Of a stretch of 64,000 bases of DNA, positions 1 through 64,000 are shown piece after piece. A program made the position numbers and the translations under genes. Each line of letters begins with the position of its first letter. The first letter of the stretch is position 1. A model generated the notes under the pieces. The model was not told where the DNA came from and ran no database searches. It saw nothing but the letters and a program-made list of their open reading frames with translations. The stretch is from Inquilinus sp. Marseille-Q2685 (GTDB taxonomy: Bacteria > Pseudomonadota > Alphaproteobacteria > DSM-16000 > Inquilinaceae): assembly GCF_916619195.1 (NCBI RefSeq), contig NZ_CAKAKL010000009.1:124001-188000 (forward strand), given 5' to 3'.

Positions 1-1
1 G

Positions 2-235
2 ATGGGCTATGGCGGGGTCAAGGGCCTGACCGCGGTCGGCGACACGGTCAACACCGCCAGCCGGCTGGAAGGGCTGTGCAAGGGCTACGCGGCGGAGTTG
101 GTGGTGTCCCAGACCCTGCTCGACCACGCCGGCGCCGACCTGTCGGCCTTCCGCGCCGAGCAGGTGGCGATCCGCGGCCGGCGCGAGCCGTTGTGCATCC
201 GCGTGGTCACCCGGATCGCCGACCTGCCCGCCTGA
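2..235 (+). CDS. Class III adenylate/guanylate cyclase, C-terminal fragment
   Basis: This is the last 77 residues of a class III nucleotide cyclase; the gene begins before the window, so the first ATG is probably internal. The segment GDTVNTASRLE is the conserved C-terminal part of the cyclase homology domain, where the Asn and Arg contribute to the active site. The catalytic metal-binding aspartates would lie upstream and cannot be seen, so whether the enzyme is active and what receptor domain it carries are unknown. It converges with the ExoD-like gene, with 3 bases between the two stops. Confidence 0.85.
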   Translation: MGYGGVKGLTAVGDTVNTASRLEGLCKGYAAELVVSQTLLDHAGADLSAFRAEQVAIRGRREPLCIRVVTRIADLPA

Positions 236-238
236 CGT

Positions 239-919
239 TCAGATCGACACGCCCAGCAGCGATTGCAGGAAGGCGCGCAGCGCGGCCCACAAGGCGGCGG
301 AGACGGCGGCGAGGATCCCGACCGCCACGGCGCTGACCGCCCACCCGGCCGAGACGGCGATGCCGTCGCGCTCGACCAGGCCGATGGCGAAGGCCGAGAT
401 CGCCAGCGCCGGCACCATGTTGCCGAGCGGGATCGGCATGAACAGGATGATGGCCAGCAGCAGGCAGGCGGCGCCGATGAAGCGGTCCGGCACCGGGCCG
501 ATCAGGATCGACAGCCGCGGCCGCAGCAGCCGCTCGGCCTTGACCAGCCAGGGCACCATGCGGCCGACCAGCCGGGCGAAATCGGCCCGCGCCACCGACC
601 GCTGGGTGATCAGCCGCGGCAGCCACAGCACCGGGCGGCCGATCATCAGCTGGAAGGTGATGAACAAGAGCGGCGCGCCGAGCACCGAGGAGGTGCCGGG
701 CGGCGTCGGCAGGATATTCGGCGCGGCGAAGACCAGCATCAGCGCGCCGAACGCCCGGTCGCCGAAGGCGGTCAGGATGTCGGCGATGGCGATGCGCTCG
801 CCGCCCTCCGCGGCCAGATCCTGCAGCACCTCCGAGAAACGCCGACGACGCTTCGCCTCGGCGGGCGCCGGCGCGCCGGGGTCGTCGTGCTGGATCTCGG
901 GCTGGCGGGCGTCGGGCAA
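239..919 (-). CDS. ExoD-family membrane protein
   Basis: The 226-residue product matches the ExoD family (exopolysaccharide synthesis, ExoD), membrane proteins linked to exopolysaccharide production and alkali tolerance in rhizobia; the biochemical role is unknown. A basic N-terminus (KRRRRFSEVLQDLA) is followed by hydrophobic segments near residues 55-100, 140-165 and 175-220. ILPTPPGTSSVLGAPL is the typical proline/glycine-rich family motif. The start given is TTG with no convincing ribosome binding site. Homology seems to begin near residue 27, so the true start may be an internal GTG around residue 31. Confidence 0.75.
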   Translation of the reverse strand: MPDARQPEIQHDDPGAPAPAEAKRRRRFSEVLQDLAAEGGERIAIADILTAFGDRAFGALMLVFAAPNILPTPPGTSSVLGAPLLFITFQLMIGRPVLWLPRLITQRSVARADFARLVGRMVPWLVKAERLLRPRLSILIGPVPDRFIGAACLLLAIILFMPIPLGNMVPALAISAFAIGLVERDGIAVSAGWAVSAVAVGILAAVSAALWAALRAFLQSLLGVSI

Positions 920-995
920 GCGGCTGGTCCGGCGTGATGGGTCCAGCCCCTGGTGTTACCGACTCTGCCGTGACAGGCGCAAGCGCGCGGTTGTC

Positions 996-1646
<651 letters not shown>

Positions 1647-1669
1647 CGCTCCATCTCCCTTTCGCAACC

Positions 1670-2773
1670 TCAGGCGGCCCGGCCGAAGGCGGGCTCCACC
1701 GGCATCGGGTCCGGCCGCTCGCAGCGGCTCTCGATCTCGATCGGCCGGCCCTCGCGGCCGGACCGCTCCACCGCTTCCATCACCTCAAGCACATGGAAGG
1801 CCAGCTCGGCATTGGCGCGGTGCGGCCGGCCGGTGCGGATGGCATGGGCCAGGTCGGCGACGCCGATGATCCGGTAGTTGCCGTCGCCGTAGGCGTGGCC
1901 GGTCGCCTCGGCCTTCCACTCGGTGCGGTCGACCGAGACCAGCACCTCGCCGCCGAAGGTGTTCGGGTCCGGCACGCTCAGTGACGCGGTCTCGCCATAG
2001 ATCTCGATCGGCGCGTGGCGGTGGGCCGGGATGTCGAAGCTCATCACCATGGTGACCACCGCGCCGGAGGCGAAGGCCAGCGTGCCGGTGATGTGCGTCG
2101 GGGTGCCGACCGGCACCATCTGGCCGGCGCGCGGCCCGCTGGCGATGCGGCGCTCGGTGTAGGCCGCGGCGACCGTGCCGGTCACCCGCGCCACCGGGCC
2201 CAGCATGTTGACCAGCGTGGTCAGGTAGTAGGGGCCCATGTCGAACAGCGGGCCGCCGCCCTTGGCGTAATAGAAGTCCGGATTCGGGTGCCAGCGCTCA
2301 TGCCCCGGCACCATCATGAAGGCGGTGCCGGCGACCGGCCGGCCGATCCGCCCGGCGTCGATCAGGGCGCGCGCCGTCTGCTGCCCGGCGCCGAGGAAGG
2401 TGTCGGGGGCGCTGCCGACGCGCACGCCCCTGGCCCTGGCGGCCTCCAGCAGGGTGCGGCCCTCGGCGACGCTGACCGCCAGCGGCTTCTCCGCATGCAC
2501 ATGCTTGCCGGCGGCGATCGCCTGCAGCCCGACCGGCACATGCGCCTGCGGCGTGGTCAGGTTCAATACGATCTCGATCTCGGGGTCGGCCAGCAGCTGC
2601 TCGATGCTCTGCGCCGCGATGCCGAACTCGGCCGCCTTGGCCTGCGCCGCCTCGGGGTTCAGGTCGGCGCAGGCCTTGACCCGCAGGATCGGGAAGTTCG
2701 GCGCCGCCTTCAGATAGGCGCCGCTGATCACGCCGCAGCCGATGATGCCGACGCCGACCGGTCTGTCGCTCAT
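1670..2773 (-). CDS. Gfo/Idh/MocA-family oxidoreductase
   Basis: The 367-residue product is an NAD(P)-dependent sugar or polyol dehydrogenase of the Gfo/Idh/MocA family. The N-terminal Rossmann fold shows GVGIIGCGVISGAYL, and the catalytic lysine is in EKPLAVS. GGGPLFDMGPYYLTTLVN is the conserved substrate-pocket segment. The chosen ATG is preceded by GGAGAGG; the open frame extends 35 codons further upstream into the ROK gene without support. It sits 11 bases after the ROK gene and 23 bases before the ThuA-like gene, so the three are probably co-transcribed. The substrate is unknown. Confidence 0.85.
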   Translation of the reverse strand: MSDRPVGVGIIGCGVISGAYLKAAPNFPILRVKACADLNPEAAQAKAAEFGIAAQSIEQLLADPEIEIVLNLTTPQAHVPVGLQAIAAGKHVHAEKPLAVSVAEGRTLLEAARARGVRVGSAPDTFLGAGQQTARALIDAGRIGRPVAGTAFMMVPGHERWHPNPDFYYAKGGGPLFDMGPYYLTTLVNMLGPVARVTGTVAAAYTERRIASGPRAGQMVPVGTPTHITGTLAFASGAVVTMVMSFDIPAHRHAPIEIYGETASLSVPDPNTFGGEVLVSVDRTEWKAEATGHAYGDGNYRIIGVADLAHAIRTGRPHRANAELAFHVLEVMEAVERSGREGRPIEIESRCERPDPMPVEPAFGRAA

Positions 2774-2784
2774 GGTCCTCTCCG

Positions 2785-4008
2785 CTATCGGGGCATGCCC
2801 TGGCCGTTCCAGGGCGCTTCGTAGAGCTGCCGCAGCACCAGGCTGGCCGCGCCGCGGGCCCAGGCGTCGTCGCTCCATTCATGCAGGATGATCTCGGTGC
2901 CGCGCCGGAGCGGCGGCGGCACGACGCGGTCGATGGCGGCCAGCAACGCCGGCTCCATCAGGTCGCGGGCCTGGATGGCGCTGCCGGCCACGATCACCTT
3001 GGGCGGGCTGTGCAGCGTGATCAGGTTGCCGACGGCGAAGCCCAGGATGGCGCCGGCCTGCTCGAACAGCGCGCGGATCTCGGCCCGCCCCGCCCGCGCC
3101 ATCTCGCGCAGCCGGCCGATGGCGCGCGGGTCGTCGGGGGTGATCGCCCCGGCCTCGGCGCCCAGCAGGGCGCGGGCGCGGGTGACGATGCCGTGGTCGG
3201 AGACATAGGCGTCGATGCAGCCGCGCTGGCCGCAGCGGCAGGGCAGCCCGTCGTCGGGCGCGTATTTGGTGTGGCCGAACTCCGTCCCCATCCCGGCCGC
3301 GCCGCGATGCACGTCGCCGTTCAGGAACAGGCCGAGGCCGACCGAATCCTCGACCGCCACCACGGCGAAGCTGTCGCTGTCCCGGCCGTGGCCGAACCAG
3401 TGCTCGGCCAGGGTGACGAGGTGGACGTCGTTCTCGACGGTCGTGGGCACGCCGAGGCGCCCGCGCACCATCTCCGCCAGCGGCACGTCCGGCGCCCCCA
3501 GGATCGGGGTCCAGACGCACAGGCCGTTGCGGCCGTCGATGAAGCCGGGCAGGCCGATGCCGATGCCGCCCAACCGGTCGAGGGCCAGGTCGGCGTCGCC
3601 GACGCAGCGGCGGATGCCGTCCTCCAGGATGTCGGCCACCACCTCCGGCGCCTGGCGGGCGACGCGGATCGGCAGCGACAGCGTCTTCACGACATCGGCC
3701 TTGTAGTCGGTGACGGCGATGCTGATCTGGTGCGGCGCCAGCTTGACGCCGCAGACGAAGGCGGCCTCGCGGTTCAGCTCCAGCATCACCCGCGGCCGGC
3801 CACGCGCCGCGGTGCCGACGCCCTCGACCGCCCGGGCCAGGATCAGGTTCTCCTCGATCAGCCCGCCGGTGATGGCCGAGATGGTGGCCGGCGCCAGCTC
3901 GGTCCGCTGCACGATCTCGACCCGCGAGATCGGCCCGTAGCGCCGCACCACGTCCAGCACGTGGAAGCGGTTGATCGCCCGCATCAGCTCCGGATCGGCG
4001 GTCTTCAT
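2785..4008 (-). CDS. ROK-family transcriptional regulator (NagC/XylR type)
   Basis: The 407-residue product has an N-terminal winged helix-turn-helix (residues about 10-70, GPISRVEIVQRTELAPATIS) and a ROK sugar-kinase-like domain. The ROK zinc motif appears as CRCGQRGCID, and EFGHTKY precedes it. Proteins of this layout are usually sugar-responsive repressors. Divergent transcription from the sugar ABC operon that starts at 4237, with palindromes in the shared 228-bp region, suggests that it controls both that operon and its own. Gfo/Idh/MocA and ThuA-like genes follow it on the same strand. Confidence 0.88.
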   Translation of the reverse strand: MKTADPELMRAINRFHVLDVVRRYGPISRVEIVQRTELAPATISAITGGLIEENLILARAVEGVGTAARGRPRVMLELNREAAFVCGVKLAPHQISIAVTDYKADVVKTLSLPIRVARQAPEVVADILEDGIRRCVGDADLALDRLGGIGIGLPGFIDGRNGLCVWTPILGAPDVPLAEMVRGRLGVPTTVENDVHLVTLAEHWFGHGRDSDSFAVVAVEDSVGLGLFLNGDVHRGAAGMGTEFGHTKYAPDDGLPCRCGQRGCIDAYVSDHGIVTRARALLGAEAGAITPDDPRAIGRLREMARAGRAEIRALFEQAGAILGFAVGNLITLHSPPKVIVAGSAIQARDLMEPALLAAIDRVVPPPLRRGTEIILHEWSDDAWARGAASLVLRQLYEAPWNGQGMPR

Positions 4009-4028
4009 TCGGTCATGATCCGAATTTT

Positions 4029-4045
4029 ATGGTGCGGCGCACCAT
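4029..4045. promoter_or_regulatory. 17-bp inverted repeat upstream of the ROK gene
   Basis: A perfect inverted repeat with 7-base arms ATGGTGC and GCACCAT around GGC lies 20 bases before the ROK start codon. It could be an autoregulatory operator or part of the leader. This is inferred from symmetry and position only. Confidence 0.4.
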
Positions 4046-4164
4046 GGCCCGATCTCGATGCATCGCGGGGGCGAACGGCTTCGCCTGGTCTCGATTCAGC
4101 GCTTCCATCCCACCGTCCGGGCCATATTGTTTCGAATTCTCGGCAATGGTCCGATTTTTCGATC

Positions 4165-4209
4165 TTGACAGGGCCCACCCTAGCCGGTCTGATAAATTCG
4201 TAAAACGAA
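4165..4209 (+). promoter_or_regulatory. Candidate promoter and operator of the sugar ABC operon
   Basis: A TTGACA at 4165-4170 matches a sigma-70 -35 box. A loosely matching -10 region (TGATAAAT) lies at 4190-4197, with a spacing somewhat longer than ideal. TTCGT AAA ACGAA, a 5+3+5 inverted repeat at 4197-4209, overlaps the presumed transcription start, which suits repression by the divergent ROK regulator. The region is AT-rich compared with its surroundings. Confidence 0.45.
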
Positions 4210-4236
4210 AAAATTAAACGGCGAGGGAGAAGCCGC

Positions 4237-5508
4237 ATGGAGAGGCTTCGTTCCGTCACCCGCAGCGACCGCCGTACCCTCCTGAAATCCATGGCCGCGG
4301 GGGCGGGCGCCCCGGCCGCCGGCCCGCTGCTGGCGCGGCCGGCGATCGCCCAGGCGCGCGAGATCACCATGATCAGCGATGCCACCAACAACCGGCCCGC
4401 CGTCGACCGCATCGCCGCCGATTTCGAGCGCGACACCGGGGTCAAGGTCACGATCAACGGCATCGACCATGAATCGAACAAGACCGCGATCCGCAACTAT
4501 CTGGTCACCAGCCCGCCCGACGTCTGCTTCTGGTTCAGCGGCAACCGCATGCGCGCCTTCGTCAAGCGCGGGCTGTTCGACGACATCACCGACCTGTTCC
4601 AGCGCGAGAAGTACTACGACCTGCTCGGGGTGATGACCCGGACCGTCAGCGTCGACGACCGGCAATACGGGCTGCCGACCGGCGGCTCCGCCTGGGGGAT
4701 GCTGTACCGGAAGGACGTTTTCGCCCAGCACGGGCTGACGCCGCCGAAGACCTGGGACGAGCTGATCGCCACCTGCGACAAGGCGGCCGCCGCCGGGCTG
4801 GTGCCGCTCGGCATCGGCACCAAGGAGCTGTGGCCCGCCGCCGGCTGGTTCGACTACCTGAACCTGCGGGTCAACGGCCTCGACTACCACATGCGGCTGA
4901 TGGACGGTCAGGCGACCTACCTGGACCCGGAGCTGACCGCCGTGTTCGACCGGTGGGAGGAGCTGATCAAGCGCAACTATTACCTGCCGAACCACACCTC
5001 CTATTCCTGGCAGCAGGCGGCCTCGTTCCTGATTCAGGGCAAGGCGGCGATGTTCTTCCTCGGCAACTTCGTGCGCCGGGTGTTCCCGGAGGACCAGGTG
5101 GGGCAGCTGGCCTTCATCCCCTTCCCGCAGATCCAGCCGGGCGTCGGGCCGTTCGAAGAGTTCTCGGTCAACTCGATCCACATCCCGGCCCGGGCCAAGA
5201 ACAAGGAGCTGGCGCGCGACTTCCTGGCCTATTTCTACCGGCCGGAGAATCTCGGCGCCTATCTGCAGCCGGATGGCAACATCCCGGCGCGCAAGGACGT
5301 GAAGATGCAGGTCGACCCGCTGATGCAGTCGGTGATCGACACGCTGCAGGCGGCCAAGGGCACTTCGCAGTTCTACGACCGCGACACCGACCCGGACATG
5401 GCCCAGGCCGGGCTGAACGCGTTCCAGGAGTTCATGGTCGCGCCGCAGCGACGCCAGGCGATCCTCCAGCGGCTCGAGAACACCCGCAAGCGGGTGTTCA
5501 AGGCATGA
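4237..5508 (+). CDS. Carbohydrate ABC transporter substrate-binding protein (Tat-type signal)
   Basis: The 423-residue product is a periplasmic family 1 extracellular solute-binding protein of the kind that feeds sugar ABC importers. The N-terminus has a twin-arginine-type signal (SDRRTLLKS, then an alanine-rich stretch ending AIAQA), which suggests export by the Tat pathway. The mature protein shows typical segments such as VDRIAADFERDTGVKV, QYGLPTGGSAWGMLYRKD and IQGKAAMFFLGNF. GGGAG precedes the ATG. The stop overlaps the start of the first permease (ATGA). It heads an operon of two importers. Confidence 0.9.
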   Translation: MERLRSVTRSDRRTLLKSMAAGAGAPAAGPLLARPAIAQAREITMISDATNNRPAVDRIAADFERDTGVKVTINGIDHESNKTAIRNYLVTSPPDVCFWFSGNRMRAFVKRGLFDDITDLFQREKYYDLLGVMTRTVSVDDRQYGLPTGGSAWGMLYRKDVFAQHGLTPPKTWDELIATCDKAAAAGLVPLGIGTKELWPAAGWFDYLNLRVNGLDYHMRLMDGQATYLDPELTAVFDRWEELIKRNYYLPNHTSYSWQQAASFLIQGKAAMFFLGNFVRRVFPEDQVGQLAFIPFPQIQPGVGPFEEFSVNSIHIPARAKNKELARDFLAYFYRPENLGAYLQPDGNIPARKDVKMQVDPLMQSVIDTLQAAKGTSQFYDRDTDPDMAQAGLNAFQEFMVAPQRRQAILQRLENTRKRVFKA

Positions 5509-6437
5509 GCCTGGCCGCGCCGATTACCGCGCAGGGGGCGGGCAGCGGGACGCTGCGGCGGCGCTGGCGGCGCCATCGCGACTGGATCTGGCCGGTCCTG
5601 TTCCTCCTCCCCGGCGGCGTGCTGTTCGGCGTGGTGATCGTGCAGTCCACGGCCGAGAGCCTGTGGATCAGCCTGCACGACTGGGACGGCATGGGCGAGA
5701 AGGTCTGGATCGGCCTGGCCAATTACCGCGAGCTGATCGACGACCCGCAATTCTATGTCTCGCTGCAGAACAACCTGATCTGGCTGGTGCTGTTCCTGCT
5801 GGCGCCGGCCGCCGGGCTGGGCCTCGCCATCTTCCTCAACCAGAAGATCCGGGGCATGCGGCTGGTCAAGTCGCTGTTCTTCGTGCCGCTGGTGCTGGCG
5901 CCGGTCACGGTCGGCGTCGTCTTCACCTGGTTCTACGACCCGACCTTCGGCCTGCTGGCCCTGATCTTCCAGGCGGTGGGAGCGGAGGCGCCGGCCCTGC
6001 TGTCGGACGAGCGCTTCGTCACCTTCGCCGTGGTCGCCGCCGCGCTGTGGCCGCAGATCACCTTCTGCATGGTGCTGTTCCTGGCCGGCCTCAACAACCT
6101 CGACGAGGACGTGCTGGGCGCCGGGCGGGTCGACGGCGCCCGCGGCTGGCCGATGTTCTGGAACGTGGTGCTGCCGCAGCTGCGCCAGGTCTCCTTCATC
6201 GCCATCGCCGTCACCGTGATCGGCGCGCTGCGCAGCTTCGACTTGGTGGCGGTGATGACCCAGGGCGGGCCGTTCGGCTCCTCCTCCGTCCTCGCCTACC
6301 AGATGTACGAGCAGGCGATCTTCAGCTACCGCTTCGGCTACGGCGCGGCCATCGCCTCGGTGCTGTTCGTGATCATGTCGGTGTTCATCGCCTGGTATCT
6401 GCGCCGCATGGTGCGGGTCGAGGCGGGGGGCGGCTGA
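5505..6437 (+). CDS. Sugar ABC transporter permease (MalF/UgpA type)
   Basis: The 310-residue product is an inner-membrane permease of the carbohydrate uptake family. It has about six membrane segments, beginning at WIWPVLFLLPGGVLFGVVIV. The cytoplasmic EAA-type loop that contacts the ATPase appears as EDVLGAGRVDGARG, where the usual EAA is degenerate. The ATG overlaps the stop of the binding-protein gene, and its own stop overlaps the next permease (TGATG), so translation is probably coupled. It pairs with the following permease; no ATPase gene is present in the operon. Confidence 0.9.
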   Translation: MSLAAPITAQGAGSGTLRRRWRRHRDWIWPVLFLLPGGVLFGVVIVQSTAESLWISLHDWDGMGEKVWIGLANYRELIDDPQFYVSLQNNLIWLVLFLLAPAAGLGLAIFLNQKIRGMRLVKSLFFVPLVLAPVTVGVVFTWFYDPTFGLLALIFQAVGAEAPALLSDERFVTFAVVAAALWPQITFCMVLFLAGLNNLDEDVLGAGRVDGARGWPMFWNVVLPQLRQVSFIAIAVTVIGALRSFDLVAVMTQGGPFGSSSVLAYQMYEQAIFSYRFGYGAAIASVLFVIMSVFIAWYLRRMVRVEAGGG

Positions 6438-7288
6438 TGTATCCGCTGCCGATCGACCGCGCCGGTCCCGGCGCCCGCATCGCCTATCGCGGCTCCGTCG
6501 GCCTGGTGCTGCTGCTGTGGCTGCTGCCCCTGCTGGCGATCCTGCTGACCTCGGTGCGCAACCTGGACGACCTGGCGGTCGGCAACTACTGGGGCTGGCC
6601 CAGCCGGATCGACCTGCTGGAGAACTACCGCGCCGTCTTCGCCGACACGCCGGTGCTGCGCTTCATGCTGAACAGCCTGATCATCACCGTGCCCTCGGTG
6701 ATCGGCGTGCTGATCCTCAGCACCTTCGCCGGCTACGTGCTGTCGCGGCACCGCTTTCCGGGCCACATGCTGGTCTTCGCGATCTTCGTCGGCGGCAATT
6801 TCGTGCCGCACCAGATCCTGATGATCCCGGTGCGCGACCTGATGGTGCAGCTGGGTCTCTACGACACATTCGCCGCGCTGATTCTGTTCCACATCGCGTT
6901 CCAGACCGGCTTCGCCACGCTGTTCATGCGCAACTTCATCGCCCGGCTGCCGCACGAGCTGTTCGAGGCGGCGCGGGCGGAGGGCGCGTCGCCGGCGCAG
7001 ATCCTCGGCCTGGTGGTGGTGCCGCTGCTGCGCCCGGCCCTGGCGGCGCTGGCGATCCTGACCTTCACCTTCGTCTGGAACGACTATTTCTGGGCGCTGG
7101 TGCTGACCCAGAGCGACGCGGTCAAGCCGGTCACCTTCGGCCTCGCCACGCTGCGCGGCCAGTATGTTTCGGTCTGGAACCTGATTTCGGCCGCGACGGT
7201 GGTTGTGGCGATCCCCCCGGTGGTGATGTTCTTCCTGATGCAGCGCCACTTCATCGCCGGCCTGACCATGGGGGCGGTGAAGGGCTGA
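6437..7288 (+). CDS. Sugar ABC transporter permease (MalG/UgpE type)
   Basis: The 283-residue product is the second inner-membrane subunit of the first importer. A first membrane segment at residues 20-38 (VGLVLLLWLLPLLAILL) is followed by the usual periplasmic loop and five more hydrophobic segments. The EAA loop reads LPHELFEAARAEGASPAQI, and the C-terminus FIAGLTMGAVKG is the family signature. It overlaps both neighbours by one base (TGATG), including the downstream fused oxidoreductase gene. Confidence 0.9.
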   Translation: MYPLPIDRAGPGARIAYRGSVGLVLLLWLLPLLAILLTSVRNLDDLAVGNYWGWPSRIDLLENYRAVFADTPVLRFMLNSLIITVPSVIGVLILSTFAGYVLSRHRFPGHMLVFAIFVGGNFVPHQILMIPVRDLMVQLGLYDTFAALILFHIAFQTGFATLFMRNFIARLPHELFEAARAEGASPAQILGLVVVPLLRPALAALAILTFTFVWNDYFWALVLTQSDAVKPVTFGLATLRGQYVSVWNLISAATVVVAIPPVVMFFLMQRHFIAGLTMGAVKG

Positions 7289-9306
7289 TGACACTCTCGA
7301 CAGACGGAAAGACGGGCATGGGCACGGAAGCGAAGCTGCGTTGGGGCATTCTCGGGCCGGGGCGGATCGCCCAGGCCTTCGCCGGGGGCGTGGCCCGGTC
7401 GCGCACCGGGCGGCTGGTGGCGATCGGCACGCGCGACGCGGCGAAGCCGGGGCTGGCCGAGGCCTTCCCCGGCGCCCGGATCCACGCCGGATACGAGGCC
7501 CTGCTGGCCGACCCCGAGGTCGACGCGATCTACATCGCCACACCGCATCCGGGCCATGTGCACTGGGGCATCCGCGCCGCCGAGGCCGGCAAGCACGTGC
7601 TGTGCGAGAAGCCGATCGCGGTGAACGCCTACGACGCCATGGCGCTGGTCGACGCGGCCAAGCGCGCCGGCGTGTTCCTGGCCGAGGCCTACATGTACCG
7701 CGCCCATCCGCAGACCAGGCGACTGGCCGAACTGGTGGCGGGCGGCGCCATCGGCGAGGTGCGGATGATCCAGGCCAGCTTCGGCTTCGCCGCCAAGTTC
7801 AACCCCGACCACCGCCTGTTCGCCAACGACCTGGCCGGCGGCGGCATCCTCGATGTCGGCGGCTATCCGGTGTCGATGGCGCGGCTGGTCGCCGGCGTCG
7901 CCTCGGGCAAGCCGTTCGTCGACCCGGTCAAGGTCACCGCGGCCGGCCATCTCGGCCGCAGCGGAGTCGACGAATGGACCGCGGCGGTGCTGGAGTTCCC
8001 GGGCGGCATCGTCGCCCAGGTGGCGACCGGCGTGTCGCTGGCGCTGGAGAACACGGTGCGGATCTTCGGCACCGAAGGGCGGATCGAGGTCGCCTCGCCC
8101 TGGTTCTGCAGCGGCAAGGAGGGCGGCAGCAGCGCCATCGTCATCACCCGGGCCAACGGCACGGCCGAGACCGTGGCGATCGAGGAGCCGGGCTGGCTCT
8201 ACGCCTTCGAGGCCGATGCGGTCGGCGACGCGGTGGCGGCGGGGCAGCGCGAGGCGGCCTTCATGAGCCAGGCCGACAGCCTCGGCAACCTGAAGACCAT
8301 GGATGCCTGGCGCGCCGCGATCGGCCTGGAATACGCGCTGGAGACGCCGGCCCGGCGCACCGGCCCGGTCGACGGCCGGCCGCTGCGCGCCGGCGCCATG
8401 CGCCGGATCGACCTGCCCGGCGCGTCCCGCCCGGCCTCGGCCCTGGCGATCGGCGCCGTCGGGATCGAGAACATCAGCCAGGCTGGCATGCTGTTCGACC
8501 GCTTCTTCGAGCGCGGCGGCAACACCTTCGACACCGCCTGGATCTATCGCGCCGGCGGCTCCGACCGGGTGCTCGGCCACTGGCTCTCCAGCCGCGGCGT
8601 GCGAGACGAGATCGTGCTGATCGGCAAGGGCGCGCATGCGCCGCTGTGCTACCCCGACGTGATCCCGCGCCAGCTGACGGAATCGCTCGACCGGCTGCAC
8701 ACCGGCCGGCTCGACCTCTATTTGATGCATCGCGACAACCCGGACATCCCGGTCGGCGAGTTCGTCGATGTGCTGGATGCCGAGATCCGGGCCGGCCGCA
8801 TCGGCTCCTGGGGCGGGTCGAACTGGACGCGGCAGCGGCTGGACGAGGCGATCGCCTATGCTCGGGCCAACGGCAAGGCGGCGCCCACCACGGTCAGCAA
8901 CAACTTCAGCTTGGCGGAGATGATCCAGCCGGTCTGGCCCGGCTGCATCGCCGCGGCGGATGCGGAGTGGAAGGCCTGGCTGCGGCAGCGGCGCATGCCG
9001 CTCCTGGCCTGGTCCAGCCAGGCCCGCGGCTTCTTCACCGACCGCGCCGGCCGCGACAAGCACCAGGACCCGGAGCTGGAGCGCTGCTGGTACGGCGAGG
9101 CGAATTTCCGCCGCCGCGACCGGGCGGCGGAACTCGGCGCTAGGCACGGCCGCTCGGCGAACCAGGTGGCCCTGGCCTGGTGCCTGCACCAGGACTTCCC
9201 GGTCCTGCCGCTGATCGGCCCGCTGACGCTGGAGGAGCTGGAGGATTCGCTGCAGGCGCTCGACATCGCGCTGACGCCCGAGGAGGTGCGCTGGCTCGAA
9301 GGGTAG
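7288..9306 (+). CDS. Fused Gfo/Idh/MocA oxidoreductase - aldo/keto reductase
   Basis: The 672-residue product joins two oxidoreductase modules in one frame. Residues about 10-370 form a Gfo/Idh/MocA domain: Rossmann motif GILGPGRIAQAF, catalytic lysine in CEKPIAVN, and GGGILDVGGYP. Residues about 385-670 form an aldo/keto reductase barrel that keeps the presumed catalytic tetrad: Asp and Tyr in FDTAWIYRAGGS, Lys in IGKGAHAP and His in YLMHRDNP. The first beta strands of the barrel look shortened. Either domain could oxidise or reduce a sugar brought in by the flanking importers. A second ATG 10 codons later is an alternative start. Co-transcription is supported by the TGATG overlap upstream. 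Confidence 0.85.
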   Translation: MTLSTDGKTGMGTEAKLRWGILGPGRIAQAFAGGVARSRTGRLVAIGTRDAAKPGLAEAFPGARIHAGYEALLADPEVDAIYIATPHPGHVHWGIRAAEAGKHVLCEKPIAVNAYDAMALVDAAKRAGVFLAEAYMYRAHPQTRRLAELVAGGAIGEVRMIQASFGFAAKFNPDHRLFANDLAGGGILDVGGYPVSMARLVAGVASGKPFVDPVKVTAAGHLGRSGVDEWTAAVLEFPGGIVAQVATGVSLALENTVRIFGTEGRIEVASPWFCSGKEGGSSAIVITRANGTAETVAIEEPGWLYAFEADAVGDAVAAGQREAAFMSQADSLGNLKTMDAWRAAIGLEYALETPARRTGPVDGRPLRAGAMRRIDLPGASRPASALAIGAVGIENISQAGMLFDRFFERGGNTFDTAWIYRAGGSDRVLGHWLSSRGVRDEIVLIGKGAHAPLCYPDVIPRQLTESLDRLHTGRLDLYLMHRDNPDIPVGEFVDVLDAEIRAGRIGSWGGSNWTRQRLDEAIAYARANGKAAPTTVSNNFSLAEMIQPVWPGCIAAADAEWKAWLRQRRMPLLAWSSQARGFFTDRAGRDKHQDPELERCWYGEANFRRRDRAAELGARHGRSANQVALAWCLHQDFPVLPLIGPLTLEELEDSLQALDIALTPEEVRWLEG

Positions 9307-9323
9307 GTCGTCATTCGGTTCAA

Positions 9324-9347
9324 CCCGCCGCCGGCGACGGCGGCGGG
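9324..9347 (+). other. Intercistronic GC-rich hairpin with GCGA tetraloop
   Basis: Ten-base arms CCCGCCGCCG and CGGCGGCGGG enclose GCGA, a GNRA-type loop. The hairpin lies 17 bases before the second binding-protein gene, just 5' of its GGGGAGGAG ribosome binding site. It has no T-run, so it is unlikely to be a simple terminator; mRNA processing or stabilisation is more plausible. Confidence 0.6.
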
Positions 9348-9364
9348 ACGGGGAGGAGACAAGC

Positions 9365-10624
9365 ATGAACAGGATCCTGTCGGGCCTCGCGGCCCTCGCC
9401 ACCGCCGGCCTTCTGTCCGGCGCCGCCATGGCCGACGTCACGGTCAAATGGTTGCACATCGAGAACACGCCGGACACGGTGGCCTGGATGGAGAGCGTCG
9501 CCCGCGCCTATGAGGCGGCGCATCCCGGCGTCACCATCCAGATGCAGTATCTGGAGAACGAGGCCTACAAGGCCAAGCTGCCGACCACGCTGCAATCATC
9601 CGACCGCCCCCACATCATCTACAGCTGGGGCGGCGGCGTGCTGCGCGATCAGATCAAGGCCGGGGTGATCGAGGACCTGACCGATGCGGTGAAGGGCGAA
9701 TGGGCCGACCGGATCAGCCCGGCCGCGCTCGAGGCCTTCACCGTCGACGGTCATGTCTGGGGCGTGCCGGTGCTGGCCTCGCAGGTCGGCTTCTGGTTCA
9801 ACAAGCCGCTCCTGGCCAAGGCCGTGGTCAAGGCCGAGGACATCAAGAGCTGGGACGACCTGCTCGCGGCGGTGAAGACGATCAAGGCCGCCGGCATCGT
9901 GCCGCTGGCGACCGGCGGCGCCGACAAATGGCCGATCCATTTCTACTGGACGCTGCTGGCCATGCGGATCGGCGGCAAGGACGCGTTCCAGGCCGCCTAC
10001 AACCAGTCCGGCGACGGCTTCGACGGTCCGGTCTTCGTCAAGGCCGGCGAGCATCTGAAGGAGCTGGCGGCGCTGGACCCGTTCGAGCCCGGCTATCTCG
10101 GCCTGACCAACCCGCAGGCCGCGGGATATTTCGGCGACGGCAAGGCCGCGATGCACCTGATGGGCAACTGGGACTACCTGAACGCCAAGAAGAACAGCGC
10201 CTCCGGCAAGGGTATTCCGGATTCGGATCTCGGCTGGTTCCCGTTCCCGACCGTGGCGGGCGGCGCCGGCGCGCCGACCGACGTGCTGGGCGGCGTCAAC
10301 GGCTGGCTGGTGACCAAGGGGTCGCCGCCGGAGGCGATCGACTTCCTGAAGTTCCTGACCAACAAGGAGAACCAGGAGAAGGCGGCGGAGCTCGGCGTCT
10401 ACATCCCGGTGAACAAGGGCACGGCCGAGAAGCTGAAGAACCCGTATTTCCGGCAGATGGCGGAGAACATCGCCAAGGCCGGCTACTTCCAGGTGTTCTA
10501 CGACCAGATGCTGGGCGCCAATGTCGGCCGGGTGGTGAACGACGTCACCACCGACATCGCCTCCGGCGCGACCGATCCGGAAGATGCGGCCGCCCAGGTC
10601 CAGGAAGCCTGGGAGATGCGGTGA
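9365..10624 (+). CDS. Carbohydrate ABC transporter substrate-binding protein
   Basis: The 419-residue product is a periplasmic sugar-binding protein with a Sec-type signal peptide (MNRILSGLAALATAGLLSG, cleavage probably after AAMA). Typical family segments include VTVKWLHIENTPDTVAWMES and KAAMHLMGNWDYLNAKK. A strong GGGGAGGAG ribosome binding site precedes the ATG. It belongs to the second importer of the operon and is followed by two permeases. A separate binding protein and permease pair in the same transcript suggests that two related sugars are handled by the enzymes encoded here. Confidence 0.9.
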   Translation: MNRILSGLAALATAGLLSGAAMADVTVKWLHIENTPDTVAWMESVARAYEAAHPGVTIQMQYLENEAYKAKLPTTLQSSDRPHIIYSWGGGVLRDQIKAGVIEDLTDAVKGEWADRISPAALEAFTVDGHVWGVPVLASQVGFWFNKPLLAKAVVKAEDIKSWDDLLAAVKTIKAAGIVPLATGGADKWPIHFYWTLLAMRIGGKDAFQAAYNQSGDGFDGPVFVKAGEHLKELAALDPFEPGYLGLTNPQAAGYFGDGKAAMHLMGNWDYLNAKKNSASGKGIPDSDLGWFPFPTVAGGAGAPTDVLGGVNGWLVTKGSPPEAIDFLKFLTNKENQEKAAELGVYIPVNKGTAEKLKNPYFRQMAENIAKAGYFQVFYDQMLGANVGRVVNDVTTDIASGATDPEDAAAQVQEAWEMR

Positions 10625-10664
10625 GCGAGGAGGGGCCGGTGCAGCTTCGCAGGAATCCGTCGCC

Positions 10665-11597
10665 ATGACCGTCGCCGCGACCGCCGCGGATCTCGATCGC
10701 GTCGCCGCCCGGCGGCGGCGCGACACGGCGCTGCGCACGCGGGTGGCGCCGGTGGTGCTGATGCTGGTGCCGGCCGTCGCCCTGTTCACGATCTTCGTGA
10801 TCCTGCCGATGGGCGAGGCCGGATTCTACAGCCTGTTCAAATGGAACGGCTACGGCAGCCCGGAGGATTTCGTCGGGCTCCGGAACTTCGAGCTGCTGCT
10901 GCGCAACCGCACCTTCTGGTCGGCGCTGACCAACACCGGGCTGATCATCGCCGTGTCGGTGGCGATCCAACTGCCGCTGGCCCTGGCCATGGCGCTGCTG
11001 CTGGCCGAGAAGCTGCGCGGCCGGGTGGCGTTCCGCATGGTGTTCTTCCTGCCCTACATCCTGGCCGAGGTCGCGACCGGGCTGATCTGGCAGTTCCTCT
11101 ACGATGGCCGCTACGGCGCCGTGGCGCTGATCTGGGGCTGGTTCGGGGCCGGCAGCGAGGCGCCTTTCATCCTGGCCGACCGCACCTTGGCGATGGCGGC
11201 GGTGCTGGTGCTGGTGGTGTGGAAGTATTTCGGCTTCCACATGATGATCTACATCGCCGGGCTGCAGAGCATCCCGTCCGAGATCATCGACGCGGCCCGG
11301 ATCGACGGCGCCACGCCCTGGCAGATCGCGCGCCGGATCAAGATCCCGATGCTGTTCCCGACCATCCGCCTGTCGGTGTTCTTCTCAGTGGTGGGGGCGC
11401 TGCAGCTGTTCGACATGGTGATGGCGCTGACCCGCGGCGGCCCGTCCAACGCCACCCACTCGCTGGTCACCTATCTCTACACCTTCGGGCAGATGCGGAT
11501 GGAGATCGGCTTCGGCAGCGCCGTCGGCGTGGTGCTGTTCCTGATCTGCGTCACCTTCTCGATCGTCTATCGCCGCACCCTAATGCGCGGGGACTAG
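10665..11597 (+). CDS. Sugar ABC transporter permease (MalF/UgpA type)
   Basis: The 310-residue product is an inner-membrane permease with about six membrane segments, the first at PVVLMLVPAVALFTIFVILP. The EAA loop reads IPSEIIDAARIDGATPWQI. The start chosen is the ATG at 10665, 40 bases after the binding-protein stop. A longer frame would overlap that gene and has no supporting features. It is the first membrane subunit of the second importer. Confidence 0.88.
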   Translation: MTVAATAADLDRVAARRRRDTALRTRVAPVVLMLVPAVALFTIFVILPMGEAGFYSLFKWNGYGSPEDFVGLRNFELLLRNRTFWSALTNTGLIIAVSVAIQLPLALAMALLLAEKLRGRVAFRMVFFLPYILAEVATGLIWQFLYDGRYGAVALIWGWFGAGSEAPFILADRTLAMAAVLVLVVWKYFGFHMMIYIAGLQSIPSEIIDAARIDGATPWQIARRIKIPMLFPTIRLSVFFSVVGALQLFDMVMALTRGGPSNATHSLVTYLYTFGQMRMEIGFGSAVGVVLFLICVTFSIVYRRTLMRGD

Positions 11598-11605
11598 GAA
11601 GACCC

Positions 11606-12439
11606 ATGGCTGCGCCCACGCTCCGCCCCTCCCTGCTGCCGCAATACCTGGTCCTGCTCGCCGTCGCCGGCATCGTGCTGGTGCCGCTGGTCGCGGCGGC
11701 GCTGGGCGGCTTCAAGTCGCTGGGCGAGCTGCGGGTCAACCCGCTCGGCCTGCCGGACAGCTGGGCCGGCCCGGTCTATTGGGAGATCCTGGGCTCGGCC
11801 CGGCTGTGGCGGATGCTGTTCAACTCCGCCGTCATCGCCGGCCTCACCGTCGGCCTCGTGCTGATCGTCGGGTCGATGGCGGCCTTCGTCTTCGCCCATG
11901 TCGTGTTCTTCGGCAGCCGCATGCTGCTGAACTACATGCTGCTGGGGCTGATGTTCCCGGCGGCGACGGCGATGCTGCCGCTGTTCATCCGGGTCCGCGA
12001 CCTCGGCCTGCTCGACACCTATTGGGGCGTGGTGCTGCCGCAGGTCGCCTTCGGCCTGGGCATGGCGATCCTGATGCTGCGCGGCTTCTTCCGCCAGCTG
12101 CCGCACGAGCTGTGGGAGGCGGCGCGGGTCGACGGCTGCGGCTATTTCCAGTTCTACCTGCGGATCACCCTGCCGCTGTCGCGCCCGATCCTGGCGACCG
12201 TGGCGGTCTTCTCCCTGGTCGCCAGCTGGAACAGCTACCTGCTGCCGCTGATCATGTTCAACACGCCGGAGATGTATCCCTGGCCGCTCGGGATCATGAA
12301 CTACCAGGGCGAGTATTCCACCGAGTGGAACAAGATCCTGGCCTTCGTCACGCTGACCCTGGCGCCGGCGATCGTGTTCTTCCTCCTGGCCCAGCGCCAC
12401 ATCGTCGCCGGCCTGGCCAAGGGCGCGGTCAAGGGATAG
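11606..12439 (+). CDS. Sugar ABC transporter permease (MalG/UgpE type)
   Basis: The 277-residue product is the second membrane subunit of the second importer. The EAA loop reads LPHELWEAARVDGCGYFQF and the C-terminus is the usual HIVAGLAKGAVKG. The ATG lies 8 bases after the previous stop, preceded by a GGAAG motif. It is the last recognisable gene of the operon; no ATP-binding subunit follows. Confidence 0.88.
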   Translation: MAAPTLRPSLLPQYLVLLAVAGIVLVPLVAAALGGFKSLGELRVNPLGLPDSWAGPVYWEILGSARLWRMLFNSAVIAGLTVGLVLIVGSMAAFVFAHVVFFGSRMLLNYMLLGLMFPAATAMLPLFIRVRDLGLLDTYWGVVLPQVAFGLGMAILMLRGFFRQLPHELWEAARVDGCGYFQFYLRITLPLSRPILATVAVFSLVASWNSYLLPLIMFNTPEMYPWPLGIMNYQGEYSTEWNKILAFVTLTLAPAIVFFLLAQRHIVAGLAKGAVKG

Positions 12440-12463
12440 GGCGCGACCGCGCCGCCGCTCCTC

Positions 12464-12988
12464 CTATCGGCCGCTGCTTTCGACGTAAAAGGGCGTGACG
12501 GACCGGCAATACTGTTCGATCGCCGCCAGCGGCGCCTTCAGGATCCGCCTCGTTTCATCGCTCTCGTCCTTCCAGTCGTCTCCCCAGCTTCCGGTATAGT
12601 CCTCGAGGCTCTGCACATAGAATTCGGCCATCTTCCGCATCCGCTCGCGGTTCTCGTTTTCGTTTCTCTTTCCTTTCCCGAGCTTCGATAGCCCGCCCGA
12701 GAGATTGTGCCTAAAATAGGTGCCGAACAAAGTTTCGATCTTGGATTTGAGGGCCAAGCCCTTTTGCGGGTCGTGCCACTGAAGCTCCTCGGCGTAATGG
12801 AGGATGTCCTTCTTGGCTGCCCGCCAATTCTCGACCAGATCCTTCGGCGTGGCCGGCCGGGCCGACTCTCTCGCCGACGCGGCCAGCCTTTCATCGCTGA
12901 TCCGTCCCGGCGGCATGCGGGTGAGCGCTTCGACCCAGGCATCCGTGCGCGGCTCCGGTAGATCCTGCTCAGGCCGATCCGTAGGCAT
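12464..12988 (-). CDS. Hypothetical protein, lower-GC orphan
   Basis: I do not recognise this 174-residue protein. It is charged and soluble-looking, with no signal peptide or membrane segment, and probably helical (WRAAKKDILHYAEELQ, RERMRKMAEFYVQSLEDY). A Gly/Lys/Asn-rich stretch (GKGKRNENENRERM) lies near residues 105-118. Base composition is visibly less GC-rich than in the neighbours and the codon choice is more relaxed, which suggests recent acquisition. It converges with the sugar operon. An overlapping 187-codon frame on the same strand has less natural composition. Confidence 0.55.
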   Translation of the reverse strand: MPTDRPEQDLPEPRTDAWVEALTRMPPGRISDERLAASARESARPATPKDLVENWRAAKKDILHYAEELQWHDPQKGLALKSKIETLFGTYFRHNLSGGLSKLGKGKRNENENRERMRKMAEFYVQSLEDYTGSWGDDWKDESDETRRILKAPLAAIEQYCRSVTPFYVESSGR

Positions 12989-13122
12989 CCATTGCTCCTG
13001 CCAGACTGTTCAGCCGTCCGACCGTCCGGACAGGCCGTTGTCTTCAGGGCATTTAGGACGAACGCCATCGATCTCGAAATGCAGCCGCGGCATGCCGCCA
13101 TGCCGCGGCGGAGCGACGCCGG

Positions 13123-13971
13123 TCACACCGGCCGGTCGCCCAGGATGGTGGCCCGGTGCATCACCCGCCGGTTCGGCAGGTAGTCGGCCAGGGCGTAATG
13201 CTGGGTGCAGCGGTTGTCCCAGAAGGCGACGTCGCCCGCCTTCCAGCGCCAGCGCACGGTGAACTCCGGCTTGGCCACGTGCTCGAACAGGAAGCGCAGC
13301 ACCGCGTCGCTCTCCTTGGCCGAGAAGCCGGTGATCCGGGTGGTGAAGCCCTCGTTGACGAACAGGCCCTTGCGGCCGGTCACCGGATGGGTGCGCACCA
13401 CCGGGTGGATCACCGGCGGGTTCTTGTCGCGCGCGATCTGCCAGCGCTCGCGCTCCTCCGGCGCGGTGAAGCGCTCCGGCGGGAAGGATTTGGCGAAGTC
13501 GTGCAGCGCGGTCAGGCCGGTGAGGAAGGCCTGCCAGGGCGGCGACAGCGCCTCGAAGGCGGCGATGCTGCTGGACCAGCTGGTGTCGCCGCCGAAGGGC
13601 GGCAGCTGCTTCGCCGCCAGCACCGCGCCGAGCGGCGGCGTCTCGATGAAGGTGACGTCGGTGTGCCAGTTGTCGTTGTCCGGCTGGTTGTCCGGATGGG
13701 TGTCAAGGATGATGATCTCCGGCACCTCCGCCACATGCGGGTAGACCGGGTGGACGTGCAGCGCGCCGAAGCGGGCGGCGAAGTCGCGCTGGGCTGCCGG
13801 GTTCAGCTCCTGGTCCTCGAAGAACAGGACATGGTGCTGCAGCAGGGCGCGGTTGATCGCGGCGATGGTGGCGTCGCCCAGCGGCTGCGCCAGGTCGACG
13901 CCGCGCACCACCGCGCCGATGGCGGGATTCAGGGGCTGGACGGAGAGGAGGGTCGACAGGCTGTCGGGCAT
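13123..13971 (-). CDS. tauD: Taurine dioxygenase (TauD/TfdA family)
   Basis: The 282-residue product is an Fe(II)/2-oxoglutarate-dependent dioxygenase expected to release sulfite from taurine. The iron-binding HxD is in [10 protein letters not shown] near residue 100, and the distal His is in [14 protein letters not shown]. The 2-oxoglutarate-binding Arg is expected in [10 protein letters not shown] at the C-terminus. [13 protein letters not shown] is a TauD-like substrate loop. It is the last gene of the tauABCD operon, 43 bases after tauC, with GAGAGG before the ATG. Related TfdA-family enzymes take other sulfonates or sulfate esters, so specificity rests on context. Confidence 0.88.
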
Positions 13972-14014
13972 GGCGGGACCTCTCTGTTTTCGGTTGTTTC
14001 GGTCGGAACGGGTG

Positions 14015-14872
14015 TCAGCCGCGCCCGTGCCAGGGCGTCAGCCGGCGCTGCAGCAGGCGCAGCAGGACTTCCAGCAGGAAGGCGACGGCGGCGATCACCA
14101 GGATGCCCAGCACCACCACGTCGGTGACCAGGAACTGCGCCGCGCTCTGGATCATGAAGCCGAGGCCGCTGGTGGCGGCGACCAGCTCGGCCGCGACCAG
14201 GGTCGACCAGCCGACGCCGAGGCCGATGCGCACCCCGGTCAGGATCTCCGGCAGCGCGTTCGGCAGGATGACGTGGCGCAGCAGCTGCGCCCGCGTGGCG
14301 CCCAGCGAGCGGGCGGCGCGCAGCCGGTCCGGCGGCACGGCGCGCACCCCGGAAGCGGTCGCGATCGCGATCGGTGCGAAGATGGCCAGGAAGATCACCA
14401 GGACCTTCGAGGTCTCGCCGATGCCGAACCAGATCACGATCAGCGGCAGATAGGCCAGGGGCGGGATCGGCCGGTAGAACTCGATCAGCGGGTCGAGGAC
14501 GCCCTGCGCCAACCGGCTGGTGCCGATGGCGATGCCGACCGGGATCGCGACCACCAGCGCCAGCGCCACTGCCGCGAAGACACGGCCCAGGCTGGCGGCC
14601 AAGTGCTGCAGCAGCGTCGCGTCGGCGAAGCCGGTGGAGATGGTGGTGACGAGCTTGCCGAGCACCGCCTGCGGCGTCGGCAGGAACAGGGGCGGGACGA
14701 GGCCGAGATTGGAGACGAGCCCCCATATGAGGAGGAGGACCGCCACCGTGGCGAGGCTGATCAACCTCGTCCCGCGCCGGCGCCGCCGCCGCGGGATCGG
14801 CCCCCTGCGAACAGGGGAAGGCGCCGGTTTCTGGAGCGCGACATCCGCCACGTCAGGCCGCCTCGCGCTCAA
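14015..14872 (-). CDS. tauC: Taurine ABC transporter permease
   Basis: The 285-residue product is the inner-membrane subunit of an aliphatic-sulfonate importer (SsuC/TauC type). After an arginine-rich N-terminus ([15 protein letters not shown]) come about six membrane segments. The EAA-type loop is [18 protein letters not shown], followed by [12 protein letters not shown]. The frame begins at TTG inside the end of tauB, and a GTG seven codons later overlaps the tauB stop region; neither has a clear ribosome binding site, so the start is uncertain. It lies between tauB and tauD. Confidence 0.88.
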
Positions 14873-15632
14873 AGATCAGATCCATCACCTGCTCGCGCAG
14901 GGCGATGAAGCCGGGGTCGGACTTTATCCGGCGCGCCGGCTCGCCGGTACAGTATCGGCGGCCGAAATCCAGCCGCAGCTCCTCCACGATGCGGCCGGGC
15001 CGCGGTGACATCACGATCAGCCGGGTCGCCAGAAACAGGGCTTCCTCGATACTGTGGGTGATCAGGAACAGGCTCTTGCCGGTCCGGTGCCACAGGTCCA
15101 GCAGCAGCTCCTGCATCCGTTCCCGCGTCAGCGCGTCGAGCGCGCCCAGCGGCTCGTCCAGCAGCAGCACCTCGGGGTCGGCGGCCAGCGCGCGGGCCAG
15201 GCCGACCCGCTGCCTCATGCCGCCCGACAGCTCCCACAGCTTCTGCCGCTCGAAGCCCTCCAGCCCGACCAGCCGCAGGATGCGCCGGGCCCGGTCGTCG
15301 CGCTCGGCCGGCGGAGTGCCGCGCAGCCGCAGCGCAAAGCCGACATTGCCCAGCACGTCAAGCCAGGGGAACAGGGCGTCGTCCTGGAAGACGACGCCCC
15401 GCTCCACCCCAGGTCCGGTCACACGAACGCCGCCGAGTGTGACCGTCCCTGCCTCCGGCGCCAGGAAGCCCGCCATGAGGTTCAACAGCGTGGTCTTGCC
15501 GCATCCCGACCGGCCGAGGGCGACGACGAACTCGCCCGGCTCGATCGCGAGGGTGAGCCGATCCAGCGCGCGGATATCGCCTTCCGCCGAAGGATAGGTC
15601 ACCGAGACGGCATTCACCGCCAGAACCGACAT
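14853..15632 (-). CDS. tauB: Taurine ABC transporter ATP-binding protein
   Basis: The 259-residue product is the ATPase of the sulfonate importer. Walker A is GRSGCGKTT, the signature motif [15 protein letters not shown], Walker [13 protein letters not shown] and the switch His is in [10 protein letters not shown]. The ATG is 20 bases after the tauA stop and follows GGAGAGG. This system carries its own ATPase, unlike the sugar importers in the window. Confidence 0.92.
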
Positions 15633-15652
15633 GGGCCTCTCCTGCGCCCGGT

Positions 15653-16657
15653 TCAGTTCGTCGCCGTGGTGGTGGCGACGAAGCGGGCGTCGACATAGGG
15701 CGCGTAATCCTCCAGCGCCTGGTCGATCTTGCCCTGCTCCTTCAGAAAAGTCGCGGTGTCCGCGATCGCCTTGGCCGTACCGCCGCCCAGCAGCGCGGGG
15801 CCGGCCTGCTCCGCCTTCACCGGGAAGACGCTGCCTTGCAGCAGGGCCGGGATCTCCTCCGGCTTCGCCCCGGTCAGCCTGGCAATCTTGGCGACCTCCG
15901 CCGACTCCGCGCTCCACGCCTTCGGGTCGGCGCGATAGGCCGCGTATTCCTTCAAGGTCACGTCGGCGAAGGCCTGCACCGCCTTGGGGTCCGCCGCGAT
16001 CAGGTCGGCGCGGGCGATCCAGGCGTCGAAGGTCGGCGCGCCCCAGCTGGCGACCTCGGTCGAGGTGACCAGGACCTTGCCGCTCTCCTTGATCTTGCCC
16101 AGCGCCGGGTCCCAGACATAGGCGGCATCGATGTCGCCGCGCTGCCAGGCGGCCGCGATCTCCGGCGGCCGCAGGTTCAGGATCCGGACCGAGGCGGGAT
16201 CGATGCCCCAGTGCTTCAGCGCCGCCAGCAGGCTGTAATGGGTGGTCGAGACGAAGGGCACGGCCACGGTCTTGCCGGCCAGGTCGGCCGGCGTGTCGAT
16301 GCCGGCGCCGTTGCGCACCACCAGCGCCTCGGCGTCGCCGATCCCGATCGCGACCAGGATGGTGCGGATCGGCAGCTCGCGGCTGGCCGCGGCGGCCAGC
16401 GGGCTGGACCCGACATAGCCGATCTGGACCCCGCCGGAGGCGATGGCGGCGATGACCTCGGCGCCGCTGTCGAACTTGCGCCATTCGAGCGGACGGCCGA
16501 TCGCCTTCTCGTACAGGCCGTCGGCCTGCGCCACCTTCGCCGGCTCGACCGTGCTCTGGTAGCCGATGGTCAGCGGCTCTTCGGCCCGGGCGTAGTTGCC
16601 GATGACGATGGCGGCCGCACCGGCCAACAGGGACCATCGCAGGATCTGGACGAACAT
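15653..16657 (-). CDS. tauA: Taurine-binding periplasmic protein
   Basis: The 334-residue product is the substrate-binding subunit. A signal peptide (residues 1-27, hydrophobic core [11 protein letters not shown]) ends at NYARAEE. The mature part starts [20 protein letters not shown], typical of TauA, and continues with [20 protein letters not shown] and [19 protein letters not shown]. The ATG is preceded by GAGGA; the open frame extends far upstream without coding character. It is the first full gene of tauABCD, 118 bases downstream of a Cys-containing mini-ORF. Confidence 0.9.
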
Positions 16658-16775
16658 TCGGGGTAGTCCTCGAACGGGCAGACGCACACGCGGGGCCGGT
16701 CGCGCATCGATACCGATGGGGGAGCGCGGATCAGTCGGCCGGGGCGCCGTTATGGAATGGGGGAACGGGCGGGGC

Positions 16776-16817
16776 TCAGGCTTGGCCGCGACAGCCGGGA
16801 TCGCAGAAGAGAGACAT
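16776..16817 (-). CDS. Candidate 13-residue two-cysteine leader peptide of the tau operon
   Basis: A short frame MSLFCDPGCRGQA lies in the tauA leader on the same strand. Its ATG is preceded by GAGGAG with a 9-base spacer, a better translation signal than several real genes here have. Two cysteines in 13 codons upstream of a sulfur-scavenging operon suggest a cysteine-sensing leader (attenuation or translational coupling). Cysteine-rich leader ORFs controlling sulfur genes are known in mycobacteria; I cannot confirm a described homologue of this one. Translation is inferred, not shown. Confidence 0.5.
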   Translation of the reverse strand: MSLFCDPGCRGQA

Positions 16818-16836
16818 GGACTTCGACTCCTCGAGA

Positions 16837-16854
16837 CCACGAACCCGGTCGTGG
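16837..16854 (-). other. Hairpin directly upstream of the tau leader ribosome binding site
   Basis: Perfect 6-base arms CCACGA and TCGTGG with a 6-base loop end 4 bases before the GAGGAG of the mini-ORF. It may be an RNA stem that affects access to the ribosome binding site, or an operator. The remaining leader between the mini-ORF and tauA shows only a weak CATCG-GTAT-CGATG stem and no T-run terminator. Confidence 0.4.
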
Positions 16855-16984
16855 CGCTTAGCGTTTGGTGACGCGGCGCAAGCTTCACCGAAAATTGCCG
16901 CGGCGCGATCCACGACAGGACCGACGAGAGTGAGGTTTTCACAGCTCGTGGAGCGAAGTCAACACAATTAACTATCAACAGAGG

Positions 16985-17003
16985 TTGTTAGTTGAATAAA
17001 CAA
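16985..17003. promoter_or_regulatory. AT-rich element between tau operon and the M48-like gene
   Basis: The segment TTGTTAGTTGAATAAACAA has TTGTT and AACAA as inverted ends and sits in an unusually AT-rich patch (about 16960-17030) of the 412-bp intergenic region. It is a plausible site for a LysR-type sulfur regulator (CysB/Cbl kind) acting on tau. The 10-mer GAATAAACAA occurs again upstream of the oxygenase gene at 24089. The rest of 16658-17069 holds only the mini-ORF, its hairpin and no other recognisable feature. Confidence 0.35.
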
Positions 17004-17069
17004 CACAATATCATTGCATTTATCGCAAGCGCGATTCCCCTGCGGCTCTGGCCCGTCTATGGTCCGGCC

Positions 17070-17780
17070 ATGCCCAGCCGGACCGAAGCTCCTCCCGCCC
17101 TTCTCGCCGTGACCGGGCTCGACCGGCCGGTGGCGCTGCGCCGCAATGCCCGGGCGCGGCGCCTGTCGCTGCGGCTCGACCCCGCGCTGGGCGAGGTGAT
17201 CGTGGTGGCGCCGCCCCGGGTGCCGGCGCAGGTGATCGCGGATTTCGTCAACCGCCACGCCGACTGGGTGCGCCGCCGCCGGGCCGCCATGCCCGGCCGA
17301 ACCCCGTTCCTGCCGGGCGCCGAGGTCCCGATCCTCGGCGCCCTGCATAAAATCATACACGACCCCGCCGCTGGCCGCACGGTGCGACTCGGGGCCGGCG
17401 AGATTCGCATCGGCGGCCCGGCCGAGCATGTCGGCGCCCGCCTGGCCGCCTGGCTGCGGGCGGAAGCGCGACGGCAGTTGCTGGTCCGCAGCCGCGCGGC
17501 GGCGCTGAAGCTGGGCGTCACCGTCGCCGCGGTGACGGTGCGCGACACCCGCAGCCGCTGGGGCAGCTGCGCCTCCAGCGGGCGGCTCAGCTATTCCTGG
17601 CGGCTGCTTCTGGCGCCCGAGGCAGTGCTCGACTACGTGGTGGCGCATGAGGTCGCGCATCTGGTCGAGATGAACCATTCCGCGCGCTTCTGGGCCGTGG
17701 TCGACCGGCTGCACCCGGACGCCGACCGCTGCCGCGCCTGGCTGAAGGCCAAGGGACAGGACCTGCATCTCTATGGCTGA
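17070..17780 (+). CDS. YgjP/DUF45-type zinc metallopeptidase-like protein
   Basis: The 236-residue product is a SprT/YgjP-like (DUF45) putative metalloprotein. The zinc-binding HExxH is in VVAHEVAHLVEMNHSARFW near residue 195; the following His of NHS is the likely third ligand. VRDTRSRWGSCASSGRLSYS is the characteristic family segment. The ATG at 17070 begins where homology begins; an upstream ATG at 16992 would add 26 residues translated from AT-rich intergenic DNA. The 3' end overlaps the next gene by 8 bases. Confidence 0.85.
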   Translation: MPSRTEAPPALLAVTGLDRPVALRRNARARRLSLRLDPALGEVIVVAPPRVPAQVIADFVNRHADWVRRRRAAMPGRTPFLPGAEVPILGALHKIIHDPAAGRTVRLGAGEIRIGGPAEHVGARLAAWLRAEARRQLLVRSRAAALKLGVTVAAVTVRDTRSRWGSCASSGRLSYSWRLLLAPEAVLDYVVAHEVAHLVEMNHSARFWAVVDRLHPDADRCRAWLKAKGQDLHLYG

Positions 17781-19002
17781 CCGGGTTGTCGGAACGGGGG
17801 GCATGCAGCCCTCGGCGATCATCGCCGTCGTCCTGACCCTGCTGACCGGCTTCGGGCCGATGTCGACGGATGTCTACCTGCCGTCGCTGCCGGCCTTGGT
17901 CACGGCCTTCGACACCGACGTCGCCACCGTGCAGCTGACGCTCAGCGTCTTCCTGGTCGGCTTCGCCGTGGCGCAGCTGGTCTACGGCCCGGTCTCCGAC
18001 CGGTTCGGCCGGCGCCCGGCGATCCTGGCCGGGGTGTCGATCTTCACCGCCGCCAGCGTCGCCTGCGCGCTGGCCACTTCGATCGAGATGCTGATCCTGT
18101 GCCGCTTGCTGCAGGCGCTCGGCGCCTGCTGCGGGCCGGTGCTGGGCCGGGCCGTGGTGCGCGACCTGTACGGGCCGGAACGCTCGGCCCGCATCCTGGC
18201 CTATATGTCGATGTCGATGGCGCTGGCGCCGGCGATCGGGCCGATCATCGGCGGCGTGCTGCAGCAGGCCTTCGGCTGGCAGGCGACCTTCTGGCTGCTG
18301 GTCGGCTTCGGCGCCCTGATGCTGGCCTCGGTGCTCGGGCTGCTCGGGGAGAGCAACCGCCACCGCGACCCGCTGGCCACCAGCCCGACCCGTCTGGCCC
18401 GCAACTATGCCAGCCTGCTGCGCCATCGCCGCTATCTCGGCTATGTCGCGATCGTCGCCTGCAGCTACAGCGCGATCTTCACCTTCATCTCCGGCTCCTC
18501 CTTCGTGCTGTCCGGCATGCTCGGCCTGTCGCCGCCGGTCTACGGCGCCTGCTTCGGCATCGTCTGCGTCGGCTATATCTGCGGCACCTTCAGCTCCGGC
18601 CGCCTGACGCTCAGCCTCGGCATCGACCGGATGATCGCGATGGGCACCCTGGTGATGCTGGCCGGCGCCGCGGCGATGGCGGGGCTGGCCGCGGCCGGCG
18701 TGTTCACCGTCTGGGCGGTGGTCGGCCCGTTCTTCGTGGTGATGATCGGCGTCGGCCTGACGCTGCCCAACGCCATCGCCGGGGCGATCGCGCCGTTCCC
18801 AGCCATGGCCGGCACGGCCTCGGCGCTGATGGGCTTCCTGCAGATGACGCTGGCGGCCCTGGTCGGCATCGCCATCGGCCACGCCACCGGCACCGACGGG
18901 CTGCCGATGGCGCTGGCCGTGCTGCTGACGACGCTCGGCGCCCTGGCGGCCTTCCGGCTGCTGGTCAGCCCTTCGAGCGGACGGCCAGCCGGAACGGCCT
19001 GA
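17773..19002 (+). CDS. Bcr/CflA-family multidrug efflux MFS transporter
   Basis: The 409-residue product is a 12-segment major facilitator of the Bcr/CflA drug-resistance subgroup. Signature parts are LLTGFGPMSTDVYLPSLPA at the N-terminus, the loop 2-3 motif GPVSDRFGRRPAIL, and RLLQALGACCGPVLGRAVVR. Such pumps export drugs or sulfur metabolites by proton antiport. An alternative start lies 10 codons downstream (MQPSAI). The 3' end overlaps the convergent YciI-like gene by 38 bases. Confidence 0.9.
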   Translation: MADRVVGTGGMQPSAIIAVVLTLLTGFGPMSTDVYLPSLPALVTAFDTDVATVQLTLSVFLVGFAVAQLVYGPVSDRFGRRPAILAGVSIFTAASVACALATSIEMLILCRLLQALGACCGPVLGRAVVRDLYGPERSARILAYMSMSMALAPAIGPIIGGVLQQAFGWQATFWLLVGFGALMLASVLGLLGESNRHRDPLATSPTRLARNYASLLRHRRYLGYVAIVACSYSAIFTFISGSSFVLSGMLGLSPPVYGACFGIVCVGYICGTFSSGRLTLSLGIDRMIAMGTLVMLAGAAAMAGLAAAGVFTVWAVVGPFFVVMIGVGLTLPNAIAGAIAPFPAMAGTASALMGFLQMTLAALVGIAIGHATGTDGLPMALAVLLTTLGALAAFRLLVSPSSGRPAGTA

Positions 19003-19261
19003 TCTCGATGTCCCGCCACACCCCGCCGGTGACATAGGGGTCGACGGCGAGCAAGGCGTCCAGCGCCGCCCGGTCCGGCACCTCGTAGATCACGCTGGAG
19101 CCGATCATCCGGCCTTCGTCGTCCAGGATCGCGCCGCCGGCGACGATGACGCCCTCCTCGGCCTGCCGGCGGGCGCCGACCAGATGCTGCTCGCGCACCG
19201 CCAGGCGCCGGGCCGGGGCCTCGGCATCGGTGCCGTCCTTCGCGATCACCAGGAACTGCAT
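18965..19261 (-). CDS. YciI-like protein
   Basis: The 98-residue product has the YciI/YCII dimeric ferredoxin-like fold. Family features are MQFLVIAKDG, the conserved His in VREQHLVGAR, and EVPDRAALDALLAVDPYVTGGV. Its biochemical role is unclear. GGAGGAGAG precedes the ATG. It is transcribed alone, overlapping the end of the efflux gene. Confidence 0.85.
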   Translation of the reverse strand: MQFLVIAKDGTDAEAPARRLAVREQHLVGARRQAEEGVIVAGGAILDDEGRMIGSSVIYEVPDRAALDALLAVDPYVTGGVWRDIEIRPFRLAVRSKG

Positions 19262-19379
19262 GGCTCTCCTCCCTCGTCGATCCGGCGAGCATAGCGGCGT
19301 TCGGCCCGGTCGCAACCGGGGCGGCGATCTGCTACCCAGGGGCAGGGCATCCGGGTGCCAATTCTGGTGGAGAGACGGC

Positions 19380-20156
19380 ATGAAGGTCGAGGGTCTGGCG
19401 GCGGTGGTCACCGGGGCGGGGTCGGGCATGGGGGCGGCGACCGCCCGCGCCCTGGCCGCGGCGGGCGCGAAGGTGGCGCTGCTCGACCTCAACCGCGACG
19501 CGGCCGAGGCGGTGGCGCGCGAGATCGGCGGCCTGGCCATGGCCTGCGACGTCGGCGACGGCGAGTCCGTGGCCGCGGCGCTGGAGCAGGCGCGGGCGGC
19601 GCACGGCACGGCGCGGATCGCCGTCGCCTGTGCCGGCATCGCCCCGGGCGCCCGGCTGGTCGGTCGCGACGGGCCGCACGACCCGGCGCTGTTCGAGCGG
19701 GTGATCCGGGTCAACCTGCTCGGCACCTTCCATCTGCTGCGCCTGGCCGCAGCGGCCATGGCGGCGGAGGAGCCGCTGCCGGAGGCGGCCAGCGCCTCGG
19801 GCGAGCGCGGCCTGTTCGTCGCCACCGCCTCGGTCGCCGCCACCGAGGGCCAGGTCGGCCAGGTCGCCTATTCCGCCTCCAAGGGCGGGGTGGTCGGGCT
19901 GACCCTGCCGGCGGCGCGCGAGCTGGCCAGGAGCGGCATCCGGGTGATGACCGTGGCGCCGGGGCTGATCGGCACGCCGATGATCGAGGCGATGCCGCAG
20001 CAGGTGCAGGACAGCCTGATCGCCACCACCCTGTTCCCGCAGCGCCTGGGCCGGCCGGAGGAGTTCGCGCAGCTGGTCCTCCACATCGCCGCCAACGAGA
20101 TGCTGAACGGTTCGGTGATCCGCCTCGACGGCGCCGTGCGGCTGGCGCCGCGATGA
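19380..20156 (+). CDS. SDR-family oxidoreductase (3-hydroxyacyl-CoA dehydrogenase type II-like)
   Basis: The 258-residue product is a classical short-chain dehydrogenase. The cofactor motif is TGAGSGMG, the NAD-preferring Asp is in ALLDLNRDA, and the catalytic Tyr and Lys are in YSASKGG after an ATASVAATEGQ serine strand. APGLIGTPM and an LDGA-type C-terminus fit the family. Overall it resembles HSD17B10-like 3-hydroxyacyl-CoA dehydrogenases. GGAGAGACGGC precedes the ATG, and the stop overlaps the next gene (ATGA). Confidence 0.88.
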   Translation: MKVEGLAAVVTGAGSGMGAATARALAAAGAKVALLDLNRDAAEAVAREIGGLAMACDVGDGESVAAALEQARAAHGTARIAVACAGIAPGARLVGRDGPHDPALFERVIRVNLLGTFHLLRLAAAAMAAEEPLPEAASASGERGLFVATASVAATEGQVGQVAYSASKGGVVGLTLPAARELARSGIRVMTVAPGLIGTPMIEAMPQQVQDSLIATTLFPQRLGRPEEFAQLVLHIAANEMLNGSVIRLDGAVRLAPR

Positions 20157-20572
20157 GCACGTTCCGGAAACCCGGCTTCACTGAGCCGCCGTCGACCGAC
20201 GACCTGATCGAGCTGGCGGAGGAGGGGTTCGAGCGGATCCCGGCGCGGCTGCGCGCCATGGTCCGCGGCGTCGCCATCCAGGTGGTAGACTTCCCGGACG
20301 ACGAGGTGCTGGACGAGATGGGGCTGGAAAGCCCGTTCGACCTGCTCGGCCTCTACACCGGCACGCCGTTCGGGCAGAAGACCTTCGCGATCGCGACCAG
20401 GCCCGACATGATCTTCCTCTACCGCCGGCCGATCCTCGACTACTGGTGCGAGACCGGCGAGGATCTCGGCCATGTCGTCCGCCATGTCCTGATCCACGAG
20501 ATCGGCCATCATTTCGGCTTCTCCGACGACGACATGGAGGCGCTGGAGCGGGAGGCGGATCAGGAGGGCTGA
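20153..20572 (+). CDS. Zincin-like metallopeptidase family protein
   Basis: The 139-residue product matches the small cytoplasmic zincin family (PF06262 type). The metal site is HVLIHEIGHHFGFSDDDME, with an HExxH plus nearby acidic residues. The N-terminal FERIPARLRAMVRGVAIQV and the LLGLYTGTPF segment are typical. Its substrate is unknown. The ATG overlaps the SDR stop, so translation is probably coupled, although no functional link is obvious. Confidence 0.85.
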   Translation: MSTFRKPGFTEPPSTDDLIELAEEGFERIPARLRAMVRGVAIQVVDFPDDEVLDEMGLESPFDLLGLYTGTPFGQKTFAIATRPDMIFLYRRPILDYWCETGEDLGHVVRHVLIHEIGHHFGFSDDDMEALEREADQEG

Positions 20573-20576
20573 GGCG

Positions 20577-21737
20577 CTACCCCTCCAGCAGGTGCCCGAA
20601 GGCGCGCAGGGGCCGCACGCGGTCGCAGATGATCTTGATGATCGCCAGCATCGGCACGGCGAGGATCGCGCCTGGCACGCCCCACATCCAGTACCAGAAG
20701 ATCAGGGCCAGGATCACCGCCACCGGGTTGATGGTGAAGCGCCGCGCCAGCACCGTCGGGGTGATCCATTCGCCCTCGGCGATATGGATGCCGAGATACA
20801 GCAGGGCGGGCAGCGCCGCGGTCCAGGCCGGCCCCTCGGCCACCAGCCCGACCGCCAGGAACAGCACCATGCCGCAGATCGGGCCCAGGATGGGCACGAA
20901 GTTCAGGCAGAAGGCGACGGCGCCCCACAGCACCGCTGCGGGGATGCCGCAGGCCCACATCACCAGCCCGGTGGCGACGCCGACCAGCGCGTTGATCACG
21001 GTGACGGTCAGGAGGTAGGAGGACAGGTCGCGTTCGATCTGCAGCGAGATCGACACCGCCTCCCGCTTCTCCACGAAGGTCGGCAGGATCTCGACGAAGC
21101 GGCGCAGGAAGGTCTCGCCGAACACCAGCAGGTAGAACAGGACCAGCAGCGTCTCGAACAGGTGCGAGGCGATCAGCCCGGTGCCGGCGAAGACCGCGGT
21201 GACGATGTCGGTCGGGTGCGCCAGCAGCGTGCCGGCGTCGCCGAAGCGCACGCCGATCTGCTCCAGCCGCGCCACGAAGGTCTGCAGCGGCTGGGCCAGG
21301 AAGGCGAACTTCGCCTGCAGCGCCGGCCATTCGTTCGGCAGGTTGCCGGCCCATTCTGCGGCCGGGCTGGTCAGCAGCGTGCCGACGCCGATGGCGATGA
21401 CCAGCAGCAGCGCGATCGCGGCCAGCGCGGCGATGGCCCGGGGCACGCTGACCCGCTCCAGCAGGCGCACCAGCGGCTGCAGCAGCAGCTTCAGCACCAC
21501 CGCGAGCACCACCGGCAGCACGATGTCGCGCGCGAACAGCAGCGCCCCGAGCACGGCCAGGAGGCACAGGACGCCGAGGAACACCGTCTTCGGGTCGTCC
21601 GGCAGCGGCATCTCCGGGATATGGCCGTTGCCGTTGCGGCTGTTGGGCGCCGGAAGCTCGGCGGGAACCTTCGGCTGTTCGATCTTCATCCGGGTCGGTC
21701 CTGAGGGCAAATCCGAGAACGGCGGAAGGGTCGTCAC
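20577..21737 (-). CDS. AI-2E family transporter (PerM/YdbI-like permease)
   Basis: The 386-residue product is a membrane protein of the AI-2 exporter-like family, with about eight hydrophobic segments and the conserved C-terminal segments LNFVPILGPICG and GEWITPTVLARRF. Despite the family name, most members have unknown substrates. The given start is GTG overlapping the upstream stop (GTGA), with GGGGGA before it; an ATG 16 codons later is an alternative. It is the last of three overlapping leftward genes after cobB and a glycosylase-like gene. Confidence 0.88.
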   Translation of the reverse strand: MTTLPPFSDLPSGPTRMKIEQPKVPAELPAPNSRNGNGHIPEMPLPDDPKTVFLGVLCLLAVLGALLFARDIVLPVVLAVVLKLLLQPLVRLLERVSVPRAIAALAAIALLLVIAIGVGTLLTSPAAEWAGNLPNEWPALQAKFAFLAQPLQTFVARLEQIGVRFGDAGTLLAHPTDIVTAVFAGTGLIASHLFETLLVLFYLLVFGETFLRRFVEILPTFVEKREAVSISLQIERDLSSYLLTVTVINALVGVATGLVMWACGIPAAVLWGAVAFCLNFVPILGPICGMVLFLAVGLVAEGPAWTAALPALLYLGIHIAEGEWITPTVLARRFTINPVAVILALIFWYWMWGVPGAILAVPMLAIIKIICDRVRPLRAFGHLLEG

Positions 21738-22330
21738 CGTTCCCCCGCCAGCGCCGCCGCGGCTCTAACCCGCAGCACCGGCAGAAGTTCTGCCTTGAAC
21801 CAGGGATTGCGCCGCAGCCAGGCGGTGTTGCGCCAGCTCGGGTGCGGCAGGGGCAGGAACTCCGGCAGATAGTCGCGCCAGGCGGCGACCGTTTCCGCCA
21901 CGCTCGGCCGGCGGCGGGGGCCGAGATAGAAGGCCTGGGCCATGCTGCCGACCAGCAGAGTCAGCCGGATGCCGGGCATCAGCGGCCGCAGCCGCGGGTG
22001 CCAGGTATCGCCGCAGATCCGCGGCGGCGGATGGTCGCCGCCCTTCGGGTTGGTGCCGGGGAAGCACAGCCCCATCGACACCAGCGCGACGCGGTCCTCG
22101 TCGTAGAAGGCGTCGCGGTCGAGGCCGAGCCACTGCCGCAGCCGGTCGCCGCTGGCATCGGTCCAGGACAGGCCGGAGGCGTGCACCCGCGCGCCCGGTG
22201 CCTGGCCGACGATGAGCAGCCGGGCGGTCGTGGTGGCGCGCAGCACCGGGCGCGGCGCATGCGGCCACCGGCCGGCGCAGATCCGGCAGGCCCGGGCCGC
22301 CGCCAGGGCCTCGGTCAGGGTCTCGGTCAT
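21734..22330 (-). CDS. Uracil-DNA glycosylase family protein
   Basis: The 198-residue product has the uracil-DNA glycosylase superfamily fold. Motif 1 appears as LIVGQAPGARVHASG, and the C-terminal catalytic-loop motif as PLPHPSWRNTAWLRRNPW. A CRIC pair near the N-terminus resembles part of an iron-sulfur site, but a full four-cysteine set is not evident. A DNA-repair role is probable but the exact base specificity is unknown. It overlaps cobB upstream (ATGA) and the transporter gene downstream. Confidence 0.8.
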   Translation of the reverse strand: MTETLTEALAAARACRICAGRWPHAPRPVLRATTTARLLIVGQAPGARVHASGLSWTDASGDRLRQWLGLDRDAFYDEDRVALVSMGLCFPGTNPKGGDHPPPRICGDTWHPRLRPLMPGIRLTLLVGSMAQAFYLGPRRRPSVAETVAAWRDYLPEFLPLPHPSWRNTAWLRRNPWFKAELLPVLRVRAAAALAGER

Positions 22331-23073
22331 CGCTCTGCGAGCGGCCGGCCGGAGAGCAGCGCGTCGACGAACGCCGGCACCAGCCGTGTCGCCGGGCCGT
22401 GGCGGCGGATCTCGAAGAGGTCGGAGACCTGGCCGGGCTCCAGGTTCAGCTCGACCGTCAGCGCCCCGGCGTCCAGGGCCTGGTGGACGAAGGCGGCGGC
22501 CGGGTAGACCGTGCCGGAGGTGCCGATCGACACGAACAGCCGGCAGCCGGCCAGCGCCGCCTCGATCTGCTCCATCGCCCGCGGCATCTCGCCGAACCAG
22601 ACCACGTCCGGCCGCATCCCGCCGGCCTCGCCGCAGCCGGGGCAGGGCGTGTCGACCGACAGGTCGCCGGCCCAGGCGCGGCCGGTATCGCAGGACAGGC
22701 AGCGGACGCGGCCGAGCTCGCCATGCATGTGGATCAGGCGGCGGCTGCCGGCGCGCTCATGCAGGTCGTCGACATTCTGGGTGATCAGCAGCACCGGGCC
22801 CGGCCATTCGCGCTCCAGCCGCACCAGCGCCGCATGCGCCGCATTGGGCTGCACCGCGGGATCGGCCAGGGTGCGGCGCCGGGCATTGTAGAAGCCGTGC
22901 ACCCGGTCCGGGTCGCGGGCGAAGGCCTCGGGCGTGGCCACATCCTCCAGCCGCACGCGGGTCCACACCCCGCCGGCGTCGCGGAAGGTGTCGAGGCCGC
23001 TCTCCTTCGAGATGCCGGCCCCGGTCAGGATCACGACCGGATCGCCGGTCCCAATGGGCTTTGCGCGCGTCAT
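22327..23073 (-). CDS. cobB: NAD-dependent protein deacylase (sirtuin)
   Basis: The 248-residue product is a Sir2-type deacylase. It has GAGISKESGLDTFRDA for NAD binding, TQNVDDLHERAG, the catalytic His in HMHGELG, and a zinc site with Cys pairs CLSC and CPGC. FYNARRR carries the Y-x-x-R pair that marks class III sirtuins such as E. coli CobB and SIRT5, so desuccinylase activity is likely besides deacetylation. The start chosen is the ATG at 23073; the longer open frame is antisense to the EcsC gene and unsupported. Confidence 0.88.
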   Translation of the reverse strand: MTRAKPIGTGDPVVILTGAGISKESGLDTFRDAGGVWTRVRLEDVATPEAFARDPDRVHGFYNARRRTLADPAVQPNAAHAALVRLEREWPGPVLLITQNVDDLHERAGSRRLIHMHGELGRVRCLSCDTGRAWAGDLSVDTPCPGCGEAGGMRPDVVWFGEMPRAMEQIEAALAGCRLFVSIGTSGTVYPAAAFVHQALDAGALTVELNLEPGQVSDLFEIRRHGPATRLVPAFVDALLSGRPLAER

Positions 23074-23148
23074 GCGCCGATCATGGCGAGGCCGCCGCCG
23101 AGGCTCAACGGCTCTTGTCGCCGCGCCGCGGCCCCCAATCTTTGCGCT

Positions 23149-23976
23149 ATGACCACCGCCGCACTCCCCGCCCCGCTGCCCCTGCCGCCCGATGCCCTGG
23201 CCGAGCTGGCCGCGGCGAAGGCGGTGCTCGACCACGACACGCTGGTGGCGCGCCTGTCGGCCATGGCGGGCACTCCGGTCGAGGCGCTGAAGCGCAACCT
23301 GCCGTCCGGCGTGCAGAAGGTCCTGGACGCGGCCGTCCGCCGCGCCCTGGCCACGGCGCTCAGGGCGGCCTTGCACAGCGGCCCCGGCCGCCGGATGCCG
23401 CGCGGACCGGAGGCCTGGCTGCATCGCGGCCTGGCCGCGGCCAGCGGCGCCGCGGGGGGCGGCTTCGGCCTGCCCGGCACGCTCCTGGAGCTGCCGGTCT
23501 CGACCGCCCTGCTGCTGCGGCAGATCGCGGCCGAGGCGAAGGCGGCGGGCGAGGATCCGTCCACCCCGGAAACGGCGATCGAATGCCTGAAGGTCTTCGC
23601 CATGGGCCGGCCCGACCCGGCCGACGACGCGGTCGAGACCGGCTATCTCGCCACCCGGATCGCCCTGGCCCGGGTGGTGCCGAACGCCACGGCCTCGGTG
23701 ATGCCGCGGCTGGTCTCGATGGTCGCCGCCCGCTTCAGCGGCCCGGTGCTGCTGAAGCTGTCGGCGCAGGCCGCCCCGGTGCTGGGCGCCGCCGCCGGCG
23801 CCGCGGTCAACCTGGCCTTCCTGGAGCATTTCCGGCGCCTGGCGAAGGCCCATTTCACCGTCCGGCGGCTGGAGCGCACCCACGGCGCCGCAGCGGTGCG
23901 GCTGGCCTATGAGACCCTCCGGCCCGTGCCGCCGCCTGAGCTGGCGGCGCTGACGGAACGGCGCGGCCGTTCCTGA
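23149..23976 (+). CDS. EcsC family protein
   Basis: The 275-residue product matches the EcsC family (named from the Bacillus ecs operon), of unknown function. Recognisable parts are a GGGFGLPGTLLELPVSTALL hydrophobic stretch near residues 105-125 and the later VAARFSGPVLLKLSAQAAPV and GAAAGAAVNLAFLEHF segments. It could be membrane-associated. It is divergent from cobB and is followed by a perfect 16-bp palindrome at its stop codon. Confidence 0.8.
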   Translation: MTTAALPAPLPLPPDALAELAAAKAVLDHDTLVARLSAMAGTPVEALKRNLPSGVQKVLDAAVRRALATALRAALHSGPGRRMPRGPEAWLHRGLAAASGAAGGGFGLPGTLLELPVSTALLLRQIAAEAKAAGEDPSTPETAIECLKVFAMGRPDPADDAVETGYLATRIALARVVPNATASVMPRLVSMVAARFSGPVLLKLSAQAAPVLGAAAGAAVNLAFLEHFRRLAKAHFTVRRLERTHGAAAVRLAYETLRPVPPPELAALTERRGRS

Positions 23977-23991
23977 TTCGGCATGCCGAAT
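23976..23991. other. Perfect 16-bp palindrome at the EcsC gene stop
   Basis: ATTCGGCATGCCGAAT is fully self-complementary and begins on the last base of the stop codon. There is no T-run, so it may be an operator for the downstream oxygenase operon or a weak transcript end. Confidence 0.4.
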
Positions 23992-24009
23992 AAACAAATA
24001 AATATTGTT
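23988..24009 (+). promoter_or_regulatory. AT-rich regulatory island upstream of the oxygenase-metQ pair
   Basis: GAATAAACAA (23988-23997) is followed 7 bases later by TTGTT (24005-24009), within an AT-rich run (about 23990-24055) that stands out in this GC-rich DNA. The same 10-mer and a TTGTT half-site, in the opposite order, occur next to the tau operon. A shared regulator is possible. Confidence 0.35.
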
Positions 24010-24088
24010 ATATTAATCTACATGCTGTCGAGATATGTAAATTGACGGATCGCGCGACGGCGCGCCGCTCTTTCTGCCCGAGGCTGCC

Positions 24089-25120
24089 ATGACCACCGCC
24101 ACCCTAGCCCTCCCGCTGCTCGACCTGTCCCGGCTCGATGCCGGTCCGGAAGCGCGCCAGGCCTTCCTGGACCAGCTGCGCGCGGCTGCCCGGGACGTCG
24201 GCTTCTTCTACCTCGGCGGGCACGGCGTGCCGGAGTCGCTGGTGGCGCAGGTGAAGGCCGAGGCCCGCCGCTTCTTCGCCCTGCCCGAGGCCGACAAGCT
24301 GGCGATCGAGATGGTGCATTCGCCGCATTTCCGCGGCTACACCCGCGCGGCGTGGGAGCGGACGCGCGGCGAGCCGGACTGGCGCGAGCAGTTCGACATC
24401 GGGGCCGAACGGCCGGCGATCCCGCAGGGTCCGGGCGTGCCGCCCTGGCTGCGGCTGCAGGGCCCGAACCAGTGGCCGGCGGCGCAGCCGGAGCTGAAGG
24501 CCGTGCTGCTGCGCTGGCAGGCGGAGCTGACGCGGGTGGCGATCCGCCTGCTCGAAGCCTTCGCCGCGGCGCTGGGCCAGCGGGAGGACGCGCTGGAATC
24601 GATCTATGGCGACACGCCGAACCAGCACATCAAGATCATCCGCTACCCCGGCCGCGAGGCCACCGGCAGCAGCCAGGGCGTCGGCGCGCACAAGGATTCG
24701 GGGTTCCTGACCCTGCTGTTGCAGGATACCCAGCGCGGCCTGCAGGTCGAGGGCGAGGACGGGCGCTGGATCGACGCCGAGCCGGTGCCGGGCACCTTCG
24801 TGGTCAATATCGGCGAGCTGCTGGAGCTCGCCACCAACGGCTATCTCCGCGCCACGGTGCACCGGGTGATCACGCCGCCGGCCGGCACCGACCGGCTGTC
24901 GGTCGCCTTCTTCCTCGGCGCCCGGCTCGATGCCACCGTGCCGCTGCTCGACCTGCCGCCGGCCCTGGCGGCGGAGGCGCGCGGCCCGGCCAGCGACCCG
25001 CAGAACCCGCTGTTCCACGATGTCGGGCCGAACTACCTGAAGGGCCGGCTGCGCTCCCACCCCGACGTGGCGCAGCGCCACTACGCCGATGTGCTGGCGG
25101 CCCAAGCCGTCACCGCCTGA
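24089..25120 (+). CDS. Isopenicillin-N-synthase-like 2-oxoglutarate/Fe(II) oxygenase
   Basis: The 343-residue product is a non-haem iron oxygenase of the IPNS-like family. The N-terminal domain shows DVGFFYLGGHGVPESL. The C-terminal jelly-roll has the iron ligands His and Asp in GAHKDSGFLTLL, the distal His in ATVHRVI and the 2-oxoglutarate-binding Arg-x-Ser in TDRLSVAF. Its substrate is unknown. It is followed 33 bases later by a MetQ-like binding protein, which hints at processing of a sulfur or amino-acid-related compound. GAGGCTGCC precedes the ATG. Confidence 0.85.
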   Translation: MTTATLALPLLDLSRLDAGPEARQAFLDQLRAAARDVGFFYLGGHGVPESLVAQVKAEARRFFALPEADKLAIEMVHSPHFRGYTRAAWERTRGEPDWREQFDIGAERPAIPQGPGVPPWLRLQGPNQWPAAQPELKAVLLRWQAELTRVAIRLLEAFAAALGQREDALESIYGDTPNQHIKIIRYPGREATGSSQGVGAHKDSGFLTLLLQDTQRGLQVEGEDGRWIDAEPVPGTFVVNIGELLELATNGYLRATVHRVITPPAGTDRLSVAFFLGARLDATVPLLDLPPALAAEARGPASDPQNPLFHDVGPNYLKGRLRSHPDVAQRHYADVLAAQAVTA

Positions 25121-25153
25121 ACACGCCGCGCCACCTAAACTCACAGGTCCATC

Positions 25154-25972
25154 ATGATCCGTACTCTGACCGCCCGCCTGGCGCGGGCGGCGATCGCTGC
25201 CGCCTTGCCCTTCGCCCTGGCCGGCGCCGCCCTGGCGCAGGACGCGCCGCTGAAGGTCGCGGCCGACGCCGTGCCGCATGCCGAGATCCTGGCCTTCGTG
25301 CAGAGCCAGGCGCCCGAGCTGAAGCTGGAGATCGTCGAGCTGTCGACGGCGGTGAACCCGAACGAGCTGCTGGCGCATGGCGATGTCGACGCCAACTACT
25401 TCCAGCACCTGCCCTATCTGCGCTCGCAGGAGGAGGCGCTGGACGAGACCTTCGCCGTCGCCGCGTCGGTGCATATCGAGCCGCTCGGCGTCTATTCCCG
25501 CAAGGCCAAGAGCTTCGCCGAGGTGAAGGACGGCGGCACGGTGGCGGTGCCGAACAACGTCACCAATCTCAGCCGCGCCCTCTATCTGCTGCAGGACCAG
25601 AAGCTGATCCGGCTGAAGGACGGCTTCGCCGAGCCGGACAAGCAGCTGGCGACGCCGAACGACATCGCCGAGAATCCGAAGCACCTGAAGGTGCTGGAGG
25701 TCGAAGCGGCGCTGCTGCCGCGGGCGCTGGACGATGTCGACCTGGCGGTGATCAACGGCAACTACGCGCTCGAGGCCGGCCTCAGCCCGGCCAAGGACGC
25801 GCTGGGGCTGGAGAAGGCCGAGGGCAACCCCTACGCCAACATCCTGGTGACCACGCCGAAGCTGGCGGACGATCCGCGGGTCAGGCGGCTGGCGCAGGTG
25901 CTGACCTCGCCGGCGGTGGCGAAGTTCATCCGCGACCGCTACCAGGGCTCGGTCATTCCCGTGAACGACTGA
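25154..25972 (+). CDS. MetQ/NlpA-family substrate-binding protein
   Basis: The 272-residue product belongs to the NlpA/MetQ family that binds methionine or related compounds. The signal peptide (RAAIAAALPFALAGAALAQ) has no lipobox cysteine, so the protein is probably soluble in the periplasm. VAADAVPHAEILAFVQ, GDVDANYFQHLPYLR and VINGNYALEAGL are typical. No MetN or MetI gene is nearby, so it must use a transporter encoded elsewhere. Pairing with an oxygenase suggests uptake of an unusual sulfur source; this is inference. Its end overlaps the opposing LysR remnant by 20 bases. Confidence 0.85.
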   Translation: MIRTLTARLARAAIAAALPFALAGAALAQDAPLKVAADAVPHAEILAFVQSQAPELKLEIVELSTAVNPNELLAHGDVDANYFQHLPYLRSQEEALDETFAVAASVHIEPLGVYSRKAKSFAEVKDGGTVAVPNNVTNLSRALYLLQDQKLIRLKDGFAEPDKQLATPNDIAENPKHLKVLEVEAALLPRALDDVDLAVINGNYALEAGLSPAKDALGLEKAEGNPYANILVTTPKLADDPRVRRLAQVLTSPAVAKFIRDRYQGSVIPVND

Positions 25973-26860
25973 CGTTGTCGGCGCGCACGAAGTCGACGAA
26001 GGCGCGCAGCGTCGCCGGCATCTGGCGCTGGCGCGGATAGTACAGGAAGAAGCCCGGGAAGGGCGGCGACCAGTCCAGCAGCAGCGGGACCAGCCGCCCT
26101 TCCGCCAGCTCTGCCTTGACCATCCCCTCGAACACGAAGGCCAGGCCGGCGCCGTCCAGCGCCGAGCGGATGATCAGCCACTGCTCGTCGACGATCAGCG
26201 GCCCGGCGGGCGGCACCGTCAGCTCCCGCCCGTCCTTCTCGAACTCCCAGGCATAGACCTGGCCGCTCGGGAAGCGGTAGCCGATGCAGCGATGCTCGGC
26301 CAGATCGCGCGGCGTCTGCGGCGGCGCCCGGCCGGCGAGATAGGACGGGGCGGCGACCACGATCATCCGTTGCTCGCCGCCGAAGCGCACCGCCACCATG
26401 TCGCGCTCCAGCTGCTCGCCCAGGCGGATGCCGGCATCGAAGCCGCTGGCGACGACGTCGACCAGCGCGCTGTCGACCGCGATCTCCAGCCGGATGTCGG
26501 GATAGGCCGTCAGGAATCGTCCACCATCGGCGCCAGCACCAGCGCTGCCGCCGGGATCGAGGCGTTGATCTTCAGCGTGCCGACCGGGCTGTGGCGGAAC
26601 TGGTTCACCTCCTCCACCGCCTCGACGATGTCGCGGAAGGCGGGCTGCAGCCGGGCCAGCAGCCGCTCCCCGGCCTCGGTCGGGTTGACGCTGCGGGTGG
26701 TGCGGTTCAGCAGGCGCACGCCCAGCCGCTCCTCCAGCCCGCGGATCGCATGGCTGACGGCGGAGGCGGAGACGCCCAGCTCGACCGCCGCGCGGCGGAA
26801 GCTGCGATGCCGCGCCACCACGGCGAAGGCGGCCAGCTCGGGCAGGTCGAGGCGAGTCAT
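25953..26860 (-). pseudogene. LysR-family regulator with a single-base frameshift
   Basis: Two frames together make one LysR protein. The N-terminal 114 residues (26860 to about 26519) contain a complete helix-turn-helix (RHRSFRRAAVELGVSASAVS) and end in LVLAPMV. The effector domain continues in another frame as GRFLTAYPDIRLEIAVDSAL down to 25953. Adding one C to the CC at 26521-26522 restores LAPMVGRFLTAYPD across the junction. It is either a fresh inactivating deletion or a sequencing error. The gene is divergent from the aldo/keto reductase gene at 26987, its likely target. Confidence 0.85.
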
Positions 26861-26986
26861 TGCTGAGTCTCATTCATCGGCTCATGCACATCTCTACGGA
26901 TTATCGCATGATCGCCCAATCCCCATTCTCCGTTCGTGCCGCAGCGGTCCGCGCGACCGGCGGCCTCCGAAGCAAGGAGAAGGACC

Positions 26987-27973
26987 ATGGACAGACGCTC
27001 TCTCGGCCAGGACGGCACCACCGTCTCCGCCATCGGTCTCGGCTGCATGGGCATGTCCGAATTCTACGGGCTGCGCGATGACGCGCAGTCGCTCGACACC
27101 CTCGCCGCGGCGCTGGAGCACGGCATCGACTTCCTCGACACCGCCGACATGTACGGGTCGGGGCATAATGAGGAGCTGGTCGGCCGCTTCCTCAAGGGCC
27201 GGCGCGACCAGGTGGTGCTGGCGACGAAGTTCGGCATCGTGCGCGAGCCCGGCCGCTACGAGCGCCGGATCGACAACTCCCCGGCCTATATCCGCGCCGC
27301 CTGCGAGGCCTCGCTGAAGCGTCTCGGCACCGACGTCATCGACCTCTACTACATGCATCGCCGCAACCCCGAGGTGCCGATCGAGGAAGCGGTCGGCGCG
27401 ATGGCGGAGCTGGTGCGGACCGGCAAGGTGCGCCAGATCGGCCTGTCCGAGATCTCGGTCGACACGCTGCGCCGGGCCCATGCGGTCCACCCTATCGCGG
27501 CGGTGCAGAGCGAGTATTCGCTGTGGAGCCGCGAGCCGGAGGAAGGGATACTGCAGGCCTGCCGCGAGCTGGGCACGACCTTCGTCGCCTATTCGCCGCT
27601 CGGCCGCGCCTTCCTGACCGGGGCGGTCACCGACACCTCGTCCCTGGCGCCGGACGATTTCCGCCGCCGCACCCCACGCTTTGCCGGGGAGGCGCTGGCG
27701 CAGAACCGGCGTCTGGCCGAGGCGCTGACGGATTTCGCCTTCGACCTCGGCGCCAAGCCGGCCCAGGTGGCGCTGGCCTGGCTCCTGTCCAGGCACCGCC
27801 ACGTCGTGCCGATCCCGGGCACCAAGCGCCGCGCCTATCTGGCCGAGAACGCCGCGGCCGCCTCGATCCGGCTGACCCCGGACCAGGTGGCGGCGCTCGA
27901 CGCCCTGTTCGCGCCCGGCGCCGTTGCCGGCGAGCGCTATACCGAGGAAGGGATGAAGGAAGTCGGCCTCTGA
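26987..27973 (+). CDS. Aldo/keto reductase
   Basis: The 328-residue product is a complete aldo/keto reductase of the YajO/GSP69-like group. MDRRSLGQDGTTVSAIGLG is the N-terminal hairpin. The tetrad residues are Asp and Tyr in DTADMYGSG, Lys in ATKFGIV and His in YYMHRRNP. VPIPGTKRRAYLAENAAA forms the NADPH-binding end. AAGGAGAAGGACC precedes the ATG. Divergence from the frameshifted LysR gene is a common arrangement for this family. Confidence 0.9.
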   Translation: MDRRSLGQDGTTVSAIGLGCMGMSEFYGLRDDAQSLDTLAAALEHGIDFLDTADMYGSGHNEELVGRFLKGRRDQVVLATKFGIVREPGRYERRIDNSPAYIRAACEASLKRLGTDVIDLYYMHRRNPEVPIEEAVGAMAELVRTGKVRQIGLSEISVDTLRRAHAVHPIAAVQSEYSLWSREPEEGILQACRELGTTFVAYSPLGRAFLTGAVTDTSSLAPDDFRRRTPRFAGEALAQNRRLAEALTDFAFDLGAKPAQVALAWLLSRHRHVVPIPGTKRRAYLAENAAAASIRLTPDQVAALDALFAPGAVAGERYTEEGMKEVGL

Positions 27974-28020
27974 CCATTGGTCGCCTTGCCGCCTGGGTTC
28001 GCCCCGACTATCCAGGCGGC

Positions 28021-28485
28021 ATGCGTATCCTGTTCGTCTGCACCGGCAACATCTGCCGTTCGCCGACCGCCGAGGCGGTGATGCGGGCCAAGCCCGCCGC
28101 CGCCCGCCTGGACCACGCGGTCGATAGCGCCGGCACTCACGGCTTCCATGCCGGCGAGCCGCCGCATCCGCCGGCGATCCGGGCGGCGGCGGCCCGCGGC
28201 TACGACCTGCTGCCGTTGCGCGCCCGCAAGCTGGAGCGCGCGGATTTCCGCCGCTTCGACCTGCTGTTGGCGATGGACCATACGCATCTCGACCGGATGC
28301 GCCGCCTCGCGGTCGCCGGTCCCGGCCGGGTCGGCCTGTTCCTCGACCACGCGCCGGGGCTGGAGGGGCGGGACGTGCCCGACCCCTATTACGGCGGCAG
28401 CGCCGATTTCGAGCATGTGCTGGACTTGGTCGAGGCCGGCTGCGACGCGCTGGTCGCGGCGCTGCGCGAGGGGACCATCAGCTAA
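28021..28485 (+). CDS. Low-molecular-weight protein tyrosine phosphatase
   Basis: The 154-residue product carries the P-loop FVCTGNICRSPTAE (C-x5-R-S) at residues 5-18 and the general-acid Asp in DVPDPYYGG, typical of cytoplasmic low-molecular-weight phosphatases. It begins 47 bases after the aldo/keto reductase stop. The start is the ATG directly before RILFVCTGN. It converges with the efflux pump gene and overlaps its stop by 4 bases. Confidence 0.92.
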   Translation: MRILFVCTGNICRSPTAEAVMRAKPAAARLDHAVDSAGTHGFHAGEPPHPPAIRAAAARGYDLLPLRARKLERADFRRFDLLLAMDHTHLDRMRRLAVAGPGRVGLFLDHAPGLEGRDVPDPYYGGSADFEHVLDLVEAGCDALVAALREGTIS

Positions 28486-30032
28486 TCTGCCGCGGCGCCG
28501 GCCGTCGCGTGGCTGCGGGCCGTCTGTGCCGGGCCGAAGATCGCGAAGCTGACCGCGGCCAGGGCCCAGGCGCCGATGCCGCCATACAGCATCACCCAGC
28601 CGAAGCCCTCGACCAGCGCCTCGTGGACGGCCGCTCCCGACGGGTCCAGCGTCGCCAGCGCCGGATAGGCCTGCGGCAGCGCGCCGAGATTGCCGGCGGC
28701 GACGGAAGCGGTCAGTGCCTGCAGCTGCGCCGCGTCGAAGGCGCCGGCCACGGCGTCCGGCAGCGACCAGCGGATCCCTTCCACCAGGATCAGCCCCATC
28801 ACCGCGATGTTGATGGCCAGCGTGATCAGCCGGGCGCTGATGTCGATGCCGGACGCCATGCCTGCCCGGTTGCTGGGAACCGAGCCGGTGGTGGTGTTGG
28901 TCACCGGCGTGCTGGTCAGGCCGAGGCCGATGCCGGCCAGCAGCGTGCCGGGCAGCACGGTCAGCCAGCCCGCCTGCTCGACGCCGCTGCCGAGCCACAT
29001 CAGCAGGAAGCCGGTCCCCATCACGGCCATGCCGAACGGGATGATCATGCGCGGGCCGCGGCGCTGCAGCAGGCGGTCGGCCAGCGGCGGCGTGACCAGG
29101 AACGGGATGGTGTAGGCGAGGAGCAGAAGGCCGACGGTCCGGCTGTCGAGGCCGAGCCCGCCCTGGAAGTAGATCGGCAGGTAGATCATGAACGGCCAGT
29201 AGCAGCAGTTCATGCCGATGCAGCCGATGATCGCGCCGCTGAACCGGCGGATCCGGAACACCGAGAAGTCGAACATCGGGTGCGGGCTGACCCGTTCCGC
29301 CACCACGAAGGCGGCGAAGCTGGCGACGGTCAGGACGGCGAGCCCGATCGCCGTGGCGCGGCCCAGCTCCGCCCCCTGGGTGATCAGATAGGCCAGGCCG
29401 AACACCGCCAGCGTCAGGGTGGCGATGCCGGCGACGTCCAGCCTCTGCGCATGCGGGTCGCGCGATTCGCGGATGCCGGCCACGGCCGGGATCAGGGCGA
29501 GGATCGTCAGCGGCACATGGATCAGGAACACCCATTGCCAGTTCGACCAGGTGACGATCAGCCCGCCGATGATGGGGCCGAAGCCGAGACCGACGCCGCT
29601 GATCACGCCCCAGGTGGTGAAGGCGCGGCCGCGCTCGCGTCCGTCCTGGAACTGGTGCGAGATGATCGCGACCACGCAGGTGAACATGGCGCCGCCGGCC
29701 AGCCCCTGCAGGAAGCGGGCGACGATCAGCAGCGATGCGCTGCCGGCCAGGCCGCACATCAGCGAGGTGGCGCCGAAGGCGACTGTGGTGATCACGAAGA
29801 CGCGCTTGCGGCCGTAACGGTCGGCCAGGGTGCCGGTCGCCATCAGCACCGTGGTGCAGGCGATGGTGTAGGCGTTCATGATCCATTGCAGCCCGCGGAA
29901 ATCGGCGGGCAGCGCGGTTTCCAGGGTCGGCAGGATCACCGGCACGCTGGAGATCTCGAGGCCGAACATCAGCGACGCCAGGCAGACGCCGACCAGCGCG
30001 GCCATGTTCCGGGCGGAGGGGGACAGAGCCAT
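28482..30032 (-). CDS. MFS efflux transporter of the DHA2 (EmrB/QacA) type
   Basis: The 516-residue product has about 14 membrane segments, as in DHA2 drug exporters. The first segment NMAALVGVCLASLMFGLEIS, motif GTLADRYGRKRVFVI and the motif C-like GVISGVGLGFGPIIGG are visible. EmrB-type pumps often need an EmrA partner; none is nearby. The ATG at 30032 has GAAGGA before it; the frame extends 13 codons upstream without support. It is divergent from a LysR gene that probably regulates it. Confidence 0.9.
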   Translation of the reverse strand: MALSPSARNMAALVGVCLASLMFGLEISSVPVILPTLETALPADFRGLQWIMNAYTIACTTVLMATGTLADRYGRKRVFVITTVAFGATSLMCGLAGSASLLIVARFLQGLAGGAMFTCVVAIISHQFQDGRERGRAFTTWGVISGVGLGFGPIIGGLIVTWSNWQWVFLIHVPLTILALIPAVAGIRESRDPHAQRLDVAGIATLTLAVFGLAYLITQGAELGRATAIGLAVLTVASFAAFVVAERVSPHPMFDFSVFRIRRFSGAIIGCIGMNCCYWPFMIYLPIYFQGGLGLDSRTVGLLLLAYTIPFLVTPPLADRLLQRRGPRMIIPFGMAVMGTGFLLMWLGSGVEQAGWLTVLPGTLLAGIGLGLTSTPVTNTTTGSVPSNRAGMASGIDISARLITLAINIAVMGLILVEGIRWSLPDAVAGAFDAAQLQALTASVAAGNLGALPQAYPALATLDPSGAAVHEALVEGFGWVMLYGGIGAWALAAVSFAIFGPAQTARSHATAGAAAD

Positions 30033-30213
30033 GATCCTTCTCTCGAAGCGACGGGCCGCGCCGCCGCGCAATCGCTTGCGCGGACCGGTGCCGGCGCGGA
30101 GGGTATCGGTGGGGTGCTCGATCGGGCCTGGACGTGAATCTGGTCAATCGGCTTTCATGATGGAAATGAATTAATTTTGTGGCGTCCATTTTCCGCCATC
30201 ATATATTTAGCGA

Positions 30214-31086
30214 ATGGACTTCGATCCCGCCCTGCTGCGCGCCTTCGTGGCCGTCCATGATTCCGGCGGCTTCACCCGCGCGGCCGAACGGCTGCACCTG
30301 ACCCAGTCGGCCGTTAGCCACCAGATCCGGCGGCTGGAGGAGCAGATCGGCCGGCCGCTGCTGCAACGCACCACGCGCAAGCTGCTGCTGACCGAGGACG
30401 GCCAGGAGTTCCTGCGCCATGCCGAGCAGATCCTGCAGGCGCAGGAGGCGCTGACCCGGCGCTTCCTGCCCTCCGCGGTCTCCGGCGTCGTCCGCTTCGG
30501 CGTGCCGGAGAATTTTCTGGGCGACCGGTTGCCGCAGCTCCTGCGCCGCTATGCCCGCGATTTTCCCCAGGTGCGGCTGGAGGTGGCGGTCAGCGTCTGC
30601 CTCGACCTGCGCGCCAAGGTCGAGGCCGGCGAGCTCGATCTCGCCGTGGTGATGTCGCGCCCGGGCGAGACCGGCGGCACGGTGCTGAAGCGGACGCAGT
30701 TCGTCTGGGCCGCGGCCGACAGCTTCGACTGGGCGCCGGGGACGTCGCTGCCGCTCGCGCTCGCCCCGCCGCCCTGCCCCTGCCGCGCCATCGCGGTCGA
30801 CGCCATCACCGCGTCGGGCGTCGAGTGGCACATCGGCTTCACCTCGGGAAACCAGCATGGGCTGCGGGCGGCGGTGCTGGCGGGGCTGGCCGCCTCGATG
30901 ATCGCCCGCGACGAGATCGAGCCCGGGATGAAGATCCTCGACCGCCACGGCCTGCCGCCGCTGCCGGAGGTGGAGTTCGCCCTGATCTGGCGGCCCGGCG
31001 CCACCCTGCCCTGCGCGCGCGAGCTCGGCCGGCTGATCGTGGAATCGGCGGATGCTGTTCCGGCGCCCCTCGCCCGGGCGGTCTAG
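30214..31086 (+). CDS. LysR-family transcriptional regulator
   Basis: The 290-residue product has an N-terminal helix-turn-helix (GGFTRAAERLHLTQSAVSHQI, residues about 18-38) and an effector-binding domain from about residue 90 (VVRFGVPENFLG). The 181-bp region shared with the divergent efflux gene contains matching segments ATGATGGAAA and TTTTCCGCCATCAT in inverted orientation (about 30157-30202), a plausible binding site. The end meets the convergent LysR gene with a 4-base overlap. Confidence 0.88.
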   Translation: MDFDPALLRAFVAVHDSGGFTRAAERLHLTQSAVSHQIRRLEEQIGRPLLQRTTRKLLLTEDGQEFLRHAEQILQAQEALTRRFLPSAVSGVVRFGVPENFLGDRLPQLLRRYARDFPQVRLEVAVSVCLDLRAKVEAGELDLAVVMSRPGETGGTVLKRTQFVWAAADSFDWAPGTSLPLALAPPPCPCRAIAVDAITASGVEWHIGFTSGNQHGLRAAVLAGLAASMIARDEIEPGMKILDRHGLPPLPEVEFALIWRPGATLPCARELGRLIVESADAVPAPLARAV

Positions 31087-32018
31087 GCGGCGTCCTGCGT
31101 TTCGGCCGCGGCGCCCGATCCCAGGCGCGACTGCACGAAGTCGATGAAGGCCCGCACCTTGGCCGGGGGCAGATGGCGCGACGGGTACAGCGCGGTGAGC
31201 GGGAAGCTCTCGCCGGTCCAGTCCGGCAGCAGCTCGACCAGCTCGCCGCGGTCGATCAGGCGCCGCACGCCGATCGCCTTGACCCGGGCGATGCCGACGC
31301 CCTCGAGGCAGGCGCCGAGCATGGTGCCGAACTCCGCCACCATCAGCCGGCCGGTCGCCCGCACCTCCGCCACCTCGGCGCCGCGGCGATACGACCAGGT
31401 GTCGATCGGCCGGCCGGAGGCGGAGTCGCGCACCTGGATGCAGGCGTGGCGGGCCAGGTCGGCCGGGGCCAGCGGCCGGCCATGCGCCGCGACATAGGCC
31501 GGCGAGGCCACGGTGATCGTCCGCGTCTCCAGCAGCTTGCGCGACACCAGGGCGGAATCCGGCGGGTGGCCGAAGCGCACCGCGATGTCGAAGCCCTCGC
31601 CCACCAGGTCGCCGATCTGGTCCTTGGCCACCAGCTCCAGCGTCAGCTCGGGATACAGCGACAGGAACTCCGGGATGTGCGGTGTGAACAGCAGGCGCGA
31701 GAAGAAGGCGTCGACATTCACCCGCAGCCGGCCGCACACGGCGACGGCGGAGCCGGAGGTGACGGTCACGGCATCCTCGATCCCGGCCAGCAGCGGCGCG
31801 ATCTCGGAATAGAGCCGGCGGCCTTCGTCGGTCAGGGCGACGGCCCGTGTGGTGCGGTCCAGCAGCCGCACCCCGACCCGCGCCTCCAGCCGCGCCACGG
31901 CCCGGCTGACGCCGGAACGGGACAGGCCCAGCGCCTCGGCCGCGCGGGCGAAACTGCCGCCTTCCACCACCGCGGCCAGCACGCCGATGGTCGAGATCAC
32001 GCGACCGTCGAAGGCCAT
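31083..32018 (-). CDS. LysR-family transcriptional regulator
   Basis: The 311-residue product has a helix-turn-helix (GSFARAAEALGLSRSGVSRAV) and an effector domain of the CrgA/DmlR type (VCGRLRVNVDAFFSRLLF). GGAGGGCG precedes the ATG chosen; 14 additional codons upstream are unsupported. It is divergent from the NmrA-like gene at 32123, the likely target in a typical LysR pair. Confidence 0.88.
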   Translation of the reverse strand: MAFDGRVISTIGVLAAVVEGGSFARAAEALGLSRSGVSRAVARLEARVGVRLLDRTTRAVALTDEGRRLYSEIAPLLAGIEDAVTVTSGSAVAVCGRLRVNVDAFFSRLLFTPHIPEFLSLYPELTLELVAKDQIGDLVGEGFDIAVRFGHPPDSALVSRKLLETRTITVASPAYVAAHGRPLAPADLARHACIQVRDSASGRPIDTWSYRRGAEVAEVRATGRLMVAEFGTMLGACLEGVGIARVKAIGVRRLIDRGELVELLPDWTGESFPLTALYPSRHLPPAKVRAFIDFVQSRLGSGAAAETQDAA

Positions 32019-32122
32019 CGCGCCCTCCGTTGAATCCGGGTCACCAGTCTTATGACTCAATGGCGCTCACGGCAACAGCGCAGCAGGCCCAGATCTTCGG
32101 CATCCGCTGAAGGAGGTTGAGG

Positions 32123-32986
32123 ATGTACGCGATCACGGGAATCACCGGCCAGGTGGGCGGGACGCTCGCCCGGCATCTGCTGGCCGCCGGCGAGCCGGTG
32201 CGCGCCGTGCTGCGCGATGCGCGCAAGGGCGAGGCCTGGGCGGCGCAGGGCTGCGAGGTCGCCGTCGCCGGCATGGACGATGCGGCGGCCCTGACCACGG
32301 CCTTCACCGGCGCCACCGCCGTCTTCGTCCTGCCGCCGCCGGTGTTCGACCCGGAGCCCGGCTATCCCGAGGCGCGCCGGCTGGGTGACGCCCTGGTGCG
32401 GGCGCTGACGGCCGCGCGGCCGGGCCGGGTGCTGCAGCTGTCGACCATCGGCGCCGACGCCGTCCACGACAACCTGCTGTCGCAGCACACGCTGCTGGAG
32501 GCGGCGCTGCGCGACCTGCCGCTGCCGCTGACGGTCCTGCGGCCGGCCTGGTTCGTCGAGAACGCGGCGTGGGACGTGGCCTCGGCGCGCGACGAGGGCG
32601 TGATCCGCAGCTTCCTGGCTCCGACGAGCCGGCCGGTGCCGATGGTGGCAACCGCGGACATCGGGCGCATCGCGGCCGATCTGATCCGCGAGGGCTGGGC
32701 CGGCCGGCGCGTGGTCGAGCTGGAGGGGCCGCGCCGGGTCTCGCCGGACGACCTGGCCGCCGCCTTCGCCGCCGCGCTCGGCCGGCCGGTGCGGGCCGAG
32801 CCGGTGGCGCGCGAGAGCTGGGAGGGCTTGTTCCGTTCCCAGGGCATGACGAACCCGGTGCCGCGCATCCGCATGCTCGACGGCTTCAACGAAGGCTGGA
32901 TCGAGTTCCGCGACGGCGGGCGCCACGCGCTGAAGGGCCGGGTCGAGGCGGCGGAGGTGATCGCCGGGCTGGTCGCCCGCGGCTGA
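32123..32986 (+). CDS. NmrA-like / NAD(P)-binding oxidoreductase
   Basis: The 287-residue product is an atypical short-chain dehydrogenase of the NmrA/QOR2 kind. MYAITGITGQVGGTLARHL gives the cofactor loop (GxTGxxG), followed by VRAVLRDARKG. The usual catalytic Tyr-x-x-x-Lys is not evident, as in NmrA-type redox sensors. AGGAGGTTGAGG precedes the ATG. The divergent LysR gene is 104 bases away. Confidence 0.85.
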   Translation: MYAITGITGQVGGTLARHLLAAGEPVRAVLRDARKGEAWAAQGCEVAVAGMDDAAALTTAFTGATAVFVLPPPVFDPEPGYPEARRLGDALVRALTAARPGRVLQLSTIGADAVHDNLLSQHTLLEAALRDLPLPLTVLRPAWFVENAAWDVASARDEGVIRSFLAPTSRPVPMVATADIGRIAADLIREGWAGRRVVELEGPRRVSPDDLAAAFAAALGRPVRAEPVARESWEGLFRSQGMTNPVPRIRMLDGFNEGWIEFRDGGRHALKGRVEAAEVIAGLVARG

Positions 32987-33007
32987 GAGCGACGCGGCGA
33001 CGCGGCT

Positions 33008-33352
33008 TCAGTCGGGCGCCATCTGACAGTTCGGGCCGACCCACTTGTTCATCGAGGTGTCGAGCTCGTTGTCCATCTGGGCGGCGTCGCAGACCGGATA
33101 GCGATCGTCGCCGCGCCGTTCCATGCTGAGCGACCGGTAGCGCTTCACCAGCGTGTCGTGATCCGGCGGCTGCCTGTCCTGCCGCCGGGTCGAGAGCTTC
33201 ATCATGCAGTTGGCGAAGGCGTCGGTGCCGTCCTGAAAGCCGAACTCGGAGCATTTCTGCCGGTCGTCGGCCAGCTGCTCGGCGTGGTCCGGGCCGCTGA
33301 TGCACCCGGACAAGGACAGGAGAAGAAGGGCAGACCAAGCCGAGCGATGCAT
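33008..33352 (-). CDS. Small putative lipoprotein
   Basis: The 114-residue product starts MHRSAWSALLLLSLSGCISG, a signal peptide with the lipobox LSGC, so it is probably lipidated at Cys16. The rest is hydrophilic, with cysteines near KCSEF, NCMMK, VCDAA and NCQMA that could pair in the periplasm. I do not recognise the family. GAGGGGGAA precedes the ATG. It is not clearly linked to its neighbours. Confidence 0.7.
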   Translation of the reverse strand: MHRSAWSALLLLSLSGCISGPDHAEQLADDRQKCSEFGFQDGTDAFANCMMKLSTRRQDRQPPDHDTLVKRYRSLSMERRGDDRYPVCDAAQMDNELDTSMNKWVGPNCQMAPD

Positions 33353-33428
33353 TTCCCCCTCGCGGCGTCGTGAGACCTCGGGCATCAGCGCATCTGGAGA
33401 TGTCCTGGTCAAGGAGAGGGCCGGGGGC

Positions 33429-34310
33429 CTATCCCTTGATCGCGCCCGCGGTCAGCCCGGCGACGATCTTGCGCTGGAAGATCAGCACCAGGGCGATCAG
33501 GGGCAGGGTCACCACCACCGACGCCGCCATGATCGGGCCGAACGGGTATTCGTAGCGGCTGCCGCCGGAGATGGTGGCGATCGCCACCGGCACGGTGCGG
33601 TTCTCGTCCGACAGGATGAAGGTCAGGGCGAACAGGAATTCGTTCCAGGCCTGGATGAAGGCCAAGAGGCCGGTCGAGGCCAGGGCCGGGCCCATCAGCG
33701 GCAGCAGCACGCTGGCCAGCACCCGGCCGCGGCTGGCGCCGTCCATCAGCGCCGCCTCCTCCAGCTCGCGCGGGATGTCCTGGATGAACCCGGTCAGCAC
33801 CCAGACGGTGAAGGGCAGGGTGAAGATCAGATAGGCGAAGGTCAGCGACCCGACTCGGTTGTACAGGCCGAACCAGCGCACCAGCTCGAACATCCCGGAC
33901 AGCACCACGATCTGCGGGAAGATCGAGATCATCAGGATCACCAGCAGCACCGTCCGCCGCAGCGGGAAGTCCAGCCGGCCGAGCGCGTAGGCGGCGCCGA
34001 TGGCCAGCAGCAGCGAGATCCCGGTGGCCGATCCGGCGACGATCAGCGAGTTGACGATCGAGCCGAGGAACACCGGGTCCTGCAGCAGCGCCTTGTAGTA
34101 GACCAGCTCGAAGGCCGGCAGCAGCGTCGCCTCGAACAGCGAGGCCCCGGTCTTCAGAGAGGACACGATCGCCCAGTAGTAGGGGAACAGGGTGTAGACC
34201 AGCACCAGGACGACGGCGACGCCCAACCCGGCGGTCTTCAGCACCCGGCGCCGGCGGTACCGGGCGGCGGCCCGGGCCAGGGCGGTATCGGGCGCGGCGG
34301 CGACGGTCAT
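33429..34310 (-). CDS. Sugar ABC transporter permease (MalG type)
   Basis: The 293-residue product is the inner-membrane permease that ends the GH4 operon. The first membrane segment is VAVVLVLVYTLFPYYWAIVS, the EAA loop IPRELEEAALMDGASRGRV, and the C-terminus KIVAGLTAGAIKG. The start overlaps the previous permease stop (ATGA). It works with the neighbouring permease and the binding protein encoded at 35350. Confidence 0.9.
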   Translation of the reverse strand: MTVAAAPDTALARAAARYRRRRVLKTAGLGVAVVLVLVYTLFPYYWAIVSSLKTGASLFEATLLPAFELVYYKALLQDPVFLGSIVNSLIVAGSATGISLLLAIGAAYALGRLDFPLRRTVLLVILMISIFPQIVVLSGMFELVRWFGLYNRVGSLTFAYLIFTLPFTVWVLTGFIQDIPRELEEAALMDGASRGRVLASVLLPLMGPALASTGLLAFIQAWNEFLFALTFILSDENRTVPVAIATISGGSRYEYPFGPIMAASVVVTLPLIALVLIFQRKIVAGLTAGAIKG

Positions 34311-35197
34311 CGGATGCTGGTCCGGTCCAGGCGGATCGCGCCGATGATGACGATGGCGATCAGCGCGATCAGCAGGAACACCCAGGTCGAGGCGGCGGAG
34401 CCGTAGCCCAGCTCCTGGAAGCTGACCAGGTGGTTGCGGGCGTAGATCGTCATGGTCATGGTCGGGTCGCCATTGCCGCCGAGCACGTAGCTCAGGTCGA
34501 ACATGCGCAGCGCGTCCAGGGTGCGGAACAGCACGGCGACGCCGATCGGCACCCGCAGCATCGGCAGGGTGATCGAGGTCAGCCGCTTCCACCAGGAGAT
34601 GCCGTCGACCCGTGCCGCCTCGTGGATCTCGGCCGGGATCAGCTGCAGCCCGGCCAGGATCAGCAGCACCATGAAGGGCGTGGTGATCCAGACATCGACG
34701 AAGATGACGACACCCAGCGCCAGCGACGGGTCGGCGGTCCAGGCCACGCCCTTGTCGATCAGGTGCAGGTCGATCAGCAGGCGGTTGATGATGCCGAACT
34801 GGTCGTGCAGCAGCCATTCCCAGATCTTGGCCGAGACCACGACCGGGATCGACCAGGGCACCAGGATGGCGGCGCGCAGCACGCCGCGGCCGGGGATCGC
34901 CTCGTTCAGCAGCAGCGCGATGGCGAGGCCCAGCAGCGTCTCCAGTGCCACCGAGACGATGGTGAAGACCAGCGTGTTCTCGACCGCCCGCCACCATTGC
35001 GGGTCCCGCGCGACGTCGATGAAGTTGTCGAGCCAGACGAAGCCGTAATTGGCCGGGTCGTCTAGGAAGGCGTCGGTGGTGGAGAAGAACAGCGTCCGCA
35101 GCAGCGGCCACAGCGCCACCAGCACCAGCGCCGCCAGGGTCGGTGCCAGGAACAGCCATCCGGCCCGGCGGTGGGACCGCGCGACGCGGCCGGTCAT
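34307..35197 (-). CDS. Sugar ABC transporter permease (MalF type)
   Basis: The 296-residue product has about six membrane segments beginning at AGWLFLAPTLAALVLVALWP. The EAA loop is IPAEIHEAARVDGISWWKR. GGGAGGGATCGC precedes the ATG. It follows the binding-protein gene after a 152-base gap filled by a palindromic repeat, which may set different expression levels for the binding protein and the permeases. Confidence 0.9.
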   Translation of the reverse strand: MTGRVARSHRRAGWLFLAPTLAALVLVALWPLLRTLFFSTTDAFLDDPANYGFVWLDNFIDVARDPQWWRAVENTLVFTIVSVALETLLGLAIALLLNEAIPGRGVLRAAILVPWSIPVVVSAKIWEWLLHDQFGIINRLLIDLHLIDKGVAWTADPSLALGVVIFVDVWITTPFMVLLILAGLQLIPAEIHEAARVDGISWWKRLTSITLPMLRVPIGVAVLFRTLDALRMFDLSYVLGGNGDPTMTMTIYARNHLVSFQELGYGSAASTWVFLLIALIAIVIIGAIRLDRTSIR

Positions 35198-35223
35198 GCG
35201 ATCCCTCCCGTGCTTCCCCCTTC

Positions 35224-35312
35224 TGTCATGCCCGGGCTTGACCCGGGCATCCAGGGGCGGCCAGAGCAGCTCTTCGCGGCCCTGGATTGCCGGATCAAGC
35301 CCGGCAATGACA
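35224..35312. repeat. REP-like palindromic repeat between binding-protein and permease genes
   Basis: Two arms of about 33 bases are imperfectly complementary: the left begins TGTCATGCCCGGGCTTGA, the right ends GATCAAGCCCGGCAATGACA, and each arm has an internal CCGGGC palindrome. The loop is about 23 bases. Elements of this style are dispersed in many alphaproteobacterial genomes. In the transcript it forms a long stem at the 3' end of the binding-protein message, comparable in place to the REP elements of malE-malF. Confidence 0.75.
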
Positions 35313-35349
35313 AGAAAAGGGAAGCGCTCATGGACTCAGGGACAGCTTG

Positions 35350-36624
35350 TCACCACTTCGCCCGCTGGCGCAGGCGCTCCAGCTCCTTGGCCAGGGCGGC
35401 GACGGCGGCGTCTGGCTTCTCGTCGCCGGTCAGCACCGCATGCACGGACTTGGAGAAGGCCTGCGACACCCGGTTGTAGCTGGCGCCGGTGACCGCCGAG
35501 GGGCGGGCGATGCTGTCGGCGAAGGCGGCCTGCGTGTCCTTCAGGAAGGGCAGCTTGGCCAGCACCTCCGGGTCCTCGTACAGCGCCGAGACAGTCGGGT
35601 TGTAGGCGCCCTGGATGGCCCGGCGCTTCTGGTCGGCGGCGCCCGTCATGTAGAGGATCAGGCTGACCGCCGCCTCCTTGTTCTCGGAGTATTTCGATAC
35701 GCCGAGATAGGCGGGGCCCAGGCAGCCGCTCGACTTCTCGCCCGCGGCGCCGACCGGCAGCGCCGCCACCCCGACCTTGCCGACCAGCGCGCCGCCCGCG
35801 GCCTGCGAGGTGCCCCAGACATAGGGCCAGTTGCGCAGGAACACGGCCTTGCCGCTCTCGAACACGGCGCGGGAGCTCTCCTCGTCGTAGTTCAGCACGC
35901 CCTGCGGGCTGATCGTGTCGATCCAGCTGTGCGCCAGGGCCAGCGCCTGGGCCGCCTTCGGATTGTCGATGGTGATGTCGCCCTTGGCGTCGATGATGGT
36001 GCCGCCGCCGGTGCTGGCGACCCATTCGATGGCGTCGCAGGTCAGCCCCTCATAGGACTTGCCCTGCCAGACGAAGCCCCACATGTCGGCATTGCCGGCC
36101 TTGCGCTCGCCGTCCTGCACCGCCTTGGCGGTCTCCGTCAGCTCGGACCAGGTCTTCGGCACCGGCTTGCCGTATTTCTCCAGCAGGTCCTTGCGGTAGA
36201 AGATCAGGCCGGTGTCCATGTACCAGGGCAGGGCCAGCAGCTGGCCATCGATGGTCGCGGCATCGATCGTGGTCGGGAAATGCGCCGCCACCTCCTCCTT
36301 CGGCACCATGGCGCCGAGGTCGAGCAGGTGGTTCTTCAGCATGCCCATCCAGATCACGTCGATCACCAGCACGTCGACATCGGTCGACTTCGCCGCCAGC
36401 ATCTGCTGGTAGAGGGGCACGGCGTCGTCCCAGACCGCCGGCATCTTGTTGATCGAGACGCTGTTGCCGCTCTGCTTGGCCCAGGCCTCGGCGGCGCTGC
36501 TGCACAGGTCGTAGTCGGTGGCGCCGCAGAACAGCTTCACCGTCGCGGCCTCGGCCCCGCCGGCGGCGCCACCAGCGGCGAAAGCGGCCAGCGCGGCGGT
36601 CAGGGATAGGGTGGCAATCTTCAC
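35350..36624 (-). CDS. Carbohydrate ABC transporter substrate-binding protein
   Basis: The 424-residue product is a periplasmic family 1 sugar-binding protein, similar in layout to trehalose/maltose-type ThuE/AglE proteins. The signal peptide (LSLTAALAAFAAGG) ends around AEAA. KNHLLDLGAMVPKEEVAAHF, LPWYMDTGLIFYRKDLLEKYG and VFESGKAVFLRNWPYVWGT are typical. Two cysteines near the mature N-terminus (LFCGATDYDLCSS) could form a disulfide. GGAGGGACCC precedes the ATG. It follows the PfkB gene by 66 bases. Confidence 0.9.
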   Translation of the reverse strand: MKIATLSLTAALAAFAAGGAAGGAEAATVKLFCGATDYDLCSSAAEAWAKQSGNSVSINKMPAVWDDAVPLYQQMLAAKSTDVDVLVIDVIWMGMLKNHLLDLGAMVPKEEVAAHFPTTIDAATIDGQLLALPWYMDTGLIFYRKDLLEKYGKPVPKTWSELTETAKAVQDGERKAGNADMWGFVWQGKSYEGLTCDAIEWVASTGGGTIIDAKGDITIDNPKAAQALALAHSWIDTISPQGVLNYDEESSRAVFESGKAVFLRNWPYVWGTSQAAGGALVGKVGVAALPVGAAGEKSSGCLGPAYLGVSKYSENKEAAVSLILYMTGAADQKRRAIQGAYNPTVSALYEDPEVLAKLPFLKDTQAAFADSIARPSAVTGASYNRVSQAFSKSVHAVLTGDEKPDAAVAALAKELERLRQRAKW

Positions 36625-36690
36625 GGGTCCCTCCGTTCAAAGCCCCTGTTTGAGAAATCTTGTCGTTGCCGGGCGGGTTGGTCCCGCCAC

Positions 36691-37635
36691 TCAGGTGGAG
36701 GCCGGGGCCTCTTGCCGGATCATCGCCAGCAGCTCGGCCTCGCGCGGCAGCGCCCGCCCGCCGTAATCGGTGGTGGCGAGCGCGCCGCAGCTTGCGGCCA
36801 GGGCCAGGCTGTCGCGGAAGTCGAAGCCGCGCAGCCGGCCATAGAGGAAGCCGGCGTTGAAGCTGTCGCCGGCGCCGGTGGTGTCGACCACGGTCACCGC
36901 CGGGGCCGGCACGGCGCAGCGCTCGCCCCGGCTGACGCCGATGGCGCCGGCGGCCCCTCGCTTGACCAGCACGGTCGGCACCATCGCGGACAGCCGCTCC
37001 AGCGCCGCGCTGACATCCGGCGCGCCGGTGAAGGCCAGGGCCTCGGATTCGTTCGGGGCGAAGACGTCGATCTCGCGGAACAGCTCGGCCACGCCGGGCG
37101 AATCGATCCGGTGCGGCACATGTTGGCAGTCGAGATAGACCAGCACCCCCTGCCGCTTCGCCGCCCGGGCCAGGGCCAGCAGCTCCGGCTGCAGCCGGAA
37201 GCTCTGCAGCAGCAGGGCCTTCGGCGCGACGTCGGCCAGAGCCTCCGGCGTCGGCGGCAGGTCGTCCCGCACGGCATAGCTGACGAAGCCGCGGTCATGG
37301 GCGAAGGAGAAGGCGGCGCTGACCCGCTCCAGCGGCTGGTCCAACCGGCGGAACAGACGGTCGTCCAGCCCCTCCGTCCGCGCCGCCTCCAGCGCCAGCC
37401 GGCTGAACAGGTCGGTGCCGAAATCGGCCGCCCAGGCGGTGCGCAGCCCCAGCCGGTGCGCCGCCGCGGCGGTGGTGAAGCTGGCGCCGGGCAGGGTGGC
37501 GAAGCCGCGGGCGAACAGGTCGGCGCCCAGCCGCGGCACCTCCGGCAAGCCGGTGAAGATCAGGTCCCAGTAGTATTCGCCGACCACGACGACGTCGCAG
37601 CCGCTGGGGTCGAGTCCGGGGCCGGGCCCGGTCAT
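36691..37635 (-). CDS. PfkB-family carbohydrate kinase
   Basis: The 314-residue product is a ribokinase-like sugar kinase. The N-terminal VVVVGEYYWDLIF and the C-terminal anion-hole and catalytic-base motif VDTTGAGDSFNAGFLYG near residue 250 are clear. The start overlaps the GH4 stop (ATGA). With a glycosidase and an importer in one operon, it probably phosphorylates the monosaccharide released inside the cell; which sugar cannot be told. Confidence 0.88.
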   Translation of the reverse strand: MTGPGPGLDPSGCDVVVVGEYYWDLIFTGLPEVPRLGADLFARGFATLPGASFTTAAAAHRLGLRTAWAADFGTDLFSRLALEAARTEGLDDRLFRRLDQPLERVSAAFSFAHDRGFVSYAVRDDLPPTPEALADVAPKALLLQSFRLQPELLALARAAKRQGVLVYLDCQHVPHRIDSPGVAELFREIDVFAPNESEALAFTGAPDVSAALERLSAMVPTVLVKRGAAGAIGVSRGERCAVPAPAVTVVDTTGAGDSFNAGFLYGRLRGFDFRDSLALAASCGALATTDYGGRALPREAELLAMIRQEAPAST

Positions 37636-39017
37636 TGCCAGTTGCCGACATAGGGGGCGTGGGCGGCGAGATACTCGTCGACCAGCGCCTCGGCCCGGGA
37701 ATAGGACAGCACCAGCGGATGCGCCACCAGCGCCTCGACAGCCAGGTCGCGGTCGCGCTCGCGGATCGCCTGCACCGCCAGCCGCTCGTATCGCTTGATG
37801 CTGTGCACCAGCTGGGCCTGCGCCTCGGGCATCGGGCCGATCGGCAGCGGCCGCACCCCGTCGCGGTCGACCACGCAGCTGACCTCGACCACGTCCTCGT
37901 CGCGCAGGCCCTCGATGGCGCCCCGGTTCGGCACGTTCAGCCCGCTGTACAGCGGCTTGCCGGTCTCCAGCGCATCCACGAGGTCGAGCGCGACGCCGGC
38001 ATAGCCCTCGCCCTCGTCGCCCGGCGGCGCATGGGCGCCGGCAGCCAGGGCCCGGTCGGCCTCCTCCATGCTCGGCGCCCCCTCCTGGGCATAGTGCATG
38101 TAGGTGGCGTTGCGGCGATGGGCGTAGGCGTAATAGGCCTCCAGCGCCTTGTCCGGGTTGCGGCGCCAGTCCAGCGCCGTCAGCTGCTCGATCAGGCCGT
38201 GATTCAGGTCGCGCACCTCCTCGCCGCGGGTGCGGGCGTCCGACCGGATCGCCTCCACCGCCTTCTCCGCATAGTAGAAGTAATAGAGGTACTCGTTGAT
38301 CCACATCCCGTGGCGGCGCACCACCCGCGGGCTGAACACCTTCTGGGCCGAGGCGGCCAGGAAGGCGTCGTCGGCCAGCAGGCGCGGCAGCACGTCCTCG
38401 CCGCCGATCTCGGCGCGGCGGGTGAAGGACAGGTGGTTCAGGCCGAACACCTCGGTGCGCACCGCCTTCTCCGGCACGTCGAACCAGCGCGCCACGGCCG
38501 ACTGGGCGGCGTTGGCGCCGTCGCAGATGCCGATGGTCCGGTCGTGGCCGGCGTCGCGCAGCGCCTGGGTGACCAGGCCGGCCGGGTTGGTGAAGTTGAA
38601 CAGCCAGGCGTCCGGGCTGACCCGCTTCAGGAGGTCGGCATAGCCCAGGATGGTCGGGATGCTGCGCAGCGCCATGGCGAAGCCGCCCGGCCCGGTCGTC
38701 TCCTGCCCCAGCACGCCATGCGCCAGGGCGATCCGCTCATCCTTGATCCGGCCTTCCTCCAGCCCCGGCCGGACCGTGGTCACGACATAGGCGGCGCCGT
38801 CCAGGGCGCGCTCCGGATCCAGGCTGGTGGTGATCTTGACCGGGGAGTTGGTGCGCCGGGCGATCTCGGCCCCGAGGCCGCCGAACAGCTCCAGCCGAGG
38901 CCCGTCGATGTCGAGCAGGCACAGCTCGGTCAGGTTGCTCCACTCCGCCCGGCGCAGCGCCGATTCGATGAACAGAGGGGCGCGGACGCCGCCGCCGCCG
39001 ACCAGGGTCAGTTTCAT
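37632..39017 (-). CDS. Family 4 glycoside hydrolase (6-phospho-beta-glucosidase-like)
   Basis: The 461-residue product belongs to GH4, NAD- and Mn-dependent glycosidases that work by oxidation and elimination. The N-terminal Rossmann motif is LTLVGGGGVRAP; metal- and substrate-binding parts are NFTNPAGLVTQAL, the Cys of TIGICDGAN and the His of FGLNHLSF. The final NYLP-type region reads SGLNVPNRGAIEGL. GH4 enzymes often act on phosphorylated disaccharides from PTS systems, but here an ABC importer is encoded, so the substrate may be unphosphorylated. It is the first gene of the operon. Confidence 0.88.
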   Translation of the reverse strand: MKLTLVGGGGVRAPLFIESALRRAEWSNLTELCLLDIDGPRLELFGGLGAEIARRTNSPVKITTSLDPERALDGAAYVVTTVRPGLEEGRIKDERIALAHGVLGQETTGPGGFAMALRSIPTILGYADLLKRVSPDAWLFNFTNPAGLVTQALRDAGHDRTIGICDGANAAQSAVARWFDVPEKAVRTEVFGLNHLSFTRRAEIGGEDVLPRLLADDAFLAASAQKVFSPRVVRRHGMWINEYLYYFYYAEKAVEAIRSDARTRGEEVRDLNHGLIEQLTALDWRRNPDKALEAYYAYAHRRNATYMHYAQEGAPSMEEADRALAAGAHAPPGDEGEGYAGVALDLVDALETGKPLYSGLNVPNRGAIEGLRDEDVVEVSCVVDRDGVRPLPIGPMPEAQAQLVHSIKRYERLAVQAIRERDRDLAVEALVAHPLVLSYSRAEALVDEYLAAHAPYVGNWQ

Positions 39018-39043
39018 GGTGCCTCCCGCGAACTGGCATCGTT

Positions 39044-39065
39044 ATGACTGGTTATAACCAGTCAT
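39044..39065. promoter_or_regulatory. Perfect 22-bp palindromic operator for the GntR regulator
   Basis: The 22 bases are fully self-complementary; the central part is ACTGGTTATAACCAGT. It lies 26 bases before the GH4 start and 81 bases before the gntR start, between the divergent genes. The ACTGGT half-site and its palindromic layout are very close to the known sites of the UTRA-domain regulators DasR/NagR (ACTGGTCTAGACCAGT type). It is almost certainly the binding site of the adjacent regulator. Confidence 0.8.
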
Positions 39066-39146
39066 GTCAATTGTGGCTGGCTCCCCGATTTGCGTGTATG
39101 CAGCGAGGGTGATCTCCGTTCCTGCCGAGAGGCCTCCCGCCACGCC

Positions 39147-39917
39147 ATGACCGACGGCCCCCTCAGCGACGGCCCCGCCGGCGACGGGCTGCGGCGCGAC
39201 GATCCGCAGCCCCTCTACCGCCAGATCAAGCAGCGGCTGCGCGAGCAGATCGAGAGCGGCGAGCTCGGCACAGATGCGAAGCTGGCGTCGGAGCGCGAGC
39301 TGGAGAAGCAGTACGGCGTCAGCCGCATCACCGTGCGCCAGGCGGTGCGCGAGCTGGTGCAGGAAGGCTGGCTGCACAGCCATCCCGGCCGCGGCTTCTT
39401 CGTGGCGCGGCGGGAGGAGACCTACGAGCTGCACCTGCTGCGCAGCTTCACCGCCATCGCCGAGGCGCATGGCCGGACGCCGACCAGCCGGTTGATCGAG
39501 GGCACCGTCTGCCGCGCGCCGGCGGAGGTGGCGCGGCCGCTGTTCCTGCCGCCCGGCGCCGATGTGGTGATGCTGAAGCGGCTGCGCTGCCTGGACGGCC
39601 AGCCGGTGGTGCTGACCCAGGACTGGTTCGCCGCCCGGCTGGTGCCGGGGATCCTCGAGCTCGACTGGTCGACCGGCAACCGCTCGCTCTATGCCGAGGT
39701 GCGCGACCGCTACCGGCTGCGCCCGGACCGCGGCCGCACCACGATGAGCGCCCGGCTGGCGAATGCGGAGGAGGCGGAGCTGCTGGAGTTGACTCCGCCG
39801 GCCGCGGTGCTGACGATCGAGCAGATCGCCTACGATCCGCAGGGCCGGCCGGTGAACATGACCTTCTCCAGCCATCATCCGCTGCGCTATCCGCTCAGCC
39901 TGGACCAGAGGGGATGA
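39147..39917 (+). CDS. GntR-family transcriptional regulator (HutC/DasR type, UTRA domain)
   Basis: The 256-residue product has an N-terminal winged helix (PLYRQIKQRLREQIESGELG, then SRITVRQAVRELVQEGWL) and a C-terminal UTRA effector domain (PPGADVVMLKRLRCLDGQPV, and RPVNMTFSSHHPLRYPLSL). Such proteins repress sugar or histidine operons and respond to sugar phosphates or metabolites. It is divergent from the GH4 sugar operon, with a perfect 22-bp palindrome between them. The ATG at 39147 is placed where homology begins; a longer frame is unsupported. Confidence 0.9.
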   Translation: MTDGPLSDGPAGDGLRRDDPQPLYRQIKQRLREQIESGELGTDAKLASERELEKQYGVSRITVRQAVRELVQEGWLHSHPGRGFFVARREETYELHLLRSFTAIAEAHGRTPTSRLIEGTVCRAPAEVARPLFLPPGADVVMLKRLRCLDGQPVVLTQDWFAARLVPGILELDWSTGNRSLYAEVRDRYRLRPDRGRTTMSARLANAEEAELLELTPPAAVLTIEQIAYDPQGRPVNMTFSSHHPLRYPLSLDQRG

Positions 39918-39953
39918 TCCGGCGTCGGACGGCCGCGGAAATGCCGCCGGGGA

Positions 39954-39985
39954 ATCACGATCCGATCACGATCCGGCTCCTAAAT
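39954..39985 (+). promoter_or_regulatory. Tandem 11-bp direct repeats with candidate -10 box (SARP-like promoter)
   Basis: ATCACGATCCG occurs twice, perfectly and back to back (39954-39964, 39965-39975). Taking the repeated heptamer as TCACGAT gives a 4-base spacer between copies, and 8 bases separate the second copy from a TAAAT -10-like box at 39981. SARP-type activators are known to bind heptamer repeats with 11-bp periodicity placed 8 bases before the -10 box. A SARP-type regulator gene lies 2.4 kb downstream. The promoter reads into the peroxidase gene. Confidence 0.5.
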
Positions 39986-40034
39986 GCTCCGGCGACGACG
40001 GATCGCGGTGCATCGAGCAAGGGAGGGGACGATC

Positions 40035-41810
40035 GTGCATGGCTCAGGTTTCACGGGGCCCGGCCAGCGTAGCGCCGCACTGACCCACGGGCTCGAACAG
40101 CCCGAGACCTATTTCGAAGGCAGCCATCCGCCGCCCGAAGGCGTGTTCGGCTGGCGGCTGGCGAAGGAGGCCGGGCGGCTGGGCCTGCATCCGCAGGCGC
40201 TGGTCATGGACGTGCTGCAGCGCCTGGCCCGCAAGATGTATCTGGACGGTCTCGTCGCCGGGCCGGAGACGTTCAATCCGGATATCCCCGCCGGCTACAC
40301 CTATCTCGGCCAGCTGATCGCGCACGACCTCACCTTCACCGATCTCGGCACCCTCTCGCGGTCGGCGGCGGCGGGGCCGCTCTGGGCCAGCCCGGCGCTC
40401 GATCTCGACTGCCTCTATCGCGGCGGGCCGTTCCGGTCGCCGATGCTGTACCAGCAGCGCCCGGGCGGGCCCGACGCGCTGCGGATGAAGCTTCGCGTCG
40501 GCTACACCGGCGGCCGGACCTGGGACAAGGAGGCGCCGGAGGTGCCCGGCGACCCGGTGACGGCCAAGGCGCCGCAGCCCCAGGACCTGGCGATGATCGC
40601 CTGCGTCGACGCCGCCACGAACGCGACCGACCTCCGCTCCCTGTCCCCATCGGCGCAGGACCTGCCGCGGCAATGCCCGGTCGAACCGCTGGTCGGCGAC
40701 ATCCGCAACGACAACAACCTGATCCTGTCGCAGATCACGGTCCTGTTCCATCGCTTCCACAACCGCATCGTCGACGCCATCCTGGCCTCGCCGCACCGCC
40801 CGTCGGACTACGAGATCTTCGAGATCGCCCGGGCCCTGGTGATCACGGCCTACCGGTCGGTGGTGCGCAACGACTATCTCGGCCATGTGCTCGACCCCGA
40901 GGTCTGGGGGAGCCTCGCTCAGCGCGACCGGCTGCAGGCCCTGGGCGGCTTCGGCCGGCGGCTCGCCGACGACGCGGACACGCCCCTGCCGGCCGAGTTC
41001 ATCATGGCCGCCTTCCGCTTCGGCCACGCCATGGTGCGGCCGTCCTACACGCTGAACCGGGCCCTGGCGCTGACCGAGACCAGCCTCAAGGGGCTGATGA
41101 CCTTCCGGCGCGGCATGCTGGCCGGGGACGGCGGCATCCCGGGCAGCCCGATCCCGAACGACTGGATCCTGGAATGGGATCTGTTCTTCCCAGAGAGGAC
41201 GGGCGGCGACGAGAACCAGTCGCACCTGATCGGCCCCTGGGTCACCGCCCAGTTCTACACGATGTCGGCCATGGCGCATGACGACATGCGCCGCATGGTC
41301 GGCGGCGACCCGATCTACGACGGCTATGGCGGGCTGCCGTTCCGGGATCTGGCGCGGGCCTATCTGTCCAGCCTGCCGAACGGCCAGTATCTCGCCGACC
41401 GGCTCGGGGTCCGGAAGCTGACGCGGGAGGAGCTGCTGGGCGACGGCCATGGCGGCCTGGCCGGCATGAATGCGCGCACCCAGCGCAACCCGCTCGCCGA
41501 GGCGCCGGAAGGGGCGATCGAGGCCCTGGCCGAGGACACGCCGCTGTTCTACTACCTGATGCGCGAGGCCGAGGTCCGCCACCAGGGCCGGCGCCTCGGG
41601 CCGCTGGGGTCGGCGATCGTCGCCCAGGTCGTCCTGGCCGCGTCCATGGTCGATTCCACGACCGTCGAGGCCGGCGTGATCCGGCGCTGGAGCCGTGCCC
41701 TGTTCAAGGGCGGCGCGGTCCCGACCAGCATGCGGGAGATCATCAGCTTCGTCGAATCGCCGCCGGCGCCCGGAGCGGGGTCGCGGCCGATCACACAGGC
41801 CAGCGTCTGA
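40035..41810 (+). CDS. Animal-type haem peroxidase (peroxidase-cyclooxygenase superfamily)
   Basis: The 591-residue product is a bacterial member of the myeloperoxidase/cyclooxygenase superfamily. YTYLGQLIAHDLTFTDLG holds the probable distal His, GDIRNDNNLILSQITVLFH and RFHNRIVD form the conserved core helix, and AAFRFGHAMVRPSYTLN is the probable proximal-His segment. No signal peptide is visible, so it is probably cytoplasmic or exported unusually. The GTG at 40035 is chosen because of GGGAGGGGAC before it; an in-frame ATG at 39984 would overlap the candidate promoter. Its substrate is unknown; it may oxidise a peptide or lipid. Confidence 0.82.
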   Translation: MHGSGFTGPGQRSAALTHGLEQPETYFEGSHPPPEGVFGWRLAKEAGRLGLHPQALVMDVLQRLARKMYLDGLVAGPETFNPDIPAGYTYLGQLIAHDLTFTDLGTLSRSAAAGPLWASPALDLDCLYRGGPFRSPMLYQQRPGGPDALRMKLRVGYTGGRTWDKEAPEVPGDPVTAKAPQPQDLAMIACVDAATNATDLRSLSPSAQDLPRQCPVEPLVGDIRNDNNLILSQITVLFHRFHNRIVDAILASPHRPSDYEIFEIARALVITAYRSVVRNDYLGHVLDPEVWGSLAQRDRLQALGGFGRRLADDADTPLPAEFIMAAFRFGHAMVRPSYTLNRALALTETSLKGLMTFRRGMLAGDGGIPGSPIPNDWILEWDLFFPERTGGDENQSHLIGPWVTAQFYTMSAMAHDDMRRMVGGDPIYDGYGGLPFRDLARAYLSSLPNGQYLADRLGVRKLTREELLGDGHGGLAGMNARTQRNPLAEAPEGAIEALAEDTPLFYYLMREAEVRHQGRRLGPLGSAIVAQVVLAASMVDSTTVEAGVIRRWSRALFKGGAVPTSMREIISFVESPPAPGAGSRPITQASV

Positions 41811-41837
41811 CGACGCCGGCTTCAGCCTGGTGGGGGG

Positions 41838-41877
41838 CCTCCGCCTCCGTCGCCCTTCGGGGCGCCGGGGGCGGAGG
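41838..41877 (+). terminator. Strong nested hairpin after the peroxidase gene
   Basis: Outer arms CCTCCGCC and GGCGGAGG enclose an inner hairpin CGCCC-TTCG-GGGCG, a very stable UUCG tetraloop. Only ATTT follows, so it is a weak intrinsic terminator at best and may instead protect or attenuate the transcript between peroxidase and the 139-aa gene. Confidence 0.5.
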
Positions 41878-41951
41878 ATTTAAGCGGCGGCCGGTCGGCC
41901 GGCGCCGTACAGGAAGGGCAACATCGCTTTGCGAACACGGAGGAGAGAGCC

Positions 41952-42371
41952 ATGACGGACCACAACAAGCACGATCCGAAGCAGGTGCCGAAGCACGCGC
42001 CGGTCGAGATGACCATGTACGACCGCGAGGCCGCGGGGCGGCTGATCGTCGGCATGGCGATCGGCGAGATCCCGAGGCCGAAGACGACGGAAGAGGCGCT
42101 GCAGCTGCTCAAGGACCACGGCATCACCCTGTCGAACTTCGCCGAGTCCGGGAAGGAGATCCGGGTGGTCAGCCGCGACGAGGCGCTCTACGTCGTGCTG
42201 CCGCCGGCCGACCTGATGCGGCAGCGGATCGAGGAGTACTCGAAGTATCCCGGCCCCTACCCGCTGCCGGACGAATACGCCCTGCAGGTGCGGCGCGACA
42301 AGGACGCGCTCGACGCCCTCGACATGTTCTATTTCCGGGTCGGCGACTACAGCTTCGGTCAGTGCCGGTGA
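41952..42371 (+). CDS. Orphan 139-residue protein with NHLP-leader-like segment
   Basis: I do not recognise this protein by family. A strong GGAGGAGAGAGCC precedes the ATG. The N-terminus is polar (HNKHDPKQVPKHAP). Residues about 44-80 (EEALQLLKDHGITLS, then KEIRVVSRDEALYVVLPPAD) resemble the pattern of nitrile-hydratase-like leader peptides, with a Gly after a helix, a strand ending xIRV, and then VLP. The C-terminal 55 residues are rich in Tyr, Asp and Arg and end SFGQCR with the only Cys. A YcaO gene is close by, so it could be a modified peptide precursor or a partner protein. It overlaps the end of the opposing SARP gene by 13 bases. Confidence 0.65.
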   Translation: MTDHNKHDPKQVPKHAPVEMTMYDREAAGRLIVGMAIGEIPRPKTTEEALQLLKDHGITLSNFAESGKEIRVVSRDEALYVVLPPADLMRQRIEEYSKYPGPYPLPDEYALQVRRDKDALDALDMFYFRVGDYSFGQCR

Positions 42372-44428
42372 GGCCAGTAGAGCTGCTCCTCGCCGACATC
42401 GGCCGCGGGAAGGCCGGCCTGGATCAGGCCTTCCCGCAGCTCGCGCCAGCGCACGGCGTTGCGGATCGGGAAGCTGCTTAGGAACCACTCGACGATGGCG
42501 GCGTCCGTGCATTCCAGCTCGGCATGCCAGGACTCGCGGGCGTTGCGCAGGAAGAGGCGCGCCTCCTCCTGCGCCCGGCGGACGTCGCCGAGCCGGGCGA
42601 GGGCAGCCGCCTTCCAGGCGGGAATGTTGAAGATCGACTGGCCGGCCCGGTCGGCGGCCTCGACGCAGCCTGCGATGTCGCCGTGCAGGAAGCGGATGCC
42701 GGCGAGATAGGCCCAGTGATGGGGCGGGATCATCGGGTTGAGCTCGAAGGCATTGGCCACGAGGTCGAGCGCGACGTCGGTCCGGTCGACGAAGGCGAAG
42801 CCCTGCGCCGCCGACATCAGCACCGATGGGTTGCTCGGGTTCAGGTCGCGCGCCAGCTCCAGATGCAGGTCGGCCTGCGGATAGCGGGTGGTCATCATGT
42901 AGGACCAGGCGAGGGTCAGATGCCCGCGCGCGTCCAGCGGGTCCAGCTCCGCCGCCCGCCGCGCCAGCGTCAGCGCCTCCTCGGCCATGGCGCGGTCGCG
43001 GCGCACCCCCGGCAGGATGATGTGGCGGGAGTTGTAGATGTTGGCGAGGCCGCTATAGGCCGGGGCGAAGCTGGGCCACTCCCGGATCACCTCCTTGAAC
43101 AGGGCCTCGGCCTCGAACTCCGCCTGGGGTTCCCAGAAGTTCAGGAGGTACTGGCCGCGCAGCCAGCGGACATAGGGCCCGTGCGCGAAATCGCGATCGC
43201 CGATCTGCCGCGACAGGGCGTTCGCCGAGATATGGATGTCGAGCGTCGCCGCCACGCGGCGGGCGATCTGGCGCTGCTGGTCCATCCAGGACGGCAGCGC
43301 CAGGGAGAAGGTCTCCGACCAGAGCGATCGGTTGCGGGTCAGCTCGATCAGCGAGACGACGATCAGCAGATCGTCGTCCTTGTGCCGGAACGCGGTGGAC
43401 AGCCGGTAGTCGACCTGCTGCGGGGCCCCGGCCTCGGGCTGCGCGTCCGGCGGCTCGACCACGATCCATTCCCGGAACCGCACGAGATTGGCGATCAGCT
43501 CGCTGCGGAAGCCGTGGACGACGTAGTCGTCGATGCCTTCCGGGAGGCCGGGGGTCAGGCGGTCCACCTCGATGATGGGCAGCCGGGATTGCTCCGCGAC
43601 CGGCGTCGCGGAAGGCTGCGCCGTGCTGTCGACCGATCCCTTCTTGATGTCGACGATCAGGCGCTGCGTCTCCTCCGACGGCTCCATGTCGTAGTCGTTC
43701 TGCAGCAGGTCCCACAACGTGCCGTACAGCTTCAGCGCCGCCGCGATGTTGCCGCGCAGCGCCTGCTGCAGGATCAGGACGCGGTATGCCTCCTCATGCG
43801 TCGGGTCGATGTCGAGCAGCGCATGGGCCGCCTCGGCGGCGATCTTCTCGCCCGAGGCCGGATCGCGCAGGATCCGTTCCAGGCCGCCGATGAAGGTCTT
43901 GCGCCATTGCTGCCGGCAGACCGTGAGCCAGGAGGCGAATTCCCGGTCGAGGTCCTCGAACCCCGCCATGATCCGGTCCGGATTGGCCAGGCCGAGCGCC
44001 AGGATCGACGACAGGACGCCCTTCGCCAGGTCGGCGGCGACCAGCTCGAGGTCGATCTCGATGGATTCGCGCCGGATGCGGATGTCCTGACGCCCGATCT
44101 CGACGATGCCCGGGCGGACGGTGTCGAGATTGTCGCGCAGCTGCTTTAGGCATTGCCGCAGCGAGCCGCGGGCATGATCGCCGTCACTTTCGCTCCAGAA
44201 CACCCCGGCGACGCGCTCGCGGCTCTCGATCGCCGTGCCGCTCAGCGCGACGAAGGCGAAGATCGCCTGGGACTTGCGGCTGCCCAGCTCGATCCGTTCC
44301 CCGTTTTCCAGGCGGAGATCGAAACCATTGCCCAGAGACAACCGCAGACGCTCTACACCAGCTGTCTCCGGCGCGGGTATGTCTTCCCGATCCGGAGTCC
44401 TCGCGCTCCGTAGTGCCGGAACCGCCAT
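42359..44428 (-). CDS. SARP/BTAD-type transcriptional regulator with TolB-like and TPR regions
   Basis: The 689-residue product has an N-terminal winged-helix region (residues about 25-115, IELGSRKSQAIFAFVAL and RERVAGVFWSESDGDHAR). A bacterial transcriptional activation domain follows (about 120-255, ALRGNIAAALKLYGTLWDLL). A TolB-like segment comes next (VVHGFRSELIANLVRFREWI, SLWSETFSLALPSWMDQQ), and then TPR repeats to the C-terminus. This layout is that of large SARP-like activators. GGGAG precedes the ATG at 44428; a GTG overlapping the ycaO stop is also possible. It is downstream of the YcaO gene on the same strand. Confidence 0.82.
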   Translation of the reverse strand: MAVPALRSARTPDREDIPAPETAGVERLRLSLGNGFDLRLENGERIELGSRKSQAIFAFVALSGTAIESRERVAGVFWSESDGDHARGSLRQCLKQLRDNLDTVRPGIVEIGRQDIRIRRESIEIDLELVAADLAKGVLSSILALGLANPDRIMAGFEDLDREFASWLTVCRQQWRKTFIGGLERILRDPASGEKIAAEAAHALLDIDPTHEEAYRVLILQQALRGNIAAALKLYGTLWDLLQNDYDMEPSEETQRLIVDIKKGSVDSTAQPSATPVAEQSRLPIIEVDRLTPGLPEGIDDYVVHGFRSELIANLVRFREWIVVEPPDAQPEAGAPQQVDYRLSTAFRHKDDDLLIVVSLIELTRNRSLWSETFSLALPSWMDQQRQIARRVAATLDIHISANALSRQIGDRDFAHGPYVRWLRGQYLLNFWEPQAEFEAEALFKEVIREWPSFAPAYSGLANIYNSRHIILPGVRRDRAMAEEALTLARRAAELDPLDARGHLTLAWSYMMTTRYPQADLHLELARDLNPSNPSVLMSAAQGFAFVDRTDVALDLVANAFELNPMIPPHHWAYLAGIRFLHGDIAGCVEAADRAGQSIFNIPAWKAAALARLGDVRRAQEEARLFLRNARESWHAELECTDAAIVEWFLSSFPIRNAVRWRELREGLIQAGLPAADVGEEQLYWPHRH

Positions 44429-44475
44429 CCGCGGTCTCCCTTCCCCCAACCAATTGAAACCGCAGCGGACTGGGC

Positions 44476-45840
44476 TCACAAACTATTAAATATCGCCGGG
44501 CGTTCGATCAAATCATTCAGCGGGCGCCCGAACTGTGAGGCCGTCTGGCGCAGACCCTCCGTCATCGCGGCGGCAGAGGAGGGCTGCAGGTCCGGCGATA
44601 GCAGCTTCACGACGGGAATCCCAGCCCTCCCGGTCAGATCGACCCGGAAAATCGCGATGCCCCGCCGGACGATGCCGGCCAGGAGGCCGGGCAGGGAGTC
44701 CGGCGCGCCGGTGCTGCCCTCCGCCGCGTCGTCCTGCGCCGTGGCCAGCAGCGTCTCGGGCCGGAGCCGGCGCTTCGCGGCCAACCGTGCCTGGTCCGCG
44801 GGCGCCGGCGCTGGCCCGGCCCGGCGCAGCCGGAGGAACAGGAGGTCGTTGGCGATCTCGGACTGGACCATCTCCAGGACCGCGGCCTCCAGCGCGGCGG
44901 CCCGGCCGGGACGCGCGGCGAAGCCCAGGGCGACCAGGCCATGGACGGGGCTGACGGAGGCCGCGGCGACGACGGCGAGCGGCAGGCCGTCGGCATCGAG
45001 CTCCAGGGCGAAGCCCTGGCGCGGCCAGGGCGTGCCGACCCCCGGGCGCAGCCGGCCGATCGCGGCGGCCATCAGCGCCTGCGGCAGCCGGCGGGCGGGA
45101 CGGCCGCCATGCCACCAATGGGCCACCACATGCCGCTCCACCAGCTCGAACACGGCCGATCGGGTGGCGTCCTCCAGCGTCGGGCCCGCGGCGCAGCCCT
45201 CGCTGACCGGGACGGCGGCCCGCAATCCGTCCGACGGGCCGAAGACGAGCGGCCGCGGCACCAGGACGGGGCGGCCGGTCGCCAGCTCCGTGCCGCCCAC
45301 GACCGGGGCGGCGTCAAGGGCTGCGGCCGAATCCATGCCGGTCCGCGCCTCGACCTGGCCGGCGAAGCGGGGGCCGATGGTCTCGATCCCGCCGTCGCGG
45401 GCGGCGTCGCCGATCCCGGGCGCGGCCAGCGCCATCGTCTCCGCGGCCTCGCCGATGCACTTCTGGAAGGCGCGCCACGGGCTCGGGTCGCATCCGATCA
45501 CGCCGTCCGCGGCGATGGCTGCGCCGCCGCCGGCGGGCCGGCGCAGCCGGGCGCCGAGGACGGTCAGGCCGGGATAGTCCGTCGCCGGCACCGCGAAGCT
45601 GGCCTCGAGCGTCGCGGCCAGGCGGAACAGCCGGGCGGTGCGGCCGTCCTCGTCGCTGCCGTCCGGCGTCACCCCGAAGGCGGCCAGAAGCCGCCGGGCC
45701 TCTTCCGCCGCCCGGCCGGCTGCGTCAGAGTCGGCGGCGCCGGAGGCTCGCTCGAACAGCAGGGCACAGGCGTCGTAGACGGAGGGCGTTGCGAGCATGA
45801 TGCTCCGGATGACGGGCGGGATCTCCGCCCATTTCACCAT
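44476..45840 (-). CDS. YcaO-family protein (ATP-dependent amide activation)
   Basis: The 454-residue product has YcaO hallmarks: PWRAFQKCIGEAAETMALAA for the first E-x-x-E metal/ATP helix, EGCAAGPTLEDATRSAVFEL followed by VERHVVAHWW for the second, and FRVDLTGRAGIPVVKLLSPD near the C-terminus. YcaO enzymes phosphorylate peptide backbone amides to make azolines, amidines or thioamides. No cyclodehydratase partner, TfuA or dehydrogenase is encoded nearby. An internal ATG at 45798 with CCGGAG before it is an alternative start. It precedes the SARP gene and is divergent from the fructosamine-kinase gene by 33 bases. Confidence 0.85.
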   Translation of the reverse strand: MVKWAEIPPVIRSIMLATPSVYDACALLFERASGAADSDAAGRAAEEARRLLAAFGVTPDGSDEDGRTARLFRLAATLEASFAVPATDYPGLTVLGARLRRPAGGGAAIAADGVIGCDPSPWRAFQKCIGEAAETMALAAPGIGDAARDGGIETIGPRFAGQVEARTGMDSAAALDAAPVVGGTELATGRPVLVPRPLVFGPSDGLRAAVPVSEGCAAGPTLEDATRSAVFELVERHVVAHWWHGGRPARRLPQALMAAAIGRLRPGVGTPWPRQGFALELDADGLPLAVVAAASVSPVHGLVALGFAARPGRAAALEAAVLEMVQSEIANDLLFLRLRRAGPAPAPADQARLAAKRRLRPETLLATAQDDAAEGSTGAPDSLPGLLAGIVRRGIAIFRVDLTGRAGIPVVKLLSPDLQPSSAAAMTEGLRQTASQFGRPLNDLIERPAIFNSL

Positions 45841-45873
45841 GGGAGCCGCGAAACGCGTGGTGCTTTTTCACGA

Positions 45874-46743
45874 ATGCCGTCTCTGACCGCCCTCGATCCT
45901 GATCTCGCCGACCGCATCGCCGCGGCGCTCGGCGTGCGGCCGGCGGCGGCCGAGCCGCTGCCGGGCGGGTCGACCGTCGCGGTGCTGCGGGTCGACCTCG
46001 CCGATGGCGGCCGGGTGGTGGCCAAGGCCGGGCCGGGCCCGCTGCTGCTGGAGGCGTGGATGCTGGGCGAGCTGGCGCGGCATTCCGGCCTGCCGCTGCC
46101 GGCGGTGCTGCACGCGACCGAAGACCTGCTGCTGCTGGAGCATGTCGAGCACGAGCCCGGGCCGCCGCCGCCGGCGGCGCAGCTGCACGCCGCGGAGCTG
46201 TTGGCGGCGCTGCATGCGCCGGCCTGGCCGCGCTTCGGCTACGGCCGCGACACCACCATCGGCAAGCTGCCGCAGCCGAATCCACCCGCCGACCGCTGGG
46301 TCCCGTTCTTCCGCGACCACCGCCTGCTGCACATGGCCCGCGCCGGCCATGCCGAGGGCACGGTCGACGCGGCGCTCCTGCGCCGGCTGGAGGCGCTGGC
46401 CGGGCGGCTCGAGGGGCTGCTGTCGGAGCCGCGGCATCCCGCGCTGCTGCACGGCGACATCTGGACCGGCAACCTGCTGCACCGGGGCGGGCGAATCGCC
46501 GCCTTCATCGACCCCGCCATCTCCTGCGGCCATCCGGAGATGGAACTGACCTATCCGACGCTGTTCGGCACCTTCGACGAGATTTTTTTTCGCCGTTATG
46601 CCGAGCTGGCGCCGCTCGATTCCGGCTTCTGGAACGACCGCCGGCCGATCTATCTGCTGTATCCGCTGCTGGTCCACGTCCGGTACTGGGACCCGGCCTA
46701 TGCCCAGCCGATCCGCCGGATTCTCGACCGCTACGGCGTCTGA
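45874..46743 (+). CDS. Fructosamine kinase family protein
   Basis: The 289-residue product resembles fructosamine-3-kinase/ketosamine kinase proteins with an aminoglycoside-phosphotransferase-like fold. PALLHGDIWTGNLLHRGGR carries the catalytic Asp, AAFIDPAISCGHPEMELTY the metal-binding Asp, and PLPGGSTVAVLRVDLADGG the nucleotide loop. A role in repair of glycated proteins is expected from the family. It starts 33 bases from the divergent YcaO gene. Confidence 0.88.
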   Translation: MPSLTALDPDLADRIAAALGVRPAAAEPLPGGSTVAVLRVDLADGGRVVAKAGPGPLLLEAWMLGELARHSGLPLPAVLHATEDLLLLEHVEHEPGPPPPAAQLHAAELLAALHAPAWPRFGYGRDTTIGKLPQPNPPADRWVPFFRDHRLLHMARAGHAEGTVDAALLRRLEALAGRLEGLLSEPRHPALLHGDIWTGNLLHRGGRIAAFIDPAISCGHPEMELTYPTLFGTFDEIFFRRYAELAPLDSGFWNDRRPIYLLYPLLVHVRYWDPAYAQPIRRILDRYGV

Positions 46744-46931
46744 TCCATGGCCTAAGCCCCCGAAACGTCTTATGATTCATTGAGATTGTAACGGTGCATT
46801 TTCTTCGCCATAGTCGCGCCAATCCGACGATGACGCGGAGCTTGAACAGAGAAACGCCCTCGGTCTAAACGGCGAGCGAACAGAGAGGTCGACCATCCGC
46901 GGATGGTCTGTGGAGGCAATTCGGCGCGAGC

Positions 46932-47852
46932 ATGGAATATTTCCTGCAGCAGCTCATCAATGGGCTGACGCTGGGCGCGATCTACGGTCTGATCGCGATC
47001 GGCTATACGATGGTGTACGGCATCATCGGCATGATCAATTTCGCCCATGGCGAGATCTATATGATCGGCGCGTTCATCGCGGTGATCGGCTTCGTCGTGC
47101 TCGGCGCCTTCGGCGTGCCCGGCGTGTCGGTGGCCCTGGCGCTGGCGATCGTGCTGATCGTCTCGGTGGTGGTGACCGCGGCCTATGGCTGGACGGTCGA
47201 GCGGCTGGCCTACAGGCCCCTGCGCAACTCCACCCGGCTGGCGCCGCTGATCTCCGCGATCGGCATGTCGATCTTCCTGCAGAACTACATCCAGCTGCTG
47301 CAGGGCGCCCGGCGCAAGCCGGTGCCGCCGCAGATCCCGGGCGGCTTTCAGCTGACCTCCGGCGGCGGCTTCGACGTCAACCTGTCGTATCTGCAGATCA
47401 TCATCGTGCTGCTCACCATCACTCTGATGATCGGCCTGACCTGGGTGATCAACCGCACCTCTCTGGGGCGGCAGCAGCGCGCCTGCGCGCAGGACCGCAC
47501 GATGGCGGCGCTGATCGGCGTCGATGTCGGCCGCACCATCTCGATGACCTTCGTCATCGGCGCGGCGCTGGCCGCCGTGGCCGGCGTGATGGTGACCCTC
47601 TACTACGGCGTGATCGACTTCTACATCGGCTTCCTGGCCGGCATCAAAGCCTTCACCGCCGCGGTGCTGGGCGGCATCGGCTCGCTGCCCGGGGCGATGC
47701 TCGGCGGCATCCTGATCGGGCTGATCGAGGCCTTCTGGTCCGGCTACTTCTCGTCGGAATACAAGGACGTCGCCGCCTTCACCATCCTGGTGCTGGTGCT
47801 GATCTTCCGCCCGTCCGGCCTGCTCGGCCGCCCCGACATCGAGAAGGTCTGA
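46932..47852 (+). CDS. livH: Branched-chain amino acid ABC transporter permease LivH
   Basis: The 306-residue product is the LivH-type permease. [30 protein letters not shown] and [12 protein letters not shown] are classical N-terminal segments (both continuous in the protein), and [24 protein letters not shown] is the conserved C-terminal helix pair. It opens the liv operon after a 188-base upstream region in which I see no clear operator. Confidence 0.93.
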
Positions 47853-47856
47853 CGCC

Positions 47857-49377
47857 ATGGCGACGATCGCGCAATCCGACGCGGCCGCCGGGCGCCGCCT
47901 CGACCTCGCGGCCATGGCGAAGGAGGCGGGGGTCACCGCCCTCATCGCCCTGGTCCTCACCGCCCCGCTGGTCGGCATCCGCACCATCGAGCAGAGCGGC
48001 GCGCTCCACTACCAGACCGACTTCACCGCCGTCGCCATCGCGGGGGCGCTGGTCTTCCTCGGCCGCATCGGCATCATCCTGAACCGCGAGGGCGTGCCGC
48101 GGCCGGTGTTCTGGGCCAGCCTGCTGTTCCTCGTCGTCTTCGCCCTGCCGCCGGTCTACGAATACCTGCGGCCGGCGATCTCCGACGCGCTGCCGGCCCT
48201 GCCGGTGCAGGAGCTGCATTCCGTGCCGCTGCTGCTGGTCGGGGCGCTCGGCGCCGCCTGGCTGCTGATCCAGTCGGTCCTGGTGCAGCGCCGCAGCCGC
48301 GCCAGCCTGTCGCGGCAGGAGCGGGACCGGGCGATGGACCGCATCGGCGCCCGGGTGCAGCGCCTCAGCATCTATGTCGGCCCGATCCTGGTGGTGCTGG
48401 CGGTCGTCTTCCCCTTCACCGACCTCGCCAGCCGCAGCACGCTGGGCGTCGCCACCATCGTGCTGATCTACATCATGCTCGGCTGGGGGCTGAACATCAT
48501 CGTCGGCCTCGCCGGGCTCTTGGACCTCGGCTACGTCGCCTTCTACGCCGTCGGCGCCTACTCCTACGCCCTGCTGGCGACCACCTTCGGCTTCAGCTTC
48601 TGGCTCTGCCTGCCGCTGGCCGGCGTGCTGGCCGCCGGCTTCGGCCTGATCCTCGGCTATCCGGTGCTGCGGCTGCGCGGCGACTACTTCGCCATCGTCA
48701 CCCTCGGCTTCGGCGAGATCATCCGCATCATCCTGATCAACTGGGCGCCGGTGACCGGCGGGCCGAACGGCATCAACAACATCCCGCGGCCCAGCTTCTT
48801 CGGCTTCCCCTTCGACCGCAGCCCGCCCGAAGGCACGACCGCCTTCCACCAGCTGTTCGGCCTGGAATACGACCCGACGCACCGGATCATCTTCCTCTAC
48901 CTGCTGATCCTGGCCCTGGCCCTCCTGGTCAACCTGATCAGCACCCGGCTGCGCCGGCTGCCGGTCGGCCGCGGCTGGGAAGCGCTGCGCGAGGACGACA
49001 TCGCCTGCCAGTCGCTCGGCATCAACCGCACCAACCTGAAGCTGGCGGCCTTCGCCACCTCGGCCATGTGCGGCGGCTTCGCCGGCAGCTTCTTCGCCAC
49101 GTATCAGGGCTTCATCAGCCCGGAGAGCTTCTCCTTCATTGAATCCGCGATCGTGCTGGCGATCGTCGTGCTCGGCGGCATGGGCAGCCAGCTCGGCATC
49201 GTCGTCGCGGCCTGCCTGATCATCGGCCTGCCGGAGGCGTTCCGCGGCCTCGACCTCTACCGCATGCTGGTGTTCGGCCTGTGCATGGTCGGCATCATGG
49301 TGTGGCGCCCGCGCGGCCTGCTGGCCCATCGCGACCCCACCATCCTGCTGCACGGCAAGAAGGGAGCCTCGTCTTGA
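47857..49377 (+). CDS. livM: Branched-chain amino acid ABC transporter permease LivM
   Basis: The 506-residue product is the second liv permease, with an N-terminal extension of roughly 170 residues that adds several membrane segments before the LivM core ([20 protein letters not shown]). [19 protein letters not shown] and [19 protein letters not shown] are typical. It begins 4 bases after livH, and its stop overlaps the TTG start of livG. Confidence 0.92.
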
Positions 49378-50227
49378 CCGCCCTTCTGACCATCGAGCAC
49401 GTCTCGATGCGCTTCGGCGGCCTCGTCGCCATCGACGACGTCTCCTTCGACATCCGGGCCGGCGACATCACCGCCGTGATCGGCCCGAACGGCGCCGGCA
49501 AGACCACGCTGTTCAACTGCATCACCGGCTTCTACCGGCCGACCTCCGGCCGCATGACGCTGCGGGCCGAGACCGGCGAGTTCCTGCTGGAGCAGATCCC
49601 GGGTTACCGCATCGCCCAGGAGGCGCGGGTCGCCCGCACCTTCCAGAACATCCGGCTGTTCGCCGGGATGAGCGTGCTGGAGAACCTGATGGTGGCCCAG
49701 CACAACAAGCTGATGAAGGCGTCGGGCTTCTCGATCGCCGGGCTGCTGGGCCTGCCCGGCTACCGGCGGGCGGAGCGCGAGGCGGTGGAGAAGGCGAAGT
49801 TCTGGCTCGACCGGGTCGGGCTGACCGCCCAGGCCGACGATTCCGCCGGCAGCCTGCCCTATGGCGGCCAGCGCCGGCTGGAGATCGCGCGGGCGATGTG
49901 CATCGACCCCGTCATCCTGTGCCTGGACGAACCGGCCGCCGGCCTGAACCCCCGCGAATCGCAGGAGCTGAACCAGCTGCTGCGCGCCATCCGCGACGAG
50001 CACCGGACCAGCGTCCTCCTGATCGAGCACGACATGAGCGTCGTCATGCAGATTTCCGACCATGTCGTGGTGCTCGACCACGGCAAGAAGATCGCCGACG
50101 GCACGCCGGAGCAGATCCGCAGCGACGAGGCGGTGATCCGCGCCTATCTCGGCGAGCCCGAGGAGGAGGACCTGCCGCCGGAGATCGCGGCCGATGTCGC
50201 CGCCGTGACCGGGGAGGCCCGTCCGTG

Positions 50228-50228
<1 letters not shown>
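49374..50228 (+). CDS. livG: Branched-chain amino acid ABC transporter ATPase LivG
   Basis: The 284-residue product has Walker [10 protein letters not shown], signature [15 protein letters not shown], Walker [15 protein letters not shown] and the switch His in [10 protein letters not shown]. The start is a TTG overlapping the livM stop (TTGA) with AAGGGAG upstream; other in-frame starts would extend into livM. It is one of the two ATPases of the importer. Confidence 0.92.
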
Positions 50229-50938
<710 letters not shown>

Positions 50939-50948
50939 GGGGCGGGCG

Positions 50949-51302
50949 ATGGAACAGATCCTCGGAACCTCGGTCGGCGACTTCATCTTCGTCAGCCTGA
51001 TCCTGGGCGGCGGCGCCGGCCTCTTGACCGGCCAGGGCCAAGCCCAGGGCTGGGCGCCGATGCGCAAGGTGGCGCCCTTCGTGGTGCTGCTGGCCTGTGC
51101 GACGCGATTCCTGCATTACGCGCTGTTCGGCGGTACGCTCTTGTCGCCGACCGGCTTCGTCATCGATCTTATCTGGATCGGCCTGTGCGCCACGGTCGCC
51201 TACCGGATGACGCGGGCGGCGAAGATGGTGCGGCAGTATCCGTGGCTGTACGAGCGCGCCGGCCTGTTCGGCTGGCGCGACCGGCGGCCGGCCGCACGGT
51301 AA
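50949..51302 (+). CDS. Small membrane protein of liv operons (DUF6867-like)
   Basis: The 117-residue product has three likely membrane segments (residues about 10-28, 42-60 and 68-86) and a basic C-terminus. It resembles the DUF6867 proteins found in alphaproteobacterial liv operons between livF and the binding-protein gene. The function is unknown; a transporter-assembly or regulatory role is possible. GGGGCGGGCG precedes the ATG. Confidence 0.75.
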   Translation: MEQILGTSVGDFIFVSLILGGGAGLLTGQGQAQGWAPMRKVAPFVVLLACATRFLHYALFGGTLLSPTGFVIDLIWIGLCATVAYRMTRAAKMVRQYPWLYERAGLFGWRDRRPAAR

Positions 51303-51385
51303 GACGCCGGTCCTTCCGGGCCGGCGGAAAGCAAGCAGAGCCGGCGGGGTCGTCCCGCCGGTCGATGAACTGGGAGAGCGATCTG

Positions 51386-52522
51386 ATGACGAGATTCAAC
51401 CGAGTGCTCCTGGCCGGCGTGGCCCTGGCCGCGATGGCGTCGGCCCCGGCCTGGGCCGATGTGAAGATCGGCCTCGGCGCGCCGCTGACTGGCCCGAACG
51501 CCGCCTTCGGCGAGCAGATGAAGCGCGGCACCGACGCCGCGGTGAAGGCGCTGAACGACGCCGGCGGCGTCAACGGCGAGAAGATCGTCGTGGTCTACGG
51601 CGACGACGCCTCGGACCCGCGCCAGGGCGTCGCGGCCGCGAACGAGCTGGTCGGCGAGGGTGTCGTGGCGGTGATCGGCCACTTCAACTCCTCGGTCTCG
51701 ATCCCGGCCTCCGCCGTCTATGCCGAGGAGGGCGTCGTCCAGATCACCCCGGCCTCGACCAACCCGCAGCTGACCGAGCAGGGTCAGAAGACCGTCTTCC
51801 GCACCTGCGGCCGCGACGACCAGCAGGGCGACGTCGCCGGGGCCTTCATCGCCGAGAAGTTCAAGGGCCGCAACGTCGCCGTCATCCACGACCAGACCAC
51901 CTACGGCAAGGGCCTGGCCGACGCCACCAAGGCGGCGATGAACAAGGCCGGCCTGACCGAGAAGATGTACGAGGGCATCACCGTCGGCGAGCGCGACTTC
52001 TCGGCCGTCGTGTCGAAGATGAAGCAGGCCGGCATCGACGTGATCTATTTCGGCGGCCTGCACAACGAGGCCGGGCTGATCCTGCGCCAGGCGCGCGAGC
52101 AGGGGATGAACGCCCAGTTCATCTCCGGCGACGGCATCGTCACCCAGGAGTTCTGGGGCATCACCGGCGACGCCGGCCAGGGCGTGCTGATGACCTTCGG
52201 CGCCGACCAGCGCAACAGCGACGCGGCCAAGGACGTGGTGGCCAAGTTCAAGGCCGAGAACTACGACCCCGAGGGCTACACGCTGTACAGCTACGCCGCG
52301 GTCCAGGCCTGGGCCCAGGCGGCGACCAAGGCGAAGAGCTTCGACGGCCCGAAGGTGGCCGAGGCGCTGCATGACGGCAGCGAGTACAAGACCGTGATGG
52401 GCCCCCTGGCCTTCGACGCCAAGGGCGACCGGAAGACGACGGACTACGTCTTCTACATCTGGAACAGCGGCAAGTTCGCCGAGGCGACCCAGGGCGAGCT
52501 GGCCAAGGTCGGCGCCAAGTAG
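51386..52522 (+). CDS. livK: Branched-chain amino acid ABC transporter substrate-binding protein
   Basis: The 378-residue product is a LivJ/LivK-type periplasmic binding protein. A signal peptide (VLLAGVALAAMASAPAWA) is followed by DVKIGLGAPLTGPNAAFGEQ, the classical start. GVVAVIGHFNSSVSIPAS and ITPASTNPQLTEQG contact the amino acid in homologues. GGGAGAGCGATCTG precedes the ATG. It ends the liv operon and is followed by a strong terminator. Confidence 0.92.
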   Translation: MTRFNRVLLAGVALAAMASAPAWADVKIGLGAPLTGPNAAFGEQMKRGTDAAVKALNDAGGVNGEKIVVVYGDDASDPRQGVAAANELVGEGVVAVIGHFNSSVSIPASAVYAEEGVVQITPASTNPQLTEQGQKTVFRTCGRDDQQGDVAGAFIAEKFKGRNVAVIHDQTTYGKGLADATKAAMNKAGLTEKMYEGITVGERDFSAVVSKMKQAGIDVIYFGGLHNEAGLILRQAREQGMNAQFISGDGIVTQEFWGITGDAGQGVLMTFGADQRNSDAAKDVVAKFKAENYDPEGYTLYSYAAVQAWAQAATKAKSFDGPKVAEALHDGSEYKTVMGPLAFDAKGDRKTTDYVFYIWNSGKFAEATQGELAKVGAK

Positions 52523-52566
52523 CACCAAAGGCCAGTGGCGGGCGCCGCCCGGCCACGGACATTGTC

Positions 52567-52600
52567 GACCCGGCGGGGGAACCTCCGCCGGGTCTTTTTT
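52567..52600 (+). terminator. Rho-independent terminator of the liv operon
   Basis: Ten-base arms GACCCGGCGG and CCGCCGGGTC with an 8-base loop are followed by TTTTTT, a textbook intrinsic terminator 45 bases after the binding-protein stop. Confidence 0.92.
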
Positions 52601-52676
52601 GTCGCATGATTGATCGCAGGGCCGATCCGTGGTGTAACGGGCGGTCTATATCGCAGTGCAGCATGGGGGTCAGCCG

Positions 52677-55157
<2,481 letters not shown>

Positions 55158-55232
55158 CCCGGTTCGTGGCACATGGGAATTGCATCACCGCGCTCGGACC
55201 GGTTCCATAGGGCGCCGAGCATTCTCGCGTCG

Positions 55233-55362
55233 CCTCTCCCGCCGGACGCGGGAGAGGTCGACAGCGCGCAGCGCTGGCGGGTGAGGGCTGGTCCCGGCCT
55301 CGACGAAATCCCCTCACCCGTAGCCGCTTCGCGTCTCCGACCTCTCCCGCAAGCGGGAGAGG
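55233..55362. repeat. Composite intergenic repeat with two CCTCTCCCGC palindromes
   Basis: Two hairpins (55233-55257 and 55341-55362) each have arms CCTCTCCCGC and GCGGGAGAGG; about 83 bases lie between them, including CCTCACCCG-type sequence. This is the style of dispersed intergenic repeats in proteobacterial genomes. It fills most of the 236-base gap between glgP and the convergent permease gene, where it may also act as a bidirectional transcript end. Confidence 0.7.
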
Positions 55363-55393
55363 CAACAACACACCGGCTCCACCGGCGACGGCT

Positions 55394-56296
55394 TTACCCC
55401 TTCACGGCGCCCAGCGTCAGGCCGCGCACGATGTAGCGCTGGGCGAACAGGGCCAGCAGCACCGGCGGGATCATCGCGATCAGCGCCCGGGTGGCCATGA
55501 ACCAGAACTGCACGCCGCGGGTGTCGACCGCGCCGGCCATGTGGGCGGGCATCATCTTGGTCTCGGTGATGCCGAGCGAGGACGAGAACAGGAACTCGTT
55601 CCAGGCGAAGGCGAAGATGATCATGGCGGTAGCGGCCACCGCCGGCGCCGCCAGCGGCAGGGCCACGCGCAGGAAGGCGCCCCAATGCGATGCCCCGTCG
55701 ACCAGCGCCGCCTCCTCCAGCTCCACCGGCAGGTCGAGGAAGGTCTGGCGCAGGATGACGACGACGAAAGGCAGGATGAAGGTGGCGTTGCACAGGATCA
55801 GCGCCGTCTTGCTGTCCAGCATGTCGAGCGACCGGAACACGATGTAGAAGGGCAGCAGCGTCGCCACCGGCGGCAGCACGCGCTGCGACAGGAACCAGAT
55901 GGTGATGTCGCTGTTGCTCCAGAACCGGAATCGCGCCAGGGCGTAGGCCGCCGGCAGGCCGAGGGCGAGGGCCAGGGCGACGGCGCTGAGCGACACGATC
56001 AGGCTGGTCTGCAGCGCGCGCCAGCCCTCCGGCGTGCTCAGCTCCACCGCGAAGTTGTTCAGGGTCGGCTGGAAGTCGAGCCAGGGGATGCCGAGCCCGG
56101 CCACGGTGAAGGTGTCGGCCGGGTTGCGCAGCGCCGTCGAGATCGCCCAGTACAGCGGGAAGAAGAACAGGACCGCGGCGGCGATCGCGACCAGCGACCA
56201 CAGCGAATCGGCCATGCTGCTGCGCCGGCCCAGCGGCTTCACCCGGTCGACGGGGGCCTCGTGGATCGGCGGCGCGGTGACCTCAGGCGTAGACAT
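55394..56296 (-). CDS. Sugar ABC transporter permease (MalG type)
   Basis: The 300-residue product is the second membrane subunit of the fourth sugar system. The first membrane segment is LVAIAAAVLFFFPLYWAIST, the EAA loop LPVELEEAALVDGASHWGA, and the C-terminus YIVRGLTLGAVKG. The start overlaps the end of the other permease gene by 14 bases. It is the last gene of the operon. Confidence 0.9.
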   Translation of the reverse strand: MSTPEVTAPPIHEAPVDRVKPLGRRSSMADSLWSLVAIAAAVLFFFPLYWAISTALRNPADTFTVAGLGIPWLDFQPTLNNFAVELSTPEGWRALQTSLIVSLSAVALALALGLPAAYALARFRFWSNSDITIWFLSQRVLPPVATLLPFYIVFRSLDMLDSKTALILCNATFILPFVVVILRQTFLDLPVELEEAALVDGASHWGAFLRVALPLAAPAVAATAMIIFAFAWNEFLFSSSLGITETKMMPAHMAGAVDTRGVQFWFMATRALIAMIPPVLLALFAQRYIVRGLTLGAVKG

Positions 56297-57230
56297 TGCG
56301 CACCCGCTTGAAGAACAGGGTGACGATCGCCATCACCACGGCCAGCAGGGTCAGCGCCAGGGCCGAGGCGTAGCCGACGTCGAAGAAGCGCAGGCCGGTG
56401 CGGAAGGCGAGGTAGGAGACCGACTGGGTGGCGTTGCCGGGCCCGCCCACGGTCAGCGAGGCGACGACGTCGAACACCTTGATCGCCTCGGCCAGGCGCA
56501 GCAGCAGCACGACGACGATCACCGGCGCCATCAGCGGCAGCACCACCCCGGTCCAGATCCGGAAGCTGGAGCTGGTGTCCAGCCGCGCCGCCTCGATCAG
56601 GTCGTCCGGGATGCCCTGCAGCCCGGCCAGCAGGACCAGGAAGCAGAAGGGCGTCCATTGCCAGATATCGACGATCATGACGGAGACCAGGGCCCAGCCC
56701 GGGTTGGACAGCCAGGGGATCCCGGTCCAGCCCAGGGGCCCGCCGGCCTCGTAGAAGATGGTGAAGAACAGGTAGCCGGCCGCGACCGGGGTGGCGAAGA
56801 TCGGCAGGATCATGATCGTGCGCAGCACGCCGCGGCCCGGGATGCTGCGGTTGAACAGGAAGGCCAGCAGAAGGCCGAGCCCCATCTCGATGCCGACCGA
56901 GACGACGACGAAGATCGCCGTCACCTGCGCGGCCTCGCGCACCTGGGGGTCGGTGAAGACGCGGCCGAAATTGGCGAGGCCGGCGAAGGTCCAGCTGTTG
57001 ACGGTCTCGCGCTTCACCTCGGTCCGGGTGCGCGGGGTGCCGTCCGGCTTCAGCACCGGGTTGCCGCTGGCGTCCAGCCGCGGCACCTCGGCCCGGGTCA
57101 TCACCGTCTCGGTCTTCACCGTGTGAAAGGCGGCATAGACGGTGTAGAGCGTCGGGAAGATGGTGAACACCAGCACCCAGGCCACCGCCGGGGTCAGGAA
57201 CAGCAGGCGGATCCGTCCGGTCCAGCGCAT
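56283..57230 (-). CDS. Sugar ABC transporter permease (MalF type)
   Basis: The 315-residue product has its first membrane segment at LLFLTPAVAWVLVFTIFP. It is followed by a periplasmic loop about 40 residues longer than usual (KTETVMTRAEVPRLDASGNP onwards). The EAA loop is IPDDLIEAARLDTSSSFRI. It lies 53 bases after the binding-protein gene and overlaps the next permease. Confidence 0.88.
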   Translation of the reverse strand: MRWTGRIRLLFLTPAVAWVLVFTIFPTLYTVYAAFHTVKTETVMTRAEVPRLDASGNPVLKPDGTPRTRTEVKRETVNSWTFAGLANFGRVFTDPQVREAAQVTAIFVVVSVGIEMGLGLLLAFLFNRSIPGRGVLRTIMILPIFATPVAAGYLFFTIFYEAGGPLGWTGIPWLSNPGWALVSVMIVDIWQWTPFCFLVLLAGLQGIPDDLIEAARLDTSSSFRIWTGVVLPLMAPVIVVVLLLRLAEAIKVFDVVASLTVGGPGNATQSVSYLAFRTGLRFFDVGYASALALTLLAVVMAIVTLFFKRVRNVYA

Positions 57231-57283
57231 CGTGCCGCCTCGGCCCCCTTCCCGTTACGCCTCCGTCACCCCGTCCGTGCCCG

Positions 57284-58939
57284 CTATTCGCCCTTCCAGC
57301 CGATCGCGGCCTGGTAGTTCTTCAGCTGCTGGTCGCGGCCGAGGCGGTCGGTGATCTGCTCCCAGGCCGCCGCGGTGTCGTCCAGCGCCTGCTGCGGCGT
57401 CTTCGACCCGCTCATCGCCGCCGACAGGTTGCTGTCCAGGGCGTCGTAATACTCCTGTGTTCCCGTGATCCGCAGATACGGCAGCGTGGTCTTGGCGTTG
57501 TAGGTGTCGTAATAGGCCTGCAGGTACTCCTTCACGTCCTGCTCGTCCCATTTCAGGCTGGATTCGGTGTAGTCGGTCAGCTTCGCCTCGCCGGTCGGCT
57601 CCAGCCATTGGTAGCTGTAGCCGGGGTCGACGCCGTCCCAGCCGATCGTGGCCAGGAACTTCTGCGACGGCTTGATCGCCATCAGCGCCAAGAGGCTGTA
57701 GGCCGCCTCGGGATGCTGGCCCAGCGACGACACCACGCCGTGCCACGACCCGCCGGTGTTGTTGCCGACCTGCCGCGGCCCCTCGGCCTTGACGAAGTCC
57801 TTCTTCTCCATGTCCCAGTAGGTGTCGGACGCCGGCAGGACGGTGGAGCCGAGCTTGCCGCGGAGCTTCGACCGCTCCGGGTCCTGCGCCAGCGCGCCGA
57901 CGTCGCCGTAGGAGAAGTTGAACACCGCCTTGCCGCGCAGGAAATAGTCCCAGGCCTCGCCCAGGCTCCAGCTCACCTGGGCCGACGGGCCGTAGGAGGC
58001 CAGCTCCTTCAGGAACTCCAGCGCCCTGACATGGCCCGGGCTGTTGATCAGCGGCTTCATGTCGACCGGGTCGAACCAATAGACGTTGTGGGTCCGGTCC
58101 AGCGTCTCGCCCGGCGTCATGGCGAAGGAGGTGGCGAGGGTGGTGAAGTGGTACAGTCCCTGCTCGCGCACCTTCAGGTGCAGCACGATGCCCGAATCCG
58201 GGTCGGGGTCGTTGCTGTCGAAGCTCTTGCCGTTGAAGTATTTGGCGATGTCGCGCACCTGCTGCGCCGTCTGCGGCGGCGCCGGCAGGTCGTAGCCGTA
58301 CTCCGCCTTGAACGCCGCCTGGTGCTGCGGGTCGGTCAAGAGGTCGCGGCGGTAGTACAGGATCTGGCCGTCGACATCGCTGGGCACGCCGTAGCCGGTG
58401 CCTTCCCAGGTGTAGATGGCATGCACCGACGGCGGCATCACGCCGTAATCCCATTTCGGATACTCGCCGCTCTTGTTCCACTCGTCGACCGGCAGGATGT
58501 ATTTGCCGGCGATCAGGTCGCCGTAGAAGAAGGCGCCGACGATCATGGCGTCGTATTCGCCGGTGCCGTTGCGCAGGTCGAGGAAGGTCTTGGTGTAGAG
58601 CTCCGAGATCGGGGTCAGCGCGATGTTCAGCTTGGCGCCGGTCAGCTCCTCCCAGATCGGGCGGAACATGTAGAGCGGGCCGGAGATGCCGCCCTTGGGC
58701 CCGGAATCGAGGGTGAGGATCGTCACCGTCTCGCCCTCGAAGGGCTTCTGGCCGGGACCGAAGAGCGTGCCCAGCTCCTCCTTCGTCGTCTTGATCTCCA
58801 TCCCGTATTCGGGATCGGATTTCAGGGTCACCGTGCCGTCGTCGTGCCAGGTGACGTGCGGCGTGTTCTGCGCGACGGCGGCGGCACCGCCCAGGACGAT
58901 CAGCGCCGCCGACAGCAGCAGAGCCCTGCTGATGGCCAT
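57284..58939 (-). CDS. Large carbohydrate ABC substrate-binding protein
   Basis: The 551-residue product is a family 1 binding protein that is about 100 residues longer than the others here. The signal peptide is LLLSAALIVLGGAAAVAQ. The mature protein starts with a 50-residue segment (VTWHDDGTVTLKSDPEYGME) not seen in shorter relatives. FEGETVTILTLDSGPKG, GEYDAMIVGAFFYGDLIAGK and GKAVFNFSYGDVGALAQD follow. GGGGGAGGAAAGCC precedes the ATG. It leads an operon with two permeases but no ATPase; the substrate is unknown. Confidence 0.88.
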   Translation of the reverse strand: MAISRALLLSAALIVLGGAAAVAQNTPHVTWHDDGTVTLKSDPEYGMEIKTTKEELGTLFGPGQKPFEGETVTILTLDSGPKGGISGPLYMFRPIWEELTGAKLNIALTPISELYTKTFLDLRNGTGEYDAMIVGAFFYGDLIAGKYILPVDEWNKSGEYPKWDYGVMPPSVHAIYTWEGTGYGVPSDVDGQILYYRRDLLTDPQHQAAFKAEYGYDLPAPPQTAQQVRDIAKYFNGKSFDSNDPDPDSGIVLHLKVREQGLYHFTTLATSFAMTPGETLDRTHNVYWFDPVDMKPLINSPGHVRALEFLKELASYGPSAQVSWSLGEAWDYFLRGKAVFNFSYGDVGALAQDPERSKLRGKLGSTVLPASDTYWDMEKKDFVKAEGPRQVGNNTGGSWHGVVSSLGQHPEAAYSLLALMAIKPSQKFLATIGWDGVDPGYSYQWLEPTGEAKLTDYTESSLKWDEQDVKEYLQAYYDTYNAKTTLPYLRITGTQEYYDALDSNLSAAMSGSKTPQQALDDTAAAWEQITDRLGRDQQLKNYQAAIGWKGE

Positions 58940-59151
58940 GGCTTTCCTCCCCCTGTGACATCGCCGGACTAGGTCCGGTCAGCTTCGATCCTTGGATTCG
59001 CGCTCGACGCAATTCGCGTTCGTTATGTCGGGCGAAATCGTGCGATGCTTGCGCAAGGCTTGTCAAGGGAGCCCTCCGGCGTATCGGCCTTGCGTCGTCG
59101 CCCATCGGCGGGAAGACTGCGCCCCATCGATTCCCCCGCCCGGACAACCTC

Positions 59152-60975
59152 ATGCGCGCCGCCCGCCTCCTGCTCCGACTCGCCCTCGCCGTCCTGCTGC
59201 CCGGCGCCCTGCCGGCGGTTGCCCAGACGCAGGTGCCGGCAGCAGCGGGAGGCGGCATCGCCATGCACGGCGAACCGAAATACCCGGCGGATTTCGACCA
59301 TTTCGCCTATGCCGATCCGGCCGCGCCGAAAGGGGGCGAGCTGCGCCAGGCGGTGATCGGCAGCTTCGACACGCTGAACCCCTTCATCATCGGCGGGCAG
59401 ACCGACCAGGTCCGGCTGATCGTGCCGCCCTATGTCTTCGCCAGCCTGATGACGCGGGGTTGGGACGAGCCGTTCACGCTCTACCCCTATGTGGCCGACC
59501 GGGCGGAGATGTCGGAGAACCGGCGCCAGATCACCTTCCACCTCAATCCCAAGGCGGTGTTCCATGACGGCACGCCGATCACCGCGGACGACGTGATCTT
59601 CACCTGGCAGGCCCAGGGCACCAAGGGCCTGCCCAACACTCGCGCGATCTACGGGACGATGGAGGGGATCGACCGCATCGACGACCGCACGGTGCGCTTC
59701 CGCTTCAAGGCCGAAGCGGCGCGCGAGAACCCGCTCGTCGTCGCGATGCAGCCGATCCTGAGCAAGGCCTGGTACTCCGGCCATCCGTTCGACCAGCCGA
59801 GCCTGGACCCGCCGCTGGGGGCCGGCCCCTACAGGATCGGCGCGGTCGATCCGGGGCGCAGCATCACGCTGGCGCGGGTCAAGGACTGGTGGGCGGCGGA
59901 CCTGCCGGCGATGCGCGGGCTCTACAATTTCGACACGCTGCGGTTCGACTTCTATCTCGACGCCGATACGGCGCTGGAGGCGTTCAAGGCCGGGGCCTAC
60001 AACCTGCGGCGCGAACGCGACGCCGAGAAATGGGTCGGCGGCGCCTACGATTTCCCGGCGGTCCAGGACGGCCGCGTCACCATGCTGACCCTGCCGCACT
60101 ACCGGCCGGTCGGGATGATGGGCTTCGCCATGAACACGCGGCGGCCGATGTTCGCCGATCCGCGGGTGCGCCGGGCCATGATCCTGGCCTTCGACTTCGA
60201 ATGGGTGAACAAGACCCTGCTGGGCGGCCAGTACAAGCGCGACGACAGCTACTTCGCCAACTCGGCCCTGGCCGCGACCGACACGCCGAAAGGGGCGGAG
60301 CTGCAGCTGCTGGAGCCGTTTCGCGACCAGCTGCCGCCGCAGCTCTTCACCGAGCCCTACGTCCTGCCGCCGAGCGACGGCAGCGGCCGCAACCGGGAGA
60401 ACCTGCGGGCGGCGCAGGGCCTGCTGGCCGAAGCCGGCTGGACGATCCGGGATAATGTGCTGGTGGACGGCAGCGGCGCCCCGTTCCGCTTCGAGATCCT
60501 GCTGCAGAACAAGGGCTATCAGCGGATCGCCCTGGCCTATGCCGACCAGCTGCGCCGGCTCGGCATCCAGGCCTCGGTCCGGCTGGTCGAAAGCGCCCAG
60601 TACACCAACCGCGTCGAGACCTATGATTTCGACGTGATCCTCAACACCTGGATCTCCACGCTCTCGCCCGGGGTGGAGCAGGCGCGCTACTGGGGCAGCG
60701 GCTCGGCCGACGTGCCCGGAACCCGCAACTATCCGGGGGTGAAGAGCCCGGTGGTCGACGCCATGATCAAGGCCGTCACCGCCGCCAGCAGCCAGGAAGA
60801 GCTGCAGGCCGCGGTGCATGCCCTCGACCGGGTGCTGCTGTGGGGCAACTACGTGGTGCCGCTCTATTACCTCGACCGCGACTACATCGCCTATTGGGGC
60901 AATCTCGGCCGGGTCACCACCGTCAACCCGACCTACGGCACGGTGCTGGAGGCCTGGTGGTCTAACGACAAGTAG
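59152..60975 (+). CDS. Family 5 extracellular solute-binding protein (YejA-like)
   Basis: The 607-residue product is an oligopeptide-type (SBP_bac_5) periplasmic protein, close in layout to YejA, which binds peptide-like compounds such as microcin C in E. coli. The signal peptide is LLRLALAVLLPGALPAVAQ. AYADPAAPKGGELRQAVIGS, FHLNPKAVFHDGTPITADDV and LDPPLGAGPYRIGAVDPG are typical. No yejBEF-type permease or ATPase genes adjoin it, so it is an orphan. It is divergent from the large sugar-binding protein gene, with 212 bases between them holding no clear site. Confidence 0.88.
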   Translation: MRAARLLLRLALAVLLPGALPAVAQTQVPAAAGGGIAMHGEPKYPADFDHFAYADPAAPKGGELRQAVIGSFDTLNPFIIGGQTDQVRLIVPPYVFASLMTRGWDEPFTLYPYVADRAEMSENRRQITFHLNPKAVFHDGTPITADDVIFTWQAQGTKGLPNTRAIYGTMEGIDRIDDRTVRFRFKAEAARENPLVVAMQPILSKAWYSGHPFDQPSLDPPLGAGPYRIGAVDPGRSITLARVKDWWAADLPAMRGLYNFDTLRFDFYLDADTALEAFKAGAYNLRRERDAEKWVGGAYDFPAVQDGRVTMLTLPHYRPVGMMGFAMNTRRPMFADPRVRRAMILAFDFEWVNKTLLGGQYKRDDSYFANSALAATDTPKGAELQLLEPFRDQLPPQLFTEPYVLPPSDGSGRNRENLRAAQGLLAEAGWTIRDNVLVDGSGAPFRFEILLQNKGYQRIALAYADQLRRLGIQASVRLVESAQYTNRVETYDFDVILNTWISTLSPGVEQARYWGSGSADVPGTRNYPGVKSPVVDAMIKAVTAASSQEELQAAVHALDRVLLWGNYVVPLYYLDRDYIAYWGNLGRVTTVNPTYGTVLEAWWSNDK

Positions 60976-61058
60976 CGGCGTCCCCGCCGGCACCGCGGGT
61001 CCGTGCAATTATTCACAATTGCTGGGAACCCGGTCCGTGACCATGGGTTTTCCGGACA

Positions 61059-61082
61059 CCGCTTCGGCTCGCTCCGAAGCGG
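61059..61082 (+). other. Stable hairpin in the leader of the small secreted protein gene
   Basis: Perfect 9-base arms CCGCTTCGG and CCGAAGCGG enclose a 6-base loop, ending 27 bases before the GTG start. A second inverted repeat, GCAATT-ATTCAC-AATTGC, lies at 61005-61022. Together they could terminate the upstream transcript or control the 61110 gene. Confidence 0.5.
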
Positions 61083-61109
61083 ATTGTCAGGAAGCCCAAG
61101 GAGCTTTTC

Positions 61110-61421
61110 GTGAAGCGCATTCTGTTCGCCGCCGCCATTGCCAGCCTGGCGGCCTCGCCGGCATTTGCCGCCTGCACCGACGACGTCCAGGCCCAGTCGC
61201 AGAAGGTCATGACCCTCAGCCAGACCCTGGCCGGCAAGGCCCAGGCCTCGAAGGACGAGCAGTGCTCGGCGATGAAGGACGTCATGGCAGAGACCAAGAA
61301 GCTCAACGAGCTGTACAAGACCTGCAAGTCCGAGCTGAACCTGACCGACGCGCAGATCCAGCAGGTCGACCAGCAGGTGACCACCGGCGACCAGGCCTAT
61401 TCCGCGCAGTGCGGCGGCTGA
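61110..61421 (+). CDS. Small secreted cysteine-containing protein
   Basis: The 103-residue product starts with a clear signal peptide (MKRILFAAAIASLAASPAFA) and is probably periplasmic. The mature part is helical and rich in Gln, Lys and Asp, with four cysteines (AACTDD, EQCSAM, KTCKSE, AQCGG) that could form two disulfides. I do not recognise the family. AAGGAG precedes the GTG start by 6 bases, and an intrinsic terminator follows, so it is an independent single-gene unit. Confidence 0.75.
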   Translation: MKRILFAAAIASLAASPAFAACTDDVQAQSQKVMTLSQTLAGKAQASKDEQCSAMKDVMAETKKLNELYKTCKSELNLTDAQIQQVDQQVTTGDQAYSAQCGG

Positions 61422-61440
61422 TCTCCACAGCCCGATGACG

Positions 61441-61472
61441 AAAGGCCCCGGCCGACCGGCCGGGGCCTTTTC
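61441..61472 (+). terminator. Rho-independent terminator after the small secreted protein gene
   Basis: Arms AAAGGCCCCGGCC and GGCCGGGGCCTTTT around a short loop form a symmetrical hairpin with A- and T-runs on the two sides. It can act in both directions, serving this gene and the convergent ribbon-helix-helix gene. Confidence 0.9.
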
Positions 61473-61475
61473 ATG

Positions 61476-61697
61476 TCAGATCTCCCGCTCCAGCGCCGCC
61501 TGGAGGACCGCGGTCCTGAGCGCGCTGGACAGGTTGCCGTCCGGGTCGCGGGCGGCGTCGACCGCCTCGACCAGCCGGTTGACCGGCAGGCCGCGCGCCG
61601 CGGCCAGGCGGGTGAGGGCGTCCCAGAAGGCCGGCTCCAGCGACACGCTGGTGGCGTGGCCGGCGATGCTGACCGACCGCTTGCGGACGCCGCTCAC
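61476..61697 (-). CDS. Ribbon-helix-helix domain protein
   Basis: The 73-residue product matches the RHH_4-type ribbon-helix-helix proteins common next to fumC in alphaproteobacteria. It has a KRSVSIAGHATSVSLEPAFW strand region followed by two helices (WDALTRLAAARGLPVNRLVE). It may be a small DNA-binding regulator. The start is a GTG, 10 bases after the fumC stop, so the two are probably co-transcribed. Confidence 0.8.
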   Translation of the reverse strand: MSGVRKRSVSIAGHATSVSLEPAFWDALTRLAAARGLPVNRLVEAVDAARDPDGNLSSALRTAVLQAALEREI

Positions 61698-61707
61698 CGC
61701 TGGTGGA

Positions 61708-63111
<1,404 letters not shown>

Positions 63112-63223
63112 CGAAAGGCTCCGGTTGCTGTCAGTTTTCGGCTGGCCGGTGTGCTAGCACGAATGCGGGTGTGGGGGTAGGCTGGGTGATCCCATCCGGA
63201 TTCCGATGCGCGGAGCGAGGTCC

Positions 63224-63859
63224 ATGACCGCCCACGATCATCACGACCATGACCACGATCACGAGGGCAGCGCGCTGCCGCAGATCGCGCTGCGGGTGAA
63301 GGCGCTGGAATCGATCCTGGTCGAGAAGGGCTATGTCGACCCGGCCGCGCTCGACGTGCTGATCGAGACCTACGAGACCAGGATCGGCCCGCGCAACGGC
63401 GCCCGGGTGGTGGCGAAGGCCTGGGCCGACCCGGCCTATCGCGAGCGCCTCAGGGCCGATGCCAGTGCCGCGATCGCCGAGCTCGGCTTCATCGGCCGCC
63501 AGGGCGAACACATGGTCGCGGTCGAGAACACGCCGGACACCCACAACCTCGTCGTCTGCACCTTATGCTCCTGCTACCCCTGGCCGGTGCTGGGGCTGCC
63601 GCCGGTCTGGTACAAATCGGCTCCCTACCGTTCGCGCGCGGTGATCGACCCGCGCGGCGTGCTGGCCGATTTCGGCGTCGCCCTGCCGGCCGAGACCAGG
63701 ATCCGGGTCTGGGATTCGACCGCCGAGACCCGCTATCTGGTGATCCCGATGCGCCCGGCCGGCACCGAGGGCTGGGACGAGGAGGCGCTGGCCGGCCTCG
63801 TCACCCGCGACAGCATGATCGGCGCAGGGATCGCGCGTCAGCCGGAGGCCGCACGATGA
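63224..63859 (+). CDS. nthA: Nitrile hydratase alpha subunit, cobalt type
   Basis: The 211-residue product is the metal-binding subunit of nitrile hydratase, which converts nitriles to amides. The metal motif [20 protein letters not shown] has Cys112, Cys115 and Cys117; Thr in the CTLC position marks cobalt-type enzymes (Ser in iron-type). An N-terminal stretch [11 protein letters not shown] is rich in possible metal ligands. The Leu of the motif is encoded by TTA, a rare codon in such GC-rich DNA. The ATG at 63224 follows GGAGCGAGG. The stop overlaps the beta-subunit start (ATGA). Confidence 0.92.
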
Positions 63860-64000
63860 ACGGCGCCCAGGATCTCGGCGGCATGATGGGCTTCGGGCCG
63901 GTGGTGCCGGAGCCGGAGGATGTCCGCTTCCATGCGGAGTGGGAGAAGCGGGCCCTGGCTGTCACCCTGGCCACGGGCGCCCTCGGGCATTGGAATATCG
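63856..64000 (+). CDS. nthB: Nitrile hydratase beta subunit, N-terminal fragment
   Basis: The first 48 codons are present and the gene runs off the window. [20 protein letters not shown] followed by [20 protein letters not shown] is the conserved beta-subunit start. It overlaps the alpha gene (ATGA). An activator/cobalt-insertion gene would be expected next but is outside the window. Confidence 0.9.

Follow-up and report, generated by a model that had tools for sequence, protein, structure and literature searches.

Four genes of a 64,000-nucleotide stretch of the Inquilinus sp. Marseille-Q2685 genome (the window), encoding an animal-type haem peroxidase, a 139-residue protein, a BTAD-TPR regulator and a YcaO enzyme, lie side by side and raise the question of whether they serve one pathway and which part the small protein plays in it. 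YcaO enzymes modify peptide amides, and the resulting backbone changes are among the most unusual known. As the best explanation of the whole we favour, with some reserve, a four-gene post-translational modification module that would act on the tail of the small protein. No description of this combination of genes was found in the open-licence literature. The coordinates of all features are given in Table 1.

Table 1. Features of the block and its flanks, in positions of the window.
Feature	Position	Strand	Basis
GntR/UTRA regulator, flank outside block	39090..39917	+	
Segment absent from Inquilinus genome G001	39914..45891		
Animal-type haem peroxidase	40035..41810	+	Pfam An_peroxidase; active-site Gln, His and Arg and the proximal His present, haem-site Asp and Glu changed
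139-aa small protein, probable modification substrate	41952..42371	+	no known family; block homologues elsewhere
C-terminal tail FRVGDYSFGQCR (residues 128-139) and stop codon, proposed modification site	42336..42371	+	alignment, conservation ranking, type II proteins
BTAD-TPR (SARP-like) regulator	42359..44479	-	Pfam BTAD; identity to block relatives
Standalone YcaO enzyme	44476..45840	-	Pfam YcaO; block profile matches LynD, TruD, MusD
Fructosamine kinase family gene, flank outside block	45871..46743	+	

The group had been described in an earlier note, and all four reading frames are indeed open where it placed them, between 39984 and 45840. The peroxidase frame is open from an ATG at 39984, but the GTG at 40035 is the better start and has the better ribosome binding site; the sequence GGAGGAGAG sits upstream of the start of the 139-aa gene. 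The 13-base 3' overlap that had been claimed between this gene and the regulator gene was found at 42359-42371, and a further overlap of 4 bases, absent from the note, joins the YcaO and regulator genes. Promoter and Rfam scans gave nothing useful. Against four Inquilinus relatives, dN/dS of the block genes was 0.17-0.53 over 16 comparisons (0.22-0.28 for the 139-aa gene; the YcaO comparison with L010 is based on 82 codons), so the block genes are under purifying selection. TfuA, E1-like and SagB-type partners, which had been reported as lacking, were not matched in the six genes formed by the block and its two neighbours, nor was a protease or an exporter. A PADLOC search for known anti-phage defence with six proteins (four from the window, two from Phaeobacter) returned no match at E 0.01.

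Conserved linkage of the families in other genomes had been named beforehand as the point on which a joint system would stand or fall, and the gene-neighbourhood check found them linked in several genera. Parts of the block lie together in Rhodobacterales, Hyphomicrobiales and several other alphaproteobacterial families, and the whole block or parts of it were found in G108, G245, G111, Paroceanicella, Mesorhizobium, Phaeobacter, Paracoccus aminovorans, P. denitrificans, SMMA_5_TC and QY30; the plasmid hit H65 was left out of this set. YcaO and An_peroxidase genes are both present in 9 of 327 genomes of the class and are within 4 kb of each other in 5 of the 9, or in 4 of 8 without the outlier G287 (L070), whose YcaO branches with that of G301 and whose TPR regulator has a cyclase-like domain. 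The 139-aa family could also have been widespread without YcaO, but its profile matches only 5 of 385 class genomes, and in four of these the gene adjoins YcaO and the peroxidase. The fifth match (G266, E 0.005) looks like chance, and weak matches in 17 further class genomes (E 0.007-0.09) were treated as chance as well. In G304 the small gene lies with regulator and peroxidase, and among the 12,000 bases read of this 19,200-base contig no YcaO was seen. The whole block is missing from the sister Inquilinus G001, where the GntR and fructosamine kinase genes are directly adjacent, and the segment absent there holds just these four genes. We consider the existence of a four-gene module well supported. 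The linkage bears out the proposal of the earlier note of a single pathway in which the 139-aa protein is substrate or adaptor; the substrate role is still something that we infer.

The 139-aa protein had been called an orphan, and it matches no Pfam or NCBIfam family, while homologues occur in the same block elsewhere. The small proteins of the blocks (130-243 aa) are of two length types with bodies lacking clear similarity: hhalign of type I against type II gave a probability of 0.7% and E 0.078, and the best alignment runs end to end over the last 19 residues. Position and strand of the YcaO gene vary as well (Mesorhizobium, type II). At seven type I and four type II loci, 11 of 11, the small protein ends in [VLF][GA][DI]Y-x4-C followed by one or two residues, a count made without the near-copies L007-L010 and L064 and without G287 and QY30, whose candidate small ORFs have no Tyr motif and were chosen partly for ending in Cys. 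For comparison, Cys is among the last three residues in 3 of 66 neighbouring annotated genes. In the tail of the window protein Arg129, Asp132, Tyr133 and Cys138 are conserved. An AlphaFold model built from five near-identical Inquilinus rows has a mean pLDDT of 44.2, with 38 and 27 for the last two blocks. Since the Tyr-x4-Cys tail, on which the note does not remark, is conserved, a substrate is likelier than an adaptor, and the small protein is probably the substrate of the modification; the near-terminal Cys, perhaps also the Tyr, would be modified by YcaO and peroxidase. A stretch read by eye as V.V...hhlPP had suggested an NHLP/nitrile-hydratase leader, an identity that family and structure searches did not support (no NHLP or nitrile hydratase match in NCBIfam, Pfam or PDB for the type I and G287 small proteins). 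An RRE partner, which would bind a leader, was not found. Among plasmids the small proteins of Paroceanicella and QY30 matched only themselves, and that of G245 had no match.

The YcaO domain of the window enzyme is clear (Pfam 1.2e-29, 104.1 bits against a curated cut-off of 25.7). Glu232, Glu235, Arg236, Glu323 and Glu328 are present in 10 of 10 aligned YcaO rows and Glu131 and Glu134 in at least 90%, positions which we take to be the YcaO nucleotide site; the L058 row of this alignment carries bases upstream of any start codon, and in L047 and L010 the contig ends within the YcaO gene. A PDB search with the single window YcaO gave no match, while the profile of the block YcaOs matched LynD (6e-23) and TruD (2e-22) ahead of MJ1094 (2e-16), and also MusD. 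The SagD-type model TIGR03604 reached 65.5 bits, below its NCBIfam cut-off of 219.25. In a tree with 19 non-block YcaOs, a selection from a longer list, and with the near-copies L007-L010 and L064 left out, the eleven YcaOs of the blocks group in a single fork (87/85), and the additional YcaO that P. denitrificans encodes upstream of the regulator (SYS_L057b) falls elsewhere. The YcaO of G245 had no plasmid match at all, perhaps through low-complexity masking.

The peroxidase of the window matches Pfam An_peroxidase at 3.7e-18 (65.8 bits, cut-off 25), and the sequence matches of the block peroxidases are 8s6c and myeloperoxidase; a PDB search with one comparison peroxidase gave none. Distal Gln/His, Arg and proximal His, which are shared with myeloperoxidase and lactoperoxidase, are kept in all 13 block peroxidases (G287 included). 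In contrast to these two enzymes and to all 13 comparison peroxidases, none of the 13 has the Asp before the distal His, and the Glu three residues after the Arg is absent in 11 and present in two. In myeloperoxidase the equivalent Asp and Glu ester-link the haem covalently. In the peroxidase tree, from which the near-copies were left out too, the block peroxidases do not form one clade (2 changes).

In the regulator a BTAD domain was matched at 1.1e-7 (32.7 bits against 22.1), and TPR matches were weak and below the cut-off. An OmpR-type N-terminal domain was unmatched in the window protein and weak, again below the cut-off, in Phaeobacter and Paroceanicella. The protein is 36-40% identical to three block relatives and probably controls the block. 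The regulator family extends far beyond the block, with 290 plasmid records, of which 8 were read, and in L059 the regulator occurs without the block. In Polymorphobacter (L061) a regulator relative adjoins a YcaO-TfuA fusion with no peroxidase match; this locus was rejected as a block member and taken as a different system.

In the module that we favour, the standalone YcaO, of the cyanobactin-heterocyclase branch, would consume ATP in activating a backbone amide close to the C-terminal end of the small protein; the invariant Cys next to the terminus is the most likely position, and a thiazoline-type ring would result. The haem peroxidase would then oxidise this ring to a thiazole or, alternatively, act on the invariant Tyr five residues upstream, with a Tyr-centred change or crosslink as the outcome. 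The small protein would be a carrier whose body diverges or is swapped while the tail VG[DI]Y-x4-C stays nearly constant. Because the tail is constant and no protease or exporter was matched in the block, the product is probably a single conserved group inside the cell, perhaps a protein-borne or excised cofactor, a metal ligand or a signal, rather than a diversifying exported antibiotic. More tentatively, YcaO and a peroxidase without the haem-ester residues might build a Tyr/Cys-derived group on exchangeable, unrelated carriers that came to share the same tail, which would be a new class of YcaO-dependent modification with a cofactor, metal ligand or signal as its product.

The small protein could instead be an adaptor or a peroxidase subunit whose tail docks in YcaO or the peroxidase, the true substrate being a small molecule or a different protein of the cell, much as YcaO-TfuA thioamidates a host enzyme. 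Its length is great for a precursor, types I and II each have a single tail Cys, and body columns such as Tyr103 are invariant among type I proteins too. However, between the types the body is exchanged and the tail Cys retained, as would be expected of a reaction site more than of a docking body. No further gene that might encode a substrate recurs in the block, and the segment absent from G001 is made of the four genes alone; we regard the adaptor as rather unlikely.

That the block makes a conventional exported antibiotic, an azol(in)e RiPP of the TOMM/LAP kind in which an unusual oxidase replaces the flavin dehydrogenase, is improbable. The cyanobactin heterocyclases are the nearest relatives of the YcaO, and that of QY30 ends in PNPVPLLV, resembling the PxPxP end typical of azoline-forming YcaOs, but no such end was seen by eye in the other nine aligned YcaOs (one perhaps wrong near its ends). 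E1-like partner, protease and exporter were unmatched in block and neighbours, and the near-constant tail with one Cys and few Ser/Thr is unlike antibacterial cores. Least probable is a set of co-travelling accessory genes without joint reaction, that is a stress peroxidase, a YcaO with another target and a regulator: the regulator lies about 42 kb from the other block genes on the SMMA_5_TC plasmid and gene order differs between the types, yet the adjacency in five of nine genomes, the common C-terminal tail and a haem-site change missing from 13 of 13 comparison peroxidases all speak against it.

Among known systems, LynD, TruD and MusD are the best solved-structure matches of the block YcaO profile, and with them and the TOMM/LAP cyclodehydratases the block shares the YcaO domain, the nucleotide-site Glu/Arg and an adjoining candidate substrate gene. 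It differs from TOMM/LAP systems in having a haem peroxidase and no matched E1-like/ocin-ThiF partner, flavin dehydrogenase, protease or exporter, and its long small protein has one conserved tail Cys in place of a Cys/Ser/Thr-rich core. In bottromycin and streptamidine the YcaO is likewise unfused to another domain; the precursors there are short, 31-89 residues for the streptamidine family, and come from Actinobacteria and some Firmicutes, and the main text of the streptamidine paper does not mention a peroxidase (PMC8442711). YcaO-TfuA thioamidation (thioamitides; McrA) also has a YcaO that works on the backbone of a peptide or protein, but the block has no TfuA match and MJ1094 is a weaker profile match than LynD. 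Mycofactocin is a conserved-core RiPP cofactor made by radical-SAM enzymes; the likeness is that the probable product is an unvarying C-terminus of a ribosomally made protein, here with YcaO and peroxidase.

Through its recurrent pairing with YcaO, the animal-type haem peroxidase would be a new oxidative partner for YcaO enzymes, and the haem-site change offers a sequence mark for finding more members. For the window protein the tail gives a prediction at the level of single residues, Cys138 and Tyr133; should the constant tail itself be the product, it would be a new ribosomally encoded cofactor-like group.

The four genes of the block, coding for a haem peroxidase, a small protein of 139 aa, a BTAD-TPR regulator and a YcaO enzyme, were all found as open reading frames where the earlier note had placed them. 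Their coordinates confirm the 13-base 3' overlap described between the small-protein and regulator genes and give a 4-base overlap of the YcaO and regulator genes; the strong ribosome binding site claimed for the small-protein gene is also present. All four genes are under purifying selection (dN/dS 0.17-0.53 in 16 comparisons with four relatives from Inquilinus, to which the host was assigned via named relatives). With a GC content of 0.708 vs 0.701 and 0.691 in the flanks, the block is not distinct by GC.

Coordinates of the block, its flanks and loci discussed in the text
Feature	Sequence	Position	Strand
GntR/UTRA regulator	window	39090..39917	+
Segment missing in G001	window	39914-45891	
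Haem peroxidase (GTG)	window	40035..41810	+
139-aa small protein	window	41952..42371	+
BTAD-TPR regulator	window	42359..44479	-
YcaO	window	44476..45840	-
Fructosamine kinase family	window	45871..46743	+
Kinase ORF start region	window	45871-45895	
Vanadium chloroperoxidase-like gene	L048 (G245)	6513-8165	
Second YcaO	L057 (P. denitrificans)	4572-6137	
Small ORF	L058 (QY30)	10491-11042	
Solitary regulator	L059 (Paracoccus SMMA_5_TC)	6953-8851	
YcaO, peroxidase, small protein	L063 (same plasmid)	4608-7711	
Regulator and YcaO-TfuA fusion	L061 (Polymorphobacter)	7394-10787	
Haem and Dyp-type peroxidases	L102 (Rhizobium sophoriradicis)	4854-9714	

The linkage across genera for which the earlier note proposed to search was found on plasmids of several genera and in three class genomes of other families (G108, G245 and G111). 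In these three, YcaO and peroxidase lie together and all four genes are arranged and oriented as in the window, the YcaO of G108 being truncated by a contig end. When 289 class genomes (own included) were searched with single proteins, four had YcaO relatives and 11 had peroxidase relatives. Of 327 class genomes counted by Pfam family, 42 encode YcaO and 25 An_peroxidase; the two coincide in nine genomes, in five of which (G108, G111, G245, G287 and the window's own, G000) they are at most 4 kb apart. Among 18 genomes of G108's family the sole addition was G304, where the regulator, small-protein and peroxidase genes were found; no YcaO was seen in the 12,000 of its 19,200 bases read. The families of G245 (23 genomes) and G111 (one genome) yielded no further blocks. 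Nor is the 139-aa family widespread without YcaO, which the earlier note had named as a sign against a shared pathway: the profile of its relatives (type I) matched in five of 385 class genomes, four times beside YcaO and peroxidase, and the fifth match (E 0.005) appears to be a chance hit. The block peroxidase of G245 is adjoined, on the opposite strand, by a vanadium chloroperoxidase-like gene. A contig labelled Mycobacterium sp. KBS0706 (NZ_VCCH02000019.1) carries the Inquilinus block with a 92% identical small protein, and this record name looks wrong.

A tblastn search of 72,556 plasmid records with the regulator matched 290, and eight of them were read. The type I block is present in Paroceanicella profunda and Mesorhizobium huakuii; the Mesorhizobium YcaO gene is on the opposite strand. 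In Phaeobacter inhibens, Paracoccus aminovorans and P. denitrificans the small protein has about 240 aa (type II) and YcaO lies behind the peroxidase. QY30 combines YcaO, regulator and peroxidase with a third kind of small ORF, which has a weak EF-hand-like match below the cut-off (E 0.006) and ends in TFAFTRCR. In Paracoccus SMMA_5_TC the regulator is solitary and the other three genes lie about 42 kb off on the same plasmid. In Polymorphobacter a YcaO-TfuA system takes the place of the block, a related BTAD-TPR regulator facing the fusion gene; this family of regulators may be a wider marker of YcaO loci. The other 282 records are mostly from Rhizobium and Sinorhizobium, with about 25% identity among the matches listed, which makes the regulator family broader than the block. 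Upstream of the P. denitrificans regulator lies a second YcaO of an unrelated branch.

The 139-aa protein matched no family in family searches and shares 19-32% identity with six type I relatives from other lineages. Arg129, Asp132, Tyr133 and Cys138, as well as Tyr103, are invariant in the alignment, whose final 11 columns rank among the top three of 116 windows in conservation. Types I and II show no recognisable relation (hhalign probability 0.7%, E 0.078); the best alignment spans the C-terminal 19 residues of both, end to end. At all 11 loci, seven of type I and four of type II, the protein terminates in [VLF][GA][DI]Y-x4-C followed by one or two residues; three of 66 neighbouring annotated proteins have a Cys within the last three residues. 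The small ORFs of QY30 and G287 are Cys-ended too and were left out of this count because they were picked partly for that Cys.

A profile of four block YcaOs matched LynD (6e-23), TruD (2e-22) and MusD (2e-18), and more weakly MJ1094 (2e-16). The nucleotide-site Glu and Arg residues are retained. By eye, no PxPxP end was seen in the aligned block YcaOs besides that of QY30 (PNPVPLLV). In a tree of 32 rows, 11 block YcaOs share one fork with moderate support (87/85), and those of G287 and the second P. denitrificans gene fall outside it.

All 13 block peroxidases retain the distal Gln and His, the Arg and the proximal His, the latter two assigned by anchoring on myeloperoxidase. In myeloperoxidase, which shares these residues, an Asp and a Glu bind haem covalently. 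The corresponding Asp before the distal His is gone in 13/13 block peroxidases, as is the Glu three positions past the Arg in 11/13, whereas both are present in all 13 comparison peroxidases (two sets, 8 and 5), the latter five having no annotated YcaO nearby. Judged from these residues, the block enzymes therefore likely differ in oxidation chemistry. They do not form a single clade. In Rhizobium sophoriradicis a comparison-type haem peroxidase gene is followed, one gene on, by a Dyp-type peroxidase gene.

In the host's order, five of 17 genomes (own included), all of one genus, carry the 139-aa family. A further genome of that genus, G001, is without it: all four block genes are missing and the flanking GntR and fructosamine kinase genes directly adjoin. 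A 16-base string of ribosome binding site and GTG precedes the G001 kinase, one base (insertion/deletion) off that before GTG 40035 of the window peroxidase, and this near-identity suggests that G001 lost the block, retaining the peroxidase start as a scar, and that the peroxidase gene in fact starts at GTG 40035. The other genomes may instead have gained the block. In the annotated-length kinase ORF, the first seven codons fall in the DNA absent from G001, so the kinase start differs between strains.

No YcaO-haem peroxidase pathway was found in titles or abstract starts of the open-licence literature, and the word peroxidase is absent from the main texts of PMC8442711 and PMC8120280; this does not prove absence from print. 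In the pathway we propose, the small protein is the putative substrate: using ATP, YcaO would activate the backbone amide at its near-terminal Cys and close a ring there, after which the peroxidase would oxidize the ring or the tail Tyr, presumably under control of the BTAD-TPR protein. The constant tail and a block without protease or exporter suggest that the product would be one fixed intracellular entity and not an antibiotic.
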